Positions 1-64,000 of a stretch of 64,000 nucleotides of DNA are shown here, piece after piece (positions within the stretch are counted from its first letter, which is position 1; each line of letters begins with the position of its first letter). This DNA is from Bathymodiolus japonicus methanotrophic gill symbiont. GTDB taxonomy: Bacteria > Pseudomonadota > Gammaproteobacteria > Methylococcales > Methylomonadaceae. Where the stretch lies: positions 1 through 64,000 of the forward strand of contig NZ_BLYC01000012.1 in assembly GCF_019721995.1 (NCBI RefSeq). The letters run 5' to 3'. Position numbers and translations under genes: made by a program. The notes beneath the pieces are model-generated. The model was not told the DNA's origin. It was given only the letters and a program-made list of their open reading frames with translations, and made no database searches.

Positions 1-197
1 CCTGATTCTGAGTCTTTTGTTTGACCATTGCCTTCTCCTTCACCCAGAGCAAATAGCCCGCATTGAAAGCAAACTACCTGCGTATACCGTAGGAAGCTTA
101 CAGCGCAAGTCTCAAATGGATGTACTGCTTGAGTTCATCACGTCATTGCTAGAGTTTCCAGATCCTGGTGATAAGCTGAAAGAGTTAGGTGAATTAT
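1..197 (+). pseudogene. ISb (IS4-family) transposase, C-terminal fragment
   Basis: The reading frame from the window start matches the C-terminal part of the 468-residue ISb transposase found on the minus strand near 21.3-23.0 kb (shared stretches LFDHCLLLHPEQ and LLEFPDPGDKLKELGEL). The match stops at about base 197, just before an IS3-family element. The rest of the gene lies outside the window or is lost. It is a dead remnant. Confidence 0.8.
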
Positions 198-230
198 ATA
201 GCACCCCAAAGAGTCAAGACAGATTTTTCA

Positions 231-1467
231 ACAATCCTTATTCCATATTCCTAAGCCGCTTCATTCTGCTGTTCATTAGCTAAAATACTTTCTCTATATA
301 CATTCATTGGTTTTTTATAGTCCAGGGTTTCATGAAACCGTTGATGATTATAAAACTCAATATAGTCATCAACATCTTCTATTAACGCTCTAATTGAACC
401 ATATTCATTTAAATAAATACGCTCACATTTTGCACTTCGCCAAAACCGTTCAATACAAATATTATCCGTTGCTCGTCCTTTTCCATCCATAGAAATAGTA
501 ATGCCTTTGTTTTTTAGTCGTTGGGTATGAATTTCACTGGTGTATTGACTGCCTTGATCCGTATTAAAAATTTCAGGTGTTCCGTAGAGAGAAAGCGCTT
601 CATCTAATACATCCATAACTAAAAAAGAATCCATTGTGTTTGATATTTTATGGGCGAGCACTGCTTTTGAGTGCCAATCAATAATCGCCGCTAAATAAAC
701 CATCCCTTCTTTGGTTTTAATATAGGTTATATCTGTACTCCAAACTTGGTTAGCGTGTGATATATCAAGATCTCTAAGCTTATAAGTATATTTTTTATGT
801 TCTTTTATGGGGATCGTTGTATTGACTTGTTTTACCGCTAATACGGCTTTCAAGCCCATCTGCTGCCGATAACTCGCCACCGTGTTTAAACTGACTTTAA
901 AACCACCTTCAAGCAACTGCTGGTGTACTTTAGCCGCACCATAAATAGGGATGTCTTTAAAAATGTGATTAATCTGAGTTTTGATCTCTTCTTTCTTTTT
1001 ATTCTCTCTTTTTTTGTAATAGAGATTGCTTCTATTTAATCCTAATAATGCACACTGCTGTGTTAGAGGTAGAGTGTTAAGCTTGGGCTCAATCAACTGT
1101 TTTCTATCAGATGAGTCCAAGCTTTTTAGCTTTTTTTCGAGCCACTCCTTTTCAACCGTCATTTTTCCTACGATTTTTGTGAGCATCTCATTTTGTTCTT
1201 GAGCTGCTAATAGATCCTCTTTGTAATCTTTAACGGCTTTGGAGGGCTCCATTGCTATTTCTGCATTGTCTAAGAATATTTTTTTCCAGTTTTGTAGGTT
1301 CTTAGGTGTGATGTTATTTGCACTGGCAATTTCTTGCAGTGTTTTTTCATTCTTTAAAACTTCTAATACCAACTTGCTTTTAAATTCAGCACTGTAGACC
1401 GTTCTTTTTCTGCTCATTTTAATACTCCAATTTTTTACAAATAGTAACTAATTTGGAATAAGATTGC
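231..1467 (-). mobile_element. IS3-family insertion sequence
   Basis: An element of about 1.24 kb bounded by imperfect inverted ends: CAATCCTTATTCCAT on the left and, read from the other strand, CAATCTTATTCCAAAT on the right. It holds one long transposase gene. It lies between an ISb remnant and a different IS3 remnant, so no clean target duplication can be read. End positions are good to a few bases. Confidence 0.75.
251..1417 (-). CDS. IS3-family transposase, single open frame
   Basis: A 388-residue transposase. The N-terminal third is an OrfA-like helix-turn-helix (EFKSKLVLEVLKNEKTLQEI) followed by a charged, probably coiled-coil stretch. The C-terminal two thirds are the rve-type integrase core with the DDE residues in WSTDITYI, FNTDQGSQYTS and ERFWRSAK. 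Most IS3 elements make the fused protein by a -1 frameshift between orfA and orfB; here both parts are in one frame, as in some subgroups. No lesion is visible, so it could be active. It catalyses cut-and-copy transposition of its own element. Confidence 0.85.
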   Translation of the reverse strand: MSRKRTVYSAEFKSKLVLEVLKNEKTLQEIASANNITPKNLQNWKKIFLDNAEIAMEPSKAVKDYKEDLLAAQEQNEMLTKIVGKMTVEKEWLEKKLKSLDSSDRKQLIEPKLNTLPLTQQCALLGLNRSNLYYKKRENKKKEEIKTQINHIFKDIPIYGAAKVHQQLLEGGFKVSLNTVASYRQQMGLKAVLAVKQVNTTIPIKEHKKYTYKLRDLDISHANQVWSTDITYIKTKEGMVYLAAIIDWHSKAVLAHKISNTMDSFLVMDVLDEALSLYGTPEIFNTDQGSQYTSEIHTQRLKNKGITISMDGKGRATDNICIERFWRSAKCERIYLNEYGSIRALIEDVDDYIEFYNHQRFHETLDYKKPMNVYRESILANEQQNEAA

Positions 1468-1530
1468 TTTGATTTCTTGTCTGGATTTGCTGGGGGATTA
1501 TAAAGTTCATCACAGTGTGAAATCTTTAAT

Positions 1531-1815
1531 ACGGACCAGGGAAGTCAATTCACAACGAATCGATTTACAGGGCCCTTATTGGAGAAAGGAATCCGTGTTA
1601 GCATGGATGGCAGAGGCCGCGCATTGGATAATATTCTTGTTGAACGATTGTGGCGATCAGTCAAATATGAAAAGGTCTATCTGAATGACTTTCAGACAGT
1701 GAATGAAGCATATTTAGGGCTGAAAGACTATTTTGAATTTTACAATCACAGGCGAATTCATCAGTCCTTGGACTATCGAACGCCAGCGGAGGTTTATTAT
1801 AAAAAAAACCGGTCT
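1531..1815 (+). pseudogene. IS3-family OrfB transposase, C-terminal remnant
   Basis: The frame reads TDQGSQFTTNRFTG, then GIRVSMDGRGRALDNILVER and LWRSVKYEKVYLN, ending SLDYRTPAEVYY. This is the last part of an IS3 OrfB integrase core, with the second Asp and the catalytic Glu retained. The first half is missing. It is related to, but clearly different from, the neighbouring IS3 element. Confidence 0.8.
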
Positions 1816-2035
1816 ATACGTGAGAGTCCCTGCAGGCGGACTCCATGTGGACAAAGCGTGAATTTCCTACGGAACGTGTGGATAAGCTGATGGAAAACGA
1901 TAAAGCCGTTTCCCACGAACTTACCCACACTAATTCACCCTTTAACCACATTTCACCGCAGTCGGCAAAGAGTAGTATCAAAACGCCTGCGGCGCAATAA
2001 TAACAAATTATTAATATAAAAAGGGAAGGGCTATC
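1816..2035. other. intergenic stretch, IS flank
   Basis: No gene seen. Just past the IS3 remnant is a short hairpin (GAGTCC, 8-base loop, GGACTC, about 1823-1842). The rest is low-complexity flank leading to the end of the lipoprotein gene. Confidence 0.4.
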
Positions 2036-2362
2036 TTAACTATTTAATAAATTGGTCTGGACAATGGGGAGTATTATACCTTGCTTGTCACGCACGCGTA
2101 TAGCATAAGCATTTAATTCAAAACAGGCATCCATCATTTCCTGCTCAGCCTCGGACAAAGTATTATTCTCTTCATCCATCGTTAGCATCATGACCTCACT
2201 TACGACCGCATTCTGGCGCTTGAATATTGCCTTGGCATCAGTCCTGATTTGAGTAATTTTATAGATCCCAAGTGGGTCCTTAGCCGTTGTACAACCAGAA
2301 AATAACATAAAGCTAAAAATCAATAAGGATTTATGAATAACATTCTGGTTAAATAGCAACAT
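2036..2362 (-). CDS. small hypothetical lipoprotein
   Basis: A 108-residue protein with a hydrophobic N-terminal signal (SLLIFSFMLF) ending in a lipobox FSGC, which predicts cleavage before Cys at about residue 24 and lipid anchoring. The mature part is acidic with no motif I recognise. It is divergent from thiD: the two starts are only about 25 bases apart, so they probably share a promoter region. Function unknown. Confidence 0.65.
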   Translation of the reverse strand: MLLFNQNVIHKSLLIFSFMLFSGCTTAKDPLGIYKITQIRTDAKAIFKRQNAVVSEVMMLTMDEENNTLSEAEQEMMDACFELNAYAIRVRDKQGIILPIVQTNLLNS

Positions 2363-2387
2363 ATTTTATGATCAAATTTTATTAATT

Positions 2388-3182
2388 ATGACGCAAATAA
2401 CTAAACCCGTTGTGCTTTGTTTTTCTGGTCATGACCCTAGTGGTGGTGCAGGCATACAAGCGGATATTGAAACCATCACTAGTCATCAATGTCATGCTGC
2501 AAACGTTATTACCGCGTTAACAGAGCAAAATACCAGCAATGTAAAAGAAATGCTGCCGCAATCGCCTGAAGCAATTATTTCCCAAGCGCAGACTATTTTA
2601 GAGGATTTACCTGTAAAAGCCATAAAAATTGGCTTAATAGGTCATGAGCAAATAGCTAAGGCCATCAGCACTATTTTAAGCGAAAATCCTACAATACCGG
2701 TAGTCCTAGATCCTATTCTTGCGGCAGGCGGTGGAGCATCCTTATCCAGTAATGCATTGATACAATCCATCATAGAACTGTTGCTCCCGCGTACCACAAT
2801 ACTTACCCCAAATAGCCTTGAGGCTCGCCAGCTTACAAAATCTAATGACCTACAATCATCGGGCATAAAACTATTAGAGCTCGGCTGTGAATACGTATTG
2901 ATTACCGGCTCGCATGAGCAAAGCACCGTAGTTAGCAATCAACTTTTCCATAAAAGAGCAGTAATAGAAACATACAACTGGGATAGATTACCGCATAGCT
3001 ATCATGGCTCAGGTTGTACCCTGGCATCAAGTATCGCTGCATTAATGGCGCATGACCTAAAAGTAGAAACCTGCGTACAGGAAGCGCAGGAATATACCTG
3101 GAATAGCTTACACGCAGCTTATCAGCCTGGCAAAGGCCAGCATATTCCTAATCGCCTATTCTGGATGCAAGAACATGTCTAA
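2388..3182 (+). CDS. thiD: hydroxymethylpyrimidine/phosphomethylpyrimidine kinase
   Basis: A 264-residue ribokinase-fold protein that phosphorylates HMP and then HMP-P to HMP-PP, the pyrimidine half of thiamine. The N-terminal CFSGHDPSGGAGIQAD is the family substrate-binding signature. VVLDPILAAGGG, LTPNSLEAR and the C-terminal SYHGSGCTLASSIAALMA (anion hole and catalytic region) follow in the expected order. Length is normal. thiE follows after a gap of about 20 bases, so the two look co-transcribed. No TPP riboswitch was recognised upstream. Confidence 0.93.
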   Translation: MTQITKPVVLCFSGHDPSGGAGIQADIETITSHQCHAANVITALTEQNTSNVKEMLPQSPEAIISQAQTILEDLPVKAIKIGLIGHEQIAKAISTILSENPTIPVVLDPILAAGGGASLSSNALIQSIIELLLPRTTILTPNSLEARQLTKSNDLQSSGIKLLELGCEYVLITGSHEQSTVVSNQLFHKRAVIETYNWDRLPHSYHGSGCTLASSIAALMAHDLKVETCVQEAQEYTWNSLHAAYQPGKGQHIPNRLFWMQEHV

Positions 3183-3205
3183 GTTTTTATCATGACATTT
3201 TGCTA

Positions 3206-3820
3206 ATGAATTTCCCTAAAACTGGCCTATACGCCATAACAAAGACTGAAAACAAAACAGTTGAACAAATCATTGCTGATATCAGTGAGGCTATCAAAGG
3301 TGGCATTAAGGTCTTGCAATATCGGGATAAACGGCCTATAGATCCAACTTACCTGGCAGGTGCATTGAAAGAACTCTGCCACGCAGGTAATATTCCTCTG
3401 ATTATTAATGATAATATTACTTTAGCTAAACATATAGGCGCAGACGGTGTACATATTGGCAAAGAAGATGGTTTACTTAGTCATGCACGCGAGCTATTAG
3501 GTTCAAGCGCTATTATTGGCGTGTCCTGTTATGACAGTGTCGAACTGGCATTACAAGCACAGCAAGACTCTGCTGATTACGTGGCCTTTGGGCGATTCTT
3601 CCCTTCCAGCTCTAAACCTCTGGCCGCAGCAGCGCATATTGCTAGCTTAGAGCAAGCTAAACTCCGAATCAAAGTCCCTATCGTCGCAATAGGCGGCATA
3701 TTACCTGATAATGGCGCAGTATTACTCGATGCAGGGGCTGACCTGTTAGCCGTTATCGGAGGGGTTTTTTCCGCAACACCCTATCAATCGACTCTGGCAT
3801 ACCAGCCATTATTCAAATGA
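3206..3820 (+). CDS. thiE: thiamine-phosphate synthase
   Basis: About 204 residues, TIM-barrel ThiE. It couples HMP-PP with the thiazole phosphate to give thiamine phosphate. Visible signatures are KVLQYRDKR, IINDNITLAKHIGADGVHIG (diphosphate and Mg binding), AFGRFFPSSSKP and IVAIGGILPDN. The ATG at 3206 was preferred over a TTG two codons upstream. The final codons overlap the ATG of the next gene (ATGA), which suggests translational coupling with the broken cytochrome gene. Confidence 0.92.
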   Translation: MNFPKTGLYAITKTENKTVEQIIADISEAIKGGIKVLQYRDKRPIDPTYLAGALKELCHAGNIPLIINDNITLAKHIGADGVHIGKEDGLLSHARELLGSSAIIGVSCYDSVELALQAQQDSADYVAFGRFFPSSSKPLAAAAHIASLEQAKLRIKVPIVAIGGILPDNGAVLLDAGADLLAVIGGVFSATPYQSTLAYQPLFK

Positions 3821-4165
3821 AAATACAGTTATCTATAGCTTTAAGCCTGCTACTAGCTGCTTGCACCTACCCTGATATGCAGAAGCGCCTGGCTACAAGG
3901 CAAAGACCTAAGCTTTCAGCGTAGCAAAGGCAATTGCCTTGCCTGTCATATTATTGAAGATGGAGAAGACCCGGGGAATATAGGCCCAGCGCTAATTAAT
4001 ATGCGAGCAAAATATCAAACAAAAGCTCAACTCAAAGCGATTATCTGGGATGCCACAGAATTCAACCCACAAACCAGCATGCCTCCCTTTGGCAAAAACA
4101 ATATTCTAAGCCCCGAGGAACTGGATCTGGTCGTTGATTACATCTGGTCGATTAACACCCCCTGA
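3817..4165 (+). pseudogene. SoxX-like monohaem cytochrome c, frameshifted
   Basis: The start overlaps the thiE stop. The first frame gives a lipoprotein-type signal (KIQLSIALSLLLAAC). After about 25 codons the coding signal moves to another frame, giving WLQGKDLSFQRSKGNCLACH with a CxxCH haem site, then IGPALINMRAKY, a distal Met in TSMPPFGKNN, and a normal end at 4163-4165. This order matches SoxX-type cytochromes, which pair with SoxA in thiosulfate oxidation. No other sox gene is nearby. A single indel near 3875-3890 explains the break; a sequencing error is possible. Confidence 0.72.
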
Positions 4166-4184
4166 TGTCGTACGCGGCTTTACT

Positions 4185-4298
4185 GACTGTGAAAGTATTC
4201 AATAAATGCATCTTTCAGTTTTTAAGTTATTGTATTGATTGCTGTGAGGAGTATAAAAACATGTTTTTATACTCCAAATGACGGATACTTTCACAGTC
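4185..4298. repeat. nested inverted-repeat element
   Basis: Outer arms of 14 bases are perfect inverted repeats (GACTGTGAAAGTAT at 4185-4198, its complement at 4285-4298). Inside, 4248-4275 is a perfect 28-base palindrome (GGAGTATAAAAACA and its complement). Size 114 bp. It looks like a small MITE or a strong transcription barrier downstream of the cytochrome gene. Confidence 0.7.
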
Positions 4299-4393
4299 TT
4301 TTAACCCGCTGGTGTGTGGTAAGGTAACTCGCAAGAAATAACCCACCCACCTTGCTTGTCTTTTTGTCCGTCTTCTGCGTTGTAGTGACTTTA

Positions 4394-5261
4394 GTCGAGT
4401 CGCCCAAGGATCTTCCCCCTCAGGCTCTCACAGATCCGTACTTGAAACTCTCGCTTCATACGGCTCTTCATGCCCCTTGCAATTACCAAGTTTGAATAAA
4501 CCTTTAGTTCAGCCCTTTTCTGGTTGACTAAAGGTTGCTCATAGGCATGTCAGCCCCTTCGCTCCATTTCCATTACAGAAACTTCATCACTACTACGAGC
4601 TGGTCCGCCCCTGTGTTCTGCATCGGTACTAAGACCCTTGCGGGGCTTCCGCTTGGGTTTCTCCCTTAACATCAGTACGATAGGTTCCCACGTTCGTAAA
4701 TATTCGGCTAACACATACTACCTAGAATCAGCGAGTTAGGCGGCTTCTAAACTGACGGCTCAGCGGATAAAGCCATAAGTCATTGATTTGCACACTTTGT
4801 TTGCCAGCCGGCCCTAACTTGCCACGCCCTTTAGTTTTACCTACGTAGATCCAGTTGGCGGCTTTGTAACAAGTCCCTGCAAATTGCTCGGTATCAACAA
4901 ACGTTTCCCCACGTTCCGTAAAAAAGCCTAAAATAAGTTCATGCCACTTTTATGCCGGACACCATTTAAGCAGTAACCAGTTTACCCTTAAACTCATCAT
5001 GGAACAGTTACGAAGCTCCATTTTTGATATCACCGTACATGCTTTCGACACTTCATCAGTGGTTCGCTTGCGCTCATCTCCGAATTTCACACCTGACAGA
5101 ATCTTTGTCCTGCCTTTTCCCGTGACGCTTATCACCCTGACTCTTAATCAACGCAACTCACGGTGGTTTGATAACGACTACTGGAAGTCGCCACCGAAGG
5201 GCCATCCTTCATCTTTCTTACCGTTACGAGAAAAAATAAAAAATTTGCTCTCGTGGCACAC
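4394..5261 (-). ncRNA. group II intron relic without reverse transcriptase
   Basis: Read on the minus strand. A 34-base domain V at 4466-4433 (GAGCCGTATG...GTACGGATC type hairpin with GCGAGAG loop region) is followed by a domain VI-like stem and an end in CGAC. Upstream are intron-like stretches such as GGGAGAAACCCAAGCGG and GGAGCGAAGGGG, the block that normally precedes the intron protein. The 5' end is probably GTGTGCC at 5261, matching the GUGYG rule. No intron-encoded protein remains. A DUF4338-like fragment interrupts it at 4728-4960. Flanks resemble another repeat seen whole at 16329-16426. Boundaries are inferred. Confidence 0.6.
4728..4960 (-). pseudogene. DUF4338 (DruA-like) protein, C-terminal fragment
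   Basis: The minus-strand frame ending at 4728 reads ELILGFFTERGETFVDTEQF, then AGTCYKAANWIYVGKTKGRG, KLGP and NDLWLYPLSRQ before a stop. AGTCYKAANWI-VG-TKGRGK and the terminal WLYPL are hallmarks of DUF4338, the family that includes DruA of the Druantia defence system and many transposon-borne relatives. Only about 75 residues survive. It sits inside the group II intron relic, so it is debris and not a working defence gene. Confidence 0.68.
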
Positions 5262-5360
5262 CGTAGCCGCCTATGCGCCGTGTCTACGCCTTGAAGGCGA
5301 ACAAAAATCCTGCGCAATATTGATAGGTTATTTATTGCGTGTTACCTAACTTGTTTTCTA

Positions 5361-5428
5361 ACCATGAAGCTCATGAAGAGAATGAAGAAAAGGTATTGTA
5401 ACTTCAAGCCCTTCATGAACTTCATGGT
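5361..5428. repeat. near-perfect inverted repeat
   Basis: ACCATGAAGCTCATGAAG at 5361-5378 pairs with CTTCATGAACTTCATGGT at 5411-5428 (17 of 18 positions) around a 32-base loop. It lies about 50 bases beyond the end of the oplaH remnant. No T-tract follows, so a plain intrinsic terminator is not convincing. Confidence 0.6.
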
Positions 5429-5479
5429 AAAATCGAAATTTCATCAGTGTCTCACAAACAAGTTACAAGCGCCCTATTC

Positions 5480-6350
5480 CTAATCTTGATATCCATAGCC
5501 ACCACCAGGTGTTTCAATAATCAGGCTGTCACCCTGCTGCATATTTACCTCTGCACAGCCAGTCAATTTAACAATTTCACCGTTATAGCGCAATACAGTA
5601 TTCTGCCCTAAACTGCCAGCTAACCCACCCTGCAAGCCGAAGCCCGGCTTTAATCTGTGGCTGGATAAGATACTCACGGTCATCGGATTTAAAAATGTTA
5701 TTTTCCGAACCACAGCATTACCACCCTGATGTTTGCCTGCACCACCGCTATTTTGACGTATAGAAAATTCATCTAATAATACCGGAAAGCGCCACTCTAA
5801 AACTTCGGGGTCAGTAATTATGGAATTGGTCATATGCGTATGCACTGCATCACAGCCATCAAAATCAGCGCCTGCACCACCGCAGATGGTTTCGTAATAC
5901 ATTACCAAAGGTAAAGTTGTTCATGGTTCCTTGCGAACTCGCCAGCACACCTAAAGCACCATACAGAGTATCAACGATATATTGTGATGTCTCAACATTA
6001 CCCGCCACGACTTCAGCAGGGTATAGGGGGTTGAGCATTGGGTTTTGTGGAATAATGATTTTTAAAGGTTGCAGGCAACCTGCGTTTAATGGGATATCAT
6101 CTTTAACCAGGGTACGAAACACATATAAAACAGCAGCCTTGCAAACTGCGGCAGGAGCATTAAAGTTACTATCTAATTGTGCACTGGTGCCTGTAAAGTC
6201 AATTGTTGCAGTTCTTTGCTGCTGATTAATTTTTATGCAGACAACAATTTTTGCACCCTCGTCCATGCTCATCTCAAAGCTGCCACTGCTTAGTGTCCCT
6301 AATACTTGGCGCACCGATTCCCCTCCGTGTCAGGATAGTTTTCGCCTTAT
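5480..6350 (-). pseudogene. oplaH: 5-oxoprolinase, C-terminal (HyuB-like) remnant
   Basis: Minus-strand coding in two frames. The first part (to about 5900) reads QVLGTLSSGSFEM, DFTGTSAQLDSNFNAP, NPLYPAEVVAGNVETSQ and SSQGTMNNFTFGN. After a frameshift near 5890 it resumes YYETICGGAGA, HMTNSIITDPEVLEWRFPV, RQNSGGAGKHQGG and ends ETPGGGYG. This is the hydantoinase B half of ATP-dependent 5-oxoprolinase, which opens pyroglutamate to glutamate. The N-terminal start of what looks like the same gene is at 6892-7165; most of the middle is deleted. Confidence 0.85.
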
Positions 6351-6392
6351 TTGAAAAATAATAACTCAAACAAGGGGCGGAAAAATAAAACC

Positions 6393-6687
6393 ATGACAAC
6401 TCAATACCCAAAAGAAAGAAAACAGGCGCGCCATGCTACCTCACAACATTCTGGGACTCCTGTCACCAACATTCATTCGCCTACGCAGCGAATGGGAGAT
6501 GCCCTGGTCGCCCTGCGTCCGTCTCAAATGGCTGGACGGCTATTCGGAATGCAATTCTTGCCTCCCTCGCGCGCTACTAGCGCACTTCGGATCAGCGAAT
6601 TGCCCTGTCGCCTACCAGGGACTAAAAATCATCACTCCGCTTAGGCTCCGTTTCCCTGATTTTAAGCGGATGCCATCATTAACAAAA
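6393..6687 (+). pseudogene. IS3-type OrfA start, interrupted by element A
   Basis: After a purine-rich ribosome site (AAGGGGCGG), an ATG at 6393 opens MTTQYPKERK. Family-A element 6423-6668 then interrupts, and the frame resumes DAIINK before repeat D begins at 6688. MTTQYPKERKDAIINK resembles the start of IS3-type helix-turn-helix proteins. If element A is removed exactly, the frame is continuous, so this is an empty-site test for A insertion. Only 16 codons remain, so family assignment is tentative. Confidence 0.5.
6423..6668 (+). repeat. structured element, family A (variant A')
   Basis: Starts CAGGCGCGCCATGC and ends GATTTTAAGCG. Compared with the full A' copy at 27067-27357 it lacks about 45 bp between two CTCAA repeats. 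It interrupts an IS3-like OrfA start. No target duplication. Confidence 0.9.
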
Positions 6688-6891
6688 CTGAAGTTTCCCA
6701 ATTATTGAGTAGCTGAAATACACAATGCTGGTGTATCGAGGTTTATTTTAGGTGGTTTTGCCATGTTTATAGCAAACCCCTACTTAATTCCCCTTAGGCA
6801 ATAGCATTTGAAACGAATGAAAAGACTGTTTTTTTCATATAGTTGTAGCATAGTTTCAATTTTACCATAAATAATTATTGGGAAACTTCAG
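6688..6891 (-). repeat. MITE-like repeat D, full copy
   Basis: A 204-bp element with 19-base inverted ends (CTGAAGTTTCCCAATTATT / CTGAAGTTTCCCAATAATT). It carries no gene. Identical-length copies lie at 19502 and 24995. It lies inside the deleted oplaH gene. Confidence 0.9.
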
Positions 6892-7165
6892 TTAGTAAAA
6901 CGGTCGGCTCACCTTGTCGCTCCAATAGCGCATTCGTACCCACCGTGGTACCCATTTTTACAGTAGAAATTTTGCATGCCTGCTGCTCACTATCCTATTG
7001 TAACAACTCTTTAATCCCTTGCAGGGCAGCATCGTGATATTGTTGCGAATTTTCTGATAGTAACTTATGGCTAATTAATCGACCACTGGGCTTGCGTGCA
7101 ACGATATCGGTAAAGGTGCCACCACGGTCAATCCAGAATTGCCATTGATTATCAGAGCTGTTCAT
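6892..7165 (-). pseudogene. oplaH: 5-oxoprolinase, N-terminal (HyuA-like) remnant
   Basis: From an ATG at 7165 the minus strand reads [20 protein letters not shown], then [20 protein letters not shown] and, past an in-frame TAG (6997-6995), KISTVKMGTTVGTNALLER. The RGGTFTD and MGTTVGTNALLER motifs mark the HyuA-like N-terminus of 5-oxoprolinase. The frame is cut by repeat D at 6891. Together with 5480-6350 this is one gene with a large internal loss and at least three separate lesions. Confidence 0.85.
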
Positions 7166-7324
7166 TATCATTAAGTCTATTTTTAGGCTATTGTTTTTGC
7201 CTGCGATTATGCCATACGTAGATAAATTTTAATTCACTTAGTCTTTCACCAAGCTAAACTTTCTTGGTACTATACAGCTTACAGCCGAACATACTGAAAC
7301 CTGTACGATAAACTGGATTTATTC
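7166..7324. promoter_or_regulatory. divergent upstream region of sucA
   Basis: AT-rich spacer between the oplaH start and sucA. It should hold the sucA operon promoter. No convincing -35/-10 pair or ribosome site stands out by eye. Confidence 0.3.
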
Positions 7325-10165
7325 ATGAGTGACTTGCTTAAATTTTTTCAAGATACCTCTGCTCTGTATGGAAGTAATGCCCCTTATATAGAAAATCTCT
7401 ACGAAAAATTTCTCGAAGACCCCGATTCTATCGAACATACCTGGCGAGAGAAATTTTTCCAACTCCCACAAACACACGATAGACGTGATATTGCACATAG
7501 TCCTGTGGTGGAACGCTTTGCTCTGCTGGCTACTTCTACCCCCTCGCGTATCGCTGAATTACAGGGCTTTACTGAAGAAAGTGTAAAAAAACAGTCAGCC
7601 GTTGCTCGACTAATAAATCATTACCGCTCCCACGGGCATGAAATGGCAACCAATAATCCACTGGGAAAAATCCATCGTAATGTACCAGACCTGGATCCTA
7701 ATTATTATGGCTTATCTGAGCCGAATATGGACACCCTGTTTGATACGGGAACTTTATACGGCGTCGATCGTTTACCATTAAAAGATATTATCAGCACACT
7801 GAAAGAGATTTATTGTGGTAATGTCGGCACTGAATATATGCATATCTTTGATGCAGATATTAAGCGCTGGATTAAAAATCGCCTGGAGGGCACTAAGCCA
7901 GGTGAAAATATTGATGATAAAAAAAGACTCTGGCTATTAGAACAGTTAATAGCTGCTGAGGGCATAGAAAAATACCTGCATCGGAATTTTGTCGGTCAAA
8001 AGCGCTTTTCACTTGAAGGCGGCGAAAGTCTGATTCCCATACTGGATGAGATTATTCAACGCTCGGGGCGTCATAATACCAAAGAACTGGTTATTGGTAT
8101 GGCACATCGAGGACGCCTTAATGTTTTAATTAATATCCTGGGTAAAAGCCCTGCACAACTTTTCAGTGAATTTAAAGGTACAGCGACCACTGACAGAGGA
8201 GTCATTACCGGTGATGTCAAGTACCATATGGGCTTTTCCTCTAATATGCAAACCGAAGGTGGCGAGGCTCATGTCACCATGGCATTCAACCCCTCGCATT
8301 TAGAGATTATCAACCCTGTCGTTGAAGGTACAGTCAAGGCACGTCAAGACAGGTACGGAAAAAACAGCACCAATACTGTTATTCCTATTCTTATTCATGG
8401 CGATGCCGCATTTGCTGGGCAAGGCATTGTAATGGAAACTCTGAATATGGCACAAACCCGAGCATTTGCAACTGGTGGCACTATCCATATCGTAATTAAC
8501 AATCAGATCGGCTTTACCACTAGCAATCCATTCGATGCCCGCTCGACGCTGTATTGCACCGATGTTGCCAATATGATTCAAGCTCCGGTCTTTCATGTAA
8601 ATGGCGATGACCCGGAAGCTGTGCTTTTTGTAACCCAAATGGCAATAGATTACCGCGCAACTTTTAATAAGGATGTGGTCATTGATTTAATTTGCTATCG
8701 ACGCCGTGGACATAATGAAGCTGATGAACCATCGACAACTCAGCCTATGATGTACAAGCAAATTAATGCACTGCCCACCACCTGCACTCTTTATGCAACT
8801 AAACTGATTGAGCAGGTGGTTTTAACCGAGCAACAGGTACGGGCTATAGAGCAATCGTATCAAGATTTACTGAATGCTGGAAAAACAGTATCTCGCCCCA
8901 TTAATGACTCTAATTATTCCTATTCCAAACTTTGGGATAAATATGTGGGTCAGCAATGGGACAGTGCCTGTGATACCAGGGTTGCTCTGGAGCGCATACG
9001 CTTTTGCAATAACCAGTCACACCGCTTACCGCCAGGATTTGAACTACATCCCCGGGTGGTAAAGATCATGGACAATCGCCGGAAAATGGCTGCCGGGGCA
9101 ATGCCACTAGACTGGGGCTTTGCCGAAAACATGGCCTATGCAACACTACTGATGGATCAATTTAATGTGCGCCTGGTAGGCCAGGATGTTGGGCGTGGCA
9201 CCTTTTTCCATCGGCATGTTATTTTACATAACCAGCTAAATGGCGAATCCTATATTCCCATCAAACACCTGGATGTGCAGCAAGGGCGCGCACAAGTATT
9301 TGACTCCATTCTTTCGGAAGCGGGTGTACTAGGCTTTGAATACGGATACAGCTCAACCGTTCCCGAAACACTGACTATCTGGGAAGCCCAGTTTGGTGAT
9401 TTTGCCAATGGAGCACAGGTAGTAATCGACCAGTTTATCAGCTCAGGCGAAAGCAAATGGGGACGCTTATCAGGATTAGTAATGCTATTACCACATGGTC
9501 TGGAAGGACAAGGACCGGAACATTCATCGGCACGACTGGAGCGCTATTTGCAATTATGTGCTGACCAGAATATGCAAGTCTGTGTACCCTCAACCCCGGC
9601 ACAGATCTTTCATTTATTACGCAGACAAGTCATACGTACTTATCGTAAGCCGCTTATCATCATGTCGCCAAAAAGTTTACTCCGGCATAAAGCCGCAGTT
9701 TCAACACTGGAAGATCTGGTAGATGGACATTTTCACACCATTATTCCTGAAACGGACGTGACTATCGATGCGCAAAAAGTCACCCGCCTAATCCTTTGCT
9801 CGGGCAAGGTTTATTATGATTTACTGGATGCACGTACACAGAACAACCCAGAAAATGTAGCCATTGTCAGGATTGAGCAATTGTACCCCTTTCCAATTCG
9901 TGATTACTCCCTGATATTTACCCGCTACCCAAATATAGAAACCGTCGTCTGGTGCCAGGAAGAGCCGCAAAATCAGGGGGCATGGTATCAATCACGACAT
10001 AATTTTTCAATTTTTAAACCGGATCATCTGGAATTAATTTACTGTGGTCGCCCAGCTTCTGCATCACCGGCGGTGGGTAGTTTAGCAAAGCACCTAGAAC
10101 AACAAAAAGAAGTAGTAGAATCGGCGCTATATGGTCAAACTACTGCCACAAGGAAAACATCATGA
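7325..10165 (+). CDS. sucA: 2-oxoglutarate dehydrogenase E1 component
   Basis: A 946-residue thiamine-diphosphate E1 enzyme that decarboxylates 2-oxoglutarate and passes the succinyl group to SucB. The N-terminal E1o segment ([19 protein letters not shown]) is present. The ThDP domain shows [11 protein letters not shown] (about 258), [10 protein letters not shown] (about 358) and NNQIGFTT (about 391). Later come [13 protein letters not shown], the transketolase Pyr domain ([17 protein letters not shown]) and [19 protein letters not shown]. Length matches the family. It overlaps sucB by 4 bases. A complete cycle E1 is relevant because classical type I methanotrophs were long thought to lack this step. 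Confidence 0.97.
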
Positions 10166-11397
10166 GCTTAGAAATTCACGTTCCTACTTTACCTGAATCT
10201 GTTGCAGATGCAACGTTAATCGCTTGGCACAAGCAAGTAGGCGATACTGTTAATAAGGATGAAAACCTGGTCGACCTGGAAACCGATAAAGTCGTACTCG
10301 AAGTGCCAGCTCCCGGATCCGGCGTACTTACTGAAATACTTGTAGATGATGGAAGTACTGTTAAAGGAGGGGATTTACTGGCAAAAATAGACACTAATGT
10401 TAAACCTGCACCCTCAACTGTTGTGAAGCCTGAGACTACAAGTACAGAAATCCCCTTAAGCCCTGCGGTACGGCGCATAATATTTGAAAACAACCTGGAC
10501 CCAGCGTTAATTTCAGGCACCGGAAAAGGTGGACGTATCACTAAAAGTGATGTATTGGACTACCTGGCAAGTAATACTTCGGACACTACCTCGCCAGCTA
10601 CTCCTGAACCAAAAACTGCGCCTCAGCCAGAAACTGCACCTGCACAAAAATCAGAGCCCAGCAGCAACTCCAAACCAGTAATGAGCAGTAACGGTGTACG
10701 CTCTGAACAGCGCGTACCCATGACTCGCTTGCGCGCAAAAGTTGCAGAGCGTTTATTACAGGCGCAGCAGAATGCCGCCATGCTAACTACCTTTAACGAG
10801 GTCAACATGCAAAGTGTCATCGACCTGCGCAAACAATATCAAGAGCATTTTATTGCTAAGCATAATGTTAAGCTAGGTTTTATGTCGTTTTTTATTAAAG
10901 CATCGATAGAAGCACTTAAGCGCTTTCCTGCAATTAATGCATCGATAGATGGTGAGGATATTATCTATCACGGATACTATGATGTGGGTATTGCTGTTGC
11001 CTCTCCCCGTGGGCTGATTGTCCCGGTATTGCGTGATGCCGATCAATTGGATTTTGCCGGCATAGAAAAGAATATTGTTGATTTTGGTGAAAAATCTAAA
11101 GCCGGCACGCTCTCTTATGAGGAGCTAAATGGTGGTACATTTACCATTACTAATGGCGGTATCTTTGGCTCAATGTTGTCCACGCCAATTCTAAATCCAC
11201 CACAGTGTGCCATACTGGGAATGCACGCGATTACTGAACGACCTGTGGTTGAAAATGGTGAAATCGTTATTCGCCCCGTTATGTACCTTGCTTTATCCTA
11301 TGATCATCGCCTGGTAGACGGGCGAGATGCCGTGCAGTTTTTAGTCGCCATTAAAGAAGGACTGGAGTCACCAGCGCATTTACTACTTAATATTTAG
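10162..11397 (+). CDS. sucB: dihydrolipoyl succinyltransferase (E2 of 2-oxoglutarate dehydrogenase)
   Basis: A 411-residue E2 core. It has one N-terminal lipoyl domain (lipoylated Lys near residue 43 in ETDKVVLE), an E3/E1-binding domain ([15 protein letters not shown], about 99-135), a Pro/Ala/Thr/Glu-rich linker, and a catalytic acyltransferase domain ending with [15 protein letters not shown], which holds the active-site His and Asp. The single lipoyl domain and the motif set fit SucB better than AceF. ATGA overlap with sucA; lpd follows after 12 bases, so the three form one operon. Confidence 0.96.
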
Positions 11398-11409
11398 GCC
11401 AGGATCATC

Positions 11410-12849
11410 ATGTCTGAACTAAAAAAAGATTTCGATGTTATCGTTATAGGAGCAGGGCCGGCAGGCTATGTTGCTGCCGACCGCGCTACGCAACTAGGCC
11501 TTAAAACAGCATGCATTGATAACTGGGACTCCAGCAAAAATACTCACTGTTTGGGCGGTAACTATGTCAATGGCGGATGTATCTCTGCAGTAGCGCTGCT
11601 GGAGTCTGCTAAAGTATTCAATCTAGTTAACAATGGCATCGCTGATCATGGCATCAGCGTTGATAATATCCAGGCCGATATTCCCTCCATGCAGAGGCGC
11701 AAGGACTCAATAGTTAAACTTTTAAATAAGCAGATCGAAAAGATATTTATCGATAATAAAGTTGAAACGATCAAAGCCCATGCCCAGCTTATCAACCCTA
11801 ACCGGGTAGAAATCATCCCCTTTAGTGATAAACTACCCAGGGTTATAACTGCTGATAAAATCATCCTTGCTGCTGGCTCCAGCCCTATAGCGCTAAGCTT
11901 CGCTCCTATAGATAATGACAGTATTCTGGATATACAAACCGCACTAAACTTACAAAGCATCCCAAAAACATTGGGAATTATTGGTGCCGGAGCTATAGGT
12001 ATCCAACTTGCAGGTATCTGGAATAAATTAGGCACAAAAGTTGTCTTGCTGGAGGCACAAGAGGCATTTATGACCATGGCTGATCAGGAAATATCTGATG
12101 AAGCCTTTAAAATTTACACTCAACAGGGACTGGATATCCGCCTGTGCGCACGGGTTATTTCGACCGAAATAAATCAAGAGCTGATTAATATTGAATATGA
12201 AGATAACCAAGGACGACATCAGTGTAGCTTTGAAAAGCTAGTGGTTGCATCTGGCAGAAAACCCAATACAGAAACACTCATCGCAGCATCTGCTGACCTG
12301 CTGTTAGATGAAGATGGTTTCGTACATGTCGATGAGAATTGCTGCTCAACACTACCCGGTGTTTATGCAATTGGAGACCTTACCCAGTCTGGACCTATGT
12401 TGGCACATAAAGGTATCGAAGAAGGGATTTTTGTTGCCGAACATATCGCAGACCAACACTCGCCCATTAACTATCATACAATTCCAAATGTCATCTATAC
12501 CGATCCTGAAATAGCCTGGGTAGGTCAAACAGAACAAAACCTGCTGGCCATAGGTGAAAATATCAAAACCAGCACCTTCCCCTTTAGCGCAACCAGTCGC
12601 TCACAAATCAAGGGAGCAACCACAGGGATGGTAAAAATGATTATGCAGGCAGATACAGAAATTATCTTAGGCGTGCATATTATAGGCGCCATGGCATCAG
12701 AACTCATTGCAGAAGCAGTACTTGCGATGGAATTTTCAGCGACAGCAGAAGACCTGGCACGCACTATACATGCCCATCCGACTATCTCCGAAGCAATACA
12801 TGAAAGCGCACTGGCTTTAAGTGGACGCTCATTGCATATTTCGGTTTAG
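11410..12849 (+). CDS. lpd: dihydrolipoyl dehydrogenase-like flavoprotein (E3), atypical active site
   Basis: A 479-residue FAD/NAD pyridine-nucleotide disulfide oxidoreductase. FAD-binding VIGAGPAGYVAAD, NAD-binding GIIGAGAIGIQLAG (about 190), YAIGDLTQSGPMLAHK and the C-terminal HAHPTISEAIHE (His-Glu pair) are all there. The usual redox centre GGTCLNVGCIPSK instead reads GGNYVNGGCISAV: the first Cys is Tyr, so the redox disulfide cannot form in the normal way. Another Cys lies four residues earlier (HCLGG). Operon position implies the E3 of this complex, but activity must be doubted or rest on an unusual thiol. Confidence 0.85.
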   Translation: MSELKKDFDVIVIGAGPAGYVAADRATQLGLKTACIDNWDSSKNTHCLGGNYVNGGCISAVALLESAKVFNLVNNGIADHGISVDNIQADIPSMQRRKDSIVKLLNKQIEKIFIDNKVETIKAHAQLINPNRVEIIPFSDKLPRVITADKIILAAGSSPIALSFAPIDNDSILDIQTALNLQSIPKTLGIIGAGAIGIQLAGIWNKLGTKVVLLEAQEAFMTMADQEISDEAFKIYTQQGLDIRLCARVISTEINQELINIEYEDNQGRHQCSFEKLVVASGRKPNTETLIAASADLLLDEDGFVHVDENCCSTLPGVYAIGDLTQSGPMLAHKGIEEGIFVAEHIADQHSPINYHTIPNVIYTDPEIAWVGQTEQNLLAIGENIKTSTFPFSATSRSQIKGATTGMVKMIMQADTEIILGVHIIGAMASELIAEAVLAMEFSATAEDLARTIHAHPTISEAIHESALALSGRSLHISV

Positions 12850-12872
12850 CGCCGAAAGAGGCTACGTATAGA

Positions 12873-13068
12873 TTTACCTGATTTTTATAACCCTCAGCCA
12901 CTTTCAAATACGTTCGTCATTTCTGCATGTTATTAGCTGAAATCTATAGGTCCAAGCAATAGATTCCCGGTAAAAGACTTCGGGAATGACGAAGTCGGTT
13001 TTTTTATAAAGAACTAATATTAAGTATTTTTGTCATAATGGCTGAGCCTTGTACGTAATCAGGTAAAT
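12873..13068. repeat. imperfect inverted repeat between converging genes
   Basis: TTTACCTGATT near 12873 and TCAGCCA near 12895 are matched in reverse by TGGCTGAG near 13039 and AATCAGGTAAA near 13058. The arms enclose about 150 bp including the terminator hairpin. It could be a degenerate MITE or a bidirectional terminator. Confidence 0.5.
12976..13006 (+). terminator. rho-independent terminator after lpd
   Basis: GACTTC, 9-base loop, GAAGTC, then GG and eight T residues. It sits about 130 bases past the lpd stop and ends the sucA-sucB-lpd operon. Confidence 0.75.
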
Positions 13069-13081
13069 TATGTTGGCTGTT

Positions 13082-13867
13082 TTATACATGGTTTGACTCA
13101 TGCAAAAATTCATTCACAGCATCACAAAACAGTTCAGGCTGCTCCGCATGTAACCAGTGCCCTGCACCGTCTATCGTTTTAATGACAGCATTGGGGAATA
13201 ATTTTTTAACACTCTGCTGATCAATATAATTAGATTTTTCACCTGCTAAAAATAATACTTTATCCAGATAAATATTTAACCCATCCGTATCAGGAAAAGC
13301 AATAATATTATCTGCAGTCTGCGCAAAAACATCTAAATCTATACGCCAGCTATATTTACCTTCTTTTAAAACCAGGTTCTGCAGTAAAAACTGCCTAAAA
13401 CTCGATTCAGGTATTGCGCTACTTAATAAACGATCCGCCTGTTTGCGATTAGTTAGTTCTTCCAGGGGCAATTGCTTTAATGTCTGAATAAGGTTATCAA
13501 AACTATGCCGATAACTAAACGGGGAAATATCCGCTACAATTAACTTATTAATATACTCAGGCCGTGATAAGGCTAGCCACATGGCAGCTTTTCCTCCCAT
13601 ACTATGGCCTAATATATTTGCATTAGATAATTCCTGGCTATCGAGAAAGAATTCAATATCTGCAGCCATAGATGGATAATCCATGACGCTAACGTGCGGA
13701 GAGTCCCCATGATTACGCATATCTAAAAGATAGATATGAAAATGCTCAGCTAATTTCCTGGCAATTTGTCGCCAATTACGTGACGATGCAAAAAAACCAT
13801 GTGATATCAATAAGGCTGGCGCATCAGCATCACCATATTCTTCAAATGCCAAAGCAACTGCTTTCAT
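13082..13867 (-). CDS. alpha/beta hydrolase, YbfF-like esterase
   Basis: About 261 residues. The nucleophile elbow GHSMGG has Ser near residue 89; LISHGFFASSRNWRQIA provides the oxyanion region; RNHGDSP and the C-terminal GAGHWLHAEQPE (catalytic His) complete the fold. It resembles YbfF-type acyl-CoA/ester hydrolases; substrate unknown. The present ATG is the last three bases of the inserted ISa copy. The original start, ATGACTAAA, overlapped the yjbQ stop and now lies 1.7 kb away at 15554-15566. ISa also supplies AGGGG seven bases before its ATG, so the gene is probably still translated one residue shorter. Confidence 0.85.
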   Translation of the reverse strand: MKAVALAFEEYGDADAPALLISHGFFASSRNWRQIARKLAEHFHIYLLDMRNHGDSPHVSVMDYPSMAADIEFFLDSQELSNANILGHSMGGKAAMWLALSRPEYINKLIVADISPFSYRHSFDNLIQTLKQLPLEELTNRKQADRLLSSAIPESSFRQFLLQNLVLKEGKYSWRIDLDVFAQTADNIIAFPDTDGLNIYLDKVLFLAGEKSNYIDQQSVKKLFPNAVIKTIDGAGHWLHAEQPELFCDAVNEFLHESNHV

Positions 13868-15322
13868 CAGTGTTCCCCTATCAATTGAGGCCGTGAAACT
13901 AACCTCGCCACAAGAGAGCTCATAAAGCACTGTAAAGACATTCCTGTTATTATTGCGTTTTGAACTGCCCGAATGGTATACGAGATGATACGAGATATTC
14001 TTGCCTGGAAAAATAATGGATTCACAAAACGATCTCGTTTTTGAGCCTGTTGCTGCCTAATCTCCAGAGCCTCGCTATATTTTTTATCCGATGGATGAAT
14101 CAATTCTGGCTGTTGTGTTTTTGAAATATCTTCAAACACGCGCATTAAATTATAGCTCATTGCAGTCAGGCGCATTTGATTTTCAAGTGAGCGGGTATTG
14201 GAAGACCAAGCTTTAGTTTCCTTGAAATTACTTTTACTCGATGTTCAAGTTTTCAGCTATAACTGGGCTAAGAAAAGTAAATTTTTCCGGCTTTGTTTTA
14301 TAAGTGATTGATTTACAATGATGTTGATGCTTTCTTTGTCAGTAAAATTATCAATAAAATCAATCAGTTAAAAAACTTGAACATCGAGTTTTAGTGTTAT
14401 TGAATGTCTTTTCAATCGTCCATCGCTTGAAATACAGCATGGCAATGGTTCCAGGGTTAATAGTCATTGGCAAGGTTGTCACAAACCGGTGAAGTTTTCC
14501 GGTTTCTGGATTACGGTAATCCACCACGTTAAATTTGATGCCCTTGTTTTCGTACACACTTTATGCTTCAACCCCTGTATTGATCTCATGGCGGGAGTCA
14601 AAAGGGATAGACTCAACCAGAGTCGCAATTGAATTTTCTTTTAGCATTGAAATCATGTAATTAGCATGTCGTTTCTGCCGATCCCACCAGACAAAGTCGG
14701 TGACGGCTTTATCGTAGACATAGAGATGTTTCTGAGAGCTGTTATTTCCCTTGTTTTACTTTTCAATATGATCTCGTAACACAGGTATTTCTTGATGTCT
14801 CTGAGTTCCGTTTGTCACCAGACAAAGAAATCTGAGCAACCCACTTCTGAGATTCAACGCGTAAATCCCCCCGGCCGCATAAACTTTCCCCTTGCTGTTT
14901 TTTTCAGTATGGCAGGCATGATCAATAAAATGTCCATCCGCTGCTTCTATGGTGTATTCGTCAAGTTCCGGGAATGCTTTAAGATAATCAATGCCTTGCG
15001 ATAGAAGTGTTTCAGCGTGAAGATGATAGCTCTGCTGTTCAAATGCCTCAAGCATACTTGTTCGTCTATGCGACTTCAGTGATTCAAAATACGTTGAGTG
15101 GGGAAGCAGCTGGCCATAAATCTGTTCATTGGTTTGGAGGAAATGACGACCACTATCGACTACACTGATACAGCGTAATAACCCAAGCCGAATAAAGTCG
15201 ATATCCTTCAACTCTGGGCATGAACGAGCCCACAAAGGATGACGCTCTGCTAACAGGGCACGTTCCATACTTTCATTGCAGTGTTGGTGAATATGTTCAG
15301 AGAGTGGTAGGTCTTTAAGCAT
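13867..15322 (-). pseudogene. ISa transposase, broken by MITE E
   Basis: The start (MLKDLPLSEHIHQHC) and C-terminus (VARLVSR) of the 432-residue IS4 transposase are present. The frame is broken several times: a stop near 14756, MITE E after FNNTK, and small changes around 14560. The catalytic segment with the Y-R-E-K motif (YFKRWTIEKTFNNTK) survives only in part. It cannot make a working protein. Confidence 0.88.
14237..14388. repeat. MITE E (ISb-type ends)
   Basis: A 152-bp repeat with 17-base inverted ends CTCGATGTTCAAGTTTT, flanked by a 5-bp duplication TTTTA. The ends match those of ISb, and it occupies the same site in ISa where ISb sits at 21294-23103. The interior is unrelated to ISb. 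Confidence 0.82.
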
Positions 15323-15560
15323 GGGTGATATCCGTTTATGAGGTGATTAAAACGGAAATTTTTAGAAAATTTCTTCGGCAATTGCAAGCTTTATTTGAAA
15401 TTATTTGTTGTTTTTTTACGGTGCCTACAGAGTGTCTATTTGCTGTTATAAGTGATTAAAATCAAAAAGATGGAAATATTCGAGTGGTGCTACCTTCAGG
15501 TAGGTCATAGGCTGCTTTGTTTAGGTACTTCTTCTTTCAATGGGAACACTGATGACTGCT

Positions 15561-15989
15561 TTAGTCATATACCGCTCCTGAAATCGTTGCTACAACGGTA
15601 CGACTACCACCATGATTTCGATGTTCACATAAATAAATACCTTGCCATATACCCAGGTTTAACCTGCCCTGGCTAATAGGTATGTTAATACTGGCACCTA
15701 ATATACTGCTTTTTAAATATGCGGGCATATCATCATCACCTTCGTAGTCATGTCGATAATAAGGTGCTCTTTCCGGAACAAATTTATTAAAGTGGCTTTC
15801 AAAATCTGCTCTAACAGTAGCATCTGCATTTTCATTAATGGTTAATGAAGCAGAGGTATGTTTAATAAATAAATTAAACAAGCCACATTCAATTCGCTCA
15901 ATATCTTGTACAGCCTGCGAGACTTCATTCGTTATTAAATGAAAACCTCTCGGCTTTGCAGCTAAATGAAATTCTTTTTGTATCCACAT
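15561..15989 (-). CDS. yjbQ: YjbQ/UPF0047 family protein
   Basis: A 142-residue protein with the family landmarks: KHTSASLTINENAD, YRHDYEGDDDMPAYLKSS, GASINIPISQGRL and the metal/active-site stretch LGIWQGIYLCEHR. YjbQ proteins have weak thiamine-phosphate synthase activity in vitro; the true role is unsettled. Its last codons GTATATGACTAA contain the original start of the downstream hydrolase, so the pair was a translationally coupled operon before ISa inserted. Confidence 0.9.
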   Translation of the reverse strand: MWIQKEFHLAAKPRGFHLITNEVSQAVQDIERIECGLFNLFIKHTSASLTINENADATVRADFESHFNKFVPERAPYYRHDYEGDDDMPAYLKSSILGASINIPISQGRLNLGIWQGIYLCEHRNHGGSRTVVATISGAVYD

Positions 15990-16328
15990 TTTAATATTAT
16001 TTAACCTAGAAACCGCAGTTGAGTACAGAATTTGTGGAAAATCTGTACATGAAAGTCAAGGCAAAGCTCGCAGGCAATGGCATAGCCCTTAGCAAAATCT
16101 GTAAGGCAGGATTTCGTACACAGATTTATTCACAAAACTGTGCAACGGTGGACACTCATCCAACAGGTGACAAGTTTTTACGATCATTATTTTTAATATT
16201 CAGCGGTTTACAAGGTTATGACAGGGTTAATCGTACGTATAAAAAAAGCGACGCTATTGGCCGCTTCTTTGTCTTGCATAAACAACAGAACTAAGGTGGT
16301 TTCTGTCAAAAAATATACCACTTTACTG
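15990..16328. other. intergenic stretch without a recognisable gene
   Basis: Several imperfect repeats of AAAATCTGTAC are seen, but no coding frame with family features and no RNA gene. It separates yjbQ from the hns-like gene. Confidence 0.35.
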
Positions 16329-16426
16329 GTCTTTTTGCCCGTCTTCTGCGTTGTGACAGCAGTTACATAGAATGACTATGTGCATGTTATCGCGCCTTGG
16401 AGACAAACAAAAATCCTGCGCAATCT
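16329..16426. repeat. short dispersed repeat, intact copy
   Basis: Runs from GTCTTTTTGCCCGTCTTCTG to ACAAAAATCCTGCGCAAT with an internal ACATAG/CTATGT hairpin. The two halves of a second copy flank the group II intron relic (about 4355-4390 and 5282-5320), so it shows what the intron entered. Confidence 0.55.
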
Positions 16427-16450
16427 GGTGTATTCTTTTCCTACAATCGC

Positions 16451-16765
16451 CTAAATCGAATATTCTGATTTATCATGGCCTGCTTCAGTAAGTGCACGCA
16501 TCCACCTAGGCATTACCCCCCGACCTGTCCATGTCTGACTGGCATCATCAGGATTGCGATACTTCGGTGCTACCTTTATACCCTTACGTTTTTGCTTTTT
16601 TTCAGCTTCGTGTATTTCAACTGTAACACCGACAGAAGCCGCTAGCTCTTTAATCTGTGCAAATACTTCTTTACGCTTACTTGCCTGTTTGTTTTTTAAC
16701 GCTGACTCCGCATTTTCTATCATTGATTGTAATTCATTGACAGATAAATTATTTAAATCAGTCAT
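16451..16765 (-). CDS. H-NS family nucleoid protein
   Basis: A 104-residue protein. The N-terminal half is a coiled-coil oligomerisation region (LQSMIENAESALKNKQASKR). The C-terminal DNA-binding motif reads YRNPDDASQTWTGRGVMPRW, with the TWTGRG core that binds the minor groove of AT-rich DNA. Such proteins silence horizontally acquired genes, which is relevant in a window full of insertions. It stands alone with its own upstream AT-rich region. Confidence 0.9.
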   Translation of the reverse strand: MTDLNNLSVNELQSMIENAESALKNKQASKRKEVFAQIKELAASVGVTVEIHEAEKKQKRKGIKVAPKYRNPDDASQTWTGRGVMPRWMRALTEAGHDKSEYSI

Positions 16766-16876
16766 AATTGTTTTAACCTTTTAAAAGACGATTATAGTTG
16801 TTAAGTGATTATTTCCATGCAGAAAAAAATCACTGCCGATTAACTATAACAAAAATAATAAAAAACACTATTATAT

Positions 16877-17694
16877 TTATCTTTTTTGTAAAGAAAAATC
16901 GATTTTATGCAATATATCACCTTGCTGGGTAATAGTACGTACTTGCCACCGACCTATAGAATTATAAGGAAAGAGCTTACTGGTAGAAATTCGCCATCGA
17001 TTACCGCGGATATTAATTTTCCGTTTATAAACAGAATGACCTTCTTTAAGCCATTCATGCTAAATAGCCGCTCCTTGCATATTAATGACTTCAGTAAAAT
17101 ATGTCACGCCATATGCTTTACTGCTATCAACAAGAATAGGTAATTCTATATTGCCATAAGGCTCTAGTTTAGTAACCCCCTGTGCAAGTTGTGCACGGGC
17201 TATATAAGGGTTTAAATCTATGCTTTGAATAATATCCCGCTCTGCTTGCGCGTTTTGTATAGCTATATTCTCTACCGGTTGTTTTGCCGTAATTTGAGCA
17301 GTCGCTGGTTTACCAATTATTTCTTCGGTTGGTACCTGCGGTTCAACGCTGATTGTTTCTTTGATTACCACTGCTGAAGAGATCACTTTTACAGATTCTG
17401 GCTCTGTAATAGCTGGTTTTGAGTGGGTTCTAATGCTGATTTATCTAGAGAGTCTTGCCTAACAGCGGCCTGATTAGCAACTTGCATCTTTAAGGGAGGT
17501 GATTTTTCTGAGTCGCTATTATCCTGGCTACTGAAATAATAAGCGGGAATAATCACTAACAGGATTAGCACAATAAGTGCATAAGCGATTCTTTTATAAT
17601 TCCATTCCGATATCATTTCAAGCTCTGGTTCTTCCATGATACGGCGTTCAGTTTTTGATTTTACTTTTATCGATATGTTTTTATCTGTGTTCAT
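16877..17694 (-). pseudogene. DUF2914-type membrane-anchored protein, two lesions
   Basis: From ATG at 17694: a cytoplasmic N-terminus, one membrane helix (YALIVLILLVIIPAYYF), then a periplasmic linker. Coding shifts frame near 17400, continues as VSEPQ-type linker, NPYIARAQLAQGVTKLEP and GVTYFTEVINMQG, then meets TAG at 17062-17060 where family members have Trp, and carries on HEWLKEGHSVYKRKINIRG to a stop at 16877. The ARAQ...EP...YFTE...H-W pattern is DUF2914. Function unknown. Both lesions must be repaired for a full protein. Confidence 0.72.
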
Positions 17695-17962
17695 ACATTT
17701 TAATAGCGGCTAGGTTCATTTATTGCATCAGTTGGTTTTGGGTATCTAACTTATACAACAACATAAACACCATTCGAGCATAAATGTTTGTTGCAACATA
17801 TTCTGCTGCACCTTACATTGCTTCCCCAGGTGAGTAGTCCATTAGTCTATATGCTGGCCTGCGCTACGTAAATGAAGAGAAACGGAGGTTTCTCTTCTAT
17901 GTATTCAACCGCGCAGCCTTCCATGGCCTGCAAAATCCAGTATGACGGTTGTTATAACAATC
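17695..17962. other. intergenic stretch
   Basis: No gene or clear hairpin seen between the DUF2914 pseudogene start and the fsa stop. Confidence 0.35.
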
Positions 17963-18640
17963 TTAGCTGTTATAAGACAGTTTATCACCAAAAGCAGCTG
18001 ACCAGTCTTTATTAAACTTCTCTACCGCAGGTTGAACCGCTGGGAAATTAACCATTTGCTCAATCACATCAACAGGTAATGTAATCGCGCTACAACCCGT
18101 TGCCAAAACATCCATAACTTGCTGAGTCGACTTAAAACTTGCTGGAGTAAGAATGGTTGGTAAATCATGCACTTCTAATAAGTGCTGAATTTCCGCACAA
18201 ACACCCACACCATTATTATTAAGCGTATCAATACGATTTAGATAAGGTGACATATAATCAGCGCCATTTAATGCCGCTAAAAAACCTTGTTGTACTGTAT
18301 AAATAGCTGTTGCTAAAGTACGAATATTAGTATTACGTAATTGTTTCATTGCAGCCAAGCCAATAGGCGTAGTAGGAATTTTGACTGTAATATTTTTGTA
18401 TGGCATTGCTGATAGTTGCTTTGCTTCCTCAACAATACCATCAACAGTTGTACTTAATGCCTGTACAAAAAGTAGTGTATCCTCTCCTAAAACTTCTACA
18501 ATAGCTGGTAAAACATGATTAACGCCTGTACCAGAACCTGCCATAATTGATGGGTTAGTTGTGACCCCTTTTACCGGTAGATATTCGTTAATTTCAGCGA
18601 TTTTTTTTACGTCAGCTGTATCAAGTAATAATTGAAACAT
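17963..18640 (-). CDS. fsa: fructose-6-phosphate aldolase / transaldolase-like protein
   Basis: A 225-residue TIM-barrel of the short transaldolase family (FSA/TalC). LLLDTADVKKI and GVTTNPSIMA open the fold; the Schiff-base Lys is in NITVKIPTT (about residue 88); ATAIYTVQQGFLAALNGADY and TILTPASFKS follow. It interconverts sugar phosphates by C3 transfer or dihydroxyacetone addition, and in methanotrophs it belongs with the ribulose monophosphate rearrangement. It lies about 25 bases downstream of the pta remnant on the same strand, probably once one operon. Confidence 0.88.
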   Translation of the reverse strand: MFQLLLDTADVKKIAEINEYLPVKGVTTNPSIMAGSGTGVNHVLPAIVEVLGEDTLLFVQALSTTVDGIVEEAKQLSAMPYKNITVKIPTTPIGLAAMKQLRNTNIRTLATAIYTVQQGFLAALNGADYMSPYLNRIDTLNNNGVGVCAEIQHLLEVHDLPTILTPASFKSTQQVMDVLATGCSAITLPVDVIEQMVNFPAVQPAVEKFNKDWSAAFGDKLSYNS

Positions 18641-19200
18641 ATAGCTTAATCCTCTATTTTTAGTTTAGTTTTCAGATTGTGATTGTATGGCTGTCATAAC
18701 AACCGTATTTACGATATCGGTTACTGTACAGCCACGACTTAAATCATTTACAGGCTTATTCAAGCCTTGTAAAATTGGGTCTATTGCTATTGCACCAGAA
18801 GAGCGCCGCACAGCTTTATAGGTATTATTCCCGGTATTGAGGTCAGGAAAAATAAATACATTTGCCTGTCCTGCCACCTCACTATCAGGCAATTTTGTCC
18901 GCACAACGCTGGCATCGACTGCCGCATCATATTGCATCGGTCCTTCTATCTTTAATTCAGGATGAGACTTTCTGGCTATGGCCACTGCCTGACGTACTTT
19001 ATCCACTGCCTTTCCTTTACCTGATTCTCCCGTGGAATAAGACAGCATCGCGACACGAGGTGATATATTATACATCTTTGCAGTCGCAAGCACTCACTGC
19101 AATTTCAGCTAATTGTTGTGCATCTGGATCAGGGTTTATCGCACAATCGCCATAAACTAACACCCGATCTTCCAGGCACATAAAAAAAACACTAGATACT

Positions 19201-19495
19201 GCGGGGAGTCGCTATTTTTGCGAAAGCTTGTTTTGGGCATCCCAGCCCAAGCAAGCAGCAAAAACTTAACGCGACCACTTATGCCTCCGGCGGCCCCGAT
19301 TCGTCCTCGTCACCTCGTCCCGACCCAACAAGGGGTCGGAACATAGGCTCCAAATGACTTGACGCCGTGTCGGATGGCCTTTTATTTTGTCTCCACCTTC
19401 GCTAACGCTCAGACTCCGACAAAATAACGGCCCTACGGCTATCGCGGACTAAAAATCATCACTTCGCTTAGGCTCCGTTTCCCTGATTTTCAGCG
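19201..19495 (+). repeat. structured element, family C
   Basis: A 295-bp copy from GCGGGGAGTCGC to TTTTCAGCG. It lies inside the left target duplication of repeat D in pta: removing it restores CT+ATAGAA, the 8-bp duplication of D. So C arrived after D and made no duplication of its own. Confidence 0.95.
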
Positions 19496-19501
19496 ATAGA
19501 A

Positions 19502-19705
19502 CTGAAGTTTCCCAATAATTATTTATGGTAAAATTGAAACTATGCTACAACTATATGAAAAAAATAGTCTTTTCATTCGTTTCAAATGCTATTGCCTAAG
19601 GGGAATTAAGTAGGGGTTTGCTATAAACATGGCAAAACCACCTAAAATAAACCTCGATACACCAGCATTGTGTATTTCAGCTACTCAATAATTGGGAAAC
19701 CTCAG
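19502..19705 (+). repeat. MITE-like repeat D, full copy
   Basis: A 204-bp copy with CTGAAGTTTCCC ends in pta. The target duplication is CTATAGAA, its left copy later split by element C. Confidence 0.9.
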
Positions 19706-19915
19706 CTATAGAAGTACCTGGCTTGGTTTTAATAATCTGGAAGGCCGGGCGTATCGTATGCTGTGTGGTATGAACCGCTCCGGAAACCATGCCATCGGCA
19801 TGATTTAAATGCACCATCATGGTTCCAAAGTAACTAACATCGGTCATAATATCATAAGCCATATCATAATTTATACCTTTCTCTTTACGAAGCTTAAAAT
19901 ACGCACAGGCGCGCC

Positions 19916-20181
19916 ATGCTACCTCACGAAATTCCGGGACTCCTGTCGCCATAATTCGTTCACCTACGCAGCGGATGGGAGATGCCCTGAACGCCCTGCG
20001 TCCGCAACGACTACGCACAAAAGCCGCTTCGTCATTACTACCTCACTGGCTGGACGGCTATTCGGAATGCAATTCTTGCTCCTCTCGCGTGCTGCTAGCA
20101 CACGTCGAATCAGCAAATTGCCCTGTCGCCTATCAGGGACTAAAAATCAACACTTCGCTAAGCTCCGTTTCCATGATCTTC
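19916..20181 (+). repeat. structured element, family A, 3' truncated
   Basis: Begins CAGGCGCGCC and runs to CCATGATCTT, where the end of an ISa element cuts it about 15 bp short. Confidence 0.9.
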
Positions 20182-20400
20182 CATCAGTGTTCCCATTGAA
20201 AGAAGAAGCACCTAAACAAAGCAGCCTATAACCTACCTGAAGGTAGCACCACTCGAATATCTCCATCTTTTTGATTTTAATCACTTATAACAGCAAATAG
20301 ACACTCTGTAGGCACCGTAAAAGAACAACAAATAATTTCAAATAAAGCTTGCAATTGCCGAAAAAAATTTTCTAAAAATTTCATCAGTGTTACCCTATCA

Positions 20401-20660
20401 CATGCGCGCCATGCTACCTCACGAAATTCCGGGACTCCTGTCGCCGTAATTCGTTCACCTACGCAGCGAATAGGAGATGCTCCAGCCGCCCTGCGTCCGC
20501 CACAGACTGAGCACAAAGCAGCTCAGTCATGGCTACCTCAAATGGCTCTACGGCTATTCGGGATAAAATTTTAGCCTCCCTCGCGCGCTATCGCGCACTT
20601 CGGATTGGAAAATTTCCCTGCGCCTTCTGGAGACTATCAGCCCATCCGGGGCTGACAGCG
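20401..20660 (+). repeat. structured element, family B
   Basis: A 260-bp copy, start CATGCGCGCC (one base off the usual CAGGCGCGCC), end GCTGACAGCG. Sits between CCTATCA and ATTGAGG of the ISa end, no duplication. Confidence 0.93.
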
Positions 20661-20792
20661 ATTGAGGCCGTGAAACTAACCTCGCCACAAGAGAGCTCAT
20701 AAAGCACTGTAAAGACATTCCTGTTATTATTGCGTTTTGAACTGCCCGAATGGTATACGAGCTGATACGAGATATTCTTGCCTGGAAAAATA

Positions 20793-21072
20793 CAGGCGCG
20801 CCATGCTACCTCACGAAATTCTGGGACTCCTGTCGCCATAATTCGTTCACCTACGCAGCGGATGGGAGATGCCCTGAACGCCCTGCGTCCGCAACGACTA
20901 CGCACAAAAGCCGCTTCGTCATTACTACCTCACTGGCTGGACGGCTATTCGGAATGCAATTCTTGCTCCTCTCGCGTGCTGCTAGCACACGTCGAATCAG
21001 CGAATTGCCCTGTCGCCTATCAGGGGCTAAAAATCACCACTTCGCTAAGCTCCGTTTCCATGATTTTCAGCG
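20793..21072 (+). repeat. structured element, family A
   Basis: A 280-bp copy. The empty site in another ISa copy (near 14010) reads CTGGAAAAATAATGGATTC; the element lies between AAATA and ATGG with no base gained or lost. Confidence 0.95.
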
Positions 21073-21339
21073 ATGGATTCACAAAACGATCTCGTTTTTG
21101 AGCCTGTTGCTGCCTAATCTCCAGAGCCTCGCTATATTTTTTATCCGATGGATGAATCAATTCTGGCTGTTGTGTTTTTGAAATCTCTTCAAACACGCGC
21201 ATTAAATTATAGCTCATTGCAGTCAGGCGCATTTGATTTTCAAGTGAGCGGGTATTGGAAGACCAAGCTTTAGTTTCCTTGAAATTACTTTTACTCGATG
21301 TTCAAGTTTTTCCAGCCCATTGCCATCAAACTCTTACCT

Positions 21340-23025
21340 TCACCCAGCAGAACAATACTTTAATGATGGTGTTGGCTCTAAGCGCCCTCGCTGAAAATCA
21401 TGGAACGGAGCTTAGCGAAGTGGTGATTTTTAGTCCCTGATAGGCGACAGGGCAATTCGCTGATTCGACGTGTGCTAGCAGCACGCGAGAGGAGCAAGAA
21501 TTGCATTCCGAATAGCCGTCCAGCCAGTGAGGTAGTAATGACGAAGCGGCTTTTGTGCGTAGTCGTTGCGGACGCAGGGCGTTCAGGGCATCTCCCATCC
21601 GCTGCGTAGGTGAACGAATTATGGCGACAGGAGTCCCGGAATTTCGTGAGGTAGCATGGCGCGCCTGAAATCTCTGCCAATCATATGTTTTCCTGATGGC
21701 ATCAGTTGAAACACATCCTTTATTAATTCACCTAACTCTTTCAGCTTATCACCAGGATCTGGAAACTCTAGCAATGACGTGATGAACTCAAGCAGTACAT
21801 CCATTTGAGACTTGCGCTGTAAGCTTCCTACGGTATACGCAGGTAGTTTGCTTTCAATGCGGGCTATTTGCTCTGGGTGAAGGAGAAGGCAATGGTCAAA
21901 CAAAAGACTCAGAATCAGGCCACGGCTTGATCCCTCTTCATCTAATTGTTTGGCCTCACGCCCCCATCCTTCATAAAGCTTCCAGTCCTCAAAGAAAACC
22001 TCAATCAGCCATCTCAACGTATAGGCTTGAATAATATCTTGTGTGCGCCAAGTCAGGTCTGTCGCCACTAAATAGCGATAGTCGTTTTCACCCTCATATT
22101 TTAAGGCAATGACAAAGCGTTTTTTACTGTGAGAACTCACCTTCAATCGTGCACTGCTGACAGTCACTTTAATCTCTTTGCCGCCACGTACACGTATTAT
22201 CTGATCAATGCCTTTGTTAATCGAATTAAAGTAGCTCTCGACTGACCTTATTCTACCTCTATATTCAATATTTTGGTTTTTACGTAATTGGCTAATCACC
22301 TGCGAGCCTCCAGATTCTTTAGCGGCTTCGTCCATAAAGGCTTTTTCACCATACAGCGCATCAGCCAGTACGCCTTTAATTTTAATCAGGCTATGCGCAA
22401 CTTTAAACTCTTTTAATAAGCCTAATGCAATCTCTGTTTTGGTCGGGTAGGCACTGTCACGTTCAGGCTTAATAGGCCGATCTTTTTTTGCTATACCGCT
22501 CTTTTTCAACCGTTTATCTTCTTTATCCCACTGCTTTAAGGCTGGATCCGGCATATAAAAGAAAAAACCGACAGGCACTGTAATGGATGAGGTAACTAGC
22601 AGCAATAATACTATCGTTTGTCCATTAACATACCCGCCGGAGCCTTTGTGTTTCTGCTTGTAAACCTTATAAATACGTTTTGTAGACTTAGATCGTGCTC
22701 GGTCTGATTCATCAAAGGCCAACACACCTTCAGTAATGCCATAACGTTTTAAAATTAAGACCACACTCACCCGTAGCAACCAGTCCCAGGGTATACTTGC
22801 TTTACAAAACACCCAGGATAATGCGGCTACTTTGCAGTCTCCAAGGCTTGCTCGCTCAAACTTAGCCCAGCAAACAGAGTTCATTAGCAGTATGCCCGTT
22901 AAACAAGTGCCCAACCAAGCGGCTTGAATCCGTGTCAAAGCGGCTCCGGGTTTTAGCTGATTGAGCGCATCATTTAAATCGTCAATATAGCTTTGGATAA
23001 AGGTGGCTGGGGCATTCATTAACAT
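21340..23025 (-). pseudogene. ISb transposase, interrupted by element A
   Basis: IS4-family transposase, 468 residues when element A is removed. N-terminal MLMNAPATFIQSYIDDLNDA; first catalytic Asp in VLAFDESDRARS; second in KGVLADALYGEKAF; Y-R-E-K motif in YTLRWLIEVFFEDWK. Family-A element 21389-21667 interrupts the last 20 codons after MIGRD. Excising it exactly gives 1407 bases (469 codons) and a natural end EPTPSLKYCSAG. As it stands the protein gains a short foreign tail, so activity is uncertain but not excluded. Confidence 0.88.
21389..21667 (-). repeat. structured element, family A, inverted
   Basis: A 279-bp copy inside the ISb transposase gene, in the sense of that gene. Flanks join as AGAGATTT|AGGGCGC with the frame restored and no duplication. 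Confidence 0.95.
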
Positions 23026-24201
23026 GGGCTTACACCGATAAAATTACAACAACCTCAGAATACCTGATTTTACCTTCTCAATATCAAAAACTTGAACATC
23101 GAGTTTTAGTGTTATTGAATGTCTTTTCAATCGTCCATCGCTTGAAATACAGCATGGCAATGGTTCCAGGGTTAATAGTCATTGGCAAGGTTGTCACAAA
23201 CCGGTGAAGTTTTCCGGTTTCTGGATCACGGTAATCCACCACGTTAAATTTGATGCCCTTGTTTTCGTACACACTGTATGCTTCAACTCCTGTATTGATC
23301 TCATGCTGGGAGTCAAAAGGGATAGACTCAACCAGAGTCGCAATTGAATTTTCTTTTAGCATTGAAATCATGTAATTAGCATGTCGTTTCTGCCGATCCC
23401 ACCAGATAAAGTCGGTGACGGCTTTATCGTAGACATAGAGATGTCTCTGAGTTCCGTTTGTCACCAGACAAAAAAATCTGAGCAACCCACTTCTGAGATT
23501 CAACGCGTAAATCTCCCCGGCCGCATAAACTTTCCCCTTGCTGTTTTTTTCAGTACGGCAGGCATGATCAATAAAATGTCCATCCGCTGCTTCTATGGTG
23601 TATTCGTCAAGTTCTGGGAATGCTTTAAGATAATCAATGCCTTGCGATAGCAGTGTTTCAGCGTGAAGATGATAGCTCTGCTGTTCAAATGCCTCAAGCA
23701 TACTTGTTCGTCTATGCGACTTCAGTGATTCAAAATACGTTGAGTGGGGAAGCAGCTGGCCATAAATCTGTTCATTGGTTTGGAGGAAATGACGACCACT
23801 ATCGACTACACTGATACAGCGTAATAACCCAAGGCGAATAAAGTCGATATCCTTCAACTCTGGGCATGAACGAGCCCACAAAGGATGACGCTCTGCTAAC
23901 AGGGCACGTTCCATACTTTCATTGCAGTGTTGGTGAATATGTTCAGAGAGTGGTAGGTCTTTAAGCATGGGTGATATCCGTTTATGAGGTGATTAAAACG
24001 GAAATTTTTAGAAAATTTTTTTCGGCAATTGCAAGCTTTATTTGAAATTATTTGTTGTTTTTTTACGGTGCCTACAGAGTGTCTATTTGCTGTTATAAGT
24101 GATTAAAATCAAAAAGATGGAAATATTCGAGTGGTGCTACCTTCAGGTAGGTCATAGGCTGCTTTGTTTAGGTACTTCTTCTTTCAATGGGAACACTGAT
24201 G

Positions 24202-24284
24202 ATAAACATGGCAAAACCACCTAAAATAAACCTCGATACACCAGCATTGTGTATTTCAGCTACTCAATAATTGGGAAACTTCAG
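24202..24284 (+). repeat. repeat D, right 83 bp
   Basis: From ATAAACATGGC to GGGAAACTTCAG. It abuts the end of ISa copy 2. ATAAACAT at the junction is the same D site joined to ISa at 32373 and 51917. Confidence 0.85.
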
Positions 24285-24816
24285 ATATCAACTTTAGCCT
24301 GCTTTAAGCGCTTCTCAGCGCTGAGTGTTTCCTGTCTTATCTGCTGGGGGCGTAGCTTCAATTTATTTAACTCAGTTTCTAGCTTGCTTAATTTATCATT
24401 CAGCGTGCGCAACATTCCTTTTGAGTTAACGATCTGCAATGCTAGTTGTTGTTCTGAATAGTGCTGGTCCGGATTAAATAACTCTGCATACTCCCGGATC
24501 ATTGTGGAAGTTGGCTTATTTCTTAGTGTTTCTGCTGCAGTCTTCAATATGTCTTGATAGTAACCGGCTAGAAACGTAAACCATTGCTGATCAGCGATAT
24601 TTTCATCCGACAGTTGATACAGGTTCATCTCTCTGGCTTTACTTTCTGGGTCGACTCCTGGCTTAGCTGCCAGCTTATCCATTTTCTCTTGCAAGCTATC
24701 ACGTGAGATGTCGAACGAAACCACCTGCCCAGTAGTGACCTCGGCACAGACAATACTCTGAAATGAAAAAAACTAACACCAAAAGCACACAAAAATAGCA
24801 AGTGTTTAATATGCAA
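24285..24816 (-). pseudogene. MscK/KefA-like mechanosensitive channel, N-terminal fragment
   Basis: A start near 24816 gives a signal-like segment HIKHLLFLCAFGVSFF, then a frameshift in the T-run near 24765, then AEVTTGQVVSFDISRDSLQE and a helical, Lys/Glu/Gln-rich region (DKLSKLETELNKLKLRPQQI). This matches the periplasmic porin-like N-terminus of MscK-type channels. The membrane and MscS parts are missing; repeat D cuts the gene at 24284. Assignment rests on the coiled-coil pattern and is moderate. Confidence 0.55.
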
Positions 24817-24993
24817 AATAAATCCTCCTCAAAAATTCTTCCTGATCACCCAGCTCTGAACACCCTACCTACAAAAAATACGTCTGAATTAGGCATACGC
24901 ATGCCTAGTCACGTGAAGTATAATAATCCTACGGAAATTGAAGAATACACCTTAACCCTAGAAAACATAGTTGATCGCCATGCAGCTTACTAA
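24811..24993 (+). CDS. hypothetical 60-residue protein
   Basis: ATG at 24811, stop at the edge of repeat D. The product reads HPALNTLPTKNTSELGIRMP, then EIEEYTLTLENIVDRHAAY. It is divergent from the mscK-like fragment. No family recognised. The stop codon lies within the 9-bp target duplication of D, so the insertion did not alter the protein. It may be a small regulator or a fragment. Confidence 0.4.
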   Translation: MQNKSSSKILPDHPALNTLPTKNTSELGIRMPSHVKYNNPTEIEEYTLTLENIVDRHAAY

Positions 24994-25207
24994 GCTGAAG
25001 TTTCCCAATAATTATTTATGGTAAAATTGAAACTATGCTACAACTATATGAAAAAAATAGTCTTTTCATTCGGTTCAAATGCTATTGCCTAAGGGGAATT
25101 AAGTAGGGGTTTGCTATAAACATGGCAAAACCACCTAAAATAAACCTCGATACACCAGCATGGTGTATTTCAGCTACTCAATAATTGGGAAACTTCAGCT
25201 TACTAAG
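24986..25207 (+). repeat. repeat D, full copy with 9-bp target duplication
   Basis: D itself is 24995-25198 (204 bp). CTTACTAAG is duplicated at 24986-24994 and 25199-25207. This is the cleanest example that D transposes like a classical DNA element. Confidence 0.93.
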
Positions 25208-25365
25208 CAACTGAATATTTAATAAAATGATCATAAACACTTACCACCTGCTGGGTGAGTATACCCCGCTTCATGATTTTGTGAATAAATCTGCGTACTC
25301 AACTGCGAGTTTTAGCTTAATGATAGCCCATATTCGTTCTATTTCTCAGTATCGAGCCGTAAGTC
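25208..25365. promoter_or_regulatory. nadB upstream region
   Basis: AT-rich leader after repeat D. It should hold the nadB promoter; no unambiguous motif can be assigned by eye. Confidence 0.3.
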
Positions 25366-26973
25366 ATGCCTAAGAAGCAAAGCTACGATGTACTCATTAT
25401 AGGAAGTGGAGGAGCAGGCCTAAGCCTGGCACTTAAACTGGCAGACCGGTACCAGGTTGCAGTGTTATCCAAATTTGCACTGACAGAAGGCAGCACCTAT
25501 TATGCCCAAGGTGGTATCTCTGCAGTACTGGACTCTCAGCCGACATCAATTGAATCGCATATACAAGATACCATCATTTCCGGCGCTGGTTTATGTGACC
25601 CCGAGATAGTCAGGCTGACAGTCGAGTATGGCAAAAAAAGTATCGACTTTTTGCGTCATCAAGGTATGTCTTTTACCGAAAGACAAAATAAAAAAGGCGA
25701 TGCTGAATTACACCTAAACCAGGAAGGCGGGCATTCAGAACGGCGTATCGTGCATCATGATGACGCAACCGGGAAAGCGCTCTCGTTATCACTGATAGAT
25801 AAAGCTAGGCGACACCCTAATATCGTATTACTAGAACATCACAACGCCATTGATTTAATTACCGCGCATAAGCTGGGCTTTAAGCAGCAACGCATCTTAG
25901 GTGCCTATGTTTTAGATACACATAGTAAACAGGTAAAAACCTTTACAGCAAGCACCGTTGCACTTGCCACTGGTGGTGCGAACAAAGTCTACCTGTATAC
26001 CACAAACCCGCATATATCCACCGGTGACGGCATTGCCCTGGCCTGGCGTGCGGGCTGTCGTATTGCCAATATGGAATTTATGCAGTTCCACCCGACATGC
26101 CTGTATCACCCGGATAACAATTCATTTTTAATCAGCGAAGCAGTGCGCGGTGAAGGCGGTAAATTGATATTACCCAATGGTTCAACGTTTATGCAGCACT
26201 ATGACGCTAGAGCCGAACTCGCACCGCGGGATATTGTTGCCCGTGCCATCGATCATCAAATCAAGAAACACGGAATAGATTGCGTGTATCTGGATATTAG
26301 CCATAAACCTGCCGTGTTTATTAAAAGTCACTTTCCATCGATTTATCAACAATGTCTTAAACTTAATATTGATATTACCAAAAGCCCAATTCCAGTCGTG
26401 CCTGCCGCCCACTATACCTGTGGTGGTGTAATGACCGACAGCTATGCAAAAACCGATATCGCCGGTCTTTACGCCCTGGGAGAGGTCGCACATACAGGAC
26501 TTCACGGTGCGAATCGTATGGCGAGTAATTCATTATTAGAATGCCTGGTGTTTGCCGAGCGTGCCAGAGAAGACATTCTGAGACATAAACTTGATGAATC
26601 TATGCCCGTCATTCCAGACTGGGATGAATCACAAGTGATAGACTCGGATGAAGAAGTCATGATTGCACACAACTGGGACGAGTTGCGCCGTTTTATGTGG
26701 GATTATGTCGGCATAGTGCGTAGCAACAAACGCCTGCACAGAGCAGCTCACCGTCTGGAATTATTGAAAAATGAAATAGCCGATTACTATCATCATTACC
26801 GTATCAGCAACGATTTATTAGAACTACGCAACCTGGTAATTGTTGCTGACTTGATTATCCAAAGTGCCCTGGCACGTAAAGAAAGCCGTGGCTTGCACTA
26901 TACTCAGGATTACCCTGAACTAGATACCACCCAGAATCCAAAAAATACCATATTAACGCCGCCAGTTGACTAA
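25366..26973 (+). CDS. nadB: L-aspartate oxidase
   Basis: A 535-residue FAD enzyme oxidising aspartate to iminoaspartate, the first step of de novo NAD synthesis. FAD-binding DVLIIGSGGAGLSLALKLA at the N-terminus, TEGSTYYAQGGISAVLD, GHSERRIVHHDDATGKAL, GGANKVYLYTTNPHISTGDG, HPTCLYHP, RGEGGKLILP, ARAELAPRDIVARAID and GEVAHTGLHGANRMASNSLL are all in place, with the C-terminal helical domain. Length is typical. Stands alone here; nadA and nadC are not in the window. Confidence 0.96.
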   Translation: MPKKQSYDVLIIGSGGAGLSLALKLADRYQVAVLSKFALTEGSTYYAQGGISAVLDSQPTSIESHIQDTIISGAGLCDPEIVRLTVEYGKKSIDFLRHQGMSFTERQNKKGDAELHLNQEGGHSERRIVHHDDATGKALSLSLIDKARRHPNIVLLEHHNAIDLITAHKLGFKQQRILGAYVLDTHSKQVKTFTASTVALATGGANKVYLYTTNPHISTGDGIALAWRAGCRIANMEFMQFHPTCLYHPDNNSFLISEAVRGEGGKLILPNGSTFMQHYDARAELAPRDIVARAIDHQIKKHGIDCVYLDISHKPAVFIKSHFPSIYQQCLKLNIDITKSPIPVVPAAHYTCGGVMTDSYAKTDIAGLYALGEVAHTGLHGANRMASNSLLECLVFAERAREDILRHKLDESMPVIPDWDESQVIDSDEEVMIAHNWDELRRFMWDYVGIVRSNKRLHRAAHRLELLKNEIADYYHHYRISNDLLELRNLVIVADLIIQSALARKESRGLHYTQDYPELDTTQNPKNTILTPPVD

Positions 26974-27066
26974 AGCTTATAATTTGTTTTTTTGTATTAA
27001 AGAGAATAGAGACAACTGAGGAAAGGCATATGCACAGGTTGAGCAAATTATTACTCAACCGAAACT

Positions 27067-27357
27067 CAGGCGCGCCATGCTACCTCACAACATTCTGGGA
27101 CTCCTGTCACCAACATTCATTCGCCTACGCAGCGAATGGGAGATGCCCTGGTCGCCCTGCGTCCGTCTCAACTACTCAACTACGCACAAAACCCTGCTCA
27201 GTTAAGTCTACCTCAAATGGCTGGACGGCTATTCGGAATGCAATTCTTGCCTCCCTCGCGCGCTACTAGCGCACTTCGGATCAGCGAATTGCCCTGTCGC
27301 CTACCAGAGACTAAAAATCATCACTCCGCTTAGGCTCCGTTTCCCTGATTTTAAGCG
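27067..27357 (+). repeat. structured element, family A' (longest copy)
   Basis: A 291-bp copy, start CAGGCGCGCC, end GATTTTAAGCG. Diverged from the main A group in paired positions (for example GCGCTACTAGCGC in place of CGTGCTGCTAGCACACG). Confidence 0.92.
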
Positions 27358-27374
27358 TACGCTGAGTAGTTACC
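27358..27374. repeat. MITE F end remnant
   Basis: ACGCTGAGTAGTTACC matches the inverted end of MITE F at 32134-32311 and abuts element A'. Confidence 0.6.
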
Positions 27375-27477
27375 ACAGACTTTTATCCATAAAGGCACTA
27401 ATGACCGCTGGCGTGATATCCTGCAAAAAGACGAGTCATTATTATATCAACAATATGCAGAACAAGAGCTTGGTTAA
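27375..27477 (+). pseudogene. possible sulfotransferase, C-terminal remnant
   Basis: A short frame reads TFIHKGTNDRWRDILQKDES then LLYQQYAEQELG and a stop. The KG--DRWRD pattern close to a C-terminus resembles P-loop sulfotransferases. Everything upstream is replaced by MITE F and element A'. Confidence 0.4.
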
Positions 27478-27660
27478 GAATGTTCCCAATGGCTAGTAAC
27501 TGGCACAATGCCTAATCTGAAATTGTAAACAGAAGTACATATCAAAGCCCATATATAATTTACCCTATTAGAATTTAAAAATTTCAATGTGCTGACATGA
27601 TTTTTATTTTATACTTGTATGTTGATTAATATTTATTAAGTTGCATTTATAGAGGAAACC

Positions 27661-28573
27661 ATGACCAAACCATTTATCTTGCATATGTTCACTACTGCAA
27701 AAAACCTCAGTCCTTTTGATGTCAATATGACTGTTGATGCGGGCGGGCGGGCTGGCAGCGATACCTTATATAAATGTTGAGCCTGATGTAGTCTGTAGCC
27801 TGGTTCAGGATACAATTTTTTCGCGTAGTCCAAAAGGTTTAAAAAATACCGGAATTTTTATAGGCGGTCGCGACACACAGCAAGCAATGGATATGCTGGC
27901 AAGCGCACAAAAATCGATGTTTACTCCCTTTGAAGTCTCCGTATTTGCAGACCCTAGTGGTGCATTTACAAAGGCTGCAGCAATGGTTGCTGTTGTTGAA
28001 GATAAATTAAATACAGAATTTGATACCACTCTGGAAGATAAAACAATTTTAGCTTTAGGTGGCACAGGACCCGTTGGCCAAATCGTTTCAGTTCTGGCGG
28101 CTCAAGCGGGCGCGAATGTAACAATTATCGGGCGTCAATTAGACAAGGCTCAGCGTATTGCAGATATGTGTAACCAGAAATTTGGCGCAGGTAAAATTAG
28201 CATTGCGGCAGGTGTTGATACCAAGAAAGCAGAGTATATTAAAACTGCTGATGTCGTTTTTGCCACTGGCGCAGCAGGCATTGAATTATTAAGTGCTGAA
28301 CTAGTTACCTCTGCAACTCAATTAAAAGTAGCCGCAGATGTAAATGCAGTGCCACCCTCAGGTGTCGTTGGATTAGATGCTTTTGATAATGGTACAGCCA
28401 TTGTGGGGTCTAACAGCGGAGCTATAGGTGTTGGTGCATTAGCCATTGGCAATGTAAAATATCAGGTTCAAAGCATGCTTTTAAAGAAAATGACCGAAGT
28501 AGAAAAACCTATTTTCTTACATTTTGAACACGCTTTTGCAACGGCTCGCGAGTTTATCCAGGCAGCCAAATAA
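27661..28573 (+). pseudogene. mtdB: methylene-H4MPT dehydrogenase paralogue 1, frameshifted by a GGGC repeat
   Basis: ATG at 27661 opens FILHMFTTAKNLSPFDVNMT and then hits three tandem GGGC units near 27738-27750 that push the frame to a stop. With two units the frame reads VDAGGLAAIPYINVEPD and continues unbroken: FSRSPKGLKNTGIFIGGRD, ADPSGAFTKAAAMVAVVEDK, nucleotide-binding LALGGTGPVGQ, DVNAVPPSGVVGLDAF, VGALAIGNVKYQ. The family (MtdB) oxidises methylene-tetrahydromethanopterin with NAD(P) in C1 dissimilation. A switchable repeat or a simple mutation are both possible. Paralogue 2 follows 58 bases on. Confidence 0.85.
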
Positions 28574-28631
28574 TGCACTTAATTTTGTGCGACTCATTCG
28601 ATCAACTCGACTAACTACCTAAGGAAACCTC

Positions 28632-29534
28632 ATGGCTAAAAGAAGCATATTACACATGTTTGACCCGCTGCCTAATAACAGTCCTTTTGATGTCAATATG
28701 GCATTAGACTGCGATTTCGACATTTTAATGCCTTATGCCAATGTCAAACCGGAAAGCATGCATCGAATGACTCAGGATGTTATTTTCTCGCGTGGGCCTA
28801 AAGGTGTTAAGCAAACTGGTATTTTTATTGGTGGCCGGGATTTAGGTGTGGCAATAGATATGCTCAATAGTGCAAAAAAATCCATGGTTCCACCTTTTGA
28901 GGTTTCGGTTTTAGCTGATCCTAGTGGCGCATTTACCACTGCTGCCGCGCTGGTTGCCTGTGTGGAAAAAGAGCTCAATGCTAAATTTAATAAACAGCTA
29001 AAAGACTGTAAAGCTCTGGTTTTTGGTGGCACAGGCCCGGTCGGCATTGCAACCGGTGTTATTGCCTCCCTAGCTGGCGCAGAAACTATTCTGGTAGATC
29101 ATTTCTCCGAGGATGAGGCTCAAAGCCTGGCTGACGAGTATAACCGCCGTTTTGAATGTAATTTATCTGGCACTGTCGCGACCTTTGATGAAGATAAAAT
29201 AAAACTTATCGAAGATGTGGATTTGATTTTTTGTACAGCTAAAGCAGGTATTCAGATTTTAAGTACCGAAGTATTAGGCCACGCCAAACAACTTAAAGTA
29301 GTCGGTGATGTTAATGCCGTACCACCTGCGGGTATTGCCGGGGTACACGTCAATGATTTTGGTACGCCATTGGGAGGTACAAAAAATGCGGTTGCAGTCG
29401 GCCCCTTAGCGGTAGGTAATATTAAATACAAAGTGCAGCATGCCCTGCTTAGCGCTATGCTATCAGGTAATAAGCCAGTTTATTTAGACTTTATTGCAGC
29501 TTTTGAAAAAGCTAAGGAAATCTTAGAGTCATAG
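28632..29534 (+). CDS. mtdB: NAD(P)-dependent methylene-tetrahydromethanopterin dehydrogenase, paralogue 2
   Basis: A 300-residue intact enzyme: KRSILHMFDPLPNNSPFDVN at the start, IFSRGPKGVKQTGIFIGGRD, ADPSGAFTTAAALVACVEKE, Rossmann motif VFGGTGPVGIATGVIASLAG (about 137), DVNAVPPAGIAGV and VGPLAVGNIKYKVQ. These match MtdB of methylotrophs. It carries the H4MPT-linked oxidation of formaldehyde-derived C1 units towards formate. A ribosome site AAGGAAA lies just before ATG. It is probably co-transcribed with paralogue 1 and now carries the function alone. Confidence 0.93.
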   Translation: MAKRSILHMFDPLPNNSPFDVNMALDCDFDILMPYANVKPESMHRMTQDVIFSRGPKGVKQTGIFIGGRDLGVAIDMLNSAKKSMVPPFEVSVLADPSGAFTTAAALVACVEKELNAKFNKQLKDCKALVFGGTGPVGIATGVIASLAGAETILVDHFSEDEAQSLADEYNRRFECNLSGTVATFDEDKIKLIEDVDLIFCTAKAGIQILSTEVLGHAKQLKVVGDVNAVPPAGIAGVHVNDFGTPLGGTKNAVAVGPLAVGNIKYKVQHALLSAMLSGNKPVYLDFIAAFEKAKEILES

Positions 29535-29549
29535 CACTACTTGCTTTGC

Positions 29550-29625
29550 TGTAGAGCGGACTTCAGTCCGCTTTCTCCCAAAGCCCACCCTGCGGATATA
29601 ATCGCGGACTAAAGTCCGCCCTACA
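29550..29625. repeat. REP-like pair (BIME)
   Basis: Two head-to-head palindromes, GCGGACTTCAGTCCGC (29556-29571) and GCGGACTAAAGTCCGC (29604-29619), bounded by TGTAG and CTACA. It sits just downstream of mtdB. A related pair is at 51396-51465. Confidence 0.8.
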
Positions 29626-29678
29626 GGCCTCAACAGAGTTAATTCTGCAGGCATTTATTACACGGACTCTGCGTTTCT

Positions 29679-30478
29679 TTATCCATCCCCCAAAATATCT
29701 AATACAGCTCCTAATATCTCTCGCGGGACTGTTGCAATCGGGGCAAAAACATAGCGGTTTGCTTTAGCTTCAATAGAATCCAGAGGTGCCTGCTCTACTG
29801 TGGGATTAGCCAGATGGCCAGTCACTTTAATAGGAACATCGCTATCAAATGAAACAGGCAAAATAGCATTGCTAAGAATATTCTTTTTTTGCAAATGATA
29901 GATAGAATTAATCGTTTCATTCGCTAAATTAATCTGTTCTTTTCCCCGAATTAACAGCTTAGGCCCGTCTATAAAAAAAACGTTGGAGTTGATAATGCCC
30001 TGCTTAATCTTATATTGTGCCAGGCCGCATGAGATCTGTATTTCATCAGCAGAAATACCCTGACTGAAAAACCAGCCCACTGGATTGAGAAAGACTATCT
30101 CCATTTCACTTCTGCTTATCGTTTCATTTTCTAGTGCAAAACTGACTTCTCCATTTATGTTTGCAGCAATTTCATGTATTCTCCCACCTTTCCCTGTTAA
30201 TTTACTAACAAGGCTAAATTTACCTTTCCGGGTCTGTACAGATTTTTTCTGGCCGAAAAAATCTGTACCCTTAAATTGTGGCGTTTATTTTTCCCGTCAT
30301 TTCTGGCTTACCATTAATATATGACAAAAATAAATCACTGCTCATCCTTGCCCGACCAATCGTACTATTACCTTTATAGTTCGCTTTAGCTTTGCTCTCT
30401 AATATTAGTTGTACGAAACTGCCTTCGGCAATTTCATGAGCATCTGTAATCAAGGACAGAGTACCTTTAACCTATCTT
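29679..30478 (-). pseudogene. AsmA-family protein, C-terminal remnant
   Basis: Minus-strand coding in several frames: TDAHEIAEGSFVQLILESK and SSDLFLSYINGKPEMTGKI, then after a break SLVSKLTGKGGRIHEIAANI, EVSFALENETISRSEMEIVF, then the open C-terminus ISCGLAQYKIKQGIINSNVF, GHLANPTVE and PREILGAVLDILGD. Low-complexity beta-rich repeats with a conserved C-terminal 'inner core' fit AsmA-type envelope lipid-transport proteins. The N-terminal membrane anchor is missing and at least one frameshift is present near 30270. Confidence 0.62.
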
Positions 30479-30524
30479 CGTGACATATACAGTCAATTTC
30501 CCATTATTTCAATGAGTCAAATTT

Positions 30525-30700
30525 TCAATCGGCCCCAGTTGGCACTACAGGTTTCATATCAACGATCGTTTTAACTTTTCCAATCGGGTCGGGGTTAATA
30601 TTCAACGCAGTGTATATTTGTTTTTGTCTGGTTTCTGCTTTGCTTGTGGTTCGCAGGTGAATGATTGTATCGTTATCCGTGGGTAAAGTAATGGTCATGC
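30525..30700 (-). pseudogene. transposase C-terminal remnant (IS1634-like)
   Basis: The frame reads TLPTDNDTIIHLRTTSKAET, then QIYTALNINPDPIGKVKTIV before a stop. 'QKQIYTALNINP' and 'KTIV' near the C-terminus recall IS1634-type transposases such as ISc at 39.5-41.2 kb, which lacks its own C-terminus. Element C begins directly upstream. Assignment is tentative. Confidence 0.4.
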
Positions 30701-30995
30701 TCGGGGAGTCGCTATTTTTGCGAAAGCTTGTTTTGGGCATCCCAGCCCAAGCAAGCAGCAAAAACTTAACGCGACCACTTATGCCTCCGGCGGCCCCGAT
30801 TCGTCCTCGTCACCTCGTCCCGACCCAACAAGGGGTCGGAACATAGGCTCCAAATGACTTGACGCCGTGTCGGATGGCCTTTTATTTTGTCTCCACCTTC
30901 GCTAACGCTCAGACTCCGACAAAACAACGGCCCTACGGCTATCGCGGACTAAAAATCTTCACTTCGCTAAAGCTCCGTTTCCAGGATTTTCAGCG
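30701..30995 (+). repeat. structured element, family C
   Basis: A 295-bp copy, TCGGGGAGTCGC to TTTTCAGCG. It joins a transposase remnant to an ISa fragment. Confidence 0.95.
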
Positions 30996-31957
30996 TTAGC
31001 ATTGAAATCATGTAATTAGCATGTCGTTTCTGCCGATCCCACCAGACAAAGTCGGTGACGGCTTTATCGTAGACATAGAGATGTTTCTGAGAGCTGTTAT
31101 TTCCCTTGTTTTGCTTTTCAATATGATCTCGTAACACAGGTATTTCTTGATGCCTCTGAGTTCCGTTTGTCACTAGACAAAGAAATCTGAGCAACCCACT
31201 TCTGAGATTCAACGCGTAAATCCCCCCGGCCGCATAAACTTTCCCCTTGCTGTTTTTTTCAGTATGGCAGGTATGATCAATAAAATGTCCATCCGCTGCT
31301 TCTATGGTGTATTCGTCAAGTTCCGGGAATGCTTTAATATAATCAATGCCTTGCGATAGCAGTGTTTCAGAGTGAAGATGATAGCTCTGCTGTTCAAATG
31401 CCTCAAGCATACTTGTTCGTCTATGCGACTTCAGTGATTTAAAATACGTTGAGTGGGGAAGCAGCTGGCCATAAATCTGTTCATTGGTTTGGAGGAAATG
31501 CAGGCGCGCCATGCTACCTCACGAAATTCCGGGACTCCTGTCGCCATAATTCGTTCACCTACGCAGCGGATGGGAGATGCCCTGAACGCCCTGCGTCCGC
31601 AACGACTACGCACAAAAGCCGCTTCGTCATTACTACCTCACTGGCTGGACGGCTATTCGGAATGCAATTCTTGCTCCTCTCGCGTGCTGCTAGCACACGT
31701 CGAATCAGCGAATTGCCCTGTCGCCTATCAGGGACTAAAAATCACCACTTCGCTAAGCTACGTTTCCATGATTTTCAGCGGCGGCCACTATCGACTACAC
31801 TGATACAGCGTAATAACCCAAGGCGAATAAAGTCGATATCCTTCAACTCTGGGCATGAACGAGCCCACAAAGGATGACGCTCTGCTAACAGGGCACGTTC
31901 CATACTTTCATTGCAGTGTTGGTGAATATGTTCAGAGAGTGGTAGGTCTTTAAGCAT
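30996..31957 (-). pseudogene. ISa transposase N-terminal half, interrupted by element A
   Basis: MLKDLPLSEHIHQHC to RCISVVDSGR, then element A, then HFLQTNEQIYGQLLPHSTYF to NYMISML before the element C junction. Includes the first catalytic Asp (ADGHFIDH) and the second (YVYDKAVTDF), but no Y-R-E-K region. Non-functional. Confidence 0.9.
31501..31780 (+). repeat. structured element, family A
   Basis: A 280-bp copy, antisense to the ISa transposase. The empty site in other copies is GGAGGAAATG|GCGACCAC; flanks are preserved with no duplication. Confidence 0.95.
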
Positions 31958-32133
31958 GGGTGATATCCGTTTATGAGGTGATTAAAACGGAAATTTTTAG
32001 AAAATTTCTTCGGCAATTGCAAGCTTTATTTGAAATTATTTGTTGTTTTTTTACGGTGCCTACAGAGTGTCTATTTGCTGTTATAAGTGATTAAAATCAA
32101 AAAGATGGAAATTTCGAGTGGTGCTACATTCAG

Positions 32134-32311
32134 GGTAACTACTCAGCGTAATTTAAACTCATAACAGATTGATTTAAAATAATAATTAATGTATCTCTCT
32201 GGATTTTAGTCCAATTTTCACCCCTTTTTAAAGGTGAAAATGACTAAAGTCAGGTTAAATTAAAATATATCCATTTGATTTTAAAGTTAAAAAACACGCT
32301 GAGTATTTACC
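32134..32311. repeat. MITE F
   Basis: About 178 bp with 16-base inverted ends GGTAACTACTCAGCGT / GGTAAATACTCAGCGT, inserted in the ISa leader and flanked by ATTCAG on both sides. An internal palindrome lies near 32218-32238. No gene. Confidence 0.8.
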
Positions 32312-32372
32312 ATTCAGGTAGGTTATAGGCTGCTTTGTTTAGGTACTTCTTCTTTCAATGGGAACACTGATG

Positions 32373-32501
32373 ATGTTTATAGCAAACCCCTACTTAATTC
32401 CCCTTAGGCAATAGCATTTGAAACGAATGAAAAGACTGTTTTTTTCATATAGTTGTAGCATAGTTTCAATTTTACCATAAATAATTATTGGGAAACTTCA
32501 G
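32373..32501 (-). repeat. repeat D, 129-bp part
   Basis: ATGTTTATAGC to GGGAAACTTCAG, i.e. the long part of D, abutting the ISa end at the ATAAACAT site. Confidence 0.85.
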
Positions 32502-32512
32502 TTATGCAACAG

Positions 32513-32584
32513 CGGAGTCCTTATATTCAGCACGCGAAAGCTAGAACGTTTTATTTTTTATTGCGGCCTATATACTTATTCCAG
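32513..32584 (+). repeat. 72-bp direct duplication, left copy
   Basis: Identical to 34119-34190; together they flank ISa copy 4. It contains the last codons of the membrane protein gene at 34157-34672. Confidence 0.95.
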
Positions 32585-34118
32585 CATCAGTGTTCCCATT
32601 GAAAGAAGAAGTACCTAAACAAAGCAGCCTATAACCTACCTGAAGGTAGCACCACTCGAATATTTCCATCTTTTTGATTTTAATCACTTATAACAGCAAA
32701 TAGACACTCTGTAGGCACCGTAAAAAAACAACAAATAATTTCAAATAAAGCTTGCAATTGCCGAAAAAATTTTTCTAAAAATTTCCGTTTTAATCACCTC
32801 ATAAACGGATATCACCCATGCTTAAAGACCTACCACTCTCTGAACATATTCACCAACACTGCAATGAAAGTATGGAACGTTCCCTGTTAGCAGAGCGTCA
32901 TCCTTTGTGGGCTCGTTCATGCCCAGAGTTGAAGGATATCGACTTTATTCGCCTTGGGTTATTACGCTGTATCAGTGTAGTCGATAGTGGTCGCCATTTC
33001 CTCCAAACCAATGAACAGATTTATGGCCAGCTGCTTCCCCACTCAACGTATTTTAAATCACTGAAGTCGCATAGACGAACAAGTATGCTTGAGGCATTTG
33101 AACAGCAGAGCTATCATCTTCACGCTGAAACACTGCTGTCGCAAGGCATTGATTATCTTAAAGCATTCCCGGAACTTGACGAATACACCATAGAAGCAGC
33201 GGATGGACATTTTATTGATCATGCCTGCCATACTGAAAAAAACAGCAAGGGGAAAGTTTATGCGGCTGGGGGGATTTACGCGTTGAATCTCAGAAGTGGG
33301 TTGCTCAGATTTCTTTGTCTGGTGACAAACGGAACTCAGAGGCATCAAGAAATACCTGTGTTACGAGATCATATTGAAAAGCAAAACAAGGGAAATAACA
33401 GCTCTCAGAAACATCTCTATGTCTACGATAAAGCCGTCACCGACTTTGTCTGGTGGGATCGGCAGAAACGACATGCTAATTACATGATTTCAATGCTAAA
33501 AGAAAATTCAATTGCGACTCTGGTTGAGTCTATCCCTTTTGACTCCCGCCATGAGATCAATACAGGGGTTGAAGCATACAGTGTGTACGAAAACAAGGGC
33601 ATCAAATTTAACGTGGTGGATTACCGTGATCCAGAAACCGGAAAACTTCACCGGTTTGTGACAACCTTGCCAATGACTATTAACCCTGGAACCATTGCCA
33701 TGCTGTATTTCAAGCGATGGACGATTGAAAAGACATTCAATAACACTAAAAGTAATTTCAAGGAAACTAAAGCTTGGTCTTCCAATACCCGCTCACTTGA
33801 AAATCAAATGCGCCTGACTGCAATGAGCTATAATTTAATGCGCGTGTTTGAAGAGAGTTCAAAAACACAACAGCCAGAATTGATTCATCCATCGGATAAA
33901 AAATATAGCGAGGCTCTGGAGATAAGGCAGCAACAGGCTCAAAAACGAGATCGTTTTGTGAATCCATTATTTTTCCAGGCAAGAATATCTCGTATCAGCT
34001 CGTATACCATTCGGGCAGTTCAAAACGCAATAATAACAGGAATGTCTTTACAGTGCTTTATGAGCTCTCTTGTGGCGAGGTTAGTCTCACGGCATCAATT
34101 GATAGGGGAACACTGATG
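32585..34118 (+). mobile_element. ISa copy 4, intact
   Basis: A 1534-bp IS4-family element with inverted ends CATCAGTGTTCCC. It encodes an uninterrupted transposase and is flanked by a 72-bp direct duplication in place of the 8 bp seen at other copies. Confidence 0.95.
32818..34116 (+). CDS. ISa transposase, IS4 family, intact
   Basis: A 432-residue DDE transposase. First Asp in EAADGHFIDH (about residue 130), second in YVYDKAVTDFVWW (about 205), and the IS4 signature Y-(2)-R-(3)-E-(6)-K in YFKRWTIEKTFNNTK (about 300). The stop codon TGA overlaps the terminal inverted repeat (CACTGATG). Protein identical to the copy at 44259-45557, which points to recent movement. Leader of about 230 bp before ATG. 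The likely active source of ISa copies here. Confidence 0.95.
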   Translation: MLKDLPLSEHIHQHCNESMERSLLAERHPLWARSCPELKDIDFIRLGLLRCISVVDSGRHFLQTNEQIYGQLLPHSTYFKSLKSHRRTSMLEAFEQQSYHLHAETLLSQGIDYLKAFPELDEYTIEAADGHFIDHACHTEKNSKGKVYAAGGIYALNLRSGLLRFLCLVTNGTQRHQEIPVLRDHIEKQNKGNNSSQKHLYVYDKAVTDFVWWDRQKRHANYMISMLKENSIATLVESIPFDSRHEINTGVEAYSVYENKGIKFNVVDYRDPETGKLHRFVTTLPMTINPGTIAMLYFKRWTIEKTFNNTKSNFKETKAWSSNTRSLENQMRLTAMSYNLMRVFEESSKTQQPELIHPSDKKYSEALEIRQQQAQKRDRFVNPLFFQARISRISSYTIRAVQNAIITGMSLQCFMSSLVARLVSRHQLIGEH

Positions 34119-34190
34119 CGGAGTCCTTATATTCAGCACGCGAAAGCTAGAACGTTTTATTTTTTATTGCGGCCTATATACTTATTCCAG
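34119..34190 (+). repeat. 72-bp direct duplication, right copy
   Basis: See left copy at 32513-32584. This copy is continuous with the membrane protein gene and therefore the ancestral one. Confidence 0.95.
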
Positions 34191-34672
34191 AGAAAAGATA
34201 AACCAATAAAAACCAAAGCGATAATGGCGATGATCCAGATATACTCATCTAAATAAGTAATAATCACTGTAGAAATGGCCAATAGAACGCCAAGCATGTA
34301 GAAGTGCCAGCCGACATGAATGCCGTCTAAAAAGGTTGATAATGACAGAATCAACATAATGATAAGTGACACTGTTTCATTCTGGATCTGACCTGAATGC
34401 AAAAAAGCATACACCACCATTACAGCAATCAGCGTGCTACCCCAGTGAATTAATTGCGCAGTTACCAACCGTGCTTTTGCCTTTTTATCATCTGCTTTAT
34501 GCCATCCGGTCACAATCGCTCCTATTGCAAAAACCAGAGTCATGAATAACCAGTATATATGTGCATCAGCTGGGGAAAAATTGGTGATTGCCATGCCTAA
34601 AAGGGCAAGCAAAACTAGGCTTATATAAATCACCTTGTCTATTGTTGACATTTTACTGGCTAAAATACTCAT
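34157..34672 (-). CDS. hypothetical multi-pass inner-membrane protein
   Basis: 171 residues with about five hydrophobic helices (VIYISLVLLALLGMAI, IYWLFMTLVFAIGAIV, GSTLIAVMVVYAFL, IIMLILSLSTFLDGI, IWIIAIIALVFIGLSFLW) and a basic C-terminus NKYIGRNKK. No family recognised. It follows pqiC by 45 bases on the same strand and may belong to that operon. A copy of its last 10 codons is left beyond ISa copy 4 by the 72-bp duplication. Confidence 0.7.
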   Translation of the reverse strand: MSILASKMSTIDKVIYISLVLLALLGMAITNFSPADAHIYWLFMTLVFAIGAIVTGWHKADDKKAKARLVTAQLIHWGSTLIAVMVVYAFLHSGQIQNETVSLIIMLILSLSTFLDGIHVGWHFYMLGVLLAISTVIITYLDEYIWIIAIIALVFIGLSFLWNKYIGRNKK

Positions 34673-34716
34673 CTTGTCTCCTTAATATTTATAGTAAAGC
34701 CACGCCCTACACTGTC

Positions 34717-35325
34717 TTATTTAATCAGCTGCTTTCTAATCTCTGCAGTAATTTCCTGACTCAACTTTTCCAATAAGCTGCTTTGCGCAGCAACATAAGC
34801 CTGATAGTCTGTGCCATCAGTATTTTCCTGTAGCACTGATTTTTTGCTAACGACGGTTTTATCTTTACTTTTAGCCGCAACCGTCCAGTCAGCATTTAAG
34901 GTGACAACACCTCCCAATGGACCATCAAATTCCCGGATATTAACCAGCACCTGAAAATCAATCGGTAACAAGGCTATTTCCTGACTTAAAATAACCTGAT
35001 CCGTAGGAAGTAATGTGGAAATGTTTTCACCAATCACACTTGTAATATTACTCTGCAAGTCACCACTCCAGCGGTTAAATTCATCCGCAACCAACATATT
35101 TGGCCCAGTGCGCGTAACAATCTGTGATTGATTCAAGGTATCCGCAATCGAGACAGGACCAACCTTGACAACAACACTGTGACCTTCCATAGTCACTGCT
35201 GGTATCGAATTATGACTATCCGTTGCATCCAGAATATACAGCTTGGCAATAGGAGAGCTTCCGCAGCCTGCGAAAAACAAAGTTAATGAAATAAGCGCTA
35301 CAGATAAATTAGTATTGTTATGCAT
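34717..35325 (-). CDS. pqiC: PqiC/YmbA-type outer-membrane lipoprotein
   Basis: 202 residues with a signal and lipobox LFFAGC (Cys near 21). The body reads AKLYILDA, VVKVGPVSIADTLNQSQIVT, NMLVADEFNRWSGDLQSNIT and SKKSVLQENTDGTDYQAYVA, the ABC-transport auxiliary (DUF330/PqiC) pattern. It is thought to dock the PqiB needle at the outer membrane for lipid traffic. Two bases downstream of pqiB. Confidence 0.9.
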   Translation of the reverse strand: MHNNTNLSVALISLTLFFAGCGSSPIAKLYILDATDSHNSIPAVTMEGHSVVVKVGPVSIADTLNQSQIVTRTGPNMLVADEFNRWSGDLQSNITSVIGENISTLLPTDQVILSQEIALLPIDFQVLVNIREFDGPLGGVVTLNADWTVAAKSKDKTVVSKKSVLQENTDGTDYQAYVAAQSSLLEKLSQEITAEIRKQLIK

Positions 35326-35327
35326 CT

Positions 35328-36896
35328 TTAGTCTCCTTTTTTTCCTTGTATTAATGATTCCGGATGTCTTTCCAGATAATCAGTCAGGGTTCTAATCGAG
35401 CGAGCCGCTTTAGTAAATTCGCGTAATGCGATTTGCAAATCCTGTTGCAGTGGTGAATCATTTTTCAAGGTATCCTGAATAGTGACCAGGGTACTTTCAG
35501 CGCGCTTCAAAGTGCCAGATAATTCAGGCTCCAGATTATGATTCAGCTTATAGCTCAACTCTTTAACCTGGGTCATCATAGCATCCACTTTTTCCAAAAT
35601 GCTACTTAAATGAAGTTTAAGCTCCGCCATGGTTCCTGGTTCTGTAGGAAATTCGGGGGGTTCTAAACTCCAGTCTATTGTTGCTGGTTTAGCATCAGGA
35701 AATAAATCCATAGAAACATACAACTGCCCCGTCAATAGACTTCCCGTTTGCAATTGCGCCCTTAGACCCTGCTTGACAAAATACTCAGTACGGCCTTTAT
35801 GCGTTTCAAAAATCTGCTGTGAATCTTTTGTGTTTCCTTTCATTGCAAGCCTACCATAATCAATCATTATGGTTACCGGAACAGTAATTTCATTCAGCTC
35901 AACATCATACGAGAGTGCAATCTCAGTCACCTCACCAACTTGCAGGCCTCTGAAATCAACGGGCGCACCTACTGATAGACCTCGTACAGACTCAGAAAAA
36001 TTAAGTATATAATGAAATCCAAGTGTGTAATATTTTTTTAACGCATCTGCATGACTTGCATGCAATATAAACTTGCTGTTACTTTTTGATTGCGTAATAT
36101 CGCTACTCAAGTCGCTTGTTTCAAATGCTATTCCACCAATGAGTAACGAGACTAGAGATTCAGTATCTACATCAAGACCATCAGAAGTTAATGAAAAATC
36201 AACACCACTGGCATTCCAGAATTTAGTCGTGTGATTTACCCATTGATCAAAGGGTGCCTTGATAAAAATTTTGACCGTAACTGACTCACCATCATCATTA
36301 AGTTTGACATCTTCGACACTACCGACACTAAATTTTCGATAAAAAATAGGCACATCTCTTTCAATAGAACCCAGATCTTTGGTATGCAATACAAAATGTT
36401 TGCCGGGGATTTTCCCCGTAATCACGGGTGGAATTTCCAGGCCTTTAAATTTTCTTGTTTGCTTGCCATCTGCACTTAAGTCTATACCGACATAAGCACC
36501 GGACAGAAGAGTATCCAGACCTGATACACCGCTAGCATTAATACGCGCTCGAACAACCCAGAATCGTGTTTTATCGGTAAGAAAGGATTTGACATCATTA
36601 ACCATTTCGGCTTTGACAATCACATCGTCTGTCTTATGATTGATATGAATGCTCTGTACTACACCGATCTCGACATTCTTATATTTTATTTTAGTTTTTC
36701 CAGCCTGCAAGCCATCCGCTGTCTTGAAAGTAATGCTAATCTTTGGCCCCATTTCAGACCAGGCTTTGAAGCCTATCCAGGCACCAATTAAAATAGCCAC
36801 CACAGGTACTATCCAGACGATAGAGATTTTTGACCGTGCCTGAATATTGCTCTCAGGCAAGTGATTCATCATTTCACCCTGACTCGGCTCACTCAT
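35328..36896 (-). CDS. pqiB: PqiB, MCE-domain lipid transport protein
   Basis: 522 residues: one N-terminal membrane helix (IVWIVPVVAILIGAWIGFKAW), then three MCE/MlaD domains beginning ISITFKTADGLQAGKTKIKY, GKHFVLHTKDLGSIERDVPI and SVRGLSVGAPVDFRGLQVGE, and a C-terminal coiled-coil. It forms a periplasm-spanning tube for lipids. It overlaps pqiA by 8 bases, so expression is coupled. Confidence 0.94.
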   Translation of the reverse strand: MSEPSQGEMMNHLPESNIQARSKISIVWIVPVVAILIGAWIGFKAWSEMGPKISITFKTADGLQAGKTKIKYKNVEIGVVQSIHINHKTDDVIVKAEMVNDVKSFLTDKTRFWVVRARINASGVSGLDTLLSGAYVGIDLSADGKQTRKFKGLEIPPVITGKIPGKHFVLHTKDLGSIERDVPIFYRKFSVGSVEDVKLNDDGESVTVKIFIKAPFDQWVNHTTKFWNASGVDFSLTSDGLDVDTESLVSLLIGGIAFETSDLSSDITQSKSNSKFILHASHADALKKYYTLGFHYILNFSESVRGLSVGAPVDFRGLQVGEVTEIALSYDVELNEITVPVTIMIDYGRLAMKGNTKDSQQIFETHKGRTEYFVKQGLRAQLQTGSLLTGQLYVSMDLFPDAKPATIDWSLEPPEFPTEPGTMAELKLHLSSILEKVDAMMTQVKELSYKLNHNLEPELSGTLKRAESTLVTIQDTLKNDSPLQQDLQIALREFTKAARSIRTLTDYLERHPESLIQGKKGD

Positions 36897-38142
36897 TTAC
36901 TTTCTCCATATTATCCCAGATTAATCGGGGGTCAAACGCCATTGCGGCTAACATAGTTAATACCACTACGGCGCCAAAGGCAACCGCTCCCGCACCGACT
37001 TCTATCACCATCAGCCCCGAAATTTGAATTAAAGCAGCCATTAATGTATCGACAAAAATATCCACCATCGACCAGCGTCCAATAAATTCGGTAAGTCGAT
37101 ACAGGTGAGTTCGTTCCTTAGGGCGCCATTGTGATTTAAAGTGTACTGAAATCAATAGAAATGACAGGATGGCTAATTTAATAGTGGGCACACAGATACT
37201 TGCGATAAACAGGATGATCGCTAACGGCAGGTCTCCAGATGTTGCCAGATAAATAACGCCACTAATAATCGTATCACCCTCAGTTTTTCCTAAACTGGTA
37301 ACCTCCATAACCGGTAATAAATTAGCCGGAATATACATAACAAAAGCGGCTATAACTAGTGCTGTGCAACGATTAAAACTATCTGGTTTGCGTAGATGTA
37401 TTGGAGCATCACAACGGGGGCAGCTGGATTCATGCCCGGCAGTAACTGTGCATAATAAATGACAGTTATGCCAATTAATTAATTGTACTCCCGACTTAAA
37501 TTTTTGTAGCTCTACTCCTTGAACTTTGGGGCTAATCTGTCCCCAAAGCATCTCGGTGTCCAGGTCATTCAAAATAGCAGCGATAAAAATCATTAGCAAA
37601 GCGAAAGTCCATAATGCAATGCTTGGCACCACAGTGGCTAATGCAGATAATTTAACCACTGAAACCAGAATACCCAGCATTAACACCTCTAGCATACTCC
37701 ATGAGGTAACAATACGCACTAAACGGTACATTTGCGGTGCAAAAGGAGGGATTCGATTAAAATGAACCGGCAAAAGAATATACAATAAACCTGCCAATTG
37801 TATAACAGGTGCGCCAATAGTGGTTAAAAACACCAGCCCGGCAAGAAATTCCATCTCATTATTAAACAGGTATTTCACACAACCAAATAATGTGGCTGCC
37901 ATCTCGTGGCCTTCTGCATCTACCTGGATAATAGGGTAAACATTGGAGATCACCAATAAAACCAGAGCGGTTATAACCAGTGCCAGAGTATGCTCAATAC
38001 TTTTAGCAGGTGCTATACGCTGACACTTACGTAAAGTCGCATCACATTGGCAACATTTAACCGCGCCATCCTCAGGCATATCACTTATCTGCTGTAATAA
38101 TCCACAGTCGTGACAAACAGTGATGGGGACATATTGAGTCAT
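36889..38142 (-). CDS. pqiA: PqiA, inner-membrane protein
   Basis: 417 residues with two repeated halves. Each half has a cytoplasmic zinc-ribbon-like motif (CHDCGLLQQ...CCQCDATL; CHLLCTVTAGHESSCPRCD) followed by four membrane helices. First gene of pqiABC. Its promoter should lie in 38143-38313, just before element B, which may have altered regulation. Confidence 0.93.
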   Translation of the reverse strand: MTQYVPITVCHDCGLLQQISDMPEDGAVKCCQCDATLRKCQRIAPAKSIEHTLALVITALVLLVISNVYPIIQVDAEGHEMAATLFGCVKYLFNNEMEFLAGLVFLTTIGAPVIQLAGLLYILLPVHFNRIPPFAPQMYRLVRIVTSWSMLEVLMLGILVSVVKLSALATVVPSIALWTFALLMIFIAAILNDLDTEMLWGQISPKVQGVELQKFKSGVQLINWHNCHLLCTVTAGHESSCPRCDAPIHLRKPDSFNRCTALVIAAFVMYIPANLLPVMEVTSLGKTEGDTIISGVIYLATSGDLPLAIILFIASICVPTIKLAILSFLLISVHFKSQWRPKERTHLYRLTEFIGRWSMVDIFVDTLMAALIQISGLMVIEVGAGAVAFGAVVVLTMLAAMAFDPRLIWDNMEKVNE

Positions 38143-38313
38143 AAAGAACTACGCATATTTAATGAACTATTATTTTAGCAATATTTAATTTGCATAGAAT
38201 AGAAAATAAGGGATATAGCCATTCCGTGCACGTTCTTTAGTATGCAACACATTTATTATTTATTATAGTTAAATCATTACTATTTTCTCTGCCATTTCGC
38301 GCCATACCATATT
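38143..38313. promoter_or_regulatory. pqiA upstream region
   Basis: AT-rich leader of the pqiABC operon, ending at element B. No specific promoter motif is claimed. Confidence 0.3.
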
Positions 38314-38573
38314 CAGGCGCGCCATGCTACCTCACGAAATTCCGGGACTCCTGTCGCCGTAATTCGTTCACCTACGCAGCGAATAGGAGATGCTCCAGCC
38401 GCCCTGCGTCCGCCACAGACTGAGCACAAAGCAGCTCAGTCATGGCTACCACAAATGGCTCTACGGCTATTCGGGATAAAATTTTAGCCTCCCTCGCGCG
38501 CTATCGCGCACTTCGGATTGGCAAATTTCCCTGCGCCTTCTGGAGACTATCAGCCCGTCCGGGGCTGACAGCG
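38314..38573 (+). repeat. structured element, family B
   Basis: A 260-bp copy, CAGGCGCGCC to GCTGACAGCG, joined directly to a truncated inverted element C. Confidence 0.95.
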
Positions 38574-38836
38574 AGTGAAGATTTTTAGTCCGCGATAGCC
38601 GTAGGGCCGTTGTTTTGTCGGAGTCTGAGCGTTAGCGAAGGTGGAGACAAAATAAAAGGCCATCCGACACGGCGTCAAGTCATTTGGAGCCTATGTTCCG
38701 ACCCCTTGTTGGGTCGGGACGAGGTGACGAGGACGAATCGGGGCCGCCGGAGGCATTAGTGGTCGCGTTAAGTTTTTGCCGCTTGCTTGGGCTGGGATGC
38801 CCAAAACAAGCTTTCGCAAAAATAGCGACTCCCCGC
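38574..38836 (-). repeat. structured element, family C, inverted, truncated
   Basis: Lacks the terminal ~32 bp of the CAGCG end, where element B abuts it. The other end (ACTCCCCGC) enters an ISb fragment between GTCACT- and TTAATC-type flanks. Confidence 0.92.
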
Positions 38837-39250
38837 TTAATCTCTTTGCCGCCACGTACACGTATTATCTGATCAATGCCTTTGTTAATCGAATTAAAGT
38901 AGCTCTCGACTGACCTTATTCTACCTCTATATTCAATATTTTGGTTTTTACGTAATTGGCTAATCACCTGCGAGCCTCCAGATTCTTTAGCGGCTTCGTC
39001 CATAAAGGCTTTTTCACCATAAAGCGCATCAGCCAGTACGCCTTTAATTTTAATAAGGCTATGCGCAACTTTAAACTCTTTTAATAAGCCTAATGCAATC
39101 TCTGTTTTGGTCGGGTAGGCACTGTCACGTTCAGGCTTAATAGGCCGATCTTTTTTTGCTATACCGCTCTTTTTCAACCGTTTATCTTCTTTATCCCACT
39201 GCTTTAAGGCTGGATCCGGCATATAAAAGAAAAAACCGACAGGCACTGTA
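38837..39250 (-). pseudogene. ISb transposase, internal fragment
   Basis: Codes for PVGFFFYMPDPALKQWDKED through IIRVRGGKEIK of the ISb transposase, nearly identical to 22200-22580. Bounded on both sides by family-C elements. Confidence 0.9.
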
Positions 39251-39545
39251 GCGGGGAGTCGCTATTTTTGCGAAAGCTTGTTTTGGGCATCCCAGCCCAA
39301 GCAAGCAGCAAAAACTTAACGCGACCACTTATGCCTCCGGCGGCCCCGATTCGTCCTCGTCACCTCGTCCCGACCCAACAAGGGGTCGGAACATAGGCTC
39401 CAAATGACTTGACGCCGTGTCGGATGGCCTTTTATTTTGTCTCCACCTTCGCTAACGCTCAGACTCCGACAAAATAACGGCCCTACGGCTATCGCGGACT
39501 AAAAATCATCACTTCGCTTAGGCTCCGTTTCCCTGATTTTCAGCG
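39251..39545 (+). repeat. structured element, family C
   Basis: A 295-bp copy. Left flank GGCACTGTA matches ISb exactly; the right flank is ISc, so ISb and ISc are joined across it. Confidence 0.95.
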
Positions 39546-41184
39546 TCCGCGATAACGTTAATGGTGTAATCTACAGCAACACGGCTATGTTTTTCACGTA
39601 GTCGTCCGATACGTTCCAGTATTTTGTCGTATTTTTTAAGGGTCCTTTTTTGCTCAGACCTGTGTGCAGTTTTTCCAGGGCCTCTTCCAGACGAGCATGG
39701 AAGCGATTACGGATACCTTGTTCTTTTTTTGCTTTTTGTTCTGAATGACAATCAGGCGCGCCATGCTACCTCACGAAATTCTGGGGCTCCTGTCGCCATA
39801 ATTCGTTCACCTACGCAGCGGATGGGAGATGCCCTGAACGCCCTGCGTCCGCAACGACTACGCACAAAAGCCGCTTCGTCATTACTACCTCACTGGCTGG
39901 ACGGCTATTCGGAATGCAATTCTTGCTCCTCTCGCGTGCTGCTAGCACACGTCGAATCAGCGAATTGCCCTGTCGCCTATCAGGGGCTAAAAATCACCAC
40001 TTCGCTAAGCTCCGTTTCCATGATTTTCAGCGAGAGTCGGGTTTCCCCGGTTTCTTGATCAACTTCACGATAAACAACAACATTGCTGTCCCGGGTATCC
40101 CTGACCGCTACCGGAGTTTTCTGATCTCTTGGGTTTTTTACATGTTGTTCTCGACTGACAACGAGATAATGATAATCTTGTTCGATTAACCAGGCAATAT
40201 TGTCAGCGCTGGCAATGCCGGCATCCATGATAACCACCGGCTTTATTTGATGAAAGGGATCCTTGTCTCGCAGTTCGTCAAGCATCAGTTTCAAGGTCGC
40301 GGGCTCACTGGCGTTGCCGGGAAAAACCTGACTACTCAATGGAAAGCCGTCACCATCCAGAACCAGCCCCAGAGTAACCAACGGGCAATCAGTGCGTTTC
40401 TCTTTAGAGCGACCGAATTTCGCTTTCGGGTTTCGGGCGCACTGGCCTTCAAAATAAGTATTGGTCAGATCGTACAATACAATCTTGCGGTTTAAATTGA
40501 ACAACGTCTGCTCTCGGTCAGCCAGAAAATATTCAAGAGTTGCCTGATGTTTGAGTAGCTTGTCACTGACTGTATATAATCGCGTCAGGCTGGTGTTACC
40601 GTAGTCATGACCCAGTAATTCGCCCAGGCCTGTTCGATTTTGCAACCAGTCATGTGTTTGCAGTTCACTGCTGGGTGAAACCATACGTCCTATGATAGTG
40701 CCCTGGGCCGTCGCCGTATCTACTTTATTAAAGCCCAGCGCCATGAGTTTCTCGTCTAGCTGTAACTGCTGTGCGGGGCATGCAGTGCCAGGGTTTCAAC
40801 ACCAATACTACGGGCATTAATGGCTTCGACATGATTAATATCGACATGATGAAAATCTCGCGTTGTTGTTTTTGAATCTAGCGGTTGTGACAGTTTTGCA
40901 GTCATCAGTGAGCTATAGCGCTGGGCTGTTGCTTCCAGAAGTTGATTTAAATCATCGGCTAAATTGAATAGCTCTTCCTGATGTGGTTCCAAACCTTGCT
41001 GTAATTGTTCGATTCTGGCCGTCAGCAAGGGCCAGTACTTTTTATCAATCGTAAAGTCCGCACCTATATTGAGCAATGTACGTTGCTTGACTTGTTTTCC
41101 TATACGCACAGATTCTACAATGCGGTAAGTGAAATAAGCTGAGCCGTCTTCAAGGCTTTTTGTTTTGGTTCTTCGAATATACAT
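39546..41184 (-). pseudogene. ISc transposase, IS1634-like
   Basis: Starts MYIRRTKTKSLEDGSAYFTY with KQRTLLNIGADFTI. A frameshift near 40750 separates the next part, KVDTATAQGTIIGRMVSPSS, LYDLTNTYFEGQ, RSKEKRTDCPLVTLGLVLD and VVIMDAGIASADNIAWL. Element A (39753-40032) then interrupts, and EQGIRNRFHARLEEALEKL continues to the element C junction. The DLTNTYFEG and MDAGIAS motifs mark the catalytic Asps of this family. The C-terminal part with the Glu is missing. Confidence 0.82.
39753..40032 (+). repeat. structured element, family A
   Basis: A 280-bp copy within ISc, antisense to its transposase. Confidence 0.95.
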
Positions 41185-41350
41185 ACCACTAGCATCGGTG
41201 AAAAACCAGGGAAAATCAAGGGGCAGAGCAAGTTAAGATGGCACTACAGAGACCCTCAAAAAAAACACCATTGATTCTAAAGGGATTTTTACGATGAATT
41301 TTTAATGCGAATTATAAATCAATGACTTGAAGAGATAAAAGTGACGAAGA

Positions 41351-41590
41351 TAGGTTAGCCCAGCAAACAGAGTTCATTAGCAGTATGCCCGTTAAACAAG
41401 TGCCCAACCAAGCGGCTTGAATCCGTGTCAAAGCGGCTCCGGGTTTTAGCTGATTGAGCGCATCATTTAAATCGTCAATATAGCTTTGGATAAAGGTGGC
41501 TGGGGCATTCATTAACATGGGCTTACACCGATAAAATTACAACAACCTCAGAATACCTGATTTTACCTTCTCAATATCAAAAACTTGAAC
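41351..41590 (-). pseudogene. ISb N-terminal fragment and end
   Basis: MLMNAPATFIQSYIDDLNDA to LLMNSVCWA and the ISb terminal repeat (AAAACTTGAACATCCAG at 41574-41590). It joins ISa at the TAAAA/TTTTA site, the same junction as at 21294/23103. Confidence 0.85.
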
Positions 41591-41968
41591 ATCCAGTAAA
41601 AGTAATTTCAAGGAAACTAAAGCTTGGTCTTCCAATACCCGCTCACTTGAAAATCAAATGCGCCTGACTGCAATGAGCTATAATTTAATGCGCGTGTTTG
41701 AAGAGATTTCAAAAACACAACAGCCAGAATTGATTCATCCATCGGATAAAAAATATAGCGAGGCTCTGGAGATTAGGCAGCAACAGGCTCAAAAACGAGA
41801 TCGTTTTGTGAATCCATTATTTTTCCAGGCAAGAATATCTCGTATCAGCTCGTATACCATTCGGGCAGTTCAAAACGCAATAATAACAGGAATGTCTTTA
41901 CAGTGCTTTATGAGCTCTCTTGTGGCGAGGTTAGTTTCACGGCATCAATTGATAGGGGAACACTGATG
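41591..41968 (+). pseudogene. ISa transposase 3' fragment and end
   Basis: SNFKETKAWSSNTRSLENQM through VARLVSRHQLIGEH and the terminal CACTGATG. The rest of this ISa is lost on the ISb side. It is inserted in ISd at CTGT/GTGACGGA. Confidence 0.88.
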
Positions 41969-42224
41969 GTGACGGATAAACTTAGATCGGTCGTAAACAA
42001 AGCAATCCACTGTGTGTGACGAAACCCCCAGACAACCTGAACGGGTCGTTTCAATGTTTTCAGCATGACAACGCGACTATAAGCCCTGACTTCACGCTGT
42101 TTTCCATAGAGATTCACGGTATACGATCGGGCCTTTTGTTGTACTGTTTTTGCCATGTCTGTGGCTGACCCCAGACGCTGCCCGTACTTTTTATTCCGCC
42201 CCCTCTGCTTGGGTTTTCTTTTTT

Positions 42225-42504
42225 CAGGCGCGCCATGCTACCTCACGAAATTCCGGGACTCCTGTCGCCATAATTCGTTCACCTACGCAGCGGATGGGAG
42301 ATGCCCTGAAAGCCCTGCGTCCGCAACGACTACGCACAAAAGCCGCTTCGTCATTACTACCTCACTGGCTGGACGGCTATTCGGAATGCAATTCTTGCTC
42401 CTCTCGCGTGCTGCTAGCACACGTCGAATCAGCGAATTGCCCTGTCGCCTATCAGGGACTAAAAATCACCACTTCGCTAAGCTCCGTTTCCATGATTTTC
42501 AGCG
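42225..42504 (+). repeat. structured element, family A
   Basis: A 280-bp copy; empty site in ISd copy 2 is TTCTTTTTT|CTGGACG, restored exactly. Confidence 0.95.
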
Positions 42505-42769
42505 CTGGACGATCGTACAGTACATTATTGCACCTTAACCTAGAGAGAATATTAAACCGGCTTCCGATAGCTTTGTAAACAGGCTTCCATAGGCCATTGT
42601 TGCCAAACCAGCTATCAGTGACTGTCAATATCGGAGCGGTGGAAAAATGTTCTGCAATTGCAATCAGCATTTGAGCCGCCTGAGCCATCTTGGTCTGGAA
42701 AGGAACGACATCACCTCTTATCGTGGCGGTTTCTTTTTTTGCCTGAATTGTTTTTAAGGGGAGATAAAA

Positions 42770-43064
42770 TTGGGGAGTCGCTATTTTTGCGAAAGCTTGT
42801 TTTGGGCATCCCAGCCCAAGCAAGCAGCAAAAACTTAACGCGACCACTTATGCCTCCGGCGGCCCCGATTCGTCCTCGTCACCTCGTCCCGACCCAACAA
42901 GGGGTCGGAACATAGGCTCCAAATGACTTGACGCCGTGTCGGATGGCCTTTTATTTTGTCTCCACCTTCGCTAACGCTCAGACTCCGACAAAACAACGGC
43001 CCTACGGCTATCGCGGACTAAAAATCTTCACTTCGCTAAAGCTCCGTTTCCAGGATTTTCAGCG
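42770..43064 (+). repeat. structured element, family C
   Basis: A 295-bp copy. Left start reads TTGGGGAGTC, so the two bases before GGGGAG vary between copies. Right flank TCGGAAATC as in ISd copy 2. Confidence 0.93.
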
Positions 43065-43148
43065 TCGGAAATCTAAAAATAAGCACGCCCAGCGACCTTT
43101 GACCTGTTTCAGCAACCCTACCGATACAATGTTTTGTGCCCATGGATA

Positions 43149-43408
43149 CAGGCGCGCCATGCTACCTCACGAAATTCCGGGACTCCTGTCGCCGTAATTC
43201 GTTCACCTACGCAGCGAATAGGAGATGCTCCAGCCGCCCTGCGTCCGCCACAGACTGAGCACAAAGCAGCTCAGTCATGGCTACCACAAATGGCTCTACG
43301 GCTATTCGGGATAAAATTTTAGCCTCCCTCGCGCGCTATCGCGCACTTCGGATTGGCAAATTTCCCTGCGCCTTCTGGAGACTATCAGCCCGTCCGGGGC
43401 TGACAGCG
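43149..43408 (+). repeat. structured element, family B
   Basis: A 260-bp copy; left flank CCCATGGATA as in ISd copy 2, right flank GTTTGCTTTG against ATTTGCTTTG there, a one-base ambiguity. Confidence 0.93.
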
Positions 43409-43793
43409 GTTTGCTTTGATTCGATTTGGCCGCGTGGTCAAAAATGGCTTCACAGCCGAAGATCTTCTTGCCTACTTTAGTGATAATGAAGTCATCCAGT
43501 GCAACCAATATGCGCCCATCTGTTTCAGGAGACGGAATCAGCTCCCAGATAGTTTTCCACAGCCCAGCCCACGGAAAAGTTGAAGAAGCCATGAAAGTGT
43601 AAAAGCGCTTATTCTTGATCTCAAACCCAAACAACGTATCAAGGCAACGCCAAAGATTAGATGTCATCGACGACGTAAAGGGAACGATAATAGACAGGAT
43701 CGTGTAAACAAACAGAGAGGCTCGTTCGCGGCCTAAAGTGGTTTTGGAAAAATGATCTTGAAGCGGAAGTAAAGTATCGCGTAAAATGAACAT
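43409..43793 (-). pseudogene. ISd transposase N-terminal part
   Basis: FILRDTLLPLQDHFSKTTLG, SIIVPFTSSMTSNLWRCL and GRILVALDDFIITKVGKKIF (first catalytic Asp) through HAAKSNQSK, then element B. Remaining codons lie in the pieces at 43065-43148, 42505-42769 and 41969-42224. Confidence 0.88.
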
Positions 43794-44001
43794 GAATGAG
43801 GTCGTTTTATTTGTATAATCAATGTGTTATAAACTTTCATTATACAGTAAAACTAGGCCTCATTAACGACTAACCTGTTGTTTTTAAAAAGAATTAAAGT
43901 ATTTTAGTCAACGGAATGCCATTAATATTAATGATATCTAATATTTCAGAAAAATAAGCATTAGCTGATATTCTTATGCTTTAAAAACTAGGAAACTTCA
44001 G

Positions 44002-44025
44002 TTATAAAGTATTCGCTGTAATATT
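44002..44025. other. short flank with ISa target duplication
   Basis: GTAATATT at 44018-44025 repeats at 45560-45567, the 8-bp target duplication of ISa copy 5 upstream of gcvH. Confidence 0.85.
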
Positions 44026-45559
44026 CATCAGTGTTCCCATTGAAAGAAGAAGTACCTAAACAAAGCAGCCTATAACCTACCTGAAGGTAGCACCACTCGA
44101 ATATTTCCATCTTTTTGATTTTAATCACTTATAACAGAAAATAGACACTCTGTAGGCACCGTAAAAAAACAACAAATAATTTCAAATAAAGCTTGCAATT
44201 GCCGAAAAAATTTTTCTAAAAATTTCCGTTTTAATCACCTCATAAACGGATATCACCCATGCTTAAAGACCTACCACTCTCTGAACATATTCACCAACAC
44301 TGCAATGAAAGTATGGAACGTTCCCTGTTAGCAGAGCGTCATCCTTTGTGGGCTCGTTCATGCCCAGAGTTGAAGGATATCGACTTTATTCGCCTTGGGT
44401 TATTACGCTGTATCAGTGTAGTCGATAGTGGTCGCCATTTCCTCCAAACCAATGAACAGATTTATGGCCAGCTGCTTCCCCACTCAACGTATTTTAAATC
44501 ACTGAAGTCGCATAGACGAACAAGTATGCTTGAGGCATTTGAACAGCAGAGCTATCATCTTCACGCTGAAACACTGCTGTCGCAAGGCATTGATTATCTT
44601 AAAGCATTCCCGGAACTTGACGAATACACCATAGAAGCAGCGGATGGACATTTTATTGATCATGCCTGCCATACTGAAAAAAACAGCAAGGGGAAAGTTT
44701 ATGCGGCTGGGGGGATTTACGCGTTGAATCTCAGAAGTGGGTTGCTCAGATTTCTTTGTCTGGTGACAAACGGAACTCAGAGGCATCAAGAAATACCTGT
44801 GTTACGAGATCATATTGAAAAGCAAAACAAGGGAAATAACAGCTCTCAGAAACATCTCTATGTCTACGATAAAGCCGTCACCGACTTTGTCTGGTGGGAT
44901 CGGCAGAAACGACATGCTAATTACATGATTTCAATGCTAAAAGAAAATTCAATTGCGACTCTGGTTGAGTCTATCCCTTTTGACTCCCGCCATGAGATCA
45001 ATACAGGGGTTGAAGCATACAGTGTGTACGAAAACAAGGGCATCAAATTTAACGTGGTGGATTACCGTGATCCAGAAACCGGAAAACTTCACCGGTTTGT
45101 GACAACCTTGCCAATGACTATTAACCCTGGAACCATTGCCATGCTGTATTTCAAGCGATGGACGATTGAAAAGACATTCAATAACACTAAAAGTAATTTC
45201 AAGGAAACTAAAGCTTGGTCTTCCAATACCCGCTCACTTGAAAATCAAATGCGCCTGACTGCAATGAGCTATAATTTAATGCGCGTGTTTGAAGAGAGTT
45301 CAAAAACACAACAGCCAGAATTGATTCATCCATCGGATAAAAAATATAGCGAGGCTCTGGAGATAAGGCAGCAACAGGCTCAAAAACGAGATCGTTTTGT
45401 GAATCCATTATTTTTCCAGGCAAGAATATCTCGTATCAGCTCGTATACCATTCGGGCAGTTCAAAACGCAATAATAACAGGAATGTCTTTACAGTGCTTT
45501 ATGAGCTCTCTTGTGGCGAGGTTAGTCTCACGGCATCAATTGATAGGGGAACACTGATG
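44026..45559 (+). mobile_element. ISa copy 5, intact
   Basis: 1534 bp, CATCAGTGTTCCC ends, 8-bp duplication GTAATATT. It lies about 80 bases upstream of gcvH in the same direction, so it may have separated gcvH from its original promoter. Confidence 0.95.
44259..45557 (+). CDS. ISa transposase, IS4 family, intact
   Basis: 432 residues, identical to the product of 32818-34116, with the same DDE and Y-R-E-K motifs and no lesion. Two identical intact copies in 64 kb imply recent activity. Confidence 0.95.
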   Translation: MLKDLPLSEHIHQHCNESMERSLLAERHPLWARSCPELKDIDFIRLGLLRCISVVDSGRHFLQTNEQIYGQLLPHSTYFKSLKSHRRTSMLEAFEQQSYHLHAETLLSQGIDYLKAFPELDEYTIEAADGHFIDHACHTEKNSKGKVYAAGGIYALNLRSGLLRFLCLVTNGTQRHQEIPVLRDHIEKQNKGNNSSQKHLYVYDKAVTDFVWWDRQKRHANYMISMLKENSIATLVESIPFDSRHEINTGVEAYSVYENKGIKFNVVDYRDPETGKLHRFVTTLPMTINPGTIAMLYFKRWTIEKTFNNTKSNFKETKAWSSNTRSLENQMRLTAMSYNLMRVFEESSKTQQPELIHPSDKKYSEALEIRQQQAQKRDRFVNPLFFQARISRISSYTIRAVQNAIITGMSLQCFMSSLVARLVSRHQLIGEH

Positions 45560-45637
45560 GTAATATTAGCGGTCAAAAGCAGAATTTAGGATAAAATACC
45601 CACACTGATAATAATTAAAAACGAAGGTAAAACGAGA

Positions 45638-46018
45638 ATGAGTCAAACCCCGGAAGATCTAAAATATGCAGTCACTCATGAGTGGGTGAAGTTAGAAGAC
45701 GATAATATTATTAAAGTGGGCATTACCGATTTTGCGCAGGAAGAGTTAGGTGACCTAGTCTATATAGAGTTACCTGAAGTAGGGCGTCAGTTAGCTATGG
45801 AAGAGCAGTGTGCGGTTGTTGAGTCAGTTAAAACAGCCTCGGATTTATTTAGCCCAATAGCGGGAACTGTGATGGCGGTGAATGAAACTTTAGCCGATGC
45901 GCCGGAGCAAGTGAATGAAGACGCGTTTAACACCTGGTTATTTAGCTTAAAAATTAATAATAAGGATGATTTAGAAAACTTGCTGGATGCAGAAGGTTAT
46001 GAACAAGCGATATCTTGA
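45638..46018 (+). CDS. gcvH: glycine cleavage system H protein
   Basis: 126 residues. The lipoyl attachment site is ESVKTASD with Lys 65; the rest (HEWVKLEDDNIIKVGITDFA, GDLVYIELPEVGR, NEDAFNTWLF) is standard GcvH. It shuttles the aminomethyl group between GcvP, GcvT and the Lpd subunit; those partners are not in the window. A ribosome site GAAGG lies upstream. Its 3' end is part of a tandem duplication: a second copy of the last 28 or so codons is at 48791-48875. Confidence 0.95.
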   Translation: MSQTPEDLKYAVTHEWVKLEDDNIIKVGITDFAQEELGDLVYIELPEVGRQLAMEEQCAVVESVKTASDLFSPIAGTVMAVNETLADAPEQVNEDAFNTWLFSLKINNKDDLENLLDAEGYEQAIS

Positions 46019-46212
46019 TTTAGCTTGCAGAGGAGCAATGTAAGCATAAAACTTTATCCACATTAGCTGTGTACAACTTTGTGGATAGTTTGCTAGCAAG
46101 AACGTTAAAGGACTGTAATTATTATGATTTTATTAAATTGACCAAATAATAGACAGTGCTATAAATCAACGACTTAAGTCTGTTGTGAGACTTGAGTAAG
46201 CAAAAAACATTC
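46019..46212 (+). repeat. gcvH-dgkA spacer, first copy of tandem duplication
   Basis: Almost identical to 48876-49069. Contains TTATCCACATTAGCTGTG and TTGTGGATAG-like sequence. The duplicated unit runs from the gcvH 3' end to early dgkA, about 450 bp without insertions. Confidence 0.85.
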
Positions 46213-46472
46213 CAGGCGCGCCATGCTACCTCACGAAATTCCGGGACTCCTGTCGCCGTAATTCGTTCACCTACGCAGCGAATAGGAGATGCTCCAGCCG
46301 CCCTGCGTCCGCCACAGACTGAGCACAAAGCAGCTCAGTCATGGCTACCACAAATGGCTCTACGGCTATTCGGGATAAAATTTTAGCCTCCCTCGCGCGC
46401 TATCGCGCACTTCGGATTGGCAAATTTCCCTGCGCCTTCTGGAGACTATCAGCCCGTCCGGGGCTGACAGCG
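46213..46472 (+). repeat. structured element, family B
   Basis: A 260-bp copy in the gcvH-dgkA spacer, followed directly by element C. Confidence 0.95.
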
Positions 46473-47042
46473 GGGGAGTCGCTATTTTTGCTGCTTGTTT
46501 TGGGCATCCCAGCCCAAGCAAGCAGCAAAAACTTAACGCGACCACTTATGCCTCCGGCGGCCCCGATTCGTCCTCGTCACCTCGTCCCGACCCAACAAGG
46601 GGTCGGAACATAGGCTCCAAATGACTTGACGCCGTGTCGGATGGCCTTTTATTTTGTCTCCACCTTCGCTAACGCTCAGACTCCGGCAAAATAACGGCCC
46701 TACGGCTATCCAGGCGCGCCATGCTACCTCACGAAATTCCGGGACTCCTGTCGCCATAATTCGTTCACCTACGCAGCGGATGGGAGATGCCCTGAACGCC
46801 CTGCGTCCGCAACGACTACGCACAAAAGCCGCTTCGTCATTACTACCTCACTGGCTGGACGGCTATTCGGAATGCAATTCTTGCTCCTCTCGCGTGCTGC
46901 TAGCACACGTCGAATCAGCGAATTGCCCTGTCGCCTATCAGGGACTAAAAATCACCACTTCGCTAAGCTCCGTTTCCATGATTTTCAGCGGCGGACTAAA
47001 AATCATCACTTCGCTTAGGCTCCGTTTCCCTGATTTTCAGCG
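46473..47042 (+). repeat. structured element, family C, with nested A
   Basis: C runs 46473-46710 and 46991-47042; it lacks GAAAGC in its first hairpin. Family A is nested at 46711-46990 between GGCTATC and GCGGACT, the exact C sequence. So A can insert in C without duplication. Confidence 0.95.
46711..46990 (+). repeat. structured element, family A, nested in C
   Basis: A 280-bp copy. Because the flanks end in C and begin with GCGG, this copy fixes the element ends without ambiguity as CAGGCG...TTCAGCG. Confidence 0.96.
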
Positions 47043-47049
47043 TAAGCAT

Positions 47050-48630
47050 ATTTTACCTGAAGTTTCTTAGAAATTCATCAAGGAACCATTCGCAATAAAA
47101 CGGCTACCACCGAATTTACAGGGGAGCTGCTGTATTTGGGGCAAACCCTTTCAAAATCCGGATCCAAAGCCGCTTCGGCAATGATGCGGCGGATATCTGA
47201 AAAGGCGAAACTGGCTCGCCCCTTCACTTTGTGCCGACGTTCCGGATTGGTTTTTAAACGATCCGCGTAAATCTACGTCAGCGTTGTTGCCATCATACAG
47301 AAGTTCAAATGGTTGGTCACTGCCTGCGCATTTCGACACTGACTTTTCTGACTCCCTATGTCTTGCTTGAGCTCTTTGAACCCGGATTCGATTTTCCATC
47401 GCGCACCATAATACTCAATAATCTGTGTGACGGATAAACTTAGATCGTTCGTAAACAAAGCAATCCACTGTGTGCGACGAAACACCCAGACAACCTGAAA
47501 GGGTCGTTTCAATGTTTTCAGCATGACAACGCGACTATAAGCCCTGACTTCACGCTGTTTTCCATAGAGATCCACGGCATACGATCAGGCCTTTTGTTGT
47601 ACTGTTTTTGCCATGTCTGTGGCTGACCCTAGACGCTGCCCGTACTTTTTATTCCGCCCCCTCTGCTTGGGTTTTCTTTTTTCTGGACGATCGTACAGTA
47701 CATTATTGCACCTTAACCTAGAGAGAATATTAAACCGGCTTCCGATAGCTTTGTAAACAGGTTTCCATAGGCCATTGTTGCCAAACCAGCTATCAGTGAC
47801 TGTCAATATCGGAGCGGTGGAAAAATGTTCTGCAATTGCAATCAGCATTTGAGCCGCCTGAGCCATCTTGGTCTGGAAAGGAACGACATCACCTCTTATC
47901 GTGGCGGTTTCTTTTTTTGCCTGAATTGTTTTTAAGGGCAGATAAAGTCGGAAATCTAAAAATAAGCACGCCCAGCGACCTTTGACCTGTTTCAGCAACC
48001 CTACCGATACAATGTTTTGTGCCCATGGATATTTGCTTTGATTCGATTTGGCCGCGTGGTCAAAAATGGCTTCACAGCCGAAGATCTTCTTGCCTACTTT
48101 AGTGATAATGGAGTCATCCAGTGCAACCAATATGCGCCCATCTGTTTCAGGAGACGGAATCAGCTCCCAGATAGTTTTCCACAGCCCAGCCCACGGAAAA
48201 GTTGAAGAAGCCATGAAAGTGTAAAAGCGCTTATTCTTGATCTCAAACCCAAACAACGTATCAAGGCAACGCCAAAGATTAGATGTCATCGACGACGTAA
48301 AGGGAACGATAATAGACAGGATCGTGTAAACAAACAGAGAGGCTCGTTCGCGGCCTAAAGTGGTTTTGGAAAAATGATCTTGAAGCGGAAGTAAAGTATC
48401 GCGTAAAATGAACATGAATGAGGCCGGTTTGTTTGTATAATCAATGTGTTAGGAACTTCCATTATACACTAAAACTAGGCCTCATTCACGACTAACCTGT
48501 TGTTTTTAAAAAGAATTCAAGGATTTTAGTCAACGGAATGCCGTTAATATTAGTAATATCTAATACTTCAGAAAAATAAGCATTAGCTGATATTCTTATG
48601 CTTTAAAAACTAGGCAACTTCAGATTTTAC
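47050..48630 (-). mobile_element. ISd copy 2, complete
   Basis: Element 47057-48623 (1567 bp) with ends CTGAAGTTTCTTAG and CTGAAGTTGCCTAG, flanked by ATTTTAC duplications (47050-47056, 48624-48630). Inserted just upstream of the dgkA copy. Confidence 0.9.
47273..48415 (-). pseudogene. ISd transposase with one internal stop
   Basis: IS4-superfamily transposase of about 380 codons. First Asp in ILVALDDSIITK, second in PILTVTDSWFGNNG, and Y-R-E-K-type YYGARWKIESGFKELKQDIG near the C-terminus. A TGA at 47587-47585 interrupts QQKA*SYAVDLYGK; ISd copy 1 has CGA (Arg) there. Otherwise intact, so recently inactivated. Confidence 0.9.
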
Positions 48631-48651
48631 TTGACAGGAGATTGTGGAAAA

Positions 48652-48792
48652 ATGGCTGTACAACAAACCAAAGGCCTGAAGCGCATTGTGAATGTAGTGT
48701 TTTATTCATACGCGGGATTTAAAGCAGTCTGGTAACATGAGGAAGCGTTTAGACAGGAGTTATTATTGTTGTTGCTGCTGATAACAGCCCCT
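48652..48792 (+). pseudogene. dgkA: truncated diacylglycerol kinase copy
   Basis: ATG at 48652 reads MAVQQTKGLKRIVNVVFYSY, then TAA where the intact copy has AAA (VW*HEEAFRQELL), and after about 47 codons the sequence switches to gcvH at CCCCTGG. A dead product of the tandem duplication. Confidence 0.88.
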
Positions 48793-48875
48793 GGTTATTT
48801 AGCTTAAAAATTAATAATAAGGATGGTTTAGAAAACTTACCGGATGCAGAAGGTTATGAACAAGCGATATCTTGA
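48791..48875 (+). pseudogene. gcvH: gcvH 3' fragment
   Basis: WLFSLKINNKDGLENLPDAEG to the stop, diverged at two codons from the intact gene. Joined to the dgkA fragment at a CCTGG microhomology. Confidence 0.88.
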
Positions 48876-49102
48876 TTTAGCTTGCAGAGGAGCAATGTAA
48901 GCATAAAACTTTATCCACATTAGCTGTGTATAACTTTGTGGATAGTTTGCTAGCAAGAACGTTAAAGGACTGTAATTATTATGATTTTGTTAAATTGACC
49001 AAATAATAGCCAGTGTTATAAATCAATGACTTAAGTCTGTTGTGAGACTTGAGTAAGCAAAAAACATTAAGCATATTTTACTTGACAGGAGATTGTGGAA
49101 AA
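48876..49102 (+). repeat. gcvH-dgkA spacer, second copy
   Basis: Second copy of the spacer, without the B/C/A and ISd insertions, so it shows the ancestral order: ...AAAAAACATTAAGCATATTTTACTT in two parts, leading to the dgkA ribosome site CAGGAG. Confidence 0.85.
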
Positions 49103-49462
49103 ATGGCTGGACAACAGACCAAAGGCCTGAAGCGCATTGTGAATGCAGTGTTTTATTCATACACGGGATTTAGAGCAGTCTGGAAACATGAGGAAGCGTT
49201 TAGACAGGAGTTATTATTGTTGCTAATAACAGCCCCTCTGGCGTTGTGGCTAACAGCTAATAAAATTGAAAGGCTCTTATTGATTGCTAGTGTTGTTTTT
49301 GTGCTGGTGGTGGAGTTATTAAATTCAGCGGTGGAAACGGCAATTGATAGAATCGGCCCTGAACACCATGAACTTTCTGGTCGGGCAAAAGATATAGGTT
49401 CGGCAGCGGTTATGCTATCGTTAGCGCTGGCAGCGTTAACCTGTTCGCTAATTTTAATTTAG
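49103..49462 (+). CDS. dgkA: diacylglycerol kinase
   Basis: 119 residues, small trimeric membrane kinase that recycles diacylglycerol to phosphatidic acid. KGLKRIVNAVFYSYTGFRAV amphipathic start, three membrane helices, and the catalytic ELLNSAVETAIDRIG. The ATG at 49103 was preferred over upstream in-frame starts because CAGGAG lies at the right distance and the family starts there. Confidence 0.93.
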   Translation: MAGQQTKGLKRIVNAVFYSYTGFRAVWKHEEAFRQELLLLLITAPLALWLTANKIERLLLIASVVFVLVVELLNSAVETAIDRIGPEHHELSGRAKDIGSAAVMLSLALAALTCSLILI

Positions 49463-49474
49463 AGGAAATAATAA

Positions 49475-50407
49475 ATGAGTGCATTGATTTGTGGGTCTAT
49501 GGCCTACGATACCATTATGGTTTTTCATGATAAGTTCAAAAACCATATTCTTCCCGAAAAAGTACATATGTTAAATGTATCTTTTTTAGTTCCTGCAATA
49601 CGCCGGGAGTTTGGCGGATGTGCGGGGAATATTGCCTATAATTTACAATTACTCGGTGAACAACCCAAAATTATGGCGACAGTCGGTCATGATTTTGAAC
49701 CGTATGCACAATGGTTGAGTCAATGCAAAATCACTTGTGAGTATATTTCCAAGCTAAATGACCATTATACTGGGCAGGCATATATTACTACCGATGAAGA
49801 CGATAACCAGATTACTGCCTTTCACCCCGGTGCGATGAATGATTCACATACAAATTCAGTACCTCAGAATGCGGGTATAGAAGTAGGCATAGTTTCCCCT
49901 GATGGTAAGCTAGGTATGCAGCAGCATGCACAGGAATTTGCGGATGCTGGAATACCGTTTATCTTTGATCCTGGCCAGGGCATGCCGATGTTCAGTGGCG
50001 AAGAATTGCTGGAATTACTGGATTTATCAACCTGGGCGACCTTTAATGACTATGAGTCTGAATTAATGCAGGAGGGGACCGGCTTAAGCCTGGAGAAAAT
50101 TGCCGCACGTGTAGATGCGCTGGTAATAACTCTAGGCGGCGAAGGCTCCAAGATATACACAGCAGGCGAATGTATAGACATTCCTTCGGCAAAGGCGAAG
50201 CAGTTAAGTGACCCAACGGGCTGCGGTGATGCTTATCGCGCAGGTTTGTTGTTTGGCATTATGAATGAGTATAGCTGGGCTACCACTGGCCGTATTGCTT
50301 CATTACTGGGTTCGATAAAAATTGAGCATCATGGTACACAGAATCATCACTTCACTATGGAGCAATTTAAGGCCCGTTATCAGGATAGCTTTGGCGAGTC
50401 GTTTTAA
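49475..50407 (+). CDS. PfkB-family carbohydrate/nucleoside kinase
   Basis: 310 residues, ribokinase fold. N-terminal ALICGSMAYDTIMVF, substrate-side FGGCAGNIAYNLQLLGEQP and the C-terminal PfkB signature DPTGCGDAYRAGLLFG with the catalytic Asp. The sequence is closest in feel to adenosine-kinase-like members, but the substrate cannot be fixed. It follows dgkA by 12 bases with AGAGGAAAT as ribosome site. Confidence 0.85.
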   Translation: MSALICGSMAYDTIMVFHDKFKNHILPEKVHMLNVSFLVPAIRREFGGCAGNIAYNLQLLGEQPKIMATVGHDFEPYAQWLSQCKITCEYISKLNDHYTGQAYITTDEDDNQITAFHPGAMNDSHTNSVPQNAGIEVGIVSPDGKLGMQQHAQEFADAGIPFIFDPGQGMPMFSGEELLELLDLSTWATFNDYESELMQEGTGLSLEKIAARVDALVITLGGEGSKIYTAGECIDIPSAKAKQLSDPTGCGDAYRAGLLFGIMNEYSWATTGRIASLLGSIKIEHHGTQNHHFTMEQFKARYQDSFGESF

Positions 50408-50499
50408 TCGTTGATATTGAACTTGAATACCGTAGGCTGATGATATGGACTCCTCTCCCACCAACAGTGTCATAATGCACCTAAGAGTAATAACGGAGC

Positions 50500-50799
50500 T
50501 AGGGGAGTCGCTATTTTTGCGAAAGCTTGTTTTGGGCATCCCATCCCAGCCCAAGCAAGCAGCAAAAACTTAACGCGACCACTTATGCCTCCGGCGGCCC
50601 CGATTCGTCCTCGTCACCTCGTCCCGACCCAACAAGGGGTCGGAACATAGGCTCCAAATGACTTGACGCCGTGTCGGATGGCCTTTTATTTTGTCTCCAC
50701 CTTCGCTAACGCTCAGACTCCGACAAAATAACGGCCCTACGGCTATCGCGGACTAAAAATCATCACTTCGCTTAGGCTCCGTTTCCCTGATTTTCAGCG
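50500..50799 (+). repeat. structured element, family C
   Basis: A 300-bp copy; a 5-bp tandem duplication (CATCCCATCCCAG) in the first hairpin loop accounts for the extra length. Confidence 0.95.
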
Positions 50800-50866
50800 A
50801 AGGCAGATGGGGCTGGAAGCGGTATATCCAAGGTACATGGATTTACTGCTGCGCACCTTATATTTT
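50800..50866. other. short flank
   Basis: A frame reading RQMGLEAVYPRY recalls the 'MGLEA-YP' motif of IS3 OrfB proteins. Too short to call. Confidence 0.25.
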
Positions 50867-51379
50867 TTAACCCTCGAAATTCCAGCGCTGTAGCACCTGG
50901 TACACTACGCCATTAGGCGTACTGCAAGATTCTATTAAACAAAATGAATTTACCTGCCAGGCTATCGGCAATACGTTAATATCTACTGGCTTTTGTGCTT
51001 TTCTTACCAAGGTAATATGTGGTTTATACGGTCTTTCTTCAGTGTGTATACCACACTGCTCGACTAGTTGATTTAAGGCTTCAACCAGAATAGTTAATTG
51101 CGCATCATAACGTTGCGTTGTTAAACATAATATCTTAGGCTTTTGCCAAAAATCCAGCTGATTAAACTGTAATTTAAATGGCTGCACACTGATATTCCCT
51201 GCCATTTACCTGAGCAAGCATTCAATTTTAGCATCTGTATTGCCCAGAAACAGCAAAGTGATATGTAAATTAGCTGAGCTTACTTTTCTTAATCCATCTA
51301 GTTTAAGCGATTGATTAAAGTTATCAATTTGCTTTCTCGTCTGCTCACTAGGCCATAAAGCAAAAAATAATCTTTTCAT
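50867..51379 (-). pseudogene. thpR: RNA 2',3'-cyclic phosphodiesterase, nonsense mutation
   Basis: From ATG 51379: KRLFFALWPSEQTRKQIDNF, first HxTx motif HITLLFLGN, then an in-frame TAA after CLLR, then MAGNISVQPFKLQF and second HxTx motif HITLVRKAQ, ending VYQVLQRWNFEG. Two HxTx motifs and the ALWP start identify the LigT/ThpR family. One base change would restore a 170-residue protein. Confidence 0.85.
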
Positions 51380-51395
51380 TGCTGCCTCATTACCT

Positions 51396-51465
51396 TGTAG
51401 GGCGCTGCTTTAGCACGCCAACGATCAAATACCAAGCAAAATGGCGGGCTAAAGTCACGCCCTAC
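51396..51465. repeat. REP-like pair
   Basis: TGTAGGGCG...TTTAGCACGCC and its near-complement GGCGGGCTAAAG...CGCCCTA face each other. Similar layout to 29550-29625, with diverged stems. Confidence 0.7.
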
Positions 51466-51788
51466 TGAGGGTTTAAATAAGTCTTTTTTCTAGCTCCACA
51501 ACAACCTGACGCATTTTAAGTACCGAATCGGGGTTCAGCGAAATTGAACTAATACCATTTTCCACCAGAAATTCAGTGATCTCGGGATAATCAGAGGGAG
51601 CATGACCACAGATACCAATATATTTGCCCTCTTTTTTACACGCATCAATTGCCATTTTTAACATGCGCTTCACTGCCTCATTACGCTCATCAAAAATATG
51701 CGCAACTAAAGTACTGTCCCGATCAACTCCCAGTGTAAGCTGAGTCAAATCGTTAGAGCCTATGCTATAACCATCAAAGATTTTTAAA

Positions 51789-51917
51789 CTGAAGTTTCCC
51801 AATAATTATTTATGGTAAAATTGAAACTATGCTACAACTATATAAAAAAAATAGTCTTTTCATTCGTTTCAAATGCTATTGCCTAAGGGGAATTAAGTAG
51901 GGGTTTGCTATAAACAT
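51789..51917 (+). repeat. repeat D, 129-bp part
   Basis: CTGAAGTTTCCC to ATAAACAT, where ISa begins. It interrupts ppsA. Confidence 0.88.
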
Positions 51918-52150
51918 CATCAGTGTTCCCATTGAAAGAAGAAGTACCTAAACAAAGCAGCCTATAACCTACCTGAAGGTAGCACCACTCGAATATTTCC
52001 ATATTTTTGATTTTAATCACTTATAACAGCAAATAGACACTCTGTAGGCGCCGTAAAAAAACAACAAATAATTTCAAATAAAGCTTGCAATTGCCGAAAG
52101 AATTTTTCTAAAAATTTCCGTTTTAATCACCTCATAAACGGATATCACCC

Positions 52151-53746
52151 GTGCTTAAAGACCTACCACTCTCTGAACATATTCACCAACACTGCAATGA
52201 AAGTATGGAACGTGCCCTGTTAGCAGAGCGTCATCCTTTGTGGGCTCGTTCATGCCCAGAGTTGAAGGATATCGACTTTATTCGCCTTGGGTTATTACGC
52301 TGTATCAGTGTAGCCGATAGTGGTCGCCATTTCCTCCAAACCAATGAACAGATTTATGGCCAGCTGCTTCCCCACTCAACGTATTTTAAATCACTGAAGT
52401 CGCATAGACGAACAAGTATGCTTGAGGCATTTGAACAGCAGAGCTATCATCTTCACTCTGAAACACTGCTATCGCAAGGCATTGATTATCTTAAAGCATT
52501 CCCGGAACTTGACGAATACACCATAGAAGCAGCGGATGGACATTTTATTGATCATACCTGCCATACTGAAAAAAACAGCAATCGGGGAGTCGCTATTTTT
52601 GCGAAAGCTTGTTTTGGGCATCCCAGCCCAAGCAAGCAGCAAAAACTTAACGCGACCACTTATGCCTCCGGCGGCCCCGATTCGTCCTCGTCACCTCGTC
52701 CCGACCCAACAAGGGGTCGGAACATAGGCTCCAAATGACTTGACGCCGTGTCGGATGGCCTTTTATTTTGTCTCCACCTTCGCTAACGCTCAGACTCCGA
52801 CAAAACAACGGCCCTACGGCTATCGCGGACTAAAAATCTTCACTTCGCTAAAGCTCCGTTTCCAGGATTTTCAGCGGGGGAAAGTTTATGCGGCCGGGGG
52901 GATTTACGCGTTGAATCTCAGAAGTGGGTTGCTCAGATTTCTTTGTCTGGTGACAAACGGAACTCAGAGACATCAAGAAATACCTGTGTTACGAGATCAT
53001 ATTGAAAAGCAAAACAAGGGAAATAACAGCTCTCAGAAACATCTCTATGTCTACGATAAAGCCGTCACCGACTTTGTCTGGTGGGATCGGCAGAAACGAC
53101 ATGCTAATTACATGATTTCAATGCTAAAAGAAAATTCAATTGCGACTCTGGTTGAGTCTATCCCTTTTGACTCCCGCCATGAGATCAATACAGGGGTTGA
53201 AGCATACAGTGTGTACGAAAACAAGGGCATCAAATTTAACGTGGTGGATTACCGTGATCCAGAAACCGGAAAACTTCACCGGTTCGTGACAACCTTGCCA
53301 ATGACTATTAACCCTGGAACCATTGCCATGCTGTATTTCAAGCGATGGACGATTGAAAAGACATTCAATAACACTAAAAGTAATTTCTCAAGGAAACTAA
53401 AGCTTGGTCTTCCAATACCCGCTCACTTGAAAATCAAATGCGCCTGACTGCAATGAGCTATAATTTAATGCGCGTGTTTGAAGAGATTTCAAAAACACAA
53501 CAGCCAGAATTGATTCATCCATCGGATAAAAAATATAGCGAGGCTCTGGAGATAAGGCAGCAACAGGCTCAAAAACGAGATCGTTTTGTGAATCCATTAT
53601 TTTCCCAGGCAAGAATATCTCGTATCAGCTCGTATACCATTCGGGCAGTTCAAAACGCAATAATAACAGGAATGTCTTTACAGTGCTTTATGAGCTCTCT
53701 TGTGGCGAGGTTAGTTTCACGGCATCAATTGATAGGGGAACACTGA
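52151..53746 (+). pseudogene. ISa transposase, interrupted and frameshifted
   Basis: GTG replaces the usual ATG. Element C (52582-52876) interrupts after HTEKNS; a 2-base insertion (TTTCTCAAGG) near 53390 shifts the frame before MRLTAMSYNL. Catalytic motifs ADGHFIDH and YFKRWTIEKTFNNTK are present but never in one protein. Confidence 0.9.
52582..52876 (+). repeat. structured element, family C
   Basis: A 295-bp copy starting TCGGGGAG. The intact ISa reads AACAGCAA|GGGGAAAG at this site; nothing is duplicated or lost. Confidence 0.96.
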
Positions 53747-53941
53747 TGAAATTTTTAGAAAATTTTTTTCGGAAATTGCAAGCTTTATTTGAAATTATTT
53801 GTTGTTCTTTTACGGTGCCTACAGAGTGTCTATTTGCTGTTATAAGTGATTAAAATCAAAAATATGGAAATATTCGAGTGGTGCCACCTTCAGGTAGGTT
53901 ATAGGCTGCTTTGTTTAGGTGCTTCTTCTTTCAATGGGAAC

Positions 53942-54221
53942 CAGGCGCGCCATGCTACCTCACGAAATTCCGGGACTCCTGTCGCCATAATTCGTTCACC
54001 TACGCAGCGGATGGGAGATGCCCTGAACGCCCTGCGTCCGCAACGACTACGCACACAAGCCGCTTCGTCATTACTACCTCACTGGCTGGACGGCTATTCG
54101 GAATGCAATTCTTGCTCCTCTCGCGTGCTGCTAGCACACGTCGAATCAGCGAATTGCCCTGTCGCCTATCAGGGACTAAAAATCACCACTTCGCTAAGCT
54201 ACGTTTCCATGATTTTCAGCG
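53942..54221 (+). repeat. structured element, family A
   Basis: A 280-bp copy joining the ISa end (GGGAAC) to ppsA (GCCGATC), antisense to ppsA. Confidence 0.95.
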
Positions 54222-55554
54222 GCCGATCATCGGGTTTTCCTCATCGGTCTCATACACTTCACCACCGAGCATATGTTTGTACTCATTCGTCTTAAAATCA
54301 CTGGTTCGCACTATCACCGGCTTAGGATAAAACGCGGCAGCAATCATACCTATGCCTGCTGAGAGCTTGTCTACAAAAAAAGCTCAGGGGATCAGCAAAA
54401 CCCTGCATCAGCTGCTCGATCTTTTCACTCCCTTTAACATAACGTCCCTGCTGCATATCATATAGTGCCATGGGGTGTGCCTTGATATGGTTGTTAATAA
54501 TAAACTCCATACGTGCTAGCCCTACTCCCTGGTTAGGAATAGCTGCCAGGCCAAATGCCTGCTCAGGATTACCAACATTCATAAATAATTTAGTCTTAGG
54601 CTCTTGCAAATCCTGCAAGTCAATCGACTCAATTTCAAAGTCGATCTGCCCCTGATAAACATAGCCTGTTTCACCCTCGGCACAACACACTGTCACCTCG
54701 GATCCTTCTTGCAATACCTGCATGGCATTCGAAGTACCGACTATTGTGCTGACACCGATTTCCCTGGCAACTATCGCAGCATGGCAGGTACGCCCACCTT
54801 TATTAGTGACTACGGCTGCCGCTTTTTTCATTAATGGCTCCCAATCTGGATCAGTAATATCAGTGACCAGCACTTCACCAGCATTAAATCGGGACGCTTC
54901 ACTTAAATTAGCTATCACCTTTACAACACCAAACCCTATTTTCTCGCCTATGGCTAAGCCACTTAATAACTGCTTACGTTTAGAGGTATCCTCTTTGATT
55001 ATATATTTCTTAATACTTTGAATTTTCTTGCCATGCAACTGCCTGGAATACACGGTTTCAGGCCGTGCCTGAACAATATAAAATTCACCTTCTGCGGTAT
55101 CTTTAGCCCATTCTATATCCATTGCCATGGCATAATGCTCTTCAATGGTAAGTGCATAGCGCGCCAGGGTCATTACCTCATCATCGTTCAGCGTAAAACG
55201 TGCGCGTTCGTTAAGCGTAGTAGAAACATTCAGCGTTTTGAGTTTATCATCATAGATCATCTTCATCTCTTTGGAGCCGAGTTGACGTTTGATAATCGCT
55301 GACTTATTCGCTTGCAAGGTCGGTTTAAAGACAAAAAATTCATCCGGATTAACCCGGCCGCCTACGATATTTTCACCCAGACCGAAAATAGCATTTATCA
55401 TAATGACATTATCATTACCACTTTGCGTATCCAGTGTAAACATAACGCCACTGGTAGCGCGATCACTACGCACCATTTTCTGAATACCCACACATAATGC
55501 AACCTGGCGATAATCAAAGCCACGGCTATGGCGATAACTGGTGGCGCGATCGGT

Positions 55555-55849
55555 CGCTGAAAATCCTGGAAACGGAGCTTTAGCGAAGTGAAGATTTTTA
55601 GTCTGCGATAGCCGTAGGGCCGTTGTTTTGTCGGAGTCTGAGCGTTAGCGAAGGTGGAGACAAAATAAAAGGCCATCCGACACGGCGTCAAGTCATTTGG
55701 AGCCTATGTTCCGACCCCTTGTTGGGTCGGGACGAGGTGACGAGGACGAATCGGGGCCGCCGGAGGCATAAGTGGTCGCGTTAAGTTTTTGCTGCTTGCT
55801 TGGGCTGGGATGCCCAAAACAAGCTTTCGCAAAAATAGCGACTCCCCGA
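55555..55849 (-). repeat. structured element, family C, inverted
   Basis: A 295-bp copy in ppsA, in the sense of the gene. Removing it gives CTGTTT|ACCGATCGC, i.e. LF-TDRA in frame with no duplication. Confidence 0.96.
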
Positions 55850-55948
55850 AAACAGTGAGGCAAAGCATTTGCGTACATGAATCAATAAGGATAATTCACC
55901 ACGTATATTTAAGAAGCTCTCCTGCTGCCCGGCAAAGCTTGCATCGGG

Positions 55949-56208
55949 CAGGCGCGCCATGCTACCTCACGAAATTCCGGGACTCCTGTCGCCGTAATTC
56001 GTTCACCTACGCAGCGAATAGGAGATGCTCCAGCCGCCCTGCGTCCGCCACAGACTGAGCACAAAGCAGCTCAGTCATGGCTACCACAAATGGCTCTACG
56101 GCTATTCGGGATAAAATTTTAGCCTCCCTCGCGCGCTATCGCGCACTTCGGATTGGCAAATTTCCCTGCGCCTTCTGGAGACTATCAGCCCGTCCGGGGC
56201 TGACAGCG
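55949..56208 (+). repeat. structured element, family B
   Basis: A 260-bp copy in ppsA, antisense. Removing it gives GAAGACCTT|CCCGATGCA, i.e. EDL-PDA in frame with no duplication. Confidence 0.96.
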
Positions 56209-56725
56209 AAGGTCTTCAGCCGTTGCTGAAGAGCGCACGGCAACATCAATGTTTTTCTCAGCGTAACCTAACCTGCAGAAAGCTGACGATAGGCTTCCGT
56301 TACTTCCTGCTCTATCTCAGTAGGCAAAGGCTCATTAAGAATTAATTCGCGCTCCGCTTTACCACTTGCCTGTAGCTGAGCAATGTTTCCTATATCCAGG
56401 TCAGCAATCAGCGCATCAATTCGCTGGGCAAGATTGTTTTGCCCAGCGAATTGATAAGCATCACGAGTGGTTGAAAAGCCATTGGGAACATTAACGGCCA
56501 GATGACTCAGCTTCTGATACATTTCCCCCAGGCTGGCATTTTTTTTCACCAACCAGTCCGACATCACCCATGCCCAATGTTGCAAAAAACCTGATGAATT
56601 TCATAGCATCCTCCATAAGTATTGCTTATTTCGAGCATAGCAATAAAAAGGCCACTTTCCCAGCATTTATTATCACACTCTAAGAAAGGTAATAGAGATA
56701 TGAGCAAAACTTATATTTTTTCAGC

Positions 56726-57496
56726 TTAAACATTAAACAGTCGGCGAAAATTTTCATTAGACTGCCGGCTAATAGTATCAAAGCTACTCCCACGTAAATC
56801 CGCTATATATTGCGCAACGTGCTGCACATAGATAGGGTAATTAGACTTACCCCGAAACGGAACCGGGGCAAGATAAGGTGAGTCGGTCTCGATTAAATAC
56901 CGGTCTGCAGGTACTTTTTTTGCCACTTCCTGAATTGCTTTAGCATTTTTAAAAGTGACAATTCCAGAAAATGAGATATAAAAATTTAAGTCCATCGCCT
57001 GCTGTGCAAAATCCCAGTCTTCGGTAAAGCAGTGAATTACGCCGCCGACTTCATCAGCGCCCTGCTCTTTTAAAAAACGCAAGGTATCATCGCCTGCTTC
57101 ACGGGTATGAATAATCAGTGGCTTTTTAGTCACTTTAGACGCAGCGATATGATTAATAAAGCGCTCATGCTGCCAGGATAAATCGCCTTCACTGCGAAAA
57201 TAATCCAAGCCTGTTTCACCAATAGCCACCACCCTATCATTATCCGCCAAGGCAATAAGTTCATCTGTACTGGGATCTTGCCCCTCATCAACATTAGGAT
57301 GCACACCTACCGATAAAGAAATATTTTGATAAGGTGCAACCAGATCACACATGGCAGGATAAGCTTCCAGGTCGATGCTAATGCAGAGCATATGTTCAAT
57401 GTTAGTTTTTTCCACCTCCTGCATAAAACAGGAAAAATCATTCTGGTAGGGGGTTAAGTCGAGTTTATCTAGATGGCAATGAGAGTCTATTAGCAT
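56726..57496 (-). CDS. TatD-family metal-dependent hydrolase
   Basis: About 256 residues; ATG at 57496 chosen because the family begins LIDSHCHLD there. Metal ligands are seen in DSHCHLD, GETGLDYFRS, IHTREAGDD, HCFTED and ETDSPYLAPVPFRGK. TatD/YcfH proteins are 3'-exonuclease or deacylase-like hydrolases. Divergent from mobB, with a 100-base shared upstream region. Confidence 0.92.
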   Translation of the reverse strand: MLIDSHCHLDKLDLTPYQNDFSCFMQEVEKTNIEHMLCISIDLEAYPAMCDLVAPYQNISLSVGVHPNVDEGQDPSTDELIALADNDRVVAIGETGLDYFRSEGDLSWQHERFINHIAASKVTKKPLIIHTREAGDDTLRFLKEQGADEVGGVIHCFTEDWDFAQQAMDLNFYISFSGIVTFKNAKAIQEVAKKVPADRYLIETDSPYLAPVPFRGKSNYPIYVQHVAQYIADLRGSSFDTISRQSNENFRRLFNV

Positions 57497-57596
57497 TGAT
57501 TTGTGCAGTGATAATATTAATGATGCGTAATTATACTTCACTCAGTTAGCTAGTCAGCAAGTATAATAATGCAAAATCTATAACCATTAATTTACC

Positions 57597-58121
57597 ATGA
57601 ACAATGCACATATCCCGATACTAGGTTTTGCTGCACCTAGCGGCACGGGAAAAACAACCTTATTAACCCAGCTTATTCCCCAGTTACGCATGCAGCAAAT
57701 ACGCGTTGGTTTAATTAAGCATAGCCACCATAATTTTCAAATAGACAAGCCCGGCAAAGATAGCTTTCGCCTGCGCGAGGCAGGTGCCACGCCAGTAATG
57801 CTCGTTTCTAGCCATAGACGCGCAATCATTACCGAGTTTACTACACAGCAAGAACCTGTACTGGATGAACAACTTGAGTTTTTTGACCAATCCAGCCTGG
57901 ATTTAATTCTGGTTGAAGGCTTTAAGCGAGAGCGCTTTCCCAAGATCGAATTACATCGCCCCAGCCTTGGACTGCCACTGCTTTATCCTGATGACAGCAG
58001 CATTATTGCCATCGCCGCTGATCAAACAATCACAGTAGAAAGGAAAATAGTCAGCATGGACTTAAATAATATTCCTCAAATAGCTGACTTTATCCTGCAC
58101 ATTTTTTTAGAAAAATCATGA
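57597..58121 (+). CDS. mobB: molybdopterin-guanine dinucleotide biosynthesis adapter MobB
   Basis: 174 residues, P-loop GTPase-like. Walker A GFAAPSGTGKTTLLTQ at the N-terminus, IKHSHHNFQIDKPGKDSFRL (family signature), and ILVEGFKRERFPKIELHR. It assists MobA in making the MGD form of the molybdenum cofactor. It overlaps moeA by ATGA. Confidence 0.94.
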   Translation: MNNAHIPILGFAAPSGTGKTTLLTQLIPQLRMQQIRVGLIKHSHHNFQIDKPGKDSFRLREAGATPVMLVSSHRRAIITEFTTQQEPVLDEQLEFFDQSSLDLILVEGFKRERFPKIELHRPSLGLPLLYPDDSSIIAIAADQTITVERKIVSMDLNNIPQIADFILHIFLEKS

Positions 58122-59353
58122 CTGATTTATGCCATACACAATCATTAATAAGCATTGACCAGGCACTGAAGAATATTTCCAGTGCGCTATCAACCCTGAC
58201 AGGCGATGAAATGCTAAGCTTACATACTGCCAAAGATCGCGTTTTGAGTGTAGGATGTACGGCTCCTATTGACCTGCCTACCTTTGCAAATTCAGCGATG
58301 GATGGCTATGCATTTAATAGTGCGGATATTCAGAGTTCTGATTTTGACTTGCTTCAGATAGGCATTTCATGGGCAGGCCGCCCTTTTAAGAAAACGCTAA
58401 AGCGCGGGCAATGTGTACGCATTTTTACCGGCGCTGTTTTGCCTAACGGTGCTGACAGTGTGATTATGCAGGAGCAGGTCGAGATAAGTGATGTGACTAT
58501 TCATTTCCCTACCAACACACAAGCACAGCAGCATACCCGTTCAGTAGGTGAAGATGTCAGACAGCATGATTGTTTATTACCAGCTGGAAAGCAATTAACT
58601 GCGATTGATTTAGGTTTACTTGCATCTGCGGGCATTTACCAGGTGCAGGTGAAACGTAAAATACGCATCGCTTTTTTTTCAACCGGCGATGAGTTACGCC
58701 CTGTAGGTAGTCAATTATCTGAAGGGCAAATATATGATAGCAACCGCTATACCCTAGCTGCTTTACTCGATAATCCTTGTTATCAAGTCAGTGATCTTGG
58801 CGTTGTTGCGGATAATAAAGCAATGATTAGCCAATGCTTATCACAGGCGGCGCAAAGCCATGATGTGGTTATCACCAGTGGCGGTGCATCTGTCGGGGAT
58901 GCCGATTATATAAAGCAAATATTAGATGAAATTGGCCAGGTCGCTTTATGGAAGCTGGCCATTAAACCCGGGAAACCTCTCGCGTTTGGGCATATACAGG
59001 GCTGTTATTTCTTTGGCCTGCCGGGTAACCCCATTTCGGTTCTTGCCACGTTTCAGCAAATTGTTACACCGGCCCTGCGCCAGTTAAGCGGCCTGACTAA
59101 TAACACGCCGATACGCTTTCAGGCAATTTGTAACAGCAACTTATATAAACAAGCCGGTAGGCAGGAGTTTCAACGAGGCGTATTAAGCCAGACTGATGCG
59201 GGTGAATTTGAGGTAATCTCTGCCGGTAAGCAAGGTTCTAATATATTAAGTGCCAGTAGTCGCGCTAATTGCTATATTATCCTTGCACAAGCACAGGGAG
59301 ATGTAATCCCTGGTGAATCGGTTCTGGTAGAGCCGTTTAATTTATTTTTATAA
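58118..59353 (+). CDS. moeA: molybdopterin molybdenumtransferase
   Basis: 411 residues. Inserts Mo into adenylated molybdopterin. Signatures: NSAMDGYAFNS, RIFTGAVLPNGADSVIMQEQ, GEDVRQHDCLLPAG, STGDELRPVG, QIYDSNRYTL, TSGGASVGDADYI and KPGKPLAFG-type followed by FFGLPGNPISVLATF. Domain order and length are standard. Coupled to mobB; bcp follows after 17 bases. Confidence 0.95.
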   Translation: MTDLCHTQSLISIDQALKNISSALSTLTGDEMLSLHTAKDRVLSVGCTAPIDLPTFANSAMDGYAFNSADIQSSDFDLLQIGISWAGRPFKKTLKRGQCVRIFTGAVLPNGADSVIMQEQVEISDVTIHFPTNTQAQQHTRSVGEDVRQHDCLLPAGKQLTAIDLGLLASAGIYQVQVKRKIRIAFFSTGDELRPVGSQLSEGQIYDSNRYTLAALLDNPCYQVSDLGVVADNKAMISQCLSQAAQSHDVVITSGGASVGDADYIKQILDEIGQVALWKLAIKPGKPLAFGHIQGCYFFGLPGNPISVLATFQQIVTPALRQLSGLTNNTPIRFQAICNSNLYKQAGRQEFQRGVLSQTDAGEFEVISAGKQGSNILSASSRANCYIILAQAQGDVIPGESVLVEPFNLFL

Positions 59354-59370
59354 ACAGTGAGTACAGACAC

Positions 59371-59832
59371 ATGCTAGAACTCAATCAGGCAGCACCTAAC
59401 TTTGTGCTTTATGATGCACATGAAAACCTGCATCAATTATCAGATTACCGGGACCAGTGGCTGGTTATATACTTTTACCCTAAAGATAATACCCCGGGGT
59501 GTACTAAAGAAGCCTGTGCATTGCGCGACGATCATCAGGCCTTTGCAAATTTAAAAGCTCAGGTGGTAGGCATTAGCACTGATAATAGCAAGAGTCATCT
59601 TGATTTCACTGCAAAGCAATCTTTACCGTTTACCCTGCTCGCTGATCCGGAAGGCAAAGTTAGCGCAGCGTATGGTGCCTTATTTAAGTTGGGCCCGATT
59701 AAATTCTGCAAGCGGCATAGTTTTATCATTGACCCAACTGGAAAAATTGCAAAGATTTATCGCAGCGTTACACCTAGCCTGCATAGTCAGAAGTTATTAC
59801 AGGATATTGAGCAATTACAAAAAGGGAATTGA
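59371..59832 (+). CDS. bcp: thioredoxin-dependent peroxiredoxin (BCP type)
   Basis: 153 residues. Peroxidatic Cys in YPKDNTPGCTKEACALRD (Cys about 45) with the resolving Cys five residues on, as in BCP/PrxQ. Reduces H2O2 and organic peroxides. Likely read through from moeA, though functionally unrelated. Confidence 0.93.
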   Translation: MLELNQAAPNFVLYDAHENLHQLSDYRDQWLVIYFYPKDNTPGCTKEACALRDDHQAFANLKAQVVGISTDNSKSHLDFTAKQSLPFTLLADPEGKVSAAYGALFKLGPIKFCKRHSFIIDPTGKIAKIYRSVTPSLHSQKLLQDIEQLQKGN

Positions 59833-59926
59833 TAATGAGAGAAATTCTGAATGAGGCATACTATTAAACTTTTGCCGAGTTACGTTTTTTAGTGCTACGC
59901 AATAAAAAACTTTCCCGGCCTATGGC

Positions 59927-60520
59927 TTATTTTTTAACTATGGTTCCCCAGGCGGATAACCAGGCATCACCTTCATAGTAATAGGATTTTTTCTGTAAAG
60001 TTCCGGTTAGTACCTGCTTTAAGGTATTTTCTATAATCCCGAAAAAGTGGCAATAAGCTCGCTGGGCATCTATTGCCTTTATTTCACCCGTCTTAATTCC
60101 GTTTTGTAACACCTTTATAATTTTTACAAATGGCGGTGTCGCCATGATCGGCTTTTCTTCGGGAAGAAACTCACTGATATTAAGCACTAATAGAAACCGC
60201 ATGACTTCAGGCGCGTCATCAGTTAAGCGAAACCATAAATCAACGATTTCTCTAAGTTGCTCTGAGGACTTACGATTGCGTCGGCGTATATCATCAATCG
60301 ATACACTTAGCCTGTCGATAATCCAATGATATAAGGCCTGAGCTATTTCCTGCTTATTTTTAAAATGCTTGTAAATTCCAGCACTGCTTTTAACCCCGGA
60401 CAGCTCAGCTATCTCTGTTAGAGATGTATTAAAATAGCCTTTTTCTGCAAATAATTTTAACGCTGCAGTTAAGATATCATTACGCAGCTCTTCTTTGTCT
60501 TTTTGTATTTCCTGATCCAT
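59927..60520 (-). CDS. TetR-family transcriptional regulator
   Basis: 197 residues. N-terminal helix-turn-helix ILTAALKLFAEKGYFNTSLT, EIAELSGVKSSAGIYKHFKN. The C-terminal ligand domain has no recognised specificity. It lies 36 bases downstream of pgsA on the same strand and converges with bcp. Confidence 0.9.
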   Translation of the reverse strand: MDQEIQKDKEELRNDILTAALKLFAEKGYFNTSLTEIAELSGVKSSAGIYKHFKNKQEIAQALYHWIIDRLSVSIDDIRRRNRKSSEQLREIVDLWFRLTDDAPEVMRFLLVLNISEFLPEEKPIMATPPFVKIIKVLQNGIKTGEIKAIDAQRAYCHFFGIIENTLKQVLTGTLQKKSYYYEGDAWLSAWGTIVKK

Positions 60521-60556
60521 GTTGTTTTTTTTAGATTTATTCCAGTCTATTATTGT

Positions 60557-61114
60557 TCAATCGGTCATGGTGGAATAAGCGACTTTTAAATAACTCATCA
60601 TTGACCATAGAGTTAAAATTGCCGCAATATACAACATCCCCAAACCGAATAATTGCATCGAAACGCCTACAAATTCCTCACTATACAACAAGCAACCTAT
60701 TGCGATCATTTGCGCTGTTGTTTTCCATTTTCCTATTTGTGAAACTTTTACCGTCGCGTGCTGGCCGACTTGTGCCATCCACTCGCGTAATGATGAAATT
60801 GTAATCTCTCTACCAATAATAATTGCAGCAGGCAGGGTCATCCAGATACTCGACTCTACCTGTACTAATAAAACTAAAACAAAGGCAACCATAACCTTGT
60901 CAGCGACAGGATCTAAAAACGCACCAAACGGGGTTTCCACCTGCATTTTTCTTGCTAAATAGCCATCTAACCAATCAGTAATACCAGCAACTATGAAAAT
61001 AGCTGTGGTCGCAATATTTGAATATTCCCACGGAATATAGAAAAAAACAGCCAATATGGGTATTAACGCAATACGTGATAGCGTTAGTAATGTGGGAATA
61101 TTTAAGTTAATCAT
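60557..61114 (-). CDS. pgsA: CDP-diacylglycerol-glycerol-3-phosphate phosphatidyltransferase
   Basis: 185 residues, integral membrane. The CDP-alcohol phosphotransferase motif D-G-x2-A-R-x8-G-x3-D-x3-D is complete in DWLDGYLARKMQVETPFGAF and LDPVADKV. It makes phosphatidylglycerol phosphate. The start overlaps the end of uvrC by 8 bases, the usual uvrC-pgsA arrangement of gammaproteobacteria. Confidence 0.95.
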   Translation of the reverse strand: MINLNIPTLLTLSRIALIPILAVFFYIPWEYSNIATTAIFIVAGITDWLDGYLARKMQVETPFGAFLDPVADKVMVAFVLVLLVQVESSIWMTLPAAIIIGREITISSLREWMAQVGQHATVKVSQIGKWKTTAQMIAIGCLLYSEEFVGVSMQLFGLGMLYIAAILTLWSMMSYLKVAYSTMTD

Positions 61115-62957
61115 CTTGATGATGGAATGTATCGTATATTCGTTGTGCTAATTGCCGGCTAATTCCATCTACACTGCATAGTGCATCGACTCCCGACCGG
61201 GAGATTCCCTGCATACCGCCAAATTGCCTTAATAAAATCTGTCGCCTTTTCGGCCCTAATCCTGCTATTGTTTCTAAGGTAGACTGTTTTTTTGCTTTGC
61301 CCCTGCGTGTTCTATGTCCAGTAATAGCAAAGCGATGTGCCTCATCTCGGATATGCTGGATAAGTAATAAACCACTGGCACCAGGTGTTACATCGATAGG
61401 TTGCTGCTGACCTGGCAAAATCATTTTTTCCATACCAGCTTTTCTATCAGGACCTTTAGAAACACCGACTATCATAACATTATTTACCTGTAATTCCGCT
61501 AATGCCTTTTCAGCTTCATTAACCTGCCCTTTCCCACCATCAATAAATAAGATATCCGGCGCCTCATGCTCACCCTTTACCAGACGTCTAAAGCGCCTGG
61601 CAACCGCCTGATAGATCGCAGCATAGTCATCACCCCGGGTAATTCCGGCAATATTAAAGCGCCGATAAGCTGATTTTACCGGCCCTTCACGATCAAAAAC
61701 CACGCAGGAAGCCACTGTGTACTCGCCCTGAGTATGGCTAATATCAAAACATTCCAGCCGCCTAGGAACTTCCTGACAACCCAGTTCTTCCTGCAAGCTT
61801 AAAAACCGCGCATAAATACCCTGTTTATCAGATAATTTAGTAAGCAATGCATTTTCGACATTTGTGCAGGCCATTTGCAGCCATTTAGCACGATCACTAC
61901 GTACATTGGGTGAAATAGCCACGTTATGCCCGGCATGTGATGCAAGTACTTCAGTTAACAACCCCACCTCTGCTGGCTGATGACTGACGATTAATTCATA
62001 AGGAACATTTTTATCTAAATAATATTGCGGAATAAATGCCTGCAAAATACTTTCGGGAGTATATTCATCACTGATTTTGGGAAAGAAAGTTTTATTGCCC
62101 AGATTTTGCCCATTACGGATAAAAAATATCTGTACACAGGCAACCCCTGCCCTGGTTGCACAGGCAACGATATCAACATCACCGCGCTCACCATGCACAT
62201 AGTTCTTTTCTAAAATCGTGCGTAACTGACTGATCTGATCTCTGATAATCGCCGCCTGTTCAAACGCCAGATCAGCCGCCAGGTTATCCATATTCTGCAC
62301 TAGTTTATCGATTAATAAACTACCCTTGCCTGCCAAAAATAACTGGGTATTATTCACATCTTCGGCATATTTTTCCTGGCTAATCAAACCTACGCACGGC
62401 GCTGTACATCGCTCGATTTGATGCTGCAAGCACGGCCTGGAGCGATTCTTATAATAGGAGTCTTCACACTGGCGAATGGGGAATATTTTCTGCAATTGCT
62501 TTAAGGTTTCTCTTACTGCGCCGGCACTAGGGTATGGGCCATAATAATTACCTTGTTTCTTTTTTGCACCTCGATGTGAGGTAATTTGCGGGAATTGCTG
62601 CTCAGCAGAAATATAAATAAAAGGGTAGAATTTATCGTCACGTAAACAGATGTTATAACGCGGCTTGTGTTTTTTAATCAGCTGGCTTTCTAATAGCAAG
62701 GCATCAGCTTCTGTATGTGTAACAGTCACTTCTATACGCGCTATTTTCGCAACCATCACCTGTTGCTTTGGTGATGCCGCGCCTTTTCTAAAATAGCTGG
62801 AGACCCGGTTCTTTAAATTCTTGGCTTTGCCTATATAAACGATAATATCTTTATCATTTAGCATTTTATAAATGCCTGGCAAGCGGGTCAGATTTTTTAG
62901 AAAGGCTTCTATATCAAATGCCTGTTGATCAGCACTTGCTGCATCAACTGTTGTCAT
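61107..62957 (-). CDS. uvrC: excinuclease ABC subunit C
   Basis: 616 residues. N-terminal GIY-YIG nuclease (PGIYKMLNDKDIIVYIGKAK, 3' incision), a Cys cluster CEDSYYKNRSRPCLQHQIERC, UVR domain (DLAFEQAAIIRDQISQLR), RNase H-like nuclease (LECFDISHTQGEYTVASCVV, FIDGGKGQVNEA) for 5' incision, and C-terminal helix-hairpin-helix pair (LGPKRRQILLRQFGG). Complete. Nucleotide excision repair with UvrA and UvrB. Confidence 0.97.
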   Translation of the reverse strand: MTTVDAASADQQAFDIEAFLKNLTRLPGIYKMLNDKDIIVYIGKAKNLKNRVSSYFRKGAASPKQQVMVAKIARIEVTVTHTEADALLLESQLIKKHKPRYNICLRDDKFYPFIYISAEQQFPQITSHRGAKKKQGNYYGPYPSAGAVRETLKQLQKIFPIRQCEDSYYKNRSRPCLQHQIERCTAPCVGLISQEKYAEDVNNTQLFLAGKGSLLIDKLVQNMDNLAADLAFEQAAIIRDQISQLRTILEKNYVHGERGDVDIVACATRAGVACVQIFFIRNGQNLGNKTFFPKISDEYTPESILQAFIPQYYLDKNVPYELIVSHQPAEVGLLTEVLASHAGHNVAISPNVRSDRAKWLQMACTNVENALLTKLSDKQGIYARFLSLQEELGCQEVPRRLECFDISHTQGEYTVASCVVFDREGPVKSAYRRFNIAGITRGDDYAAIYQAVARRFRRLVKGEHEAPDILFIDGGKGQVNEAEKALAELQVNNVMIVGVSKGPDRKAGMEKMILPGQQQPIDVTPGASGLLLIQHIRDEAHRFAITGHRTRRGKAKKQSTLETIAGLGPKRRQILLRQFGGMQGISRSGVDALCSVDGISRQLAQRIYDTFHHQDD

Positions 62958-63049
62958 GTAAATAACTCATTAACTATTATTGATTAGCCTGAATTCGTAT
63001 AATAAGTGCATAACCCTCTGCAAGTATTGGCTAGACTAACACCTGTTGA

Positions 63050-64000
63050 ATTAAGACAAGACATAGGTGTAAAGTAAACAGCTACCAAACAATTTACAGA
63101 GGCTACAAATGAGCTATACACACCTATGTCCTGAAGAAAGATATTATATAGAAATTGAATTAAAAAAGGGAACTTCACAGAATAAAATAGCAGAAGCCTT
63201 AGAACGAAGCCAAAGCAATATTTCACGCGAGATTAAACGCAATACAGGTCAAAGAGGCTACAGGCATAAACAAGCAGAAGATTTTGCCCAAGAACGACAC
63301 AAAAACAAGCCTAAAGAGGTTAAATTAACGGATGAAATAAAAGGCATTGTTAATGTTCGCATTGAGGATGACTGGAGTCCTGAGCAGATTGCAGGGCGGT
63401 TAAAACAAGAAGGTATAATTAGTCTTCATCATGAAACAATCTACCAGCATATTCTGGCGGACAAAAAGGCAGGGGGTGAACTATACAAGCATCTTCGGCA
63501 TCAGAACAAAACCTATCGCAAGCGGTATGGGTCAGCCCATAATAGGACAGGAATCCCTAATAGAGTCGATATAGATGAGCGTCCTGAAGAGGTCAACAAC
63601 CGTAAGCGTATAGGTGATTGGGAGGCAGATACAATCATTGGGAAAAATCACAAAGGGGCGATTGTAACGTTGGATGAGCGAGTCTCTAAATTACGGTTGG
63701 CCTTCCCTTTAGCGGGGAAAAAGGCTCAACAATGTATTAGACGCAACTATTTTAATGCTTGATCCTATAAAAAGCTTTGTTAAAACAATTACTTTTGATA
63801 ACGGGAAAGAGTTTACCCTGCATGAAAAAATAGCAGAAGCACTAGGTTGTGATACGTATTTTTCGACTCCCTACAGCTCTTGGGAAAGAGGGCAAAATGA
63901 GAATGCTAATGGCTTATTAAGACAGTATTTCCCTAAAGTAATGGAGTTGATTGATGTTACGATAAAAGAGGTTTTTATAGCCGTTGATAAGCTAAATAGT
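63050..64000 (+). mobile_element. IS30-family element, runs off the window
   Basis: The left end lies near 63050 (TTGAATTAAGACAAGACATA region). It carries an IS30 transposase with a frameshift; the right end is beyond the window. Confidence 0.75.
63109..64000 (+). pseudogene. IS30-family transposase, frameshifted
   Basis: Starts SYTHLCPEERYYIEIELKKG with helix-turn-helix SQNKIAEALERSQSNISREI. The DDE core has RIGDWEADTIIGKNHKGAIV (first Asp) and, after a frameshift near 63740, FVKTITFDNGKEFTLHEKIA (second Asp) and FSTPYSSWERGQNENANGLL (Glu). Open in the second frame to the window end. A one-base indel separates the halves, so it is inactive unless translated by frameshifting. Confidence 0.87.

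Follow-up and report, generated by a model that had tools for sequence, protein, structure and literature searches.

The window analysed is a stretch of 64,000 nucleotides (G000:C12:1-64000) from a methanotroph genome of 4.97 Mb, available in 109 contigs. Three mobile elements lie in it one within the other: a palindromic MITE is split by a group II intron devoid of a reverse transcriptase (RT) gene, and the intron is in turn interrupted by the right end of an IS66-family element, containing the 3' end of a druA (DUF4338) gene. All positions are reported in Table 1, where the column "Basis or remark" indicates, for each feature, the supporting match or comparison.

Table 1. Features of the nested locus, in window coordinates.
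Feature	Position	Strand	Basis or remark
3-bp MITE target duplication	4320..4322	.	TTA on minus strand; MITE ends
MITE half downstream of intron (3' exon side)	4323..4393	-	MITE comparison
Group II intron without RT gene, GTGTGCC...CTCGAC	4394..5261	-	868 nt; ends set by uninterrupted MITE copies; Rfam
Domains V and VI (RF00029)	4394..4468	-	58.1 bits, E 7.9e-9
Linker replacing RT gene, common to RT-less lineage	4469..4553	-	Alignment and genome searches
Conserved domain-IV leader	4554..4688	-	135 nt as cut; first base overlaps 8-bp duplication
8-bp duplication GAACGTGG, right copy	4688..4695	-	Flanks IS66 piece
Right-hand 213 bp of IS66-family element	4696..4908	-	druA (DUF4338) 3' end from 4908 to about 4728
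8-bp duplication GAACGTGG, left copy	4909..4916	-	Flanks IS66 piece
EBS1 loop CGTAACT	5006..5012	-	Window intron
group-II-D1D4-2 match (RF01999)	5091..5210	-	94.6 bits, E 4.8e-18
IBS1 GGCTACG, 5' exon end	5262..5268	-	6/7 pairs with window EBS1
MITE half upstream of intron (5' exon side)	5262..5346	-	MITE comparison
3-bp MITE target duplication	5347..5349	.	TTA on minus strand; MITE ends

The initial annotation, made from the sequence alone, had placed domains V and VI on the minus strand, with a group II model match expected at 4433-4466, and had regarded GTGTGCC as a plausible 5' end: all three expectations are borne out. Both Rfam matches score above the gathering scores of their models. 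When the genome was searched with positions 4340-5350, base 5262 was found to adjoin base 4393 directly in five MITE copies (C1:179081/179082, C5:38709/38710, C15:60039/60040, C15:60390/60391 and C1:204178/204179); because the two bases are adjacent there, both ends of the intron are exact, and its GUGYG...AY termini fit the precise junction of the uninterrupted site. The only mismatch between EBS1 and IBS1 is a C:A; for EBS2 and IBS2 a search by eye revealed no clear pairing. Judged by domain V, the D1-D4 match, the precise ends and the EBS1-IBS1 pairing, the element is a group II intron, and it and its relatives would presumably be able to splice. The RT, previously described as gone, is indeed absent from the window, as tested by tblastn with two related RTs, and the intron is in this respect ORF-less; the RT was not, however, lost at this locus, since an RT-free domain IV with a linker of about 80 nt is common to introns of other genomes. 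The term "relic" fits only in part: the window copy keeps both ribozyme halves, domain V and most of the EBS1 pairs, and it belongs to a lineage with covarying structure.

The sequences flanking the intron are the two halves of a dispersed palindromic repeat, 156 bp long in the window. The search with 4340-5350 gave at least 71 matches in the same genome, a lower bound, 40 of the 95 candidates having been scored; matches grouped by hand define at least about 30 places where the repeat is uninterrupted. Its ends were read in nine copies (eight and the window): matching TWA triplets are found outside all nine, and the termini are GGTAAC...GTTACC in eight, L035 being off by one base at each end. 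Being short and non-coding, with terminal inverted repeats, duplications of constant length and many copies, the repeat has the sequence features of a MITE. The intron does split a dispersed repeat, as earlier proposed; the copy at 16329-16426, previously taken as the state before insertion, is real but more divergent (37 bp at 89%, 32 bp at 91%). The insertion point falls in the upper part of the hairpin folded by a MITE copy. Pieces of the intron are held by three more MITE copies, with the 5' part in those on C2 and C18 and the 3' part in that on C1, and the flanking sequence is different at each of the three. Within this genome the window copy is the only one with both intron halves, and it carries the IS66 piece; all others are broken. 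A second dispersed repeat (about 240 bp, with TGTCAGCCC...GGGCTGATAGTCTCCAGAAGGCGCAGGG) interrupts a MITE copy and truncates one intron copy (L037, about 347-600; L027, near 3690). Between the MITE and the upstream gene, a perfect self-complementary stretch of 28 bp is found at 4248-4275 of the window.

In the alignment, the window intron, the one on C1 and those of other genomes share the same RT-free domain IV, composed of the leader, the linker of about 80 nt and then domain V. A genome was counted as containing this form if the match covered most of the linker. By this rule, the form is present in 7 of 237 genomes of the family (G000, which is the window genome, G015, G094, G108, G112, G136, G181), in 3 of 368 other sampled genomes of the class (G317, G460, G477) and in 3 of 397 other sampled genomes of the phylum (G682, G725, G819), the last three being all truncated and unusable for the EBS1 test described below. 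It is also present on one MAG contig labelled Ca. Syntrophoarchaeum (L142). G015 belongs to the same genus as the window genome, G108, G136 and G181 to the same family; in G181 the intron copy comes from a plasmid record, and all three G094 copies stop at contig ends. Where complete (n=8), the RT-less introns are 632-658 nt long. Since the linker is shared, a single loss of the RT gene is argued for. Searches of the open-licence PMC literature gave no title or abstract dealing with an RT-less lineage of this kind. Two of the records show further nesting. L142 features, at 633-4490, three nested group II introns: an RT-bearing one is outermost, a member of the RT-less lineage lies inside its RT gene (in the YADD region, by eye), and a further RT-bearing intron is within domain V of the RT-less one. 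At L215 60-736, the 5' exon of the G477 RT-less intron resembles domain V of another group II intron (by eye).

The ability of these introns to maintain a common structure was evaluated on an alignment of the eight complete RT-less introns (671 columns). The predicted structure includes 189 pairs, with 96.6% of cells paired; both sides have changed in 79 of the 189 pairs, against 37.5 in shuffled alignments (0/500) and 14-20 when the structure was slid; the structure was itself derived from this alignment, which gives it an advantage over its slid versions. Target matching was measured by taking as EBS1 the 7-nt loop that lies a constant number of bases from TCAAAA (in G181 one base fewer), and as its target the last 7 nt of the intron's own 5' exon. 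Over 17 introns, 107 of 119 positions are paired, against 59.5 when permuted (0/20000), the poor row of G001 (3/7) being retained. The first 13 introns, viewed before the offset was chosen, contribute 83 of 91 pairs (46.3 permuted), and the four added later, the only blind ones, 24 of 28. An 11-row count gives 70/77, or 64/70 without G059, which has no linker. Because the structure covaries and the loops are matched to their own targets, the lineage does not appear to be dead sequence.

Conservation is not uniform along these introns. In the eight-intron alignment, identity in 40-column windows reaches 97% in the domain-IV leader and about 90% in domain V, while over the initial 360 columns the windows lie between 51 and 79%. 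For nine RT-less introns, window included, identity is 94.8% in the final 60 nt of the leader and 89.3% in domains V-VI; in six RT-bearing introns the order is the opposite, 75.8% and 82.2%, respectively. The RT-less set may be younger, but a younger age would raise the leader and domain V figures alike. In Ll.LtrB, a domain-IV element is the main binding site of the RT. The simplest reading of the analysis would therefore be that RT-less introns have been kept able to recruit an RT.

It might be supposed, alternatively, that these are decaying, immobile introns, from which the RT disappeared on several occasions and whose present spread is due to nothing more than recombination or to the MITEs and plasmids that carry them. 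The state of the window genome, where the single copy with both halves is the one invaded by the IS66 element, would agree with this, as would five truncated copies elsewhere (L216, L220, L236, L237, L238) and the inactivation of RmInt1 by fragmentation, reported in excerpts of PMC5894124. Yet the shared linker argues for one loss, and both covariation and the fit of EBS1 to its target persist from genome to genome, so that general decay appears unlikely. The 5' truncation of the five copies is not claimed as a sign of reverse transcription, the 3'-piece probes being blind to 3'-truncated copies.

The reading in which the RT-less introns still depend on an RT leads to their RT-bearing kin. Introns with the same ribozyme carry the RT in one open frame in G101, G035, G027 and G093, and in two pieces in G114 and G040; the five measured are 1,841-1,888 nt long. 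In the G101 RT (416 aa), Pfam recognizes an RT and a maturase domain but no endonuclease domain. This protein shares 55.6% identity with an S. meliloti RT, which we take to be that of RmInt1, and the two fall in one clade of the tree (7 rows, 100/100). For the window intron, itself without RT, this would indicate kinship to class D (RmInt1-type), not membership. The RT-bearing introns of G114 and G093 (L138, L139) share the 5' exon end GATGAAA, and in G114 an IS66-like transposase frame ends, by eye, at the intron insertion.

Nine RT-less and six RT-bearing introns were compared in trees of separate parts; G059 (no linker, no RT seen), G001 (no RT seen), and L142 and G024 (domains V-VI unusable) were dropped. 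When the 5' 340 nt are used, the RT-bearing G101 intron groups with four RT-less ones (100/99), and a single RT-less clade is rejected (p-AU 8.9e-7; p 0.018 with G101 added to the set). A single RT-less clade is not rejected by the leader together with domains V-VI (p 0.24), nor by the leader alone (p 0.079); in the best tree from leader and domains V-VI, G101 lies beside the same four RT-less introns (44/88, weak) and beside G317b (94/91). The 3'-part tree by itself shows no conflict with that of the 5' half. Because the RT state conflicts with the 5'-half tree, RT-less and RT-bearing introns appear to have exchanged parts, in a way that fits a move of either one: either an RT-bearing domain IV entered an RT-less background in the G101 line, or there was a swap of 5' parts. 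Both kinds of exchange could come about if the RT switched templates while copying, a step for which the support is the conflict with RT state.

If an RT is supplied from elsewhere, a matching one might be expected in the same genomes. Ten genomes with RT-less introns were checked, and in none of them did a full-length RT of the matching clade turn up; most of them are drafts, from which repeats may be missing, but G181 is in 3 contigs and G108 in 4. The best identities to the G101 RT are 24% over most of the length, and 35% for one piece, in the window genome; 37% in G015, 41% in G181, 36% in G108, 33% in G477, 34% in G317 and 34% in G460. G094 reaches 40%, and contains in addition a stop-interrupted piece of 47 aa at 55%; G136 has a 40-aa piece at 78% and G112 has no match. 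The RTs of these genomes that were entered in the tree, short pieces being left out, fall outside the matching clade. At least 23 of the 237 family genomes match the G101 RT at 50% identity or above (cut-off 1e-40), and none of the seven with RT-less introns is among these listed matches; avoidance of the matching RT is not claimed because, with matches this infrequent, all seven would miss by chance in about half of cases (0.49). Nor is there one alternative RT common to all genomes with RT-less introns, no type being present in all of them: in the RT tree, those of G181 and G317 group at 89/90, and one from G015 is in a 100/100 group together with two from G477 and G460 and one from L142. 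Helper RTs may come and go.

The presence of RT-less introns at different EBS1-matched sites, in genomes without a full-length matching RT, G181 and G108 included, could also suggest that they move by an RNA-only route, independent of any RT. Such an element would not obviously need the domain-IV leader, which is the most conserved part, and the exchange with RT-bearing introns points to a shared machinery; this route is, in our opinion, quite improbable.

Movement with an RT acting in trans, though an inference, is the reading preferred here. As for the last of the three insertions, the 213-bp tail is also found at C1:90138 (99.5% identity) and C26:15864 (98.6%), and the three copies diverge directly after GAATATTTAC, their common terminus. 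The sister intron at C1:147257 contains GAACGTGG once, uninterrupted, and is without the DruA piece. IS66 elements make 8-bp target duplications. Because the 8-bp duplication is perfect and the sister intron uninterrupted, the intron was the target of an IS66-family element, as the initial annotation had suspected in speaking of a transposon hit in an intron. The DUF4338 C-terminus it had recognized is real too, since the 213 bp match the terminal part of a druA gene at another place in the genome; it lies, however, in mid-intron, within domain IV, and not in the upstream part. A genome search for further copies, proposed there as a check, returned the DruA tail at the two places given above, and intron copies that are all broken.

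Residues encoded from 4910 to 4812 match PF14236 (E 5.8e-6, 26.1 bits, slightly below the cut-off of 27). On C26, the druA frame, which is broken, overlaps by 4 nt the end of an IS66 transposase gene, whose product, directly upstream, matches PF03050 (E 3.4e-8) and NF033517 (E 4.8e-19, under that model's cut-off); the same layout, with a 4-nt overlap of druA and IS66 tnpC, is present in G070 and G006. Given this arrangement, druA is a passenger at the right end of the IS66-family element, which is known here from that end. The left duplication is intact though the rest of the element is gone: its left part may have been lost by a later deletion from the tip, or the element may have entered by one-ended transposition. 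That the DruA-like protein is the intron's own intron-encoded protein, as its position in domain IV, the usual ORF place in group II introns, could suggest, is hardly conceivable and is refuted at this locus by the flanking duplication and the uninterrupted sister copy, with eight complete relatives lacking any such insert and druA adjoining IS66 tnpC elsewhere.

In these methanotrophs, DruA (PF14236) genes accompany transposases, either overlapping by 4 nt the end of IS66 tnpC or fused before DDE parts (Pfam); such loci are L025 1839-3045, L178 1886-3333, L179 1298-2511, L180, L181 and L183. DruA also weakly matches the phage Mom family, and DUF4338 is called a GNAT domain in excerpts of PMC10853773. 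In the open-licence PMC literature, no paper was found joining DUF4338 with a group II intron, or DruA with IS66.

Taken together, the locus would be explained as follows, and we consider this account of three nested elements, with an old RT-less lineage most likely moving by reverse splicing, probable. The 156-bp palindromic MITE is dispersed in the methanotroph genome. A small group II intron then entered one copy, at a site paired by its EBS1 loop; its ribozyme is of the kind found in related genomes together with an endonuclease-free, RmInt1-like RT. The lineage to which it belongs lost its RT gene by an old deletion, of which the domain-IV leader and the linker of about 80 nt are what remains. 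Mobility of its members would most likely depend on reverse splicing into DNA and on an RT that acts in trans and binds the conserved leader; template switching by such an RT could account for the exchange with RT-bearing introns. Later, an IS66-family element with druA as last gene jumped into domain IV, and all but its last 213 bp has been lost.

Some known systems resemble this one in part. HYER are small RT-less group II-C ribozymes; like them, the introns described here are small, RT-less and found at several sites, but their RT-bearing kin group with the class D type of RT and the domain-IV leader is retained. With the RmInt1 type (class D, IIB-like, no endonuclease, from Sinorhizobium) they share, besides the similar RT of their kin, the EBS1-guided insertion into a repeated mobile element; the lineage differs in being without RT gene, and so shorter, and its target here is a MITE, while RmInt1, according to excerpts of PMC5894124, sits in ISRm2011-2. 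ORF-less group II introns are known in bacteria and archaea (Dai and Zimmerly 2003, Simon et al. 2008, both as cited in PMC4424553); according to the latter, bacterial group II introns without an RT are seldom found, are in nearly every case accompanied in the genome by a related RT and are not long-lived. In the introns described here, too, the ribozyme is retained and the RT absent, and the position of the L142 relative recalls the homing into intron ORFs that has been reported. In contrast to the published pattern, the same RT-less form is found here in many genomes, and the ten checked contain no full-length matching RT. An intron and a MITE are also combined in the Thiomargarita "MITEtron", but with the opposite nesting: according to PMC4853749 the MITE lies in a group I intron, whereas in the window a group II intron lies in the MITE.

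Taken alone, the locus is a nest of three elements of an ordinary kind; what makes it interesting is the lineage to which the intron belongs. It is possible, if rather doubtful in this full form, that a long-lived RT-less lineage parasitizes other introns and spreads in this way through the Pseudomonadota, as an intron counterpart of SINEs, with the RT-recruiting leader under the strictest constraint, retargeting through EBS1, exchange of parts with RT-bearing introns, and persistence without a matching RT by means of visiting plasmid helpers or of an RT-independent route. An RT-less lineage with EBS1 fitted to different targets, and with the leader conserved best of all its parts, would be to group II introns a parasite of the SINE type, and would make the movement of a ribozyme with a borrowed RT, or with none, open to test.
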